Positions 1 to 38,265 of a DNA stretch of 38,265 bases are shown here, piece by piece. The position numbers and the translations under genes were made by a program. Origin of the DNA: Clostridia bacterium (GTDB lineage: Bacteria > Bacillota > Clostridia > Christensenellales > CAG-138); assembly GCA_017388175.1 (NCBI GenBank), contig JAFOTD010000055.1, forward strand, positions 1 to 38,265. The letters run 5' to 3'. Every line of letters begins with the position of its first letter. Within the stretch, counting starts at the first letter, position 1. The notes under the pieces are model-generated. The model was not told where the DNA came from, did no database searches, and worked only from the letters and a program-made list of their open reading frames with translations.

Positions 1-489
<489 letters not shown>

Positions 490-551
490 CCGAAAGACCT
501 GCGGATTTTCCCGGAAATTCACAATATATTTTTGGATGCGACAGATGAAAT

Positions 552-576
552 AAAAAAACCGCTTCCGAAGAAGCGG
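552..576 (-). terminator. Terminator of the SPOCS/LysM gene
   Basis: Perfect 7-bp stem CCGCTTC/GAAGCGG with a 4-nt loop, followed on the minus strand by seven T. It lies 15 bp past the stop codon of the gene ending at 591. Confidence 0.88.
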
Positions 577-590
577 ACTATTGAAGGCGG

Positions 591-2060
591 TCAGTTCGAG
601 CGGATGAGCAGCACCGGCGTACCCTCCTTGATCGGCTCCGAAAGCGTCGGGTTGCAGGCTTTAACACGCGCGGTCGGCACGCCGAAACGCTTGCCGATCG
701 AAAACAGCGATTCGTTCGGATCGGCAAACCAGACGAGCATGCCGCAGTCCGTTTCACACGGGGTTCCCGGCCCGAGCGCGGATACGTGATCGAAGCCGAT
801 CTCGCGATACCATTCCACGTCAATCGCTGCCGTAAACCCGAGCGCGACGGTCCGCCCGCCGCCCGAAAGCGACGTGTCAAAGGCGCGAAGCCTGACGATC
901 GGCAGCGTTCCCTTTGCCTCGGTCTCAAACGAAAGCGGCAGCTCATGCGTGAAGCTCTGCTTCATGCCGTCGTCGTCGCGATATACGATCGTTGCGGCAA
1001 GCACTCCCTCTATCACGCCCCTGCCCTCCTCGACCGCAGCGCGTGTCACGGCGGGACGCAGCACGGCGTAAAGCGGCAGATACGCGTCCTTCATATGCGG
1101 GGGAACCGGCACGTTCTCGCTCATCTGCACGGTCTGGCACCATGCGCCCTCATAGTTTTGCGCGCGCGCATGCCCGATCTCACAGGAAAAATCGCATGCG
1201 GCGTCATACGCGTCGGTCAGAATCCGCACCGATTCCGAGGTACTTCCATATACGCCGATCGACAGCGCGGCGTCGACCGTTGCCGTTCCCTCCTCCTCGA
1301 CCGTTACAGAAAGCGACGTCAGCGTCGCCGCGGCAAATGCGTTCTCACCCGGTTCGCAGGCGATCACATCGGAAAACGGCAGCGAATACTGCTCTTTGCG
1401 GATCCCGCCGTCCGCCGCGCCGTACAGTACGCAGAGTTTCAGCTCGCCCTGCGGCAGCATCCCCTCCGTCCCTTTCACAAGCCCGTTAACGAGCGGCGTG
1501 CCGCTCGCGCGAATCACCGTCATGCCGCGCGGCGAATCGATCGTCTCGCTCATGCGCAGGCTGTGCGCGCCGAGCAGCGTTCGCTTTTTCAGCGTGACGG
1601 AAGCGGTTTCCGTCTCCATGTCCCTTGCGTCGTCGATCCCGGTCACGCATTCGATCTGCTCCGTTTTGAAAACCTCCGTGCGAAGCTGCACCGTCGCCTG
1701 CATCCGAAGCCCCCCGTCCTCGCGCCGCAGGCTGCATGCCGGAATCTCCGCGTTCACGCGCGCGCTCATTTCCGGCGTAACGCCCTCCATGCGGATCGTG
1801 TGCGAGAACTCCGCCGCCGCCTCAAACGCGTACGGCAGCCGTTCCGCGGATTCCACGGTCGGCTTCAGGGTCATCGTCCCCGTAACGACGATCGCACCGT
1901 CGCGGCAGTTGATTTCGTTCACCGTCGCTTCACTCTCGGCGGACAGCACGCGTTCGATCGTCCTGCCCTGCGGCAACGGAATTGCGCTCTCCATCTGCGC
2001 TTCCGCAACCGTCTCCCCGAACAATAATTCCGTTGTCAGCGTCGTTTTTCGTATCTCCAT
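591..2060 (-). CDS. sipL: SPOCS (DUF3794)/LysM protein, SipL-like spore coat morphogenesis factor
   Basis: A 489-residue protein made of repeated SPOCS (DUF3794) beta domains and a C-terminal LysM module (last ~50 residues, containing SLFSIGKRFGV and ending GTPVLLIRSN). This layout and length match SipL of Clostridioides difficile, which binds SpoIVA and helps assemble the spore coat in the mother cell. The open frame extends upstream to 2447, but the ATG at 2060 has an AAAGGAG site 8 nt upstream and starts the conserved domain, so the longer form is rejected. It is transcribed alone and ends at a clear terminator. The upstream region holds a CATATTCT element that could be a sporulation-sigma -10 box, but this is weak. 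Other SPOCS-LysM proteins exist, so orthology to SipL is inferred. Confidence 0.8.
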   Translation of the reverse strand: MEIRKTTLTTELLFGETVAEAQMESAIPLPQGRTIERVLSAESEATVNEINCRDGAIVVTGTMTLKPTVESAERLPYAFEAAAEFSHTIRMEGVTPEMSARVNAEIPACSLRREDGGLRMQATVQLRTEVFKTEQIECVTGIDDARDMETETASVTLKKRTLLGAHSLRMSETIDSPRGMTVIRASGTPLVNGLVKGTEGMLPQGELKLCVLYGAADGGIRKEQYSLPFSDVIACEPGENAFAAATLTSLSVTVEEEGTATVDAALSIGVYGSTSESVRILTDAYDAACDFSCEIGHARAQNYEGAWCQTVQMSENVPVPPHMKDAYLPLYAVLRPAVTRAAVEEGRGVIEGVLAATIVYRDDDGMKQSFTHELPLSFETEAKGTLPIVRLRAFDTSLSGGGRTVALGFTAAIDVEWYREIGFDHVSALGPGTPCETDCGMLVWFADPNESLFSIGKRFGVPTARVKACNPTLSEPIKEGTPVLLIRSN

Positions 2061-2128
2061 GTCGAACACTCCTTTTTCATCTTCTCGGCAAAGAATATGC
2101 GCGCAGAAGCCGAAACTTGCTTTCTTGC

Positions 2129-2157
2129 TTGCGTTTTTCCGGCACATACGATATAAT
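2129..2157 (+). promoter_or_regulatory. Sigma-A promoter of the ModE-like/DapF-like pair
   Basis: TTGCGT (2129-2134), 17-bp spacer, TATAAT (2152-2157); it lies 33 bp upstream of the start at 2191. Confidence 0.72.
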
Positions 2158-2190
2158 TTATCCGGAATAATCTGCTGGGAGACGATCGAC

Positions 2191-2541
2191 ATGGCAACGA
2201 AACTACGATACACGCTGATGCTGCGCGTGTACGGCGAGGAAAAGATTTTCGGCCCGGGCATTGCGGAGCTTTTGGAGCGTGTGGAAGAGACGCATTCGCT
2301 GCGCAAGGCGACGCTCGAAATGGGTATGGCGTACTCGAAAGCATGGCGCATCGTCAAAACCGCCGAAAACGCGCTGGGGTTTCCGCTGCTCGATTCCTCC
2401 GCGGGCGGCAAGGGCGGCGGCGGCGCGAATCTGACCGAGCGCGGCAAGCGGTTTCTTACGGCATACCGCCGGTTTGAATCGGTCGTGCACAGCTATGCGG
2501 ATGAAATATTTGAAGACATGTTCGGGGATGATATCGAATGA
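2191..2541 (+). CDS. ModE N-terminal-type winged-helix DNA-binding protein
   Basis: A 116-residue protein resembling the LysR-like winged-helix domain of the molybdate regulator ModE: an HTH-like stretch (SLRKATLEMGMAYSKAWRIV), a glycine-rich wing (GGKGGGG) and LTERGKRFL. It lacks the C-terminal molybdate-binding (MOP) domain of full ModE, so whether it senses molybdate is open. The ATG at 2191 follows a GGGAGA site. Its stop codon overlaps the start of the next gene (ATGA), so the two are translationally coupled. The natural inference is that it controls, or works with, the DapF-like enzyme. No molybdate transport gene is nearby. Confidence 0.8.
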   Translation: MATKLRYTLMLRVYGEEKIFGPGIAELLERVEETHSLRKATLEMGMAYSKAWRIVKTAENALGFPLLDSSAGGKGGGGANLTERGKRFLTAYRRFESVVHSYADEIFEDMFGDDIE

Positions 2542-3368
2542 AGTTTTATAAGGTTCACGAGCTTGGAAACGACTTTGTCCTGTTTGACGGACGGAACGCC
2601 GACAGCATTGACCGGATCGCGCCGGCCAAACGCGTTTGCGACCGTCATACCGGCGTCGGCGCGGACGGTGTGCTGATTCTCTTAAACTCCGCGATCGCAA
2701 ACGTGCGCATGTACAGCATCAGCGCGAACGGGTCGAAGGCGAAAACGCATGTGAGCGGCATTCGCGCGTTTTCGCGCTTCTGCTTTGAAAACGGCGTTGT
2801 TTTCGGCACGGAATTTACGGTCGAAACCGAAAACGGCGTTGTAAGGCCGCGCATCCTCCTGAAGAACGGCCGTGTGGACGGTGTGCGCGTCGATATGGGC
2901 GAGCCGCTGCTCGAAGCAAAGGACGTACCCGTTGCGGTCGAAGGCCGCGCGACCGGCATGCTTCTGACCGAAGCGGACCGCACCTTTTCCTTTACCTCGG
3001 TACGCATGGGAGAGCCGCATACGGTCGTGTTCGTTGACCGTCTCGATGAGAACGACGTCGCAAAATACGGACCGATGATTGCGTGCAACCCGCTGTTCCC
3101 CGACGGCACGAACGTGGATTTTGTCGAAGTGCTCTCCGAAGAGCGCGTCCGGCTATGCACGTGGAGGCGCAATACGGGCTATACGCTCGCCGACGGAACC
3201 GGCGCATGCTCGGCGGCGGTTGCCTGCGCGCTTTCCGGCAAGACAGGACGCAGCGTCACAATCGAGCTTCCGCTCGGCACGTTGCTTGTCGAATGGTCCG
3301 AAGCCGACAATCGCGTTTCCCTGACCGGCCCTGCCGAGACCGTCTTCTCCGGCGTGTGGAATCCGTAA
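2538..3368 (+). CDS. DapF-fold isomerase-like protein lacking both catalytic cysteines
   Basis: A 276-residue protein clearly in the diaminopimelate epimerase family by length and motifs: HELGNDFVLFD at the N terminus, DRHTGVGADGVL, FPDGTNVDFVEV and LADGTGAC. DapF inverts the alpha carbon of LL-diaminopimelate with two cysteines. Here the first (normally in MCGNGIRC) is replaced by His71 (THVSGIRAF) and the second (normally LACGTGA) by Asp219 (LADGTGA). Other substrate-contact positions also differ: the usual FN before ADGSE is IS, GNPH is GEPH, and the WERG motif is WRRN. The frame is intact, so this is not a decayed gene by simple frameshift. It may be an isomerase of different chemistry (PhzF shares the fold without a cysteine pair) or a non-catalytic binding protein. 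It is coupled to the upstream HTH gene. Confidence 0.85.
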   Translation: MKFYKVHELGNDFVLFDGRNADSIDRIAPAKRVCDRHTGVGADGVLILLNSAIANVRMYSISANGSKAKTHVSGIRAFSRFCFENGVVFGTEFTVETENGVVRPRILLKNGRVDGVRVDMGEPLLEAKDVPVAVEGRATGMLLTEADRTFSFTSVRMGEPHTVVFVDRLDENDVAKYGPMIACNPLFPDGTNVDFVEVLSEERVRLCTWRRNTGYTLADGTGACSAAVACALSGKTGRSVTIELPLGTLLVEWSEADNRVSLTGPAETVFSGVWNP

Positions 3369-3385
3369 CTGCAAAAAATACAAAG

Positions 3386-3417
3386 ACCGCCTCCGAATCG
3401 CCGGAAGCGGTTTTTTT
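3386..3417 (+). terminator. Terminator after the DapF-like gene
   Basis: Stem ACCGC-TCCG/CGGA-GCGGT followed by seven T on the plus strand. The opposite side is also T-rich on the minus strand, so it may serve the convergent gene ending at 3416 as well. Confidence 0.85.
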
Positions 3418-3856
3418 ATGCGCGAAAAATCCGGATTAAAAGGCAATACGCTGCAAGAAGACCGAACGCAAGACCCAGCAGCAGCCCGATCAGCGCCGAA
3501 GGCATGCCCTTCTTATCCCGGTTTCTGATGCGCGCGGCAACGCCGAACACGCCGAAGCAGCACGCAAGCGGCGCGAGAAAGAACGTTGCGGCAGCCGCGG
3601 CATACAGGATGCGCAGATCAAAATGCAACAGCTTTCCGAGCAGTGTCAGCATGCCGAACACGAACGTACCGACGCCGAGCAGCAGCGCCGCCGTGCTGCG
3701 CTTGGCGCGTTTGCCCGTAACGGATCGTATCTCCGGTTGAATAGGCTGTTCCGGCGCATCGTCGGTCTGTTCGGGTACGTAAAACGACGTATTGCAGCTC
3801 GGGCAGATCCGAACGAGCTCGTTTGGAAGCGGCTTTCCGCACTCAGGACAGAACAC
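3416..3856 (-). CDS. Zinc-ribbon membrane protein, function unknown
   Basis: A 146-residue protein with an N-terminal zinc ribbon (CPECGKPLP ... CPSCNTSF, cysteines about 3, 6, 18 and 21), an acidic/polar linker and then three probable membrane segments (about residues 55-77, 82-105 and 118-142). The start ATG lies inside the 3' end of the upstream XRE gene (14-bp overlap), indicating coupled translation. Such zinc-ribbon plus membrane proteins are common and poorly characterised in Clostridia. No enzymatic motif is visible. Confidence 0.75.
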   Translation of the reverse strand: MFCPECGKPLPNELVRICPSCNTSFYVPEQTDDAPEQPIQPEIRSVTGKRAKRSTAALLLGVGTFVFGMLTLLGKLLHFDLRILYAAAAATFFLAPLACCFGVFGVAARIRNRDKKGMPSALIGLLLGLAFGLLAAYCLLIRIFRA

Positions 3857-4472
3857 GGTCGGCTTCCCTGCGCGCCTTATTGCGCTTGCGGACGTACATC
3901 AGCACGTACCACAGAATGATCAGCACCTGGAAAACGGCGGCAACCATGAAGAGCATCGCGACGCTCTTCATATTCGCGATTGCGACAAACGAAATAAAGA
4001 TCGCGCCGCACAGCGTCCATACGAGTCCGGAAACCGACAGCGCCTGCCAGAGGATGCTGCTCCACATATGGCTGAACACGACGAGCAGAATCATGCTGAC
4101 CGGAACGGCATAAACGAACGCGAGCCAGCCGACTTTGACGTGCGCAAGGTAGCATACGAAGAACCCGATCGCGCCGACAAAAAACGCAAGTCCGATCGAG
4201 ATCAGCGTGATGATCAGTCTTCTGCCCTTCTGCTCCGCCTGCGAGCGCACCAATGGCCCCTCGCGTAAAAACGCGTCGAGCGGCACGTCATAGAGATCGG
4301 CGAGCCGGCACAATACCAAAAGGTCCGGCATGCCGTCCCCGCGCTCCCATTTCGAAATGGATTTATCCGAATAATTCAGCTTCTCGGCAAGCTCCGCCTG
4401 CGTCATGCCCGCACGCTTCCGATACGCAGTCAGCTTCTCCGCGAGCACGGTGCGAATTCTGTTTTCTTCCAT
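3843..4472 (-). CDS. XRE-family regulator fused to membrane segments
   Basis: A 209-residue protein with a classic XRE/Cro-type helix-turn-helix in residues ~8-65 (MTQAELAEKLNYSDKSISKWERG), followed by about four hydrophobic helices (residues ~85-195) and a basic tail. HTH-plus-membrane proteins of this type are thought to be membrane-bound regulators, often acting on their own operon. The ATG at 4472 has a TGAGGAA site 6 nt upstream. It overlaps the downstream zinc-ribbon gene, suggesting a two-gene unit. A palindromic region at 4507-4542 upstream could be its operator. The signal sensed is unknown. Confidence 0.85.
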   Translation of the reverse strand: MEENRIRTVLAEKLTAYRKRAGMTQAELAEKLNYSDKSISKWERGDGMPDLLVLCRLADLYDVPLDAFLREGPLVRSQAEQKGRRLIITLISIGLAFFVGAIGFFVCYLAHVKVGWLAFVYAVPVSMILLVVFSHMWSSILWQALSVSGLVWTLCGAIFISFVAIANMKSVAMLFMVAAVFQVLIILWYVLMYVRKRNKARREADRVLS

Positions 4473-4506
4473 ATCAATTCCTCAAAACGCCCTGACTTTG
4501 GGGGAT

Positions 4507-4542
4507 TCTACTCTCAGTAGAGCACGTATTGTTCGTCTCTAC
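4507..4542. promoter_or_regulatory. Overlapping inverted repeats between divergent genes
   Basis: TCTACT-CTC-AGTAGA (4507-4521) overlaps a second pair, GTAGAG (4517-4522) with CTCTAC (4537-4542). The two pairings are mutually exclusive because they share GTAGA. The site lies in the 195-bp space between the XRE gene and the SGNH hydrolase gene, so it could be an XRE operator. Confidence 0.35.
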
Positions 4543-4611
4543 CGATTGAAACCGGCGTGAACGGCGCCTGCTTCGCCCAAAGGGGGGATCAATTTTTCAA
4601 GTTGTGTCTAT

Positions 4612-4617
4612 TATAAT
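4612..4617 (+). promoter_or_regulatory. Consensus -10 box upstream of SGNH hydrolase
   Basis: A perfect TATAAT lies 50 bp upstream of the hydrolase start at 4668. No good -35 box sits at 16-18 bp (AT-rich TCAATT is the nearest), so the promoter may need an activator or be weak. Confidence 0.4.
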
Positions 4618-4667
4618 GGCAGAATGCGCTTTATGCAAGAGCGAATTGCGTGATTCGGAGCTTTCAA

Positions 4668-5369
4668 ATGCAAACAAACCGTGTCATTTCCGTCTTCGAC
4701 GATTCGATCCTGAAGGGTGTGCGCATGCTTTCCGGCACGAACCGCTACGGAACGACGAACGACATCGGTCTTGAAAGCATTGCTGCGCAGCACGATTGGA
4801 TCCTCGATAACCGCTCCCGTTTCGGATGCATGATCCAAAAAGGCGAACAGCTTCTGAACCGTCAACTCGAAAAGGGCGAACTGCCAACGGCTGTCCTGCT
4901 GGAATACGGCGGCAATGACGCGGACTTTCGCTGGGCGGAGATCGCCGCAAGGCCGTTCGACGAGCATCAGCCCAATACCCCGATGCCCGTCTATACGGAA
5001 ACGCTGCGCCGCATGATCGGAACGCTTAAAAAGCACCGTGTTCGTCCGGTGCTCTCAACGCTCCCTCCGATCTCCTCGGAACGGTATCTCGACTGGATCA
5101 CGCGCGACGGTCTTTCAAAGGAAAGCATTCTCACCTGGCTCGGCGACGCAAACGCGATCTACCGCTGTCAGGAAAAATACTCCCGCGCCATCGAACGGCT
5201 CGCGGCCGAGCCCGGCTGTTTTCTCATCGATCTTCGCAGCGCGTTTCTCGAACAGCGCAGCTTACTCCCCTTTCTTTGTGAAGACGGCATTCACCCGAAC
5301 GCTGCGGGACAAAGGCTCATCCGCGAGGCTCTGAGCCGCGCGGCGGACCGCATTCCCTCGCTCGTTTAG
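4668..5369 (+). CDS. SGNH/GDSL-family hydrolase
   Basis: A 233-residue cytoplasmic protein (no signal peptide) with the blocks of SGNH esterases: block I FDDSILKG with the likely nucleophile Ser13, block III YGGNDAD with the oxyanion Asn, and block V DGIHPN with the Asp and His of the triad near the C terminus. Family members are esterases, lipases or carbohydrate deacetylases; the substrate cannot be told from sequence. An in-frame GTG exists at 4650, but the ATG at 4668 has a GGAG site 7 nt upstream and is preferred. It is transcribed alone; no strong terminator is visible after it. Confidence 0.85.
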   Translation: MQTNRVISVFDDSILKGVRMLSGTNRYGTTNDIGLESIAAQHDWILDNRSRFGCMIQKGEQLLNRQLEKGELPTAVLLEYGGNDADFRWAEIAARPFDEHQPNTPMPVYTETLRRMIGTLKKHRVRPVLSTLPPISSERYLDWITRDGLSKESILTWLGDANAIYRCQEKYSRAIERLAAEPGCFLIDLRSAFLEQRSLLPFLCEDGIHPNAAGQRLIREALSRAADRIPSLV

Positions 5370-5481
5370 TTTCTCCCATATCAAAGCGATCCTGTGCTGT
5401 CAGGCCGTCGTATCAGCAGTCAGCTTTCTTGCGGACAATCCTGCGTAAAAAAGGAAACATCGGGATATTCTATGCAAAGGC

Positions 5482-5511
5482 TTGACAGACTTCGGCTTCG
5501 TATGGTAAAAC
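5482..5511 (+). promoter_or_regulatory. Promoter of the SDR gene
   Basis: A perfect -35 box TTGACA at 5482-5487. The best-placed -10 is TAAAAC at 5506-5511 with an 18-bp spacer; an alternative TATGGT sits too close. The -10 assignment is uncertain. Confidence 0.5.
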
Positions 5512-5545
5512 AGGCCATATGCATACACGGAAAGGAGAATACAAC

Positions 5546-6319
5546 ATGGTAAGAATCTTTGATATCACCGGTCAAACGGCGATCGTCACAGGCTGTTCCA
5601 CCGGTCTCGGCGTCCAGATGGCGCACGCACTGGCGAATCAGGGCTGCAACATCGTCGCCATCGCCAGACGGTTTGACAAGCTCGAACAGGTTTGCAGGGA
5701 GATCGCCGAACAGCACGGCGTCAAGACCCTGCCGATCAAGTGCGACATCACAGACACGAAGCAGGTGGAAGAGACGGTCAAAAAGGCGATCGATACCTTC
5801 GGCGGTGTTCAGATCCTGGTCAACAACGCGGGCACCGGCGCTGTCGCGCACGCAGAGAACATTACCGACGAGCAATTCAGGCAGGAGTTCGATATCGACC
5901 TGTTCGGCACGTTCAAGTTCGCGCGCGCCGTCGCGAATCAGGCGATGATCCCCGCGCATTACGGCCGCATCATCAACATATCCTCGATGTACGGTCTCGT
6001 CGGCAACAAGGTCGCGGGCTCCGCGCCCTACCACGCGGCAAAGGGCGGCGTTGTGAACCTGACCCGCGCGCTCGCGGCGGAGTGGGCGATTCACGGCATC
6101 ACCGTCAACACCATTTGCCCGGGCTACTTCTACACGCCGCTCACCGAGGAGACGCTGAACACGCCGTTCTTCCAGCAGCACGCGAAGCAGACGATCCCGA
6201 TGGAGCGCTACGGTCACGCAGGCGAGTTGGATACCAGCATCGTGTTCCTCTGCTCGCCGAACTCCACCTATGTCACGGGCATCGCGCTCCCCGTCGACGG
6301 CGGCTATACCTGCATCTGA
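5546..6319 (+). CDS. Short-chain dehydrogenase/reductase, gluconate 5-dehydrogenase-like
   Basis: A 257-residue classical SDR. The Rossmann cofactor motif TGCSTGLG is near residue 15, NNAG near residue 92, and the catalytic set is Ser (ISS), Tyr and Lys (YHAAK) near residues 147-165. The C-terminal GIALPVDGGYT is typical of the FabG/gluconate 5-dehydrogenase branch. It should reduce or oxidise a small hydroxy/keto compound, most likely a sugar acid, with NAD(P)(H). The ATG at 5546 follows AAAGGAGA by 7 nt; an upstream in-frame ATG at 5519 has no such site. It is monocistronic, between its own promoter and a strong terminator. Confidence 0.88.
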   Translation: MVRIFDITGQTAIVTGCSTGLGVQMAHALANQGCNIVAIARRFDKLEQVCREIAEQHGVKTLPIKCDITDTKQVEETVKKAIDTFGGVQILVNNAGTGAVAHAENITDEQFRQEFDIDLFGTFKFARAVANQAMIPAHYGRIINISSMYGLVGNKVAGSAPYHAAKGGVVNLTRALAAEWAIHGITVNTICPGYFYTPLTEETLNTPFFQQHAKQTIPMERYGHAGELDTSIVFLCSPNSTYVTGIALPVDGGYTCI

Positions 6320-6346
6320 GTCCGTCGGACAATTGATAAAACCATC

Positions 6347-6390
6347 AAGAGGCTGTTCAAACCGAATCCGGTTTTCGAACAGCCTCTTTT
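6347..6390 (+). terminator. Long terminator hairpin after the SDR gene
   Basis: An 11-bp arm AGAGGCTGTTC pairs with GAACAGCCTCT, with a second inner stem (AAACCG/CGGTTT), followed by TTTT. It lies between convergent genes and may work on both strands. Confidence 0.85.
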
Positions 6391-6418
6391 CGATCAGTAT
6401 ATCACCGCAAGCGGACCG

Positions 6419-7597
6419 TCAGTCCGCGTAGTTGTTGAAATAATTCTGCACGAGCACGATCGGCGTTCCCTTGTCTCCGCTGCCGCTCGTCAGATCGCAC
6501 AGCGACCCTATGAGATCCGTCAGTCTGCGCGGGGTGGTTCCCTGTGTTTCCATGCGCCCGACAAGGTTCTTTGCCTTCTCGCGGATGCGCGCTCGAATCG
6601 CCGCTTCAAGCGCCTCGCCGGAAAGCGATTGGAATTCGTTGTCCGCAAGATATTTGAGCTTCAGCTCGTTCGGAAGTCCTTTAAGCCCATCGGTATATCC
6701 GGGGGATACGACCGGATCGGCCAGCTCCCAGATCTTTCCGACCGGATCCTTGAACGCGCCGTCGCCGTAAACCATCGCTTCGATATGCACGCCGGTACGC
6801 TTATAAATCTCGCTCCGGATCGCTTCCGCAACCTCCGGCGCGTTTTTCGGGAAGAGTTTCACGACGTTCTCCGTCGCCTTGTTGGAACCCAAAAGTCCGT
6901 ATTCCGGCTGATATCCGCTGCCGTTTCTCGAGGCGTTCATGATATCGCACAGCGTCAGCACGCGCTTTGCGCCGGCCTTTGTCAACCGCCGCGCCGTTCT
7001 CACACGTTCGTGCACGTTGCAGCAGAGGACGTTTTCGGCATACCGCAATATGGCTGCCGGATCGTTCGCAAGCAGAATGACCGCTTCCGCGCCTTCCTCC
7101 TCGATCAGCGAACGATAATACGCGAGATAATTCACGCCCGTGAACGGATGGCACGGCTCGCCGAACTTTGCGACGAACTCCGCCTCGGTAAATGCGTCCG
7201 CGTACGGGTTCACGCCCGCATCGAGCAACGCGTCCTCGTCGATCAGATGGTTCCCTTCCTCATCGGCCGGATAAGAAAGCTGCACGACGACCTTTTTTGC
7301 GCCGCGCGCGATGCCGCGAAGACAGATCGCAAACCGGTTCCGACTCATGATCGGAAATACGACGCCGACCGTATCGCCGAGCTTTTCACGCACGTCCGCG
7401 GAAATATCGTCCACCGTGCAGTAATTGCCGTCCGCCCTTGCAACGACCGCCTCGGTCACCGCGACCACGTCACGGTCATGAAGCTGAAAGCCGTCGTCTT
7501 TTGCCGCCTTCAAAACCGCGTCCGCAACGATCGTCACCACGTCGTCGCCTTCGCGCACGATCGGCGCTTTGATGCCTCTCGAGATCGTACCTGCCAT
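6419..7597 (-). CDS. Coenzyme F420-0:L-glutamate ligase (CofE)-like protein
   Basis: A 392-residue protein with the CofE-type fold signature: an N-terminal block ISRGIKAPIVREGDDV, then DRDVVAVTEAVVARADG and the conserved VVFPIMSRNRFA. In F420-producing organisms CofE adds glutamates to F420-0. Here the protein is much longer than archaeal CofE (about 250 residues) and no F420 biosynthesis gene is nearby, so it is probably a ligase with another acceptor. The ATG at 7597 follows GGAGGG; the longer frame to 7675 would run through the promoter and is rejected. It is transcribed alone from a strong promoter. Confidence 0.75.
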   Translation of the reverse strand: MAGTISRGIKAPIVREGDDVVTIVADAVLKAAKDDGFQLHDRDVVAVTEAVVARADGNYCTVDDISADVREKLGDTVGVVFPIMSRNRFAICLRGIARGAKKVVVQLSYPADEEGNHLIDEDALLDAGVNPYADAFTEAEFVAKFGEPCHPFTGVNYLAYYRSLIEEEGAEAVILLANDPAAILRYAENVLCCNVHERVRTARRLTKAGAKRVLTLCDIMNASRNGSGYQPEYGLLGSNKATENVVKLFPKNAPEVAEAIRSEIYKRTGVHIEAMVYGDGAFKDPVGKIWELADPVVSPGYTDGLKGLPNELKLKYLADNEFQSLSGEALEAAIRARIREKAKNLVGRMETQGTTPRRLTDLIGSLCDLTSGSGDKGTPIVLVQNYFNNYAD

Positions 7598-7630
7598 TTG
7601 ATGTCCCTCCTTCGTCAAAAAACAAGTATT

Positions 7631-7659
7631 ACCATACAGGAATGTGCGGCGTTTGTCAA
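7631..7659 (-). promoter_or_regulatory. Sigma-A promoter of the CofE-like gene
   Basis: Minus-strand TTGACA (7654-7659), 17-bp spacer, TATGGT (7631-7636), about 35 bp before the start codon. Confidence 0.82.
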
Positions 7660-7673
7660 GCCTCTTTCGCCGC

Positions 7674-7696
7674 AAAAAAAGAGCGCGTCCACGCTC
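7674..7696 (-). terminator. Terminator of the CarD-type gene
   Basis: Stem GAGCG/CGCTC followed by seven T on the minus strand, 15 bp past the stop codon at 7712. It abuts the CofE-like promoter. Confidence 0.8.
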
Positions 7697-7711
7697 CGGT
7701 TTTCTGATTGA

Positions 7712-8185
7712 TTATTCGGCTCCTACCAGCGGAAGGAAGTTGGACTCGTCGGTTTCGGTTGCCGCGGCCAGCTCCGCAACGAGCACCTGCCGCGCCGTCA
7801 GATACATCTTCCGTTCGCCCGCGGAAAGTCCGCGATCACGGTCGCGCCGCATCAGGCACTTGACAACGTCTGCGACGACCATGATATCGCCGCCGCGCAG
7901 CTTGTCGAGATTGTCGCGGTAGCGCTGATTCCAGTTGTCGCTTTCTTCAGAGCATTCCTCCGTTTTCAAAAAGCCAACGACCTTTTCACAGGTTTTTTCG
8001 TCCGCCAGTGCGCGAAGCCCGACCTCGTCCGAACGCAGAACAGGAACCATCGCCGTCATGCGCCCGATGGTGAACCGCAGTCGATAATACTGCGCCGTTT
8101 CTCCGAGAATGGTCTGTTCTTCGATCGCTTCCACCACGCCGACGCCATGCATCGGATAGCAGACGAGATCTCCGATCTTATACAC
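7712..8185 (-). CDS. CarD-family transcriptional regulator
   Basis: A 157-residue protein with the N-terminal CarD/TRCF RNA-polymerase-interaction domain (IGDLVCYPMHGVGVVEAIEE at residues ~4-23) and a helical, basic C-terminal half rich in Arg and Lys that would contact promoter DNA. CarD proteins bind the RNA polymerase beta subunit and stabilise open complexes, commonly at rRNA and growth-related promoters. The start is GTG at 8185, preceded by GGAGGGG. Two tandem sigma-A promoters lie upstream, so high or dual-input expression is likely. Confidence 0.88.
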   Translation of the reverse strand: MYKIGDLVCYPMHGVGVVEAIEEQTILGETAQYYRLRFTIGRMTAMVPVLRSDEVGLRALADEKTCEKVVGFLKTEECSEESDNWNQRYRDNLDKLRGGDIMVVADVVKCLMRRDRDRGLSAGERKMYLTARQVLVAELAAATETDESNFLPLVGAE

Positions 8186-8216
8186 TGGATCCCCTCCTTC
8201 AGATTCTCTCGAATAT

Positions 8217-8246
8217 ATTATAGCGGAAAAATCGTGCTCCTGTCAA
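8217..8246 (-). promoter_or_regulatory. CarD gene proximal promoter
   Basis: Minus-strand TTGACA (8241-8246), 18-bp spacer, TATAAT (8217-8222). Both hexamers match consensus. Confidence 0.82.
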
Positions 8247-8257
8247 ATAAAAAATTT

Positions 8258-8286
8258 ACAATACCATAAGAATCTTTTTCTGTCAA
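8258..8286 (-). promoter_or_regulatory. CarD gene distal promoter
   Basis: Minus-strand TTGACA (8281-8286), 17-bp spacer, TATTGT (8258-8263), 40 bp upstream of the proximal promoter. Confidence 0.72.
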
Positions 8287-8301
8287 GCGATTTTTTCGCA
8301 T

Positions 8302-8329
8302 AAAAAAGCGCGGCCGAAACCGCGCTTTT
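8302..8329 (-). terminator. Terminator of the FHA-ABC operon
   Basis: Stem AAGCGCGG/CCGCGCTT with a 6-nt loop, followed by T residues on the minus strand, 15 bp past the permease stop. Confidence 0.85.
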
Positions 8330-8344
8330 GCATATCCTTGATTC

Positions 8345-9217
8345 TCAAATACGCTTGTCCTTGTCTACCAGGCGCAGGATAAGCATGCTGCCGATCAGGA
8401 AAATCACGGCGGACAGCAGCAGGATCCCCCAGGCAAGAAGCAGCTTGTCCCGATCGGAATATACTTCCTGCGGCACGTTAAAGCTGATTTTTGCGCCGCC
8501 AATCTCCAAGGGCGTCTGATAATAATCATACGAAGATCTCATCCCGGCGGATGAGTTTGCAATGCGCAGCGCAGCCTCAAGCCCCCATTTGCTGGCAGTG
8601 ATGTTGGAAATGGCCTTGCTGATCCCGCCGTTCAGGGGGAAGATTGCGCCCGACATGACGAGCTGAATCACCAGCACGAACGGCATGATCGTCATTGCGG
8701 TGTTCTCCTTCCGCACAAGGCTTGAGATGAAAATCGCAATCGTGTCCGCCGCGAAGATCACCAGGAAGAACGTAATATACAGATCAAAGAAGCAGTTGGT
8801 CACGGTACCGGTTCCGTCGATGTTCTCTCCATACTTGATATAAAGCAGGATCAAGATGATCAAAGCCTCGATCGCGGAAAGGAACACTTCGTAGATCGCG
8901 TGCGCCGTGACATATGCGGAGAGCCTCATGCCGGTACGGTATTCGCGCTTGATGATTGCGCGTTCGCGGCAGATCGACTGGATCGAATTGAACAGGCCGA
9001 CCCAGATGCATCCGCTGATCACCGTAAACAATCCGTTCTTCGTGGTTAAAAAATCATCCTTGAAAAGATCCTTCGTAACCGCCATGATGATGACCATGAG
9101 GATCAGCGTCGTAATAAAGTTCTTCCACTGCTTCTCGTTGACAAACAGACGGAAGCACTTTCCCAAATATACCCTGACCTGGCCGAACCAGGTAATTCTG
9201 TTTTTACTGTCTGCCAT
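8345..9217 (-). CDS. ABC-2-type transporter permease
   Basis: A 290-residue membrane protein of the ABC-2 type with about six hydrophobic segments: one near residues 48-65, one near 80-98, a cluster at 125-200 (with SGAIFPLNGG, typical of ABC-2/ABCG permeases) and a last one near 265-285. It would form the membrane part of an exporter driven by the FHA-ABC ATPase encoded just upstream. The ATG at 9217 lies inside the 3' end of the ATPase gene and has GGAGG upstream, so the pair overlaps by 14 bp. The longer frame to 9256 is rejected. The substrate is unknown. Confidence 0.85.
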   Translation of the reverse strand: MADSKNRITWFGQVRVYLGKCFRLFVNEKQWKNFITTLILMVIIMAVTKDLFKDDFLTTKNGLFTVISGCIWVGLFNSIQSICRERAIIKREYRTGMRLSAYVTAHAIYEVFLSAIEALIILILLYIKYGENIDGTGTVTNCFFDLYITFFLVIFAADTIAIFISSLVRKENTAMTIMPFVLVIQLVMSGAIFPLNGGISKAISNITASKWGLEAALRIANSSAGMRSSYDYYQTPLEIGGAKISFNVPQEVYSDRDKLLLAWGILLLSAVIFLIGSMLILRLVDKDKRI

Positions 9218-11183
9218 AACCCGCCTCCGCAAATCGACTGATAAACTCATCCGCACGACCTTCGCCGCCTTCGTTGACTCTGTTGACCCGCTTCACGATG
9301 TCCTCAAGGCGATCCGTTTCAAAGAACGCGCAGGCCTCCTGCGGCGTACCCGCAAACGCAAGTCTTCCGGTGTTGTTCTTGTCCTTGGCAAGAACGATGA
9401 CCTTGTCGAACTGATCGAATGCGCGGTCCGGAATATGGGAAATGACCATGACGATCTTGCCCGTATCCGCGATCTTTCTGACGATATCCCACATGTTGTC
9501 CGCATTGGAACCGTCCAGGCCGGAGTCCGGCTCGTCAAGGAAGAACAGCAGCGGCTGCCCGACGTACTCGACGCCGATACTGAGCCTCTTGCGCTGACCG
9601 CCGGAGAGCTGACCGACCAGCTTGTCCTTTTCTTTTTCAAGGCCGAGCAGCTTCATCGTCTCGGCGACCGCTTCGCTCTGCGCCTTCCTGCTGTTGCCGA
9701 GGTGCATCTTCGCGGAGTCCTCCAGCGTATCCTTCACGACGTCGGTTCTGCGAAGCAGATCCTCCTGCTGCACGTAGCCGATCGCATGCTTCATTTTGTC
9801 GTATTCACGATAGATGTCGATATCGTCGTACTTGATGACGCCGTTCGCCGGTTCATAGCCCATGACGGCGTTGATAAACGTCGTCTTGCCTGCGCCGGAT
9901 CCGCCGAGAATCAGAACGAGATTGCCTTTCGGAATGAACAGACGGATATCACGCAGCAACGCTTCCTTCCGGCTGAGTCCCTTTCGAACCGTGCGTTCCC
10001 GGATGTTGATCTGCAGTCCGCCCGGGCGTACCACCGGCGGCTTTCTCGCCGGATCGGTCTTGCGCTTCCACATCGTCTGACAGACGAGCGCGTTGCCGAC
10101 ACAGATGAAATACGTGCCGTCGATGATCACGACGTCCATCGGACTTAAAGGTCTGTTCAGTTCGCCGACACGGTTGTTGACGGCAAAGGGAGTAAGTCTG
10201 GAGAAATGCGAAACGGCAAAGCGTCCCTTCTGGTAGGAGAAGAATACGGACTGCATCGTCGGATCGCCCTCGCGTACGAGCTGGATCGTTTCGTTGGCGT
10301 TTTTGTTGACCGGGATACGGTCCCACGTCATTCCTTCGGGTATCCTGTCCACGAGAATCAGCACCGTATCGTTTGCGCGCGCGAGATCGAACGCGCTGTG
10401 GATGCGCACGATATCGCCGAACCGAAGCTCAAACCGGTCCGTTGCAGGCTGTTCGTCGTTCAGATACATGACGCAGCGCTTGCTGTAATTGCGCAGCCAG
10501 ATCCTTCCGTCTTCCAGAAAGACTTCGCCCTGTTTGCGGTCCGCGTCCGCGGAAAGCGGAATATCCGGAACCGTGCTGTTCGCCCAGACGCTGCCGATGA
10601 GCATGCCGTTCAGAACGGGCAGAATGCGGGTCTCGCCGTTTCCGTTGATCGAAATAAAATATGAAGACGAAATAACGGGCTTGTTCTTTCGGTTGGAGAA
10701 AACGACCCTGGAGGTGCGCTGTTCTTCGCCGCCGACCACGCCCAGCCTCGTGCCGCTGCCGATGACGCCGAACTTGCTGCCCTTCTTTTCCGGCTGCACC
10801 TGAAGCGTCAGCTTTCTGTCGTCTGACCATTCCGGACGCGGAGCGATCGGCGCTCCCGCGAACGTGCCTGCGTTGTCCGCCGCCGAACGCAGCACACGCG
10901 ACGGTGCGGTTTTCCCGGTCGGAAATTCCGGCTTGCGCTCGGGAGCGGGCGCTGCGGGACGCTCCGGCGCGGTCATTACGGGAGGCTCCGGCTTGCGCTC
11001 GGGGACGGGCGCTGCGGGACGTTCCGGCACGGGCGGTGCCGGAGGTTCCGCCTGATTCGTCTCTTCCTGAAGGGTTTTTCTGCCGAAGGAGGCGTTCTTA
11101 TTGCTGAAGATCAGCCTCTTCGATCCGGTATTTGTCCCGTTTCCTGTGGATCCGGAACCGAACAGCGGTTTCTTCTCTTCCAT
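9204..11183 (-). CDS. ABC transporter ATP-binding protein with FHA domains
   Basis: A 659-residue protein. Residues ~45-92 are proline/glutamate rich with two exact-length 20-residue repeats. Residues ~185-265 form an FHA-like phosphothreonine-binding domain; ~300-375 look like a second, more degenerate one. Residues ~390-640 are an ABCG-type nucleotide-binding domain: Walker A GGSGAGKTT at ~427-435, signature LSGGQRKR, Walker B LLFFLDEPDSGLD and switch His in VISHIP. The order resembles mycobacterial Rv1747, where FHA domains are phosphorylated-partner sensors, but there the permease is fused and here it is a separate gene. Activity is probably tuned by a Ser/Thr kinase not encoded here. Start 11183 has GGGGTGG nearby; ATG at 11195 is an alternative 4 codons longer. 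Confidence 0.9.
   Translation of the reverse strand: MEEKKPLFGSGSTGNGTNTGSKRLIFSNKNASFGRKTLQEETNQAEPPAPPVPERPAAPVPERKPEPPVMTAPERPAAPAPERKPEFPTGKTAPSRVLRSAADNAGTFAGAPIAPRPEWSDDRKLTLQVQPEKKGSKFGVIGSGTRLGVVGGEEQRTSRVVFSNRKNKPVISSSYFISINGNGETRILPVLNGMLIGSVWANSTVPDIPLSADADRKQGEVFLEDGRIWLRNYSKRCVMYLNDEQPATDRFELRFGDIVRIHSAFDLARANDTVLILVDRIPEGMTWDRIPVNKNANETIQLVREGDPTMQSVFFSYQKGRFAVSHFSRLTPFAVNNRVGELNRPLSPMDVVIIDGTYFICVGNALVCQTMWKRKTDPARKPPVVRPGGLQINIRERTVRKGLSRKEALLRDIRLFIPKGNLVLILGGSGAGKTTFINAVMGYEPANGVIKYDDIDIYREYDKMKHAIGYVQQEDLLRRTDVVKDTLEDSAKMHLGNSRKAQSEAVAETMKLLGLEKEKDKLVGQLSGGQRKRLSIGVEYVGQPLLFFLDEPDSGLDGSNADNMWDIVRKIADTGKIVMVISHIPDRAFDQFDKVIVLAKDKNNTGRLAFAGTPQEACAFFETDRLEDIVKRVNRVNEGGEGRADEFISRFAEAGYGRQ
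10908..11027 (-). repeat. Two tandem 60-bp coding repeats
   Basis: Two consecutive 60-bp units in the FHA-ABC gene encode 20-residue repeats starting PERPAAP and containing PERKPE. The DNA units are nearly identical, so the number may vary between strains. They form a flexible linker before the first FHA domain. Confidence 0.8.
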
Positions 11184-11258
11184 TGTCCACCCCATAACTG
11201 TTTTTTGGATGATGCCGGACCGTTTCCCGACGTTCCGAACATTCTCCCATCATTTCGT

Positions 11259-11287
11259 ATTATACCGATATCTGTCGAACTCGTCAA
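11259..11287 (-). promoter_or_regulatory. Sigma-A promoter of the FHA-ABC operon
   Basis: Minus-strand TTGACG (11282-11287), 17-bp spacer, TATAAT (11259-11264), giving a leader of about 70 nt. Confidence 0.82.
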
Positions 11288-11320
11288 CCGATTTACCCGG
11301 TTTTCCATCGTCACGCAAAT

Positions 11321-11343
11321 AAAAAAGCACCGGGTTCGGTGCT
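11321..11343 (-). terminator. Terminator of the radical SAM operon
   Basis: Stem AGCACCG/CGGTGCT with a 4-nt loop and six T on the minus strand, 6 bp past the radical SAM stop codon. It separates this operon from the FHA-ABC genes. Confidence 0.87.
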
Positions 11344-11349
11344 CAGAAA

Positions 11350-12429
11350 TCAGTCCAGCGGATCGTCCCGGTAATTTAACAGAAACCGTGCGCTCTTACG
11401 CGTGTACAACCGTTCGGCAAGTCCGTCCGCAACGGGGATCAGAATGCGCTCGTGCTCGCACTGTACCGGCGCGACTTCGTGCATTTGTCCCGTTAGACTG
11501 AAATTCAGGCAGGCGCAGTGGTGTCTGCAGCGATCTGCGATCGCACAGCCCTCGCAATCCGGTTCCGGATCGAGCGAAGCGCGATAGATTTCACGCTGTT
11601 TTTCTCTGTTGAGTCCGCTGTTCACGTCGCCCATGCGATACGCCGGAAGATTGAGGAACTGATTGCACGGATAAATCGACCCATCCCACGAAACGGACGG
11701 CTGGCGCATGCCAAGCTTGCATTCAAGACACGGCCGGTCATTCAGATACGCGGCGATCTTGGACAGAAAATTCAGATAATGCAGCGGCCGGACATCGTCA
11801 AAATGCGCGTCGCAAAGATCGGCGATCCGCTCGTACTGCGTCTTTAAAACCGCCATCGAAGCGTCGTCCCATCCCGCGTCGACGCGGTAGTCGATTGCTG
11901 TATTGATCCGTGAAAACCCCCGTTCGTACAGCCATTGAACCGATTCCGCCATCCGGTCGACCGTCGAAGGCATTACGGTCTGCATCGCGACCGCATTCGG
12001 CTGATATTCGAGAAGCAGATCGACGATCGGCTCAAGCCGTTTCATCGTGGGCTTGCCGTCGCGTGTAACGCGCTGAACGTCCTGCAAAAGCCCGTCGTGC
12101 GACAGCGCGATTTCAAGGTTCTGTGCGTTCGCAAACTGCAGAAAGCTCTCGTCCAAAAGCATACCGTTCGTCGTCATCTTGAACCGCACGGCAGTTTCGG
12201 CTGCCTTCGCCTTTTCCGACGCGTAACGGCAGATACATTCGATGACGCCCCGCTCGAGCATCGGCTCGCCGCCGAACAGCGAGAAGCCGTTTTTGCTGTG
12301 CCCGAAAGAGAACGCGAGATCGACCGCTTTCTTTGCGGTCTCCTCCGTCATGTGCGCGCGGCTGTGCGTTTCGTAACAATAACGGCAGGCTAAATTACAG
12401 TCTGCCGTCAAATGCAAAGTAAAATTCAT
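11350..12429 (-). CDS. Radical SAM/SPASM peptide- or protein-modifying enzyme
   Basis: A 359-residue radical SAM enzyme. The first iron-sulfur cluster motif CNLACRYC is at residues 11-18, followed by the SAM-binding FGGEPML motif. The C-terminal third is a SPASM domain binding auxiliary clusters: a Cys, then WDGSIYPC, then CEGCAIADRCRHHC and a later Cys. Enzymes of this layout are mostly anaerobic sulfatase maturases or RiPP maturases that act on peptide side chains. No sulfatase is nearby; instead two paralogous 113-residue genes lie directly upstream in the same direction, the nearer ending 9 bp before this start. They are therefore the likely substrates. The ATG at 12429 has GAGGA upstream. 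The modification formed cannot be predicted. Confidence 0.9.
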   Translation of the reverse strand: MNFTLHLTADCNLACRYCYETHSRAHMTEETAKKAVDLAFSFGHSKNGFSLFGGEPMLERGVIECICRYASEKAKAAETAVRFKMTTNGMLLDESFLQFANAQNLEIALSHDGLLQDVQRVTRDGKPTMKRLEPIVDLLLEYQPNAVAMQTVMPSTVDRMAESVQWLYERGFSRINTAIDYRVDAGWDDASMAVLKTQYERIADLCDAHFDDVRPLHYLNFLSKIAAYLNDRPCLECKLGMRQPSVSWDGSIYPCNQFLNLPAYRMGDVNSGLNREKQREIYRASLDPEPDCEGCAIADRCRHHCACLNFSLTGQMHEVAPVQCEHERILIPVADGLAERLYTRKSARFLLNYRDDPLD

Positions 12430-12438
12430 ACGGATTCC

Positions 12439-12780
12439 TCACGGTTTTTCGGTCTCTTCGGGAACAGCTATTTTGCCCATCAGCGCAGGTTCTTCACGGC
12501 CGTCCGATCCGTCTTCTCCGTCCTTGATGATGTCGCCGTTTTCGTCGACCGCCGGTTCTCCCTCAAGTATAAGATCTTCTTCGCCGGGATCAATCCCGAC
12601 CTCTCCGTCGAGAACGAGCTCGTCAGTCGGCTCCGGCAGCGGTTCTCCACCCAGCAGGACTTCCTGTGTGCAGCCAGCCGTGCCCGCAAGCGCAACCGCC
12701 GCCGCGGTCGTGAGGATCGCTCCCTTTATGAGCTTTTTCGGATAGTTCGGACGGTATTCGCCGATCTGTTTTTGTTTCAT
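12439..12780 (-). CDS. Precursor-like or lipoprotein-like small protein A (113 aa)
   Basis: I do not recognise the family. The 113-residue protein has a basic N-terminal segment with EYRPNYPKKLIKGA (residues 8-21), a hydrophobic stretch (21-35) and Cys37 in a TAGC lipobox-like site. The rest is acidic, proline-rich and lacks other cysteines. It holds repeated units of the form L-[IVL]-x-G-E: LLGGEPL (42-48), LVLDGEVGID (55-64), LILEGEPAVD (70-79) and a C-terminal ALMGKIAVPE (99-108). The neighbour B has the same length, the same PNYP motif at residues 11-14 and Cys at 37. The ATG at 12780 follows AAGGGGA; the frame to 12852 is rejected. It ends 9 bp before the radical SAM gene, so it is a plausible modification substrate. 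Confidence 0.75.
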   Translation of the reverse strand: MKQKQIGEYRPNYPKKLIKGAILTTAAAVALAGTAGCTQEVLLGGEPLPEPTDELVLDGEVGIDPGEEDLILEGEPAVDENGDIIKDGEDGSDGREEPALMGKIAVPEETEKP

Positions 12781-12803
12781 TTTGCATCCCCTTTCGGTCG
12801 TTC

Positions 12804-12817
12804 TGTCTATATAGACA
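12804..12817. promoter_or_regulatory. Palindrome before small protein A
   Basis: A perfect 14-bp palindrome TGTCTATATAGACA, 23 bp before the start codon of protein A in the 77-bp gap between the two paralogues. It could be an operator or include a -10-like TATATA. No matching -35 box is convincing. Confidence 0.4.
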
Positions 12818-12857
12818 ATCCGGTGGGCAAATGTGTTACATGGTTTTGACAAAAATT

Positions 12858-13199
12858 TTACGGTTCAAAAACCGCTACGTCGCCCATCAGCGTAACTTCC
12901 TCCGGATCCTCCGTCGGCTCCAGCGGCACGATGCCTTCAGTCCTGGGAAACTCGTCCGGCTGCGGCGGCTCGGTCGCGATATATCCCATATCCTGCAGAT
13001 CAATACGCGTCTCGCCGTCGAGAATCAGCTCCTCGCCCGGCGTAGGTTGCGGATCCGGCGCGAATCCGGCAACGGCGGTATTCAGCTTACAGCCTGCCGA
13101 CGTACCGAGCGCAAGCATCGCAGCCGCAGCGAGCGCCGCGCCCTTCACAACTTTTCTGGGATAGTTCGGCTGATAGCCGGAAAGCTTTTGCCGTCTCAT
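12858..13199 (-). CDS. Precursor-like or lipoprotein-like small protein B (113 aa)
   Basis: Paralogue of protein A, also exactly 113 residues and of unrecognised family. Shared features at identical positions: Tyr9, PNYP (11-14), Lys16, KGA (19-21) and a GC pair with Cys37 ending a hydrophobic stretch. After Cys37 it is proline- and acid-rich, with ELILDGETRID (57-67) and a C-terminal TLMGDVAVFEP (103-113) matching the repeats of protein A. The ATG at 13199 follows AAAGGAG by 7 nt. It is the first gene of the putative B-A-radical SAM operon. The hydrophobic segment plus cysteine suggests export and lipid attachment, although Ser/Thr at position -3 is not the usual Leu. Alternatively, residues 1-36 act as a leader for the radical SAM enzyme. 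Confidence 0.75.
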   Translation of the reverse strand: MRRQKLSGYQPNYPRKVVKGAALAAAAMLALGTSAGCKLNTAVAGFAPDPQPTPGEELILDGETRIDLQDMGYIATEPPQPDEFPRTEGIVPLEPTEDPEEVTLMGDVAVFEP

Positions 13200-13256
13200 A
13201 TCGGTGCTCCTTTACTGTCTTCAACAACAATACCGCGCAAAGCAGCATTCGGTTGC

Positions 13257-13283
13257 AAAAAAGGGAACGAGCCGCTCGTTCCC
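13257..13283 (-). terminator. Terminator of prs
   Basis: A 9-bp perfect stem GGGAACGAG/CTCGTTCCC with a 3-nt loop and six T on the minus strand, 15 bp past the prs stop. Confidence 0.9.
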
Positions 13284-13298
13284 CTCCCCCTTTTTTGA

Positions 13299-14318
13299 TC
13301 AATCCTCGGACGTTTCGAGGCTCATGTCCATCAGACGCTTTAAGAAGCGGTGGTCGAACATCGTGCTCATCGGCGCGCGGTCGTGAATCGTTTTGACCGC
13401 CTGCGCAAACATCGGCGCCGCCGAGATCGTTCTAAGCTTCGTGCTCTCGTTTGCCCACGGGCATTCGAGCGTATCGGTCGATACGAGCCACTCGTAATCG
13501 CTTTCCTCAATGCGGCGGATCGCCTTCTGCGTCATGACATTGTGCGAAAGCGCGCCGTATACGTGCTTGGCGCCGTTCTCCTTGAGCGCTCTTGCAACGT
13601 CCACGAGTGTACCGCCCGTGATCGAGAAGTCATCCACGACGAGGCAGTTCTTGTCTTTGACGTCGCCGATGATGTTCAGCACCTTCGCGTCGCTCTTGTG
13701 GTCATAGCGCGTCTTATCGCCGATCGCGACCGGCACCTGCAGCGCCGTCGCAAACGAGTGCACACGCTTTGCGCTGCCTGCGTCCGGAGAAACGACGACG
13801 AGATCGTCGTTCACGATGCCCTGCCGTCTGACGTACTCGAGCAGCAGCGGACGCGCGGAAAGGTGATCGACCGGCTTTTTGAAGAAGCCCACGACCTGAT
13901 CCGCATGCAGGTCCATAAACAGCACACGGTCAACGCCGATCGCCTCGATGCAGTCGGCGCATACGCGGGCGCGGATCGAAACGCGGGGCTCGTCCTTTTT
14001 GTCGCCCTTTGCATAGGAGAAATACGGAATGATCGCCGTGACCGAGTTCGCGCTGGAGCGCTTGAACGCGTCGATCCAGAAAAGCAGCTCGGTAAATTCG
14101 TCGTTCGGCTCGCGGCCGATCGGCTGCACGATATAAACGTCCTTGTCGCGAATGGATTCGTTGATGCGGACGAAGATGTTGCCCTCGTCGAACATGATCG
14201 TCGTTGCGTCGCCCATCTGCGCGCCGAGATAATCGCACATGCGCTGCGCAAACGGCCGTCCCGTTCTGCCTGCAAAGATCTTGATGATTCCGGATCCCGT
14301 ATACATTTCTTTCCCCAT
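13299..14318 (-). CDS. prs: Ribose-phosphate pyrophosphokinase
   Basis: Makes phosphoribosyl pyrophosphate (PRPP) from ribose 5-phosphate and ATP for nucleotide, histidine and tryptophan synthesis. The 339-residue protein has the N-terminal and C-terminal phosphoribosyltransferase-like halves: FVRINESIRDKDVYIVQP, PYFSYAKGDKKDEPR (ATP/catalytic flexible region), the metal-binding MDLHADQV, VVSPDAGSAKR, and the PRPP/ribose-5-phosphate loop VVDDFSITGGT. It is slightly longer than the B. subtilis enzyme, with an acidic C-terminal tail. Two starts are possible: ATG 14318 and ATG 14306; neither has an ideal ribosome binding site. It is a single-gene unit with its own promoter and terminator. Confidence 0.93.
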   Translation of the reverse strand: MGKEMYTGSGIIKIFAGRTGRPFAQRMCDYLGAQMGDATTIMFDEGNIFVRINESIRDKDVYIVQPIGREPNDEFTELLFWIDAFKRSSANSVTAIIPYFSYAKGDKKDEPRVSIRARVCADCIEAIGVDRVLFMDLHADQVVGFFKKPVDHLSARPLLLEYVRRQGIVNDDLVVVSPDAGSAKRVHSFATALQVPVAIGDKTRYDHKSDAKVLNIIGDVKDKNCLVVDDFSITGGTLVDVARALKENGAKHVYGALSHNVMTQKAIRRIEESDYEWLVSTDTLECPWANESTKLRTISAAPMFAQAVKTIHDRAPMSTMFDHRFLKRLMDMSLETSED

Positions 14319-14353
14319 GCCCCTTTTCGTCGTTATTTGCTCATAGCAAGATC

Positions 14354-14382
14354 AGTATATCATACCAATCCGAAAAGGGCAA
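14354..14382 (-). promoter_or_regulatory. Sigma-A promoter of prs
   Basis: Minus-strand TTGCCC (14377-14382), 17-bp spacer, TATACT (14354-14359), about 35 bp from the prs start. Confidence 0.8.
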
Positions 14383-14429
14383 CCGTTTCCGCGGCTATTT
14401 TTCGACATTTTCCGTTTTCGCGAAAGGCA

Positions 14430-14464
14430 GAAGACCCTTCGTCGCTTCGCTCCTCAGGATGACA
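14430..14464. repeat. Dispersed intergenic repeat (CCTTCGTCGC...CTCAGGATGACA type)
   Basis: This 35-bp stretch matches, as I remember it, the widely scattered intergenic element whose reverse reads TGTCATCCTGAG...GAAGG. It lies between prs and the zinc-ribbon gene and encodes nothing. Only one copy is present in the window, so its repeat nature rests on prior knowledge. Confidence 0.5.
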
Positions 14465-14475
14465 GACATACAAAT

Positions 14476-14495
14476 ACCGCCCGTTGCCGGACGGT
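14476..14495 (-). terminator. Possible terminator of zinc-ribbon gene
   Basis: ACCGTCCG-GCAA-CGGGCGGT forms an 8-bp stem with one G-T pair on the minus strand, but only a short ATTTG tail follows, so it is weak. Confidence 0.35.
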
Positions 14496-14537
14496 TGTTG
14501 CACGATTTTCTAATTTGGATAGATCAACCTGTACGTT

Positions 14538-15611
14538 TCAACATGAAACGGCAACCGTTACCACGATTGCTACGATTATGCCAATCAATGCCAATCCCAA
14601 AAGGGTTCCCCATATTATCTTACTTCTGCGGTCACTTCTTGTTACCTGCTCCCCTTTACTAAAGGATCTCTCCATCGCGGAATCCACATCAAAGGACGGC
14701 TTCACAGCTTTCATTTTGTTGAACATTTCCAGATGATATGCCTTGTAAGTGTCTGCATATTTTTTCGTGATAATGTGCTGCCTATCATACTCCTCTACCA
14801 TTTCTTCATATATTTTGAAAACTGTTTCGTTATCAAGACCTGTCAGCGCTTCTGCTATTTCGGTCAACTTACTGTTCCGATATTGTTCCCAAAGCAGATA
14901 CTCGCCTTTATCAATTCCGTATCCGTTTTTGATAGTGCAAAGAACCGTCCTTGCAAGCACGTAATAGTGTACAGTCGCTTTATTATGGACTTTTTTCAAT
15001 TTCGCGCCGATATTCATCAGCGACAGCGCCAATTCATGTTCTGCTTTTTCAAATAAAATAACGGTATCTTCGGAATTGTCGCTCTTGTAATTGCCGTAAC
15101 CGTCTTTTGTCACCGTGTATACGAACCGGCTTCCTGCAAGCGCAAAGATATCGGCAACCATCTGATCGATCATCGGACGAAGCTCCGCTTCTTTAGTCAC
15201 GTCAAAGCTATCGTCTACGATCGAAATGCTGTTGTTGAACGATTGAAACACCGCCTGGCGGCGATAAATATCGTCGCTCGTCAGTGTATTCTTTGCTTTT
15301 GCATACGCGCTGTAAAAGATCGCCTCGATGTTTCCGGGCTCGTCCCGTTCAACGAGATCGTAATACTTTTCGGCTTCCTCCCAGTCTTCCTTCTGCTTTG
15401 CGCGGCGCGCGTTTTCCAACGTACGCTTTACGGAATCCGTCGTGTCAACTTTGACGGTGCTTCCGGAGACGTCAACCTTTCCCTCAACCTCGACCATCAG
15501 CTTTCTTGCGCTTTCCGGCGTGTACTTCGTCCCGCAGTTCTGACAGACGTAGAAATCTCCGTCCTTCACGACGTCCTTGCTCGAACACATCTCGCATACG
15601 ATTGCCTTCAT
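14538..15611 (-). CDS. Zinc-ribbon protein with C-terminal membrane anchor, unknown function
   Basis: A 357-residue protein of no recognised function. It begins with a zinc ribbon (CEMCSSKDV ... CQNCGTKY, cysteines 6, 9, 23 and 26), followed by a short valine-rich strand region and a TPR-like helical stretch (ENARRAKQKEDWEEAEKYYD, residues ~67-86). A long helical middle follows, and a single C-terminal membrane segment (residues ~333-355, GTLLGLALIGIIVAIVV) would anchor it with the bulk in the cytoplasm. Its coding sequence is noticeably more AT-rich than neighbouring genes, hinting at separate origin. The ATG at 15611 has GAGGAGGG upstream. A structured leader with a terminator (15631-15793) lies directly upstream, so expression may depend on transcription read-through. 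Confidence 0.8.
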   Translation of the reverse strand: MKAIVCEMCSSKDVVKDGDFYVCQNCGTKYTPESARKLMVEVEGKVDVSGSTVKVDTTDSVKRTLENARRAKQKEDWEEAEKYYDLVERDEPGNIEAIFYSAYAKAKNTLTSDDIYRRQAVFQSFNNSISIVDDSFDVTKEAELRPMIDQMVADIFALAGSRFVYTVTKDGYGNYKSDNSEDTVILFEKAEHELALSLMNIGAKLKKVHNKATVHYYVLARTVLCTIKNGYGIDKGEYLLWEQYRNSKLTEIAEALTGLDNETVFKIYEEMVEEYDRQHIITKKYADTYKAYHLEMFNKMKAVKPSFDVDSAMERSFSKGEQVTRSDRRSKIIWGTLLGLALIGIIVAIVVTVAVSC

Positions 15612-15630
15612 CTTTGACCCTCCTCAGAAT

Positions 15631-15661
15631 AAAAAATGTGCGGTTTCAAACGAAACCGCAC
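15631..15661 (-). terminator. Terminator of the leader RNA
   Basis: Perfect 10-bp stem GTGCGGTTTC/GAAACCGCAC with a 4-nt loop, then ATTTTTT on the minus strand. It lies only 20 bp upstream of the zinc-ribbon gene's start, as in attenuators. Confidence 0.88.
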
Positions 15662-15793
15662 CTGCATAAAGCACAGTCCCGTTTGTTGCCACACAAACTT
15701 TCGGTCAATCAAAAAGAAAGCCAAAGTGAGACCAGCATTCATGCCTGGATAAATGCTTCCCGTTCTGACTGACCGTTATTCGTTTGTGTGGCA
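15631..15793 (-). ncRNA. Structured leader or small RNA with own promoter and terminator
   Basis: A perfect 12-bp closing stem pairs TGCCACACAAAC (5' arm at 15782-15793, read on the minus strand) with GTTTGTGTGGCA (15687-15698). Inside it a 9-bp stem CGGTCAGTC/GATTGACCG with one G-T pair continues the rod; then come a large internal loop and a small apical hairpin (CCAG...CTGG). About 25 nt later a strong terminator hairpin ends the unit. The predicted transcript start (about 15792) falls at the first base of the closing stem, so the promoter and the fold agree. It could be a riboswitch-like attenuator for the zinc-ribbon gene 20 bp downstream or a free small RNA. It matches no aptamer I recognise; the bubble layout loosely recalls 6S RNA but it is short for that. 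Confidence 0.6.
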
Positions 15794-15798
15794 GATAC

Positions 15799-15827
15799 AG
15801 TATATCATATCTTTTGAGAAAGGACAA
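15799..15827 (-). promoter_or_regulatory. Sigma-A promoter of the leader RNA/zinc-ribbon gene
   Basis: Minus-strand TTGTCC (15822-15827), 17-bp spacer, TATACT (15799-15804). Confidence 0.78.
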
Positions 15828-15850
15828 CTGTTTTATCCGGTTTGCGCCCG

Positions 15851-16540
15851 TCATTCCTCCGCTCCGCCGAGCGCGGCGCGCATCTTTTCCACCGCCTTTT
15901 TCTCGATGCGGGAGACGTAGCTTCGTGAAATATCGAGGACGTTCGCGACCTCGCGCTGCGGCATCGGCGCCTCGCCCGAGAGACCGAACCGCAGGGTCAG
16001 CACGACGCGCTCACGCTTTGTGAGGGTCTTTTGCATCGTTTCGGCGATGATCGCCGCGTCGAGCCTGCCCTGCACCTGTTCGAAGATCGTGTCCTCCTCG
16101 GTACAGACGAGGTCGGCAAGCTTCAGCTCGTTTCCCTCCTTGTCGGCGCCGACCGGCTCCTCGATGGAAACGGTCTCGACGAGCTTCCGATCGCGCCGGA
16201 GGCTCATCAGAATCTCATTTTCAATGCACCGCGCGGCATACGCAGACAGCGTGCCCTTCGATTCGGAGAACGTCGAGACCGCCTTGATGAGTCCGATCGT
16301 GCCGATGCTGATCAGATCCTCCCGATCGCGCTCCGCTTTCTGGTATTTTTTCGCGATGTGTGCTGCAAGCCGCAGGTTATGCACGATCAGCTTCTCACGC
16401 GCCTCCTCGTCGCCCTCGATCAGCCGCCGCACCCACTTCTGCTCTTCCTCCGTCGAGAGCGGCTGCGGAAACGATCCGTTTGATCCGATCGCGCCGATAA
16501 ACGCGATAGATTGCAGAAGCAGCCATAAAAAAGAAAACAT
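15851..16540 (-). CDS. sigK: RNA polymerase sporulation sigma factor SigK
   Basis: A 229-residue sigma-70-family factor of the sporulation SigE/SigK type. The first ~20 residues are hydrophobic (FSFLWLLLQSIAFIGAIG), matching the membrane-tethering pro-sequence of pro-sigma-K, which SpoIVFB removes in the mother cell of B. subtilis. Region 2 holds DREDLISIGTIGLIKAVSTF and region 4 LTKRERVVLTLRFGL plus the recognition helix REVANVLDISRSYVSRIE. The gene is intact, with no skin-type insertion. The ATG at 16540 has GGAGG upstream. The site and the start codon are embedded in a 10-bp-stem hairpin, so translation may be controlled. No SpoIVFB gene is in the window. Confidence 0.92.
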   Translation of the reverse strand: MFSFLWLLLQSIAFIGAIGSNGSFPQPLSTEEEQKWVRRLIEGDEEAREKLIVHNLRLAAHIAKKYQKAERDREDLISIGTIGLIKAVSTFSESKGTLSAYAARCIENEILMSLRRDRKLVETVSIEEPVGADKEGNELKLADLVCTEEDTIFEQVQGRLDAAIIAETMQKTLTKRERVVLTLRFGLSGEAPMPQREVANVLDISRSYVSRIEKKAVEKMRAALGGAEE

Positions 16541-16569
16541 ACCCTTTCCTCCTTCAAGGAAGGGTATGT
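16537..16569 (-). promoter_or_regulatory. RNA hairpin over the sigK ribosome binding site and start
   Basis: A perfect 10-bp stem pairs ACATACCCTT with AAGGGTATGT. The 3' arm contains the sigK ATG and the 13-nt loop contains the GGAGG site, which can also pair with CCTT in the loop. The fold would hide the start codon from ribosomes. Confidence 0.55.
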
Positions 16570-16637
16570 CGAAAACGCGCAGAAAAGAACGATTTTGTAT
16601 TTAAGCGGAAACGCCGCAATTCACGTCAACGATCGGG

Positions 16638-17789
16638 TTAATCCCAATACTGCCGATACTCCTCGACGTTCTTCTGATGCTCTTCGTACGTCTTGGAGAA
16701 CACGAGTTTACGCGTTTCCTTCGGGTTTGCGTTGCAGAAATACAGATAGCCGTCCTCGATATAGTCCTCGTCGGGATACAAAGCCGCATTGATCGCGGCG
16801 GCGCCGGGGTTAGAGATCGGCCCGATCGGAAGGCCTTCGTTCAGATAGGTATTATAGGACGAAACAATCTTGATCTCGTCGGCGGAGAACGCGTATCGGT
16901 CCTGACCGGTGATATAATTCAGCGTGGCGCAGGATTCAAGCTTCATCCCGCGGGCAAGACGGTTATGGAATACCGCGGAAACCTTTGCGAGATCATCCGG
17001 ATCGCTCGCTTCGCGTTCGATAATCGACGCAAGCGTCATCACCTGGTCGCGCGTCATGTCCAGCTCCTGCGCGCGGGTGACCCACTCGCCGGAATAGACC
17101 TCATAGTAGTGCGTCAGCATCTTATCAAGAATCTCCTCGGGCGTCGAATCCGTGAAGATCTCGTAGGTATCCGGGAACAGATACCCTTCCAGCACGTATC
17201 GGCGCTCGCCGGGGTTCTTCAGCTCGGCGATAAACGAATACTTCGAGAACGCGGTCGCATCCCTGCACAGCGCAAGGAACGCGTCGGCGTCCGTCGTGAT
17301 CGCGTCGTTTTCGCGAATCGCTTTTGCGATCTCCTCGACCGTTTTCCCTTCGGTCACAACGAGCCGCGCCGTGCGGCGCGCCGGATTGCCTTCGGTCAGT
17401 ACGTCCACAATCTCGGGGATCGTCATGTTTTTCGAAAGGCGGTACGTGCCCGCTTTCAGGCTGTTCGCCTTTCCGACAAAGTCGACGTAGACCTTGAACG
17501 ATGCGCTGGATACGATCAATCCCTTTTCACCTTCGCCGCACGCATGGTACAGCAGATCTGCTATTCTTCCGGCGGACGCGTCCTGCGGGATCACCACCTC
17601 ATACGGCGTGGAATCGTCCGGATCGACGGCGGAAATGTAATGCGACAGCACAAAGCGGACCGCAACGACCACGGTCAAAGCAACCAGACCGATGCTCAAA
17701 AGCCACGTGGCGATCGGTCTCGTATAATGCCAGAACCGCTGCCAGCGCAGGCGAACGGCGCTCTGTTCGGTTTTGTCTTTCCGCTTCAT
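16638..17789 (-). CDS. mltG: Endolytic murein transglycosylase MltG (YceG family)
   Basis: A 383-residue membrane-anchored enzyme that cleaves nascent peptidoglycan strands and probably ends glycan synthesis. A short basic cytoplasmic tail precedes one membrane segment (residues ~28-50); the rest is extracytoplasmic. A LysM-like subdomain is followed by the YceG catalytic domain. EGYLFPDTYE (201-210) and the catalytic-Glu motif ASIIEREAS (Glu258) are present, then FHNRLARGMKL and NTYLNEGLPIGPISNPG. The length is typical. A sigma-A promoter ends just 6 bp before the ATG and no ribosome binding site is visible, so the mRNA appears leaderless. Confidence 0.93.
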   Translation of the reverse strand: MKRKDKTEQSAVRLRWQRFWHYTRPIATWLLSIGLVALTVVVAVRFVLSHYISAVDPDDSTPYEVVIPQDASAGRIADLLYHACGEGEKGLIVSSASFKVYVDFVGKANSLKAGTYRLSKNMTIPEIVDVLTEGNPARRTARLVVTEGKTVEEIAKAIRENDAITTDADAFLALCRDATAFSKYSFIAELKNPGERRYVLEGYLFPDTYEIFTDSTPEEILDKMLTHYYEVYSGEWVTRAQELDMTRDQVMTLASIIEREASDPDDLAKVSAVFHNRLARGMKLESCATLNYITGQDRYAFSADEIKIVSSYNTYLNEGLPIGPISNPGAAAINAALYPDEDYIEDGYLYFCNANPKETRKLVFSKTYEEHQKNVEEYRQYWD

Positions 17790-17795
17790 AGGTTC

Positions 17796-17824
17796 AGTAT
17801 AGCATGTCCCGTAAACTTTTTCAA
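17796..17824 (-). promoter_or_regulatory. Sigma-A promoter of mltG, giving a leaderless transcript
   Basis: Minus-strand TTGAAA (17819-17824), 17-bp spacer, TATACT (17796-17801). The -10 box ends 6 bp before the ATG, so transcription should start at or next to the A of the start codon. Confidence 0.75.
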
Positions 17825-17828
17825 GCGT

Positions 17829-18170
17829 TTACGCTTCCAGTGCGCCGAGGTCCAGCCCCACCGCTTCGGCAAGAATTTTGTAGATATCGCCGAGCAGCGC
17901 GTTCAGCCGGAATTCGGCCAGCAGGTATTCGGCGGCCGCGGTGTCGAACTGCAGAAGCTCACCGAGTTTTTGCAGCTTTTCGGTCGTCTCCGCATCCGGC
18001 GTTCCCGCAACCGAAGCCGCCTGCGCCTTCATGCGAAGCGCGTAAAACTCATCCAGCAGCGCCGCCGTTGCGGGCTGCGCATAGGCGCGTTCCTTCGTCT
18101 CGCGATAAGTCTGATATTCTTCGGACGAACGGAGCTTGTCCGCCAGAATCTTTGCATCGTCTAAAAGCAT
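17829..18170 (-). CDS. YlbF/YmcA-family regulator
   Basis: A 113-residue helical protein of the YlbF/YmcA (Com_YlbF) family. In B. subtilis these proteins with YaaT form a complex that steers RNase Y-dependent mRNA maturation and affects competence, sporulation and biofilm formation. Visible features are the N-terminal helix DDAKILADKLRSSEEYQTYRE and a central helical pair around residues 40-60, with a hydrophobic last helix (RLNALLGDIYKILAEAVG). The ATG at 18170 directly follows the stop of the upstream gene, with GGGAG upstream, so it is co-translated as the last gene of the operon that also encodes RNase J. Confidence 0.82.
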   Translation of the reverse strand: MLLDDAKILADKLRSSEEYQTYRETKERAYAQPATAALLDEFYALRMKAQAASVAGTPDAETTEKLQKLGELLQFDTAAAEYLLAEFRLNALLGDIYKILAEAVGLDLGALEA

Positions 18171-19145
18171 TTAATCTCCCGCTCCTTCCGGCAGCTTTAG
18201 GTTTTCTGCGCACCATGCATCGTTGTCCGCCGTCCATTCGGAGAACAGCGTATTGAAATCCTTGCCGAAAACTTCCTCGAAGCGCTCCGGTCCGATCGCC
18301 ATATGCGAATAGACGAACTCCCTGCCGTAATGCTCGACCAGCCAGTCGAAGAAACAGCACGCCTCGATATAGCTGAGCGCACCGATTTCCGGATTTCTCA
18401 CCTGCGCCTCCGTCAGCGTCATGCCCGTCTGATTAACGGCAAGATACGGCATTCCGATCAATTCACCCGAACGGATCTGCGCCGCCCACGCATAATACAC
18501 TTTTCTTTTATCCGGTTCTCCGTTCGCGTCCGATAAACCGTACTGCCGGTACATTTCCCTGTCCTCTTCCGTAAGGGTGGAATGCGAGAGCCGGTTATAG
18601 CAAACGAACCGCGAAATGTACTCCGCGATGCACTCCGACCAGAAATCCGTCTTCAGCTTGAAGGTGCAGCATTTGTGCGTGAGATAATGCACATATTCAT
18701 GCAGCAAACCCTCTCTTGCATGTTGAAAATCGTGATAAACGTAGATCAGATCCATATCCCAGATGCAATACGCGCCGAAATAGTCCGACTTTCCGTTCCC
18801 CGTGCGTCCGGCAAAATCCGTCCAGATGTCGATGCACGGGATGTCCCCGGTCAGATAATCCCGCAGCGCGTCGATCGCGTCGGCAAAATCCGCTTCCTGC
18901 TCCGTGAGCACCTCGCCGAGCTCCCGATAGAACGTTTCTTCGCCCAGAAGATCAATATCCGCCTGCGCCAGATACCATGTCGCGTGCGGCGTGCGGACGA
19001 TATACGGATAGACCTCCGTATTCCGGATATCGTTTTTCTCGACCCGGTACGGGCCGACCTTCCGTCCCTTTGCGCAGCCGGTGAACAGCCCTGCGCACAG
19101 GATCAGCGTCAGAATCAACGCTGCGATGCGGATACTCTTTCTCAT
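18171..19145 (-). CDS. Lipoprotein with HExxH zinc-metallopeptidase motif
   Basis: A 324-residue secreted lipoprotein: a signal peptide with lipobox FTGC (Cys24), then a globular domain. Residues 149-153 read HEYVH, the zinc-binding HExxH motif of metallopeptidases, and a downstream helix ECIAEY (171-176) offers Glu171 or Glu175 as the third ligand, as in gluzincins. Five further cysteines, including CC pairs, lie around and after the active site. It would act on the outer face of the membrane on proteins or peptides. I do not recognise a named family. It sits between rnj and ylbF in the operon, 18 bp after rnj; the ATG at 19145 has only a weak AGGGA site. Confidence 0.78.
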   Translation of the reverse strand: MRKSIRIAALILTLILCAGLFTGCAKGRKVGPYRVEKNDIRNTEVYPYIVRTPHATWYLAQADIDLLGEETFYRELGEVLTEQEADFADAIDALRDYLTGDIPCIDIWTDFAGRTGNGKSDYFGAYCIWDMDLIYVYHDFQHAREGLLHEYVHYLTHKCCTFKLKTDFWSECIAEYISRFVCYNRLSHSTLTEEDREMYRQYGLSDANGEPDKRKVYYAWAAQIRSGELIGMPYLAVNQTGMTLTEAQVRNPEIGALSYIEACCFFDWLVEHYGREFVYSHMAIGPERFEEVFGKDFNTLFSEWTADNDAWCAENLKLPEGAGD

Positions 19146-19163
19146 GGAAAACGTCCCTGTTCT

Positions 19164-20810
19164 TTATATTTCGATCACGATCGGCAGGATCATCGGCGTT
19201 CTGCCGGTCTTGTCGTACAGAAACGATTTGAGCCTGCTCTTCACCGTGTTCTTGACCGACGAATAATCGCCCTTGCCCTTCTCCTCAAACTGCTTTGCCG
19301 TCTCATACACGAGCTCGCTCGCTTCGGCGATCAGCGGCTCGTTGTCGCGCATATAGATGAATCCGCGCGAATAGATCTCGACCGGCGCGAGCAGCTTTCC
19401 CGTCTCGGCGTTGAGTAGGATGACCGATGCGACCAGCCCGTCCGTGGACAGGGTCTTCCGATCGCGCAGCACGACGTCCTCGATGTTCTGAAGGCCGTCC
19501 ACCATCAGGCTCCCCGCTTGCACGGTTTCGTTCATGACGCCCTTCCTTGCGGACAGCTCGATTACGGCGCCGTTGTGCGCGATGAACGTGCGTTCTTTGC
19601 TTACGCCCTGCTCCATGGCAAGGTCCGCATGCATCTTGAGATGACGCGCTTCGCCGTGCACCGGAATGAAGTATTTCGGTTTCGTAATGCCGAGCATCAA
19701 TCTCAGCTCGCCCGCGCAGGCATGTCCGGAAACGTGCACGTCCGCCATCTGATCGTATACCACGTCCGCGCCCTTTGCGTACAGCGCGTTGATCACCCGC
19801 GCCACCCCGCGCTCGTTGCCGGGGATCGCGCTTGCGGAGATGATGACCGTGTCGCCCGCGCCGACGTTCAGCTTGTGCGTGGAATTCGCCATGCGGAACA
19901 GTCCACTCATCGGCTCGCCCTGGCTGCCGGTGGTCATGACGCAAACCATGCTGTCCGGAAGATTCTTGAGATGCTCCACGCGGACGATCTTGTCCGTCGG
20001 GATGTGCAGATATCCGAGCTCCTGCGCGAACTTCACGATCTGCTCCATGCTTCTGCCCTGGAAACAGATGACGCGTCCGTGTTCGATCGCGACGTCGGCG
20101 ACCTGCTGAATGCGATACACGTTCGACGCGAACGTCGCCACGATCACTCGTCCCTGTGCCTTTGTAAAGACGCGTTCAAAGGTCTTTCCGATCTCCTTTT
20201 CGCTCTGGGTAAACCCGGCGCGCTCGACGTTCGTGCTGTCGGATAAAAGCGCGAGCACGCCCTTGGAGCCGTAATACGCGAAACGGTTGATGTCGATCGG
20301 CTCCCCGTCGATCGGCGTCAGGTCGATCTTGAAGTCGCCGGTATGGATCAGCGTGCCGACCGGCGTGCGGATCGCGAATGCGACCGCCCCCGCGATCGAA
20401 TGCCCCGTCTTGATGAACTCGACGGAAAAGCACCCGAGCTTAACGGCTTGTCCCGGATCGACGTCGATCACCTCGACGTCGGTGAGCTTGTGTTCCTCCA
20501 GCTTGTGCCGGATGAGCGCGTTGGTAAACCGCGTACCGTAAATCGGACAGCGGAAACGCTCCATCGCGTAGGGAACGGCGCCGATATGATCCTCGTGACC
20601 GTGTGTAATGCACATGCCGCGGATGCGTCCCGCGTTTTGCTCAAGGTACGTCATGTCCGGAATGACTACGTCAATCCCGGGCATTTCCTCGTCCGGGAAG
20701 ATCAGGCCGCAGTCGATGATCAGGATGTCGTCCTGATACTCGATCACGGTCATGTTTTTACCAATCTCCCCCACCCCGCCCAGCGGGATGATTTTCAGTT
20801 TATGCTGCAT
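19164..20810 (-). CDS. rnj: Ribonuclease J
   Basis: A 548-residue metallo-beta-lactamase/beta-CASP ribonuclease with 5'-3' exonuclease and endonuclease activity in mRNA decay and rRNA maturation. Motifs: LGGVGEIGKNM near the N terminus, the zinc motif THGHEDHIGA (~residues 70-80), TGHSIAGAVAF, GDFKIDLTP, and the beta-CASP stretch ATFASNVYRIQQ. GSQGEP and PVHGEARHLKMHA follow, and the C-terminal domain is present. The length is usual for RNase J. The open frame extends upstream across sleB to 21461, but homology starts at ATG 20810. The nearest AAAGGA site is about 18 nt from this ATG, unusually far, with no alternative start between. Confidence 0.92.
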   Translation of the reverse strand: MQHKLKIIPLGGVGEIGKNMTVIEYQDDILIIDCGLIFPDEEMPGIDVVIPDMTYLEQNAGRIRGMCITHGHEDHIGAVPYAMERFRCPIYGTRFTNALIRHKLEEHKLTDVEVIDVDPGQAVKLGCFSVEFIKTGHSIAGAVAFAIRTPVGTLIHTGDFKIDLTPIDGEPIDINRFAYYGSKGVLALLSDSTNVERAGFTQSEKEIGKTFERVFTKAQGRVIVATFASNVYRIQQVADVAIEHGRVICFQGRSMEQIVKFAQELGYLHIPTDKIVRVEHLKNLPDSMVCVMTTGSQGEPMSGLFRMANSTHKLNVGAGDTVIISASAIPGNERGVARVINALYAKGADVVYDQMADVHVSGHACAGELRLMLGITKPKYFIPVHGEARHLKMHADLAMEQGVSKERTFIAHNGAVIELSARKGVMNETVQAGSLMVDGLQNIEDVVLRDRKTLSTDGLVASVILLNAETGKLLAPVEIYSRGFIYMRDNEPLIAEASELVYETAKQFEEKGKGDYSSVKNTVKSRLKSFLYDKTGRTPMILPIVIEI

Positions 20811-20836
20811 AAAGATATTGCTGTATTGTCCTTTCC

Positions 20837-21481
20837 TTAATCGACTTCCCCGTAGAAAAACAGGTTGCCGCCGATATCCTGATAAAACCTGCGCCCGCCC
20901 CAGCTCTTGCCGAGGCGTGCCGCGCAGAAGAAGAGCACGCTTTCCGGCAGATCGAGGTTGCCGTACACGAAAATATCGCGCGCAGCTTCCACGATCGCTT
21001 CCGGCGGCTCCAGAGTCTTGAAATCCTTGTGATGGATGACCGAAAACTGTCCCTTGCGATATGCTTCGGTGGTGATATCGGTCACCTTCCCGCCGAACCG
21101 CGGCGCAACGCAGCGATTGAAGATCACGCACAATACCGCGCGATACGCCCGTTCGTTGCGCCCGCCCGCTTCGAGATACGCGACGCGCGCGGCAAGGATC
21201 AGATCCTCTTCCGTCACCGTGAACGCCTGCGCATACCGGGAAAGCGGGCGCATGCCCCGATGCAGAACCGGCTGAGGTTCGCCGTCGGCAAACGCTTCGA
21301 CCGCGTCTTCGGATTCCTCCGATTCCTTCCACATAACCCAGTTCGGGTCCCAAGAATTCGGATCGGTACTCTCTTCCGCAGAAAACGCGTTCAAAAGCGG
21401 GTCGTGCGCATCGGTTTCCGCGCTTGCGTACGCAAGCGGGAGCAATAGAATACAGAGCCAAACGGCAAGTAGGCGCTTCAT
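20837..21481 (-). CDS. SleB-type cell wall hydrolase
   Basis: A 214-residue exported protein of the Hydrolase_2 (SleB/CwlJ) family, lytic enzymes that act on spore cortex peptidoglycan during germination or on the vegetative wall. A signal peptide (residues 1-20, RLLAVWLCILLLPLAYASA) is followed by an acidic linker and the catalytic domain. Domain signatures are EEDLILAARVAYLEAGG, where the Glu after the Leu is the likely catalytic acid, and VLCVIFNR and KGQFSVI. No separate peptidoglycan-binding domain is present, unlike B. subtilis SleB. The ATG at 21481 follows AAAGGACGG. It lies 26 bp before rnj and 34 bp after hslU. Confidence 0.87.
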   Translation of the reverse strand: MKRLLAVWLCILLLPLAYASAETDAHDPLLNAFSAEESTDPNSWDPNWVMWKESEESEDAVEAFADGEPQPVLHRGMRPLSRYAQAFTVTEEDLILAARVAYLEAGGRNERAYRAVLCVIFNRCVAPRFGGKVTDITTEAYRKGQFSVIHHKDFKTLEPPEAIVEAARDIFVYGNLDLPESVLFFCAARLGKSWGGRRFYQDIGGNLFFYGEVD

Positions 21482-21515
21482 CGTCCGTCCTTTCCCGGGC
21501 GGAGAGCGCCGCCCG

Positions 21516-22892
21516 TTACAAGATGTATTTGGAGATGTTGTCCTCACTCCACTCGGCGGACAGGTGCGCGTTGACGTAGGCGCCGTCCACGACGACGTCG
21601 ATCATCGGATGCTGACCGTTCGCGTTGAAGGAGATATCGTTCAACAGATTCTCCATTACCGTATGCAGGCGGCGTGCGCCGATATTCTCATTTTGCTCGT
21701 TTGCGCGGAACGCGAATTTTGCAATTTCGCGCAGCGCGTCCTCGGTGAAGCTCAGATTCACGTTATCCGGCTTTAAAAGCGCGGCGTACTGTTTGGTGAC
21801 AGCGTTCTCCGGCTGCGTCAGGATCGCGTAAAAATCGTCCTCGGTGAGATCCTTCAGGGTCACGCGGATCGGGAATCGGCCCTGCAGCTCCGGGATCAGA
21901 TCGGTCACCTTCGCCACGTGGAACGCGCCCGCGCCGATGAACAGGATGAAATCCGTCTTGACCGGGCCGTACTTCGTCGCGACCGTCGTTCCCTCGACGA
22001 TCGGCAGGATATCGCGCTGCACGCCTTCTCTGGACACGTCCGCGCCCATGTGATTGCTGCTTCCCGCGATCTTGTCGATCTCGTCCAGGAAGATGATGCC
22101 GTTCTGCTCGGCGTTATAGAGCGCTTCGCGGTTCACGTCGTCCATATCGATGCGTTTCTCGGATTCCTGCTGCATGAGGATCGAACGCGCCTGCCTCACC
22201 GGCATCTTTTTGGAGCGTTTCTTTTTCGGAAGCAGGTCGCCGAGCATGCCGCCCATATCGAGCTCCATGCCGCTTGCGCCGAACATCATCGCGTTCACGC
22301 TCTCCTCGACCTCGATCTCAACGGTCTCGTTTTCGAGAAGCCCGGCGCGCAGGCGTTCCAGCGTCTGTTCCTTTAAGGACTTTCTCGCCTGCTGCTCCTC
22401 CTCCGTGGGTTTCGGTTCCTCCTGCTCTGCTTGTCCGCTTCCGAGAAGAAACTGCAGCGGATTGACGGGCTTTGCATGCCGCTTCTGCTGCGGCAAAAGA
22501 AGCTCCGTAAGCCGCTGTTCGGTCGCGGCTTCCGCCGCGTCCTTCACAAGCTCCATCCGCTTCTGCTTCGTCAGCCGGATCGACTCCTCGACAAGGTCGC
22601 GCACCATGCTTTCCACGTCGCGGCCGACGTACCCGACCTCGGTATACTTCGACGCCTCGACCTTGACGAACGGCGCGTCGACGAGCTTTGCAAGTCTCCT
22701 GGCGATCTCGGTTTTGCCGACGCCCGTCGGCCCGAGCATAATGATATTCTTGGGCGTAATCTCCTCGCGGAGCTCCGGCGGCAGGCAGCTTCTGCGGTAC
22801 CGGTTCCGAAGCGCAATCGCGACCGCGCGCTTTGCTTCATCCTGACCGATGATATACCGGTCCAGTGCGTTTACGATTTCTCTCGGGGTCAC
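21516..22892 (-). CDS. hslU: HslU (ClpY) ATPase of the HslUV protease
   Basis: A 458-residue AAA+ unfoldase that feeds proteins to the HslV peptidase. Walker [15 protein letters not shown] near residue 55, the pore-loop-like [10 protein letters not shown], a charged I-domain (~110-230), Walker [11 protein letters not shown], and the C-terminal tail ISKYIL, which inserts into HslV pockets to activate it. The start is GTG at 22892, overlapping the hslV stop (GTGA) and preceded by GGAGGTGATCC, a perfect anti-16S match. Translational coupling should keep HslU and HslV in balance. Confidence 0.95.
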
Positions 22893-23431
22893 GGACGGAT
22901 CACCTCCAGATTGATATTGCCGTTGGTAAAGATGCAGATGGATTCGGCGATCGCCATCGCTTCCGCCGCGATCTCCTCGGCTCGCATATCGGTGTGCCGC
23001 TTCAGCGCCTTTGCCGCCGCAAGCGCGTAGAGTCCGCCGGAACCGATCGCCGCAATGTCGTCATCCGGTTCAATAACGTCGCCTGTACCGGACACGATCA
23101 GAAGATCGTCCTTGTCCGCGACGATCATCATCGCTTCCAGTTGACGCATCATCTTGTCGCCGCGCCAGTCCTGCGCCAGCGCGATCGCCGCGCGCTTTAA
23201 AGCGCCGCCATGCATTTCGAGCTTTGCCTCAAACCGGTCGCACAGTGTGAACGCATCCGCGGTCGAACCGGCAAATCCCACGACCACACGATCGTGATAC
23301 AGCCTGCGGACCTTCTTTGCGTGCGCCTTCATGATCGCCTGCTGTCCCATTGTAACCTGTCCGTCGCCCGCGATCGCGGTCTCGCCGTTGCGCTTAACCG
23401 CTATAACGGTCGTTCCCTTTAACTGTTCCAT
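22889..23431 (-). CDS. hslV: HslV (ClpQ) peptidase of the HslUV protease
   Basis: A 180-residue proteasome-like Ntn hydrolase forming the double-ring core of HslUV. The catalytic N-terminal residue is a threonine exposed after removal of a short propeptide (MEQLKG then [10 protein letters not shown]), unlike B. subtilis ClpQ, which uses serine. Conserved [27 protein letters not shown] and IGSGG stretches are present. The ATG at 23431 has GGAGG 8 nt upstream; the longer frame to 23509 runs into trmFO and is rejected. Confidence 0.95.
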
Positions 23432-23444
23432 CGGGTAAACCTCC

Positions 23445-24746
23445 TCATAATTCGTGTTCCTGTATGATCGCGCGAAGCGTATCCTTCGCGCGCGCCGCGA
23501 TCCGCTCACAGCGTTCCTGCTTGCCTCTGACGCGTTCTTTGAGCGGATCCATAATGCCGAACGTCACGTTCATCGGCTGAAAATCGCCGCCGTTGTATTC
23601 GGCAACGTAATGTCCGAGCGCGCCGATCGCGGTTTCGGACGTAAAATCGATCGGCGCTCTGCCTTCGAGCTTTTCGATCAGCGCGATCGCGGCAAGCAGC
23701 CCGCTCGCCGCCGATTCCACGTAGCCTTCCACGCCGGTCATCTGCCCCGCAAAGAACAGGAGCGGATCGTCGCGAAGGGAGTAATCGAAGTTCAGAAGCT
23801 TCGGCGACTCCAGAAACGTATTGCGGTGCATCACGCCGTAACGCGCATACTCCGCGTGCTCCAGTCCCGGGATCATGCCGAACACGCGCTTTTGCTCGGA
23901 AAACTTCAGATTCGTCTGAAATCCGACGATGTTATAAAGTGTGCCGTCGGAATTGTCGCGCCGTAACTGCACCACCGCAAACGGGCGTTTTCCGTTTACT
24001 TCGAGTCCGACGGGCTTTAAAGGTCCGTATGCCAGCGTCAGCTCTCCGCGCTTTGCCATGACTTCGACGGGCATACAGCCCTCGAACACGCGCGGCGTTT
24101 CAAAGCTGTGAAGCGGGGCCGTCTCCGCCTCGACGAGCGCATGGTAAAACGCGAAATACTCGTCGCGCGTCATCGGGCAGTTCAGATAATCCGCGCCGCG
24201 GTCGTACCGCGACGCCGCGAAAACCTTGTCGTGATCGAGTGAATCATACGAAACGATCGGCGCAGCCGCGTCGTAAAAATGCAGGCTTTTGCCGAATCGC
24301 CGTTCGATCGCCTCGCTCAAAGCGTCGCTTGTCAGCGGTCCGGTCGCTACGATCGCGGGCGAAGCGGGAAGCTCTTTGAGCTCCTCTTCCACGACCGTCA
24401 GGTTCGGAAACGCCCTCAGCTTCTCAGTCACGTATGCCGAGAAGCCCTCGCGATCGACCGCAAGCGCTCCGCCTGCGGGCACGCGCGTTTTGTCCGCCGC
24501 CTCCATGACCAGCGAGCCGAGCGTACGCATTTCCTCTTTCAGAAGTCCGACCGCGTTCTGGATCCGGTCCGAACGCAGCGAGTTCGAACAAACGAGTTCC
24601 GCAAAGCCGTCGCCCTTGTGCGCGGGCGTGCGTTTTTTCGGTTTCATCTCGTACAGCGTTACCGGATACCCGCGTTTCAGCAGCCGGTACGCGGCTTCCG
24701 CGCCGGCAAGCCCGGCGCCCGCGACGGTTACGTTCGGTTTATGCAT
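23445..24746 (-). CDS. trmFO: tRNA (uracil-54) methyltransferase TrmFO
   Basis: A folate/FAD-dependent enzyme that forms 5-methyluridine at position 54 of tRNA in many Bacillota. The 433-residue protein starts with the FAD-binding motif [16 protein letters not shown], has the first active-site cysteine in [10 protein letters not shown] (about residue 53) and the second in [11 protein letters not shown]. Its C-terminal half carries the [22 protein letters not shown] region. Length is typical. The ATG at 24746 overlaps the topA 3' end by 8 bp, so it is coupled to topA. Confidence 0.95.
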
Positions 24747-26838
24747 CGGTCTTCTTGCTCTTTCGCAGGATCTCTTTGCAGTTCGGGTCCGCGCACTGAA
24801 TGAACGTGCCGTTCTGCCCGTGCTTCTGCACCATCATGCCGCCGCATTTCGGGCAGCGGGTCTTGACCGGCAGATCCCAGCTCGTGAAGTCGCAGTCGGG
24901 ATAGCGTTCACAGCCGTAAAAGACCTTTTTCTTGCCGTGCTTTTTCACGATCGCCGCGCCGCACTTCGGGCACGGAACGCCCTCGACGATTTCGACGATC
25001 GACTTCGTATTGCGGCAGGTCGGGAAGTTGGGACAGGCAAGGAACTTTCCGTACCGGCCCATCTTATAAACCATCATCGCGCCGCACTTCTCGCACGGAA
25101 CGTCGGAAACCTCGTCCGGAATCCTGATCTTTTCCGCGCTCTTTTCGGCGGTTTCGACCGTCTTCATGAACGGATCGTAGAACTCGCCGACGACGCTTTG
25201 CCATTTCTCGGACCCGTCCTCGACGGAGTCCAGCTCCTCTTCCATGTTCGCGGTGAACGCGATGTCCACGATGTCCGGGAAGCTCGATTTCATCAGCCCC
25301 GTCACTGCAAAGCCGAGCTCGGTCGGCACAAGCGATTTCTTCTCGCGCATGATATAGCCGCGATCCACGATCGTGGAGATCGTCGGCGAATAGGTCGACG
25401 GACGGCCGATGCCTCTTTCTTCGAGCGTCTTAACGAGCGTCGCCTCGGTATAGCGGGACGGCGGCTGGGTGAGTTTCTGCTGCGGATCAAGCTTTTCCTT
25501 CCGGAAGCGGTCGCCCTCCGCAATCGGCGGAAGCTGCACGGCGTCGTCATCGTCAACGTCCTTTCCCTCGGTGTATACCGCGGAGAAGCCCGCAAAGCGC
25601 ACGCGCGAACCGGTCGCCTTGAACTGCACACCGTTCGCGTCGAACGTGACCGAGGTCTGATCCAGTACGGCGTCGCTCATCTGGCTCGCGAGGAAGCGCT
25701 CATAAACGAGCTTATAGAGCTTATACTGGTCACTCGAAAGATACGGCTTCAGCGTTTTCGGATCGTTCTTTACGTCGGTCGGGCGGATCGCTTCGTGCGC
25801 GTCCTGTGCGTTGCGGCGTCCGCGATACACGTTCGGCGTCTTCGGCATGTATTCCTCGCCGAAGGACGAAAGGATGTACGATCTCGCGGCCTTCTGCGCT
25901 TCATCGGCAACGCGGACGGAGTCGGTACGGATGTACGTAATGAGACCCGTCGCGCCCTTCTTGCCGATCTCCACGCCCTCATAGAGCTGCTGCGCAACCA
26001 TCATTGTGCGCTTGGTGGTGAAGCCGAGCTTTCTGGAAGCGTCCTGCTGCATGCTCGACGTCGTAAAAGGCGGCGCGGCGTGCTTGTGCTTCTCGCTGTT
26101 TTTGACTTCGGTCGCGGTGAATTCCGCGTCCCCGACCCGCGCGATGACCGCGTTGGTCTGTTCCTCGGTCCGAAGGTCGACCTTGCTGCCGTCGAGTCCG
26201 AAAAAGCGCACGTCGAACGTCTTCTTGCTCCCCGCGCGAAGCTTCGCCGTCAGCGTCCAGTATTCCTCCGGAATGAACGCGTTGATCTCGTCCTCGCGAT
26301 CGCAAACGATGCGCGTCGCGACCGACTGCACGCGGCCGGCGGACAGACCCTTTCGAATCTTGACCCAAAGGATCGGGCTGATCTTATAGCCCACGATGCG
26401 GTCCAATACGCGGCGCGCCTGCTGCGCGTCGACGAGGTCCATATTGATCGTGCGCGGCTTTTTGATCGCGTTCTTCACCGCGTTTGCGGTGATCTCGTGA
26501 AACTCGATGCGGCACTTGCTCTTCACGTCGAGCTTCAGGATCTGTGCCAGATGCCACGAGATCGCTTCGCCCTCGCGGTCAGGGTCCGTCGCGAGAAGGA
26601 CGCGATCGGCTTCCTTCGCTTCCTTCTTAATGCGTTCCAGCACGTCCCCGCGGCCGCGGAGCGTGATGTATTTCGGTGTAAAGTCGTGCTCGGTATCGAC
26701 GCCGAGCTGCGATTTCGGAAGATCGCGAACGTGTCCGTTGCTCGCCACGACCTTGAACTTTCCCCCTAAGAATTTACCGATCGTCTTTGCCTTTGCGGGC
26801 GACTCGACGATCACCAGCGTGTTATTTGCTTCTGCCAT
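24739..26838 (-). CDS. topA: DNA topoisomerase I (type IA)
   Basis: Relaxes negative supercoils by single-strand cleavage. The 699-residue protein has the N-terminal Toprim domain ([32 protein letters not shown] with metal-binding acids) and the active-site tyrosine in [12 protein letters not shown] near residue 300. Three C-terminal four-cysteine zinc ribbons (CEKCG...CPNFPTC, CPKCG...CERYPDC, CPKCG...CADPNC) complete it, the usual Bacillota architecture. The ATG at 26838 has GGAGAG upstream. It lies 18 bp after dprA, as in the B. subtilis smf-topA-gid cluster. Confidence 0.96.
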
Positions 26839-26856
26839 AGTTTGACTCTCCTTCGG

Positions 26857-28002
26857 TTATTGGTCGAACGTTACGACCGTATGGATGGTATCGAGCGCGT
26901 AGATACGGCCCGGAAGTTGCTTGATGACTTCGGAAAACAGCAGCCTTGTCAGCGCCGCGTTCAAATCCTGCGCGGAACAGTCGATCCAGTCGAGCAGCTC
27001 GTCGGCGTCCTTTTCGCCCTGCAGCAGCGCCATATAGATTTCCTGCCCGATCGCGCCGAGTGCGGTGAACGTCACTTTTTTCGCCGCGCCGTTCAGCACG
27101 TCGTCTCCGGCGTCGTCGATAAATTCCGAAAGGATATCGGCCGCCGAGGTCACGGGCTTCGCTTCCCCGCGCGCGAGCATGCGGTTCGTGCCGATGCTCA
27201 TCGGATCCGTAATGCGTCCCGGAACCGCAAAGACATCCCTGCCCTGCTCACGTGCGAAGTCCGCCGTGATCGACGTGCCGCTGCGCTCGCCCGCTTCGAT
27301 CACCACGACCCCGCGGGAAATACCCGACAGGATGCGGTTGCGGATCGGGAAGTTCTGCGCAAGCGGCGGCGTTTTCGGCAGAAACTCCGTGATGAGCGCT
27401 CCGCCGTGATCCAGCACTGCCTGATAGAGTCTGCCGTTATCCTGCGGATACGTTACGTCGATCCCGCAGCCCAAAACACCGATGACCGGACAGTCCGAGG
27501 ACGTGACCGACAGCGCGCCCTTTGCGGCAGCGGAGTCGATTCCCGCGGCAAGACCGGTCACAACGGTCGCCCCGCGCTCCGCAAGCTGTTCGCCCAAAAG
27601 CTCCGCAACCTCCCGTCCGTAATCGGTGCAGTTGCGCGCGCCGACCATCGCGATCGGCAGCGGCAGCTCCTTCGGCAGCGTTCCTTTATAGAACAGCACC
27701 GACGGCGGATCGCAGATCTCGGAAAGCAGCGCAGGATATTCTTCCGACTCGGGCGTTGCGATCTTCACGCCGTTTTTCAAAAGCCAGTTCGTATAGCGAT
27801 CCAGAAAGCGTTCGTCGGCCGCCGCAATCAGCCGTTCGCGCACGTTTTCCGACACGTCGGAAAACTGCTCGAATTCGCGCCGCAGAATCGCCTCATGCGC
27901 TTCCGAAAGATCATCGAACCGGCTGAGCAGTTCAAAGAACAGCTTCGGATTCATGCTCGTCGCGTAGTTCAGCCACAGCCACAGCCGCGTCGTCTCATCC
28001 AT
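26857..28002 (-). CDS. dprA: DNA-processing protein DprA (Smf)
   Basis: A 381-residue protein that binds incoming single-stranded DNA and loads RecA in natural transformation. A helical SAM-like N-terminal domain (~1-70) is followed by the Rossmann-like core with VGARNCTDYGREVAE and VVTGLAAGIDSAAAKGAL, then GVLGCGIDVTYP and the conserved REQGRDVFAVPG. The C-terminal winged-helix domain (~310-375) is also visible. It is first in the nine-gene run down to ylbF and has its own promoter. In a spore former without other competence genes nearby it may act mainly in recombination. Confidence 0.94.
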   Translation of the reverse strand: MDETTRLWLWLNYATSMNPKLFFELLSRFDDLSEAHEAILRREFEQFSDVSENVRERLIAAADERFLDRYTNWLLKNGVKIATPESEEYPALLSEICDPPSVLFYKGTLPKELPLPIAMVGARNCTDYGREVAELLGEQLAERGATVVTGLAAGIDSAAAKGALSVTSSDCPVIGVLGCGIDVTYPQDNGRLYQAVLDHGGALITEFLPKTPPLAQNFPIRNRILSGISRGVVVIEAGERSGTSITADFAREQGRDVFAVPGRITDPMSIGTNRMLARGEAKPVTSAADILSEFIDDAGDDVLNGAAKKVTFTALGAIGQEIYMALLQGEKDADELLDWIDCSAQDLNAALTRLLFSEVIKQLPGRIYALDTIHTVVTFDQ

Positions 28003-28042
28003 CGGATCGCGCCCCTTTCCGTTTTACAATACTTCGGAACAT

Positions 28043-28071
28043 ATCATAGCATGAAAGATTTCGGATTTCAA
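28043..28071 (-). promoter_or_regulatory. Sigma-A promoter of the dprA-topA operon
   Basis: Minus-strand TTGAAA (28066-28071), 17-bp spacer, TATGAT (28043-28048), about 40 bp upstream of the dprA ATG. It is the only strong promoter seen for the nine genes down to ylbF. Confidence 0.78.
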
Positions 28072-28087
28072 TCCTATTTATATATGC

Positions 28088-28100
28088 AATTGTGACAATT
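28088..28100. promoter_or_regulatory. Palindrome upstream of the dprA promoter
   Basis: AATTGT-G-ACAATT, a perfect 13-bp inverted repeat about 17 bp upstream of the -35 box, in the position of an activator or repressor site. Confidence 0.35.
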
Positions 28101-28107
28101 CCGAAAC

Positions 28108-28135
28108 AAAAAGCCCCGCGATCTGATCGCAGGGC
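28108..28135 (-). terminator. Terminator of the glycosyltransferase-comM operon
   Basis: Near-perfect 10-bp stem GCCCTGCGAT/ATCGCGGGGC (one G-T pair) followed by five T on the minus strand, 15 bp past the comM stop. Confidence 0.87.
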
Positions 28136-28150
28136 AGGAAAAATGACGAT

Positions 28151-29674
28151 TTATACGTTCGAGAGCATGGACATGCTGCGGTACTGGATCGCCTCGGCGT
28201 AGTGTTCGGGAAGGATCGTTTCGCTGTTTTCAAGATCCGCAATCGTCCGCGCGACCTTTAAGACGCGCTGATAGGCGCGCGCCGAAAGCTGCAGCCGTTT
28301 GAACGCGTCACGGAGAAGCTTTTCGGACTCTCCGGTCGGGTTGCAGTACCGGCGGATCAGTTCGCCGCTCATCTCGGCGTTCGTGCGAATGCCGTCCGCT
28401 TTGAACCGCTCGCGCTGGATCTCCCTTGCAGCGGTCACGCGGGCGCGGATCGTTTCGGAGTTTTCCGCGGGCTTCCGGTCGGTGATCTCCCGATAGCCGA
28501 CCTCGGTCATCTCGATATGCAGATCGATTCGGTCGAGCAGCGGCCCGGAAATCTTCCCCGCATAACGGCGGATCTGCGAAACCGAGCAGGTGCACGGCTT
28601 CGTGCGCGAACCGCGGTTGCCGCACGGACACGGGTTCATCGCCGCGACCAGCAGAAACTTTGCGGGATACGTCGCCGTCGCCGCGGCGCGGCTGACCGTC
28701 ACAAAGCCGTCCTCCAGGGGCTGCCGCAGCGCTTCGAGCACGTTTCTCTGAAACTCCGGCAGCTCGTCTAAAAACAGTACGCCGTTGTGCGCGAGGCTGA
28801 TCTCTCCCGGCATGGCGCGTGTCCCGCCGCCGATCAGCGCCGTCGCGCTTGCTCCGTGATGCGGCGCGCGGTACGGCCGTTCCGTCACGAGCCCTTCGGT
28901 GCCCTTCATCGCGCCGGTGATCGAATGGATCTTCGTCGTTTCCAGCGCTTCCTCGAACGTCATATCCGGCAGGATCGACGGAAGCGCGCGGGCAAGCATC
29001 GTTTTGCCGCTGCCCGGCGTGCCGCACAGAAGAATGTTGTGGTTTCCGGCAACCGCGATCTCCGCCGCTCTTTTCGCCGCGGTCTGTCCGCGGATCTCGG
29101 AAAAGTCGACCGCGTTCTTATGTGTGCCGCCCGCAAACGGCTTCGGCTCGACCGGCGCGATCACCGTTTCGTCCCGCAGATGCGCGACGAGCGCGGCGAG
29201 GTTTTCGACCGGGAACACCGTCGCGCCGTGGATATACGCCGCTTCCGCCGCATTGTCCTTCGGCACGAAAAAGATCGAATAGTCCTTATGATACGCGTCG
29301 ATCAGCATCGGCAGGATGCCGGAGATCGGGCGAACGGTTCCGTCGAGCGCAAGCTCGCCCAGAACGATCGCGCCGCGCGGAACCGGCTTTAAGCACCCGC
29401 TTGCAATCAGGATGGAAAGCGCGATCGGCAGGTCGTAGACCGAACCCTCCTTTTTGAGGTCGGCCGGCGCAAGGTTGACCGTGATGCGCGCGGCGGGAAA
29501 CGCAAACCCCGAGTGGCGGATCGCGGCGTGTACGCGCTCGCGCGATTCCTTGACGGCGGCGTCCGGAAGTCCCACCGTTTCATAGTTCGGCAGCCCCGGA
29601 GCAATATCCGTTTCCACCGTGACCGGGTACCCGTTCAGGCACACGAGTCCGTAGCTTTCCACCTTTGCAAGCAT
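28151..29674 (-). CDS. comM: ComM/YifB-family AAA+ ATPase (Mg-chelatase-like)
   Basis: A 507-residue protein: N-terminal ChlI-like domain ([17 protein letters not shown] and [18 protein letters not shown], residues ~35-90), central AAA+ domain with Walker [15 protein letters not shown], Walker [13 protein letters not shown], and a cysteine motif NPCPCGNRG...CTC in the C-terminal part. ComM is a helicase that drives branch migration during natural transformation in Gram-negatives; in Bacillota the role is less clear. The ATG at 29674 follows GGAGG and starts 3 bp after the GtrA stop, so it is the last gene of the glycosyltransferase operon. DprA, a functional partner, follows on the same strand behind a terminator. 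Confidence 0.93.
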
Positions 29675-29677
29675 CGT

Positions 29678-30175
29678 TTATTCCTCCGTATTCTCCGGCC
29701 GGTCCTCCGGCTCGGCCATCTTTTTCCGCTTGCCGAAGACAAACAGCTTATTGCCGATAAAGTTTACGATCAATGTCAACGGGAACGCCAGCAGCATGCA
29801 GAAGCGGTCGGCGTTCAGGAGCTTCGTAAGCCAGTTCTCACCCGCAAAACCGATCCACCAATCGCCGAGGTGCAGCGCGTCGCGGAACAGAAGCTGCAGC
29901 AGGACAGAAATCCCGAGCGTGATGAGATTGACGGTCAGAAACGACAGAATTTCGCGCGTGTCGCGGCGGCGCTCCTCGCGGAACGTCCACCGGGAATTCC
30001 AGAAATAGCTGTTCGCAACTCCGCAGATATATCCGATGATCCGCGCAAGAACAAACAGGCCGAACGCCGCGTTCAGCGCAAACGTCACGCCGTAATCGAC
30101 GAGCGTGTTGGACACGCCGATCAGGGCAAACTGAATAAACTGCAGCGTGCTTTTTTTCTCAGGTAATGGTGACAT
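29678..30175 (-). CDS. GtrA-family membrane protein
   Basis: A 165-residue protein with four membrane segments (about residues 13-33, 38-58, 78-98, 120-145) and the GtrA hallmarks FALIGVSNTLVDYGV and NSYFWNSRWTF. GtrA proteins are thought to move polyprenyl-phosphate-linked sugars across the membrane or to help do so. Here it is encoded immediately after two GT-C glycosyltransferases, overlapping the nearer by 17 bp, so it probably helps supply their lipid-linked sugar. The polar C-terminal tail is acidic. The ATG at 30175 has AAAGG 6 nt upstream. Confidence 0.88.
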   Translation of the reverse strand: MSPLPEKKSTLQFIQFALIGVSNTLVDYGVTFALNAAFGLFVLARIIGYICGVANSYFWNSRWTFREERRRDTREILSFLTVNLITLGISVLLQLLFRDALHLGDWWIGFAGENWLTKLLNADRFCMLLAFPLTLIVNFIGNKLFVFGKRKKMAEPEDRPENTEE

Positions 30176-32423
30176 AATAGACCTTTCCGAACGGCGTCAG
30201 AACGTTCTCAATGAACCGCGCGTACGCGTACGGCGCGGGGACGCAGGAGATCGCAGGCAGCATCATCAGGAAGACGACCGTTGAAACAATGAGCCATGCC
30301 CACTTGAACCATGCCGTCTTCGGATACTTTTGCTCCGCGTAGTACAGAAGCAGCAGCGTCAGCAGCATCATGAACGGAATCGTCGAGAAATAGTGATACA
30401 GGAACACGCACCGGGTGACGAGCGCCCACGGCAGAAGTCCCGCAAGAATGCCGGCGACGACGACCGCAAACGCACGATCTTTTCTGCACGCGCGGTTTTT
30501 GAACCATTCGACGATTGCGAAGACCGCGCCGAACGCGGAGATATACCAGATCGCCGGATTGCCGGTGCTGCAGATGTTGTAGATCCATTTCTTTCCGTTG
30601 ACGATCGGATAGCCTGAATCGAACCAGACGGATTTCTGCGCAAGCGGCCACTGATACCATGTCGACTGACACATATGCGTCGCGTCGAGCCGGCTGTGAT
30701 ACCGGTACATACTGACCTGTTTTCTCCAGAGTACCTCGAGCTTTTCGGAGAGCGTCACGCTGTTCTGCTCGATATAGTAGCAGTAATTCGTGAGCACGTA
30801 CAGAACGATCGGGATCACGACGAAGAACAGGCAGCACCACACCGGCGTCATCAGCAGATTGTTCAGCGTGAGATCGACGTCGTCCCGTTTCCGGAGCATC
30901 AGCCGGAACACGATCGCCGACGCGATCGCAACGACTGTCAGACTGATCAGCGTAGCGTAGAACCACGGCTGCAAGAAGACCTTGTTAATCGTATCGACGC
31001 CGTACGCCGGATCCGTTTCCGTAATCTGCTTCGTTCCGTCCCAGACAAGATGCTGATAATCGCTGCGCACGATCCACGTTCCCGCAAAATGCAGCAGCAC
31101 CACGGTCAGAACGAACACCACCGGCGCATATGCGAGCACGTTGACCGGCATTTTTTTGCGCGTGTCCTTCGGCGGATCGGCACGAAGCGCGGCTAAAACG
31201 GTATCGTTGCCGGTCGCCTCCGCGCTTGCAAGCCGCCGCGCGTATTCCTCTTCCTTTTCCCGCAGCTCTTTCTTCTCCCGCACGCGGCGTGCGATGATGC
31301 GGACAAGGTTATAGATCAGATCGCCGAAATAGAGCACGGCAAGTCCCGCGCCGGAATACAGGCACGTCCACTTCGACGACGCGCCGAGCCCGAACGAAAG
31401 CCCGCAAAGCCCGAGCGCAAGCAGTTTTTTCCAGTACGGCCGCTTCTCGAAATCCTCCGCGATATAATCGCCCATAAAGAGGAACATCAGCAGCGTGAAA
31501 AACAGCGCGTACGTGTCGATCGTTGCGATGCGCGTCTGCGCAAAGTGCATGCAGTCGACCGAGAACAGCGCCGCGGTGATAAACGCGTAATCCGTGCGGC
31601 GGAAAATGCGCTTGCCGAACACGTACAGCACCGCAAGAATAAATACACCGAACAGCGTTCCCGCAAACCGCCATCCGAACGGCGTCATGCCAAACATGCG
31701 GATGCCGAGCACGATGAACAGCTTGCCGAGCGTCGGATGCGTCCATTCATAAATATCATAGCCGTCGCGCGCCGCGACCTCGCCGCCCGCAGCATGATAC
31801 AGATTATCGTTCTGCGCGATCTCATACGCGGTGCGCGCGTGATAGATCTCGTCAAAGATCATGCCGGTCAGCGCGGACGATTCCAGCGTCGCCGCATCCT
31901 GCTCGTCAAGCAGCTTTTCCGCGCCGTCCCGCGGCTGATATACCGTCGCGGGAAGAATGCTGTCCCCGCTGACGACGGCGATCTCGTTCATCGAAATCCT
32001 GCCGCTTTCCACGTACAGAATCAGATAGCGCGTCTGAACGGACAGCGGATTCTCCTCATTCACAGCCGGAATCCACTTATACATATCGCCGTAATCCTGC
32101 GAATACGAGAAAAGCGGCTCCGCCTCGTACGGACGGAAAAAGCCGTCGATGAACGCGCTTTCATCGTATACCGAAAGCTCGCCTTCGGCAATGCTGCCGT
32201 AAAAGCGCACGTTGGTAACCGTGCTTTCCAGACCGAGATCCACGACCACGGTCGTTCCGGCGTCCGCGCTCCATACGGTCTGCGGCGCCTGCAGACTGCC
32301 GAGGTTGATAAAGGCAAACAGCGAATACACCGCAAGCAGGATAAGCAGCATGATATAATCGCGCTTGCTCATCCGGCGTCCGTCCTCTGTGCAGATCTCT
32401 CTGCGGAAGCGATTAAAATCCAT
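30159..32423 (-). CDS. PMT-type (GT-C) membrane glycosyltransferase with discoidin-like insert
   Basis: A 754-residue polytopic protein of the dolichyl-phosphate-mannose/protein mannosyltransferase type. After the first membrane segment (~residues 22-42) about 140 residues of extracytoplasmic beta sequence follow (VWSADAGTTVVVDLGLES, TRYLILYVESGRISMNEIAV), resembling an F5/8C discoidin sugar-binding domain. Then comes the PMT catalytic motif FDEIYHARTAYE, with the Asp-Glu pair and His-Ala-Arg, then EWTHPTLGKL and about ten more membrane segments. It would transfer a sugar from a polyprenyl phosphate to surface proteins or polymer. The start is placed at ATG 32423, 8 nt after GGAGG; GTG 32432 would be too close to that site. 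Confidence 0.87.
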   Translation of the reverse strand: MDFNRFRREICTEDGRRMSKRDYIMLLILLAVYSLFAFINLGSLQAPQTVWSADAGTTVVVDLGLESTVTNVRFYGSIAEGELSVYDESAFIDGFFRPYEAEPLFSYSQDYGDMYKWIPAVNEENPLSVQTRYLILYVESGRISMNEIAVVSGDSILPATVYQPRDGAEKLLDEQDAATLESSALTGMIFDEIYHARTAYEIAQNDNLYHAAGGEVAARDGYDIYEWTHPTLGKLFIVLGIRMFGMTPFGWRFAGTLFGVFILAVLYVFGKRIFRRTDYAFITAALFSVDCMHFAQTRIATIDTYALFFTLLMFLFMGDYIAEDFEKRPYWKKLLALGLCGLSFGLGASSKWTCLYSGAGLAVLYFGDLIYNLVRIIARRVREKKELREKEEEYARRLASAEATGNDTVLAALRADPPKDTRKKMPVNVLAYAPVVFVLTVVLLHFAGTWIVRSDYQHLVWDGTKQITETDPAYGVDTINKVFLQPWFYATLISLTVVAIASAIVFRLMLRKRDDVDLTLNNLLMTPVWCCLFFVVIPIVLYVLTNYCYYIEQNSVTLSEKLEVLWRKQVSMYRYHSRLDATHMCQSTWYQWPLAQKSVWFDSGYPIVNGKKWIYNICSTGNPAIWYISAFGAVFAIVEWFKNRACRKDRAFAVVVAGILAGLLPWALVTRCVFLYHYFSTIPFMMLLTLLLLYYAEQKYPKTAWFKWAWLIVSTVVFLMMLPAISCVPAPYAYARFIENVLTPFGKVYYVTIT

Positions 32424-32428
32424 GATGC

Positions 32429-35002
32429 TCACCTCCGTTTGCTGTGCTGATCGGGAAGCGGCCTGTTCTTCCGGTCTCCCGCGCCTTCCGCAGCGGGATC
32501 GCCGGGATCGAAGACAAGCGCCTTATGAATGCTAACCGCCGTGAAATACAATGCCGACGCGACTTCCAGAAGCGAAACCAGCGCGATCATTTTGTTGTGC
32601 AGCTCCCCGCCGCGGATCACGTGGGCCGCGCCGTCGGAAACGACGTACATCGCAACCATTTCGTTCATAAACGTCGTAACCGTCAGCATGCAGAGCGCCG
32701 AGAGCTTATGCGGATCGCGGTCATATGCGTACGCAAACGCAAGGAAGAACAGCACCGGAAGGATATAGCGCTCGTGCATCTTGTGCCCGAACGTAAAGAT
32801 CCACACCATGAAGAACGCCGCAAGCAGGAAGATCAACCCACGGTTCCCATAGACGGAGTATCCGCTTCTCCGATGACGAATCCAATACAGGATAAACAGC
32901 CCTGCGGTCAGCGCGCATGCCGTTGCGATACCGAGAACGCCGAACAGCTTCCACGTCAGATCCGCGCCGAACAGCTTCCCAATGAGCGCAAGCAGAAACG
33001 TTGCGCCGAACGCGCAGGCGGCAAGCAGCAGCGTCTCCGTGCCGAAAACCGTCGCTCCGCCCTTCTTTGCCCAATCGCGCAGACGCATGCCGCGGGACTC
33101 ATGCAGAGCGATTCCGGCGAACGCGCCGATCATCAGGAGTCCGTACAGCGGGAATTTGTTGATCGCCTTCAATAAATCATTTCCTCCGGGCGATTCCGAA
33201 GTGAAGTTCGCGGCCAGAAACCGTAAAAAGCCGAACACACACACAGCCGCGCACGTACCGAGCAGCTCGTAAAACATGGTTTTTTTCCGGCCGTCTTTGT
33301 TCGTGCGCATTTCGTTCCACGCGCGCAGGACGAGCGTCGGGATGCCGATCAGAAGTGCGGCGCGCGAGAACAGCTCGTTGCATTGCAAAAAGATCTCTCC
33401 GACAGATGCGTTGCCGAACATGGCGAGCGGGACCCGGACCGTCGCTTCGTCGTCAATATACAGTCTTGCCCAGTTTCCGCCGAACAGCGTCAGGAAGTTG
33501 TACCCTTCGACGGACGCGTAATTGTATCCGTCCGTTGCCGTTAAAAACCGCTCGACAAGCCACAGTATGGACATGTTTTCGCCCCGGAACAGCAGCGTTC
33601 CGAGCAGCAGCACGAAAAGCGCGCCGAGCACCGCCGCGACCGTCCAGAGGATATGCGTTTTAAACCGTTTCGTCCGATACTGATCGACGGCCGTCATGAT
33701 GTACATCAGCGCAAGCACAGGCCCGACGAGCAGCGCCTGCCATTTGGTCAGGATCGCAAGCCCGTACAAAAGCCCGGCAAGCAGCCGGTAATACGGCTTC
33801 TTTTGGCTCTCGTTCAGAAGCAGGAACGTGCCGATCAGCATCACGGTCAGCACGGAGTCGATCTGCCCCCATGCGCCGGAAAGGAAGACCGCCGCCGGAT
33901 TCAGCACGATCAGCCCGGCAAGCAGAAGCGCGGGCTTGTCCCCGATTCCGAACCGCTTTGCGTTGTGCAGCAGCAGCCAGCCGGAAAGCACGTCGCAGAG
34001 GAACGGCGGGACCATGTATACGAAGATCCGCAGCCATTCCGCTTTTTGCGGGAGCGCCTGCTCGATCCGGAACAGCAGACTGCATACGAGCATATATGCC
34101 GGCGGATAATCACACCAGGAGCTTTCATAAAACCCGCCCGCGCCGTTTTCAACAATGCTTTTTCCCCAGCCTCTCCAGCAGGAAAGATCGGTCGCATGAC
34201 CCTTGTACTTCGCGCAAAGCACCATCCTTATAATCAGTCCGATTATGACGATCAACGGAAAGACCCTGTATTTGGATGACGATTGTCCCCGGATCGGCGC
34301 AAGTTTTTTCGCCCCGTCCCGGACGCCGAACAGCAGTACGATCGCCGCGATCGCGCCGGCCCAGAAGATCACCGTAAAAACGTTTTCATAGTCCTCAACC
34401 GTCCGCTCCTTCTCCTCCTCTTCGTATTCGTAGGGGATCAGGTTTTGGAACGGAACCGGAGCGTTCTCCGTCTGTTCCAGCCGGACGTTCCGGAACCGCA
34501 CGCTGCCGCCGGACTCATTGGAATAGCCGCCCAGACGCAGCGCAAGCACGACAGACTGCTGCGTGTCCGCGGTGCGGAACGCCAGCGTCACCGGCGTCCA
34601 GTCGTTCGTGCCGAACAGCGTGTCGGAATAGATATAGCTGCCGTCGAGGGCAAAATTGTCGATGGAAAGGGATGCGCCCTGCCCGTCGCGCACGTTTTCG
34701 GTGCGGATATCCGCGCTCAGAACGTAACCGGTTTCGGGAGAAACCTCCGCCGTATATACGAATCTGCAATCATCCGGTCCGAGCGTTTCAAAGCCGATCT
34801 CCCCGTTTTCCAGAAAGAGCGTGTATCCGCCCTCGTAGGAGCTGACCGACCAGCCTTCCGGGAGTCCGCCCGCCGCATTCGAGAAATCGAACGCAATCGT
34901 TTCCCCGCTGCCGGAGGCTTCGGATCCGGATCTCCGGCATGCAAAACAGCCGGCGAGCAGCAATATCGCCAGCAAAAGCATCCCAGTCCGACGTAGTTTC
35001 AT
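32429..35002 (-). CDS. GT-C membrane glycosyltransferase with lipobox and extracytoplasmic N domain
   Basis: An 857-residue membrane protein. The N terminus is a lipoprotein-type signal (LLLAILLLAGC) with an LAGC lipobox, followed by ~190 residues of beta-rich sequence resembling a carbohydrate-binding domain (FDFSNAAGGLPEGWSV; WTPVTLAFRT; VRFRNVRLEQ). From about residue 215 there are at least a dozen membrane segments, with loop motifs WRGWGKSIVENG, CDYPPAYM and GAWGQIDSVLTV, typical of GT39/GT-C mannosyltransferases. It probably adds sugars to extracytoplasmic acceptors together with the next gene. ATG at 35002 is preferred; an in-frame TTG at 35005 has better spacing to GGAGG. It is the first gene of the operon. 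Confidence 0.86.
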   Translation of the reverse strand: MKLRRTGMLLLAILLLAGCFACRRSGSEASGSGETIAFDFSNAAGGLPEGWSVSSYEGGYTLFLENGEIGFETLGPDDCRFVYTAEVSPETGYVLSADIRTENVRDGQGASLSIDNFALDGSYIYSDTLFGTNDWTPVTLAFRTADTQQSVVLALRLGGYSNESGGSVRFRNVRLEQTENAPVPFQNLIPYEYEEEEKERTVEDYENVFTVIFWAGAIAAIVLLFGVRDGAKKLAPIRGQSSSKYRVFPLIVIIGLIIRMVLCAKYKGHATDLSCWRGWGKSIVENGAGGFYESSWCDYPPAYMLVCSLLFRIEQALPQKAEWLRIFVYMVPPFLCDVLSGWLLLHNAKRFGIGDKPALLLAGLIVLNPAAVFLSGAWGQIDSVLTVMLIGTFLLLNESQKKPYYRLLAGLLYGLAILTKWQALLVGPVLALMYIMTAVDQYRTKRFKTHILWTVAAVLGALFVLLLGTLLFRGENMSILWLVERFLTATDGYNYASVEGYNFLTLFGGNWARLYIDDEATVRVPLAMFGNASVGEIFLQCNELFSRAALLIGIPTLVLRAWNEMRTNKDGRKKTMFYELLGTCAAVCVFGFLRFLAANFTSESPGGNDLLKAINKFPLYGLLMIGAFAGIALHESRGMRLRDWAKKGGATVFGTETLLLAACAFGATFLLALIGKLFGADLTWKLFGVLGIATACALTAGLFILYWIRHRRSGYSVYGNRGLIFLLAAFFMVWIFTFGHKMHERYILPVLFFLAFAYAYDRDPHKLSALCMLTVTTFMNEMVAMYVVSDGAAHVIRGGELHNKMIALVSLLEVASALYFTAVSIHKALVFDPGDPAAEGAGDRKNRPLPDQHSKRR

Positions 35003-35038
35003 CAAAAAACCGACCCTCCGATCTCAAAGGTTCTGCAT

Positions 35039-35067
35039 ATTATACCATAGCGGCGGCAATCGGGCAA
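35039..35067 (-). promoter_or_regulatory. Sigma-A promoter of the glycosyltransferase operon
   Basis: Minus-strand TTGCCC (35062-35067), 17-bp spacer, TATAAT (35039-35044), immediately after the yraN stop. Confidence 0.82.
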
Positions 35068-35070
35068 CCG

Positions 35071-35421
35071 CTAAAAGGCGTTGATCAGGTGATTGACCGT
35101 TTTTTCCGGCAGCATGACCTCGATCACGTCGAAACGCGCCGGCTGCTCCACGCCGCCGTGGCGAAGCAGCCAGCTTTCCGCCGCGAGCCGCAAAAAGCGC
35201 CGCTTGTCCGCGCCGACCGCCTCCATCGGACGGCCGTAGCTATTGGGAGAACGCGTCTTGACCTCCGCGAACACCGTTGTGCCGGTGCCGCGTTCGCATG
35301 CGATCACGTCGATCTCGTGCCGATGCGCGCGGAAATTTCGCGCAAGGATGCGGTATCCGTTCCGCTTCAGGTATCGCACGGCGATTCGCTCGCCCGTCCT
35401 TCCCGTATCCGCCGTGTTCAT
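35071..35421 (-). CDS. YraN-family (UPF0102) nuclease-fold protein
   Basis: A 116-residue protein of the YraN/UPF0102 family, which has the endonuclease-like core: a conserved Glu near the N terminus (TGERIAVRYLKRNGY), then HEIDVIAC and VFAEVKTRS giving the Asp and Glu-x-Lys of a PD-(D/E)xK site. The biological role is not settled. The ATG at 35421 overlaps the rnhB stop region (4 bp) and has AGGAA 6 nt upstream; the longer frame to 35460 runs into rnhB. It commonly follows rnhB in Bacillota, as here. Confidence 0.9.
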   Translation of the reverse strand: MNTADTGRTGERIAVRYLKRNGYRILARNFRAHRHEIDVIACERGTGTTVFAEVKTRSPNSYGRPMEAVGADKRRFLRLAAESWLLRHGGVEQPARFDVIEVMLPEKTVNHLINAF

Positions 35422-36044
35422 ATCAGATTCCTGATGAATGAACGGCGATGCAGCGGACACGGCCCGTATTCTCTGATCGCGTCCATATGCTGCTTCGTGC
35501 CGTAGCCCTTGTTCTGCGCAAAGCCGTACACGGGATAGATCGCATCCTGCTCGCGCATGTAGCGGTCACGTTCGACCTTCGCAACGATCGACGCCGCCGC
35601 GATCGAATAGCTCAAAGCATCGCCGTGAATCAGCGAATGCTGCCGCGCGGGGATCTTTAACCCCGTCAGCGCGTCGATCAGCACGTCGGTGACCGGCGTC
35701 CGCATCTTTTGAAACGCCTCGTTGAACGCGCGCTTCGTCGCTTCCAGGATATTGATCTCGTCGATGACCGTCTGATCCACCCAGGCCGTCTGCGCCTCGA
35801 CGCAAGTGCTTAATATCCGGTCATACAGCGCTTCACGCCGTTTCTCACTGACCTTTTTCGAATCGTTGACGTACTCTAAAAGCGGCTCCGGCCGCATGAC
35901 GACGCACGCGACCACCACGGGACCCGCCAAGGGACCGCGTCCTACCTCGTCCATCCCGGCAAGGATCACGCCCTCCCGCGTCCAGAACGCGCGGTCGCGC
36001 TCGGACAGCGCAAGCAGCCGCGCCTGTTCATTCCGCTTCGGCAT
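35418..36044 (-). CDS. rnhB: Ribonuclease HII
   Basis: A 208-residue enzyme that cuts RNA in RNA-DNA hybrids and removes misincorporated ribonucleotides. Motifs: the metal-binding AGMDEVGRGPLAGPVVVA (Asp, Glu), NDSKKVSEKRREALYD (Asp), and SIAAASIVAKVERDRYM (Asp), with GYGTKQHMDAIREYG near the C terminus. The ATG at 36044 has GGAGG 6 nt upstream and lies inside the rbgA 3' end (17-bp overlap); the longer frame to 36071 is rejected. The order rbgA-rnhB is conserved with B. subtilis ylqF-rnhB. Confidence 0.95.
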   Translation of the reverse strand: MPKRNEQARLLALSERDRAFWTREGVILAGMDEVGRGPLAGPVVVACVVMRPEPLLEYVNDSKKVSEKRREALYDRILSTCVEAQTAWVDQTVIDEINILEATKRAFNEAFQKMRTPVTDVLIDALTGLKIPARQHSLIHGDALSYSIAAASIVAKVERDRYMREQDAIYPVYGFAQNKGYGTKQHMDAIREYGPCPLHRRSFIRNLI

Positions 36045-36906
36045 TGTCTTCCTCCTTCGGCGGCTGCTCAAGTGTTACCCGTGCGATCCTGCCCGCGCGA
36101 AACTCATCCAAAACAATTCTTGCCGCGCGTTCGGTATCGTAAACGCCGCCCTTTAAAATAAATCCGCGGCTCTTTGCAACTGCGGAAAGCAGACCGCCCT
36201 CGGGCGTTTCCGCGTCAAGCTTTTTATACCGTTCAAACAGCGCGTCCGGCGTAAGCTGCCGCAGGGTCGACAACAGATGCTCCGAAAGCTCTTCGAGATT
36301 CAGGATCTCGTCGTTGATCGAGCCCAGGAATGCCAGATGCTCCGAAAGCCGAACGTCGCCGAGCTTCGGCCACAGCAGCCCCGGCGAATCGAGAAGCTCC
36401 AGATGCGGTGTGATCTTCACCCACTGCTTGCCCTTCGTTACGCCCGGTTTGTCGCCGGTCTGCGCGCGCACGCTCCCCGCGATGCGGTTGATCAGCGTAG
36501 ATTTGCCGACGTTCGGGATGCCGGCAATCAAAGCGCGCACGGTTTTTTGCATGCCCTTTTCCTCAAACCGCTTCACCTTGTCCGCCGTTGCGCGCTCGAT
36601 GAGACGGATCGCCGTCGTCTTTGCGTTTTGCGCGCTCGACACGATCTCCGCCGCCTCGATCCCCTGTCGTTTATAATACCCGATCCAGCGCTTGTTGGAT
36701 GCAGGATCCGCGAGATCGCTTTTATTCAGCAAAAGCACGCGCGATTTTCCCGTAAAAAGCGTGTCAAAGTCCGGGTTTCTCGAAGCCTGCGGCGCGCGTG
36801 CGTCCACAAGCTCGATGACCACGTCGATCAGTTTCAGATTGTCTTCGAGCATGCGTCTGGCCTTCGCCATGTGCCCGGGATACCAGTTGATAGAATTGCC
36901 TTCCAT
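36028..36906 (-). CDS. rbgA: Ribosome biogenesis GTPase RbgA (YlqF)
   Basis: A 292-residue circularly permuted GTPase that acts late in 50S subunit assembly. The permuted motif order is visible: the G4 motif LNKSDL (about residue 60) comes before G1 GIPNVGKSTLINR (about 128), then G2/G3 PGVTKGKQW and LLDSPGLLWP. The N-terminal INWYPGHMAKARR is the family signature. The C-terminal helical RNA-binding domain is present and ends in an acidic tail. The ATG at 36906 has GAGGAA upstream. A terminator lies just before it, so expression may depend on read-through from tdk or an unseen promoter. Confidence 0.95.
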   Translation of the reverse strand: MEGNSINWYPGHMAKARRMLEDNLKLIDVVIELVDARAPQASRNPDFDTLFTGKSRVLLLNKSDLADPASNKRWIGYYKRQGIEAAEIVSSAQNAKTTAIRLIERATADKVKRFEEKGMQKTVRALIAGIPNVGKSTLINRIAGSVRAQTGDKPGVTKGKQWVKITPHLELLDSPGLLWPKLGDVRLSEHLAFLGSINDEILNLEELSEHLLSTLRQLTPDALFERYKKLDAETPEGGLLSAVAKSRGFILKGGVYDTERAARIVLDEFRAGRIARVTLEQPPKEEDNAEAE

Positions 36907-36933
36907 ACGATTTCCTCGTCCGTATTCAAACGG

Positions 36934-36954
36934 AAAAAGCCCCGGAGCCGGGGC
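36934..36954 (-). terminator. Terminator between the DUF1622 gene and rbgA
   Basis: A perfect 7-bp stem GCCCCGG/CCGGGGC with a 2-nt loop (a shorter stem is likelier) and five T on the minus strand, 9 bp past the DUF1622 stop and only 27 bp before the rbgA start. Confidence 0.8.
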
Positions 36955-36962
36955 GTTCGGTC

Positions 36963-37346
36963 TTACAGCCTGATGATCTTCTTTCCCTGCTTTTCCTCCG
37001 GCTTGTCCGGAAGATCGCCAAGCGTCCTTCGCTCGCTCTTGATCTCAAAATGAATCATGAGCGTCATCAGCGCGCGCAATACGATGATCGCGCCGAGGAT
37101 CAGAAGCTCGCTCCACTCGCGAACGACGACGGATCGCAGCAGCTCTCCGCCCATCTTGAAGGTCAGCGCCGTCGCAATGCCCTCCGCAATCTCAAGCTTT
37201 ACGTGCGGATCGCGCTTCAGCCAGATAATCACGCCCTTGATCGCCGTTACGACGATGACCGCAACGCCGATGACCTCGCAAAGCAGAATCGCCCATTCGA
37301 CGATATATTCAAAGACGACCTGAACACTTGATAAAACCTGTTCCAT
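36963..37346 (-). CDS. DUF1622-family membrane protein
   Basis: A 127-residue protein with two or three membrane segments (residues ~15-40, ~60-80 weak, ~78-98) and the DUF1622 pattern: EVIGVAVIVVTAIKGVI, then LEIAEGIATALTFKMGGELLRSVVV and LGAIIVLRALMTLMIHFE. The role of this family is unknown. It lies 15 bp after tdk on the same strand and ends at a terminator, so the two form a transcription unit by chance or by function. Confidence 0.8.
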   Translation of the reverse strand: MEQVLSSVQVVFEYIVEWAILLCEVIGVAVIVVTAIKGVIIWLKRDPHVKLEIAEGIATALTFKMGGELLRSVVVREWSELLILGAIIVLRALMTLMIHFEIKSERRTLGDLPDKPEEKQGKKIIRL

Positions 37347-37361
37347 AACCGCTCCTTTGCG

Positions 37362-37952
37362 TCAATCGTTCTTATCCGGCGTCCTCAGTTCCGGTCCGGG
37401 ATCGCCGAGATTGAAGTGCTTGCGGCAAAGTCCGATGTATTTATCGTTCGCGCCGAGCACCACCTGTTCGCCCACCTTCGTGATGCCGCCCTTGCCGTCC
37501 AGCCGCGCGTTGTTGGTCGCCTTTCTGCCGCACCAGCAGATCGTCTTGACTTCCTCGATCGCGTCCGCGCGGGCTAAAAGCCAATGGCTGCCCTCGAAAA
37601 AGTTTCCCTGAAAATCGGTCCGAAGCCCGTAGCAGATGACCGGGACGTCGTAGTCGTCCACGATTTTTACGAGCAGCTCAACCTGTTCCTTTGAAAGGAA
37701 CTGCGCTTCGTCGATGATCAGGCAGTCGTATTCGCCGTTTTTGACCTTTTCAAGGTCCAATTCCTCCATCGAGATGCAGGAATCCTCGAGCCCGCAGCGC
37801 GACCAGATGCGGCGGCTGCCGTTGCGCGTATCCAAAGACGGCTTGATCAGGATCGCATTCTTGCCGCGCTCCCAGTAATTATACTTGACCATGATCGCGT
37901 TCGCGGTCTTACTTGAGCCCATCGCTCCGTAACGAAAATACAGCTTTGCCAT
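37362..37952 (-). CDS. tdk: Thymidine kinase (type II)
   Basis: A 196-residue enzyme phosphorylating thymidine for the salvage pathway. The P loop GAMGSSKTANAI is at residues ~9-20, the Walker B/catalytic Glu motif CLIIDEAQFLSKEQV is in the middle, YGLRTDFQGNFFEGS forms the thymidine-binding lasso region, and a zinc site is made by CWCGRKA and a later Cys. The ATG at 37952 follows GGGGAG. It is driven by a near-consensus promoter that lies divergent from the rpsU promoter. Confidence 0.94.
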   Translation of the reverse strand: MAKLYFRYGAMGSSKTANAIMVKYNYWERGKNAILIKPSLDTRNGSRRIWSRCGLEDSCISMEELDLEKVKNGEYDCLIIDEAQFLSKEQVELLVKIVDDYDVPVICYGLRTDFQGNFFEGSHWLLARADAIEEVKTICWCGRKATNNARLDGKGGITKVGEQVVLGANDKYIGLCRKHFNLGDPGPELRTPDKND

Positions 37953-37984
37953 TGTTTGTCTCCCCGCGGATTTCTTCGGATATC

Positions 37985-38013
37985 ATTATAACGGAATGCG
38001 CTGCGCTTGTCAA
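37985..38013 (-). promoter_or_regulatory. Sigma-A promoter of tdk
   Basis: Minus-strand TTGACA (38008-38013), 17-bp spacer, TATAAT (37985-37990): a full consensus promoter. Confidence 0.88.
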
Positions 38014-38041
38014 AAAAATCCGCAAATTTTACATTTCGGGA

Positions 38042-38070
38042 TTGACGAATAGAAAAATCGCGAGTATAAT
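38042..38070 (+). promoter_or_regulatory. Sigma-A promoter of rpsU
   Basis: TTGACG (38042-38047), 17-bp spacer, TATAAT (38065-38070), divergent from tdk. The two -35 boxes are 28 bp apart. Confidence 0.85.
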
Positions 38071-38079
38071 AGCAAAAGC

Positions 38080-38094
38080 GTCGTAGATTACGAC
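38080..38094 (+). promoter_or_regulatory. Inverted repeat in the rpsU leader
   Basis: GTCGTA-GAT-TACGAC, a 6-bp stem near the expected 5' end of the rpsU mRNA; a 5' stability hairpin or an operator. Confidence 0.35.
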
Positions 38095-38122
38095 ATTGTT
38101 GCTCAAGAGGGGAGGGAAAAAA

Positions 38123-38265
38123 ATGGAAATCAGAGTCGGTGAAAACGAATCCCTGGAAAGCGCTCTCAAGAGATGGAAGAGAAAGTGCGCTCGCAGCGGC
38201 GTCCTCGCGGAGGTCCGCAGACGTGAGCATTACGAAAAGCCCAGCGTAAAGCGCAAGAAGAAGGC
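38123..38265 (+). CDS. rpsU: 30S ribosomal protein S21, N-terminal part (cut by window edge)
   Basis: The first 47 residues of small-subunit protein S21: an acidic start ([20 protein letters not shown]) followed by a basic stretch and [14 protein letters not shown], the family's typical sequence. S21 helps bind mRNA at the 3' end of 16S rRNA. The ATG at 38123 follows GGGGAGGG. The gene runs past the end of the window, where the last few residues are missing. Confidence 0.95.

Follow-up and report, generated by a model that had tools for sequence, protein, structure and literature searches.

The window, by which we mean the whole 38,265-nucleotide stretch of the Clostridia bacterium contig JAFOTD010000055.1 analyzed here, carries two small genes directly ahead of a gene for a radical SAM/SPASM enzyme. 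This arrangement raises the question of whether the two small proteins are substrates of the enzyme and, if so, which part of them is recognized, which part is modified, and what becomes of the product.

Gene layout and conserved features of the small proteins

The three-gene layout given in the preliminary description, with two 113-aa genes upstream of the radical SAM gene and a 9-bp gap in front of the latter, was confirmed and lies on the minus strand. Its features are as follows.

11350..12429, minus strand: predicted radical SAM/SPASM maturase, 359 aa, without a fused N-terminal RRE
12439..12780, minus strand: putative small prolipoprotein substrate 2, 113 aa, stop 9 bp ahead of the maturase gene
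12733..12780, minus strand: substrate 2 leader, residues 1-16, from shared residues and alignment
12670..12732, minus strand: substrate 2 predicted signal-peptide segment and Cys37 (GTAG-C), from Cys context and alignment
12442..12669, minus strand: substrate 2 acidic tail with four counted Gly motifs (LLGGEPLP, VLDGEVGI, ILEGEPAV, ALMGKIAV)
12858..13199, minus strand: putative small prolipoprotein substrate 1, 113 aa
13152..13199, minus strand: substrate 1 leader, residues 1-16 (Y9, P11-Y13-P14, K16), from conservation in 53 aligned sequences
13092..13151, minus strand: substrate 1 predicted signal-peptide segment, residues 17-36, hydrophobic, ending SAG-C; helix 16-35 in the structural model
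13089..13091, minus strand: substrate 1 Cys37 codon, proposed lipidated Cys, invariant in 53 aligned rows and preceded by Gly or Ala
12861..13088, minus strand: substrate 1 acidic tail with two counted Gly motifs (RTEGIVPL, TLMGDVAV) and the looser LILDGETRID

The looser copy in substrate 1 was recognized by eye in the sequence and stands outside the repeat count. For substrate 2, the open reading frame list gives an upstream TTG start (137 aa); we placed the start at the ATG at 12780 because it is preceded by a Shine-Dalgarno-like AAAGGGG and agrees with the relatives. The two substrates are paralogues (39% identity, E 6e-14), and the residues previously listed as common to both, namely Y9, P11 N12 Y13 P14, K19 G20 A21, C37 and a C-terminal LMG-x-[IV]-AV, are correct. 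That both have 113 codons is coincidental, as relatives span 71 to 150 aa. Neither substrate had a Pfam or NCBIfam match at E up to 10, and nothing in the window reached the gathering threshold of an Rfam family.

Scanning the named loci yielded 57 distinct substrates, including four outside the search pattern that were added by hand; L051, in which the enzyme lies at base 1, was excluded, and one spurious open reading frame (L056, 4873) was dropped. The alignment covers 53 of these proteins and omits the three signal-less members and a further one from L073. All 53 have M1, Y13, P14 and C37, and conservation is at least 90% at Y9, P11 and K16. One Cys follows a hydrophobic segment in 54 of the 57 substrates, and the residue before it is Gly (47) or Ala (7). 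The same 54 proteins have the features of bacterial lipoproteins, i.e., a K/R-containing n-region, then a hydrophobic segment, then a lipobox Cys whose −1 residue is G/A/S; the −3 position is atypical (Ala or Thr in 32 of 54, Leu in 3 of 54). The other three substrates lack the hydrophobic segment and contain no Cys whatsoever. Because the Cys trails the hydrophobic segment in the former and is absent from the latter, Cys37 is probably the lipobox Cys and thus a signal-peptide residue rather than a core residue. The earlier suggestion that residues 1-36 could act as both leader and export signal is supported. Judged from the sequences, leader and signal peptide are two separate elements, since the YP motif is kept in the signal-less relatives of L042, L045 and L073. 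These three operon members (L042 5429-5689, L045 2382-2630 and L073 3318-3533) have the YP motif and neither signal peptide nor Cys; those of L042 and L045 have EEALAILRSPA-x-EF-x-PEELHAVGIVP in common, and the question arises of whether such proteins are cytosolic substrates. A structural model of substrate 1 gave a single long helix (residues 16-35) at low confidence and no confident fold (pLDDT 63.7, pTM 0.16).

Downstream of the Cys, the tails comprise 39-113 residues and are rich in a Gly-centered motif. The pattern xGx[VIMLP]x[VILMPFY] occurs 199 times in the 3970 residues of 54 tails compared with 52.6 +/- 6.2 times (maximum 69) in 500 shuffles, while 12 generic lipoproteins contain 6 copies in 755 residues. 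Gly is the sole invariant residue of the repeats; the second position after the 374 tail Gly is Val in 100 cases and Ile in 59. Pooled pN/pS, uncorrected and taken from non-independent pairs at least 62% identical, is 0.36 over leader and signal (100 pairs) and 0.50 over the tail (96 pairs). Such values fit genes that are translated and held by purifying selection, less tightly in the tail.

Distribution of the enzyme and its pairing with small proteins

In a scan of the named collection, which holds one genome per species, the enzyme was found in 39 loci. The search for relatives of the small proteins beside radical SAM genes, as proposed in the preliminary description, showed that they recur in 37 of these loci, each with at least one complete small protein. 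The locus titles name uncultured Clostridia, Clostridiales, Eubacteriales, Bacillota or, in two cases, Christensenella sp., and 11 of the 39 name a ruminant stomach compartment. Among genomes of the window's family, the enzyme (E ≤1e-70) is present in 43 of 103, in 6 of 26 genera; among 396 genomes drawn from the order, it was detected (E ≤1e-55) in 10, all of which belong to the window's family. Viral contigs gave no match to the enzyme, and matches in six plasmid records, at only 25-26% identity, were taken as other radical SAM proteins. Two loci (L035 and L069) come from one genome, and near-identical rows were counted apart (L034/L035, L047/L049 and L060/L061), so these counts refer to sequences and not to events; loci of the collection scan overlap with the genome-set matches, and the two were not summed. 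In L040 (G008:C27:12318-13394), the enzyme gene has one in-frame TGA, while both substrate frames are open, which reflects either a sequencing error or a decayed copy.

To relate small proteins to enzyme genes, a profile of the 53 small proteins was run against the 103 family genomes. Of the resulting 114 rows, the best 66 were checked for their distance to the enzyme. Sixty-one of these best matches lie at most 564 bp from an enzyme gene, three of them being second pieces of an already counted open reading frame. Three more are truncated by a contig end on the side on which the enzyme is expected (G091:C95, G097:C2 and G020:C68), and the last two (25.8 and 24.9 bits) lie inside open reading frames of 427 and 1188 aa. 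The 48 weaker rows lack all or most of the leader, as the match begins at position 6 of the profile in one of them and no earlier than position 12 in the other 47. Twelve low-scoring matches that were fetched (the 427-aa frame and 11 of the 48) all have lipoprotein-like N-termini, most with a linker rich in Pro, Thr and Glu. The signal part of these generic lipoproteins of the family is similar to that of the small proteins; however, none of the 12 has a YP motif before the Cys.

Viewed from the enzyme, 41 of 44 places in the family genomes have a small substrate. In the remaining three, the enzyme match is start-less (G097) or accompanied by a large lipoprotein (G069 and G125; see below). Lone small proteins were not found in the 103 family genomes where contigs permit; their routine occurrence without a radical SAM neighbor, named at the outset as the observation that would speak against the proposal, was thus not seen. 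From the stop of the last substrate to the start of the enzyme, the distance is 9 bp in 16 cases and 4 bp in 8, and the genes overlap by 4 in 4 cases. The unit occurs in varied surroundings: it follows prs in the window's group and what is presumably recA in another, and elsewhere it is found with neither of these genes. With 61 of the 66 best matches adjacent to an enzyme and 3 at contig ends, the gene neighborhoods make it very likely that the enzyme acts on the small proteins, as originally suggested.

Directly behind the enzyme, the window (8345-11195, minus strand) encodes an ATPase of the ABC type, whose N terminus has a Pro-rich repeat (PAPVPERKPEPP), and a permease of the ABC-2 type. 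As a dedicated exporter this pair was rejected: both genes are found in only 1 of the 39 loci (L037), with some loci ending soon past the enzyme. That the transporter genes are not kept fits general export. Further on (6419-8185, minus strand), a homologue of F420-0:gamma-glutamyl ligase (PF01996) adjoins a CarD-type regulator, and 12 of the 39 loci have this ligase close to the enzyme.

A second lipoprotein type beside related enzymes

Enzymes 37-43% identical to that of the window occur with a different lipoprotein of 219-320 aa that shares the leader and the lipobox. Such enzymes are present in G069, G125 (two), G511, G723, G914, G977, G986, G1088, G1114 and G1046, the last being 89% identical to that of G986. 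Large lipoprotein loci (L074, L075, L078, L081, L082, L097-L102, L115 and L116) come from scattered genomes of the phylum. The lipoprotein adjoins the enzyme, with one open reading frame between them in L078. Two of 299 genomes from the phylum and seven of 391 from the class contained it, one of the seven (G840) being a weak match. On contig G914:C5, no enzyme is present within 12 kb of the large lipoprotein, but the start of the latter is 426 bases away from where the contig ends; a second G914 contig has both large lipoprotein and enzyme, with the lipoprotein copy near the contig end. In L102, three copies lie in tandem, and one of them is interrupted by a stop.

The large lipoproteins start with YxxPxYPxK, followed by PxLLKxxPxRWK, a hydrophobic segment and a Cys. 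In a profile-profile comparison, the leaders of the small and large proteins are alike, and leader, signal and Cys are the sole parts that align. Ten of 12 aligned large lipoproteins (an alignment without the second protein of L101, both of L115 and the further L102 copies) have a domain with GRGSFGCVSVAPPxFLSEEEA or close variants, here called the GC loop, and an end of the type DFLEWLKGQGII. Two large lipoproteins compared with Pfam and NCBIfam reached no cut-off (W2 at 0.14 and LptM at 0.18, respectively, both chance-like), and matches in the PDB were sub-threshold and chance-like (0.25 and 1.1). The 320-aa protein of L078 has repeat-like motifs ahead of its large-type C terminus, its best window exceeding all 200 shuffles, whereas the other 11 had no repeat-like window above shuffles. 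A common target motif in repeats and GC loop was considered and is unsupported; the GC site ranked between 3 and 72 in 10 proteins. As the GC site is unlike the repeats, one target motif for both substrate types is not supported.

In the enzyme tree, small-substrate and large-substrate enzymes are separated by a branch with 100/100 support, and the program warned that several long branches meet (L073, L078 and L102 among them). L072 was dropped from the tree as the same locus as L067; the enzyme alignment has 35 rows, with L035, L039, L040, L049 and L051 excluded.

The enzyme, its candidate chemistry and related systems

The enzyme matches Pfam Radical_SAM above the cut-off (E 4.1e-15) and SPASM just below it (20.2 bits, cut-off 21.5), and a SPASM-type cysteine pattern is present in all 38 close enzyme rows, that of the window included. 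Its CxxxCxxC motif spans residues 11-18, and further conserved Cys are at 234, 237, 255, 292, 295, 301, 305, 307 and 324. All 50 enzyme rows have C307. C234 occurs in each of the 38 close rows and in 6 of 12 distant rows; two of these six also have small substrates, and in the other four the spacing is shifted by one residue. With both Cys sets and an adjacent small substrate gene, the locus conforms to radical SAM/SPASM peptide maturases in general. The best NCBIfam match is PapB (NF047865; 184.9 bits, E 2.3e-54, below the curated cut-off of 340), and the best solved relative is CteB (PDB 5wgg). A fused RRE is absent, as the enzyme begins at the radical SAM domain, with residue 1 aligned to CteB residue 94. 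The structure of ChlB has been solved together with its leader. An RRE is not universal in such enzymes, PqqE using PqqD according to excerpts of PMC8326336.

Gene pairing and co-inheritance, the leader, the lipobox-like Cys, the repeats and the predicted enzyme fold can be read from the sequences. We infer from these, and consider it probable, that the locus is a substrate-maturase operon. The N-terminal YxPxYPK leader would be recognized in the cytosol by the adjacent enzyme without an RRE of its own, and the enzyme would modify the acidic tail, most likely at the Gly-centered repeats [L/T]-x-G-x-[VI]-x-[VI]-[DE]. After export by the general Sec pathway, Lgt would lipidate Cys37 and LspA would cut off the leader, leaving the tail anchored outside the cell. 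No dedicated exporter or protease would be necessary, since Sec, Lgt and LspA provide export, lipidation and cleavage. As for the chemistry, kinship with CteB, PapB and anSME leads us to favor, as a tentative guess by analogy, a two-electron oxidation that would take 2 Da from each site, act on a non-alpha carbon of the side chain and yield a cross-link or a desaturation in which no thiol takes part.

PapB as best NCBIfam match and CteB as best solved relative would also suggest ranthipeptide-type thioethers, in which a Cys thiol is joined to Asp, Glu or Thr side chains, as by PapB and CteB. Acidic residues are plentiful, 13 of the 57 substrates have an additional Cys, and the GC loop is found in 10 of the 12 aligned large lipoproteins. 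PapB tolerates Cys-Xn-Asp targets in which n is 0-6 (excerpts of PMC9413430). However, the PapB score is far under the cut-off, and the sole Cys of both window substrates is the lipobox-like one. Moreover, CteB's one auxiliary cluster has an open coordination site to which a substrate Cys could bind (excerpts of PMC8326336), while in the close enzyme rows C234 may serve an auxiliary cluster as an additional ligand. We regard this chemistry as quite improbable overall and thioethers in the window substrates as unlikely. The preliminary argument against thioethers, based on the single Cys, holds for the window substrates but does not extend to the whole family, where the additional Cys would allow thioethers in part of it. 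In L057-L064 and L067, 8 of 10 substrates have an extra tail Cys (in ICTEP, ETCPAP, ECTEP and similar contexts), and thioether chemistry is possible in this branch.

Epimerization, in which the enzyme would convert Val or Ile flanking each repeat Gly to D-residues on an exported lipopeptide, would be in line with the frequency of these residues two positions after Gly, with repeats that have no invariant nucleophile, and with C307 as a potential hydrogen donor. The epipeptide epimerase EpeE acts on a Val and an Ile (excerpts of PMC8326336). We consider this outcome unlikely, if less so than thioethers. It is also conceivable, and in our view improbable, that the small proteins are ordinary lipoproteins with acidic linkers, that the enzyme acts elsewhere, and that adjacency is inherited operon structure. 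Signal and tail do resemble those of generic lipoproteins of the family, and we count it against the operon reading that acidic tails of Pro, Thr and Glu are plain linkers in ordinary lipoproteins too. Yet the pair persists in different surroundings, lone small proteins are missing where contigs permit, and the YP leader, absent from the 12 sampled lipoproteins, is common to the second lipoprotein type of the enzyme family.

The proposed substrate-maturase operon differs from the known systems closest to it. Against the SCIFF maturase model of CteB (TIGR03974), the window enzyme scores 137.8 bits with a cut-off of 425 and lacks the fused RRE. SCIFF peptides are Cys-rich, whereas the window substrates have one Cys each. 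Against the anSME model TIGR03942 it scores 82.4 bits with a cut-off of 349.45. anSME acts on one Cys or Ser of a sulfatase. Ranthipeptides and sactipeptides have a core Cys as thioether donor, which both window substrates lack. PapB, as would the enzyme here, faces several target motifs per substrate, PapA having six (excerpts of PMC9413430), but the window substrates have no CX3D/E motif, and their only Cys is at the end of the signal segment. EpeE/YydG, which acts on Val and Ile, is a peptide-modifying radical enzyme (excerpts of PMC8326336), as the enzyme here would be. Precursors of MNIO bufferins also have N-terminal Sec signal peptides, some of lipoprotein type, and include long protein substrates; their enzyme, however, is a multinuclear iron oxidase and not a radical SAM protein, Cys are the usual targets, and most have partner proteins (excerpts of PMC12452194). 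According to the same excerpts, Sec signal peptides on RiPP precursors are highly unusual, and Sec export in the native host has been shown experimentally only for bufferins. Our searches of open-access papers turned up none on prolipoproteins that have a YP leader and are paired with a radical SAM enzyme.

A radical SAM counterpart with lipoprotein substrates would explain export, trimming and anchoring by housekeeping machinery alone and, if true, would provide an enzyme whose substrate leader is short and possibly transferable and whose repeat targets are numerous. The pairing of the enzyme family with larger lipoproteins hints at a more general chemical editing of surface proteins. We give an even chance to a lipoprotein-editing pathway in which a YxxPxYP tag before the signal peptide lets one radical SAM family modify cargo prior to Sec export. 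If so, the cargo would range from repeat tails of 39-113 residues to domains of ~170-265 residues, the tag would be portable, and the modification would be displayed on the cell surface.
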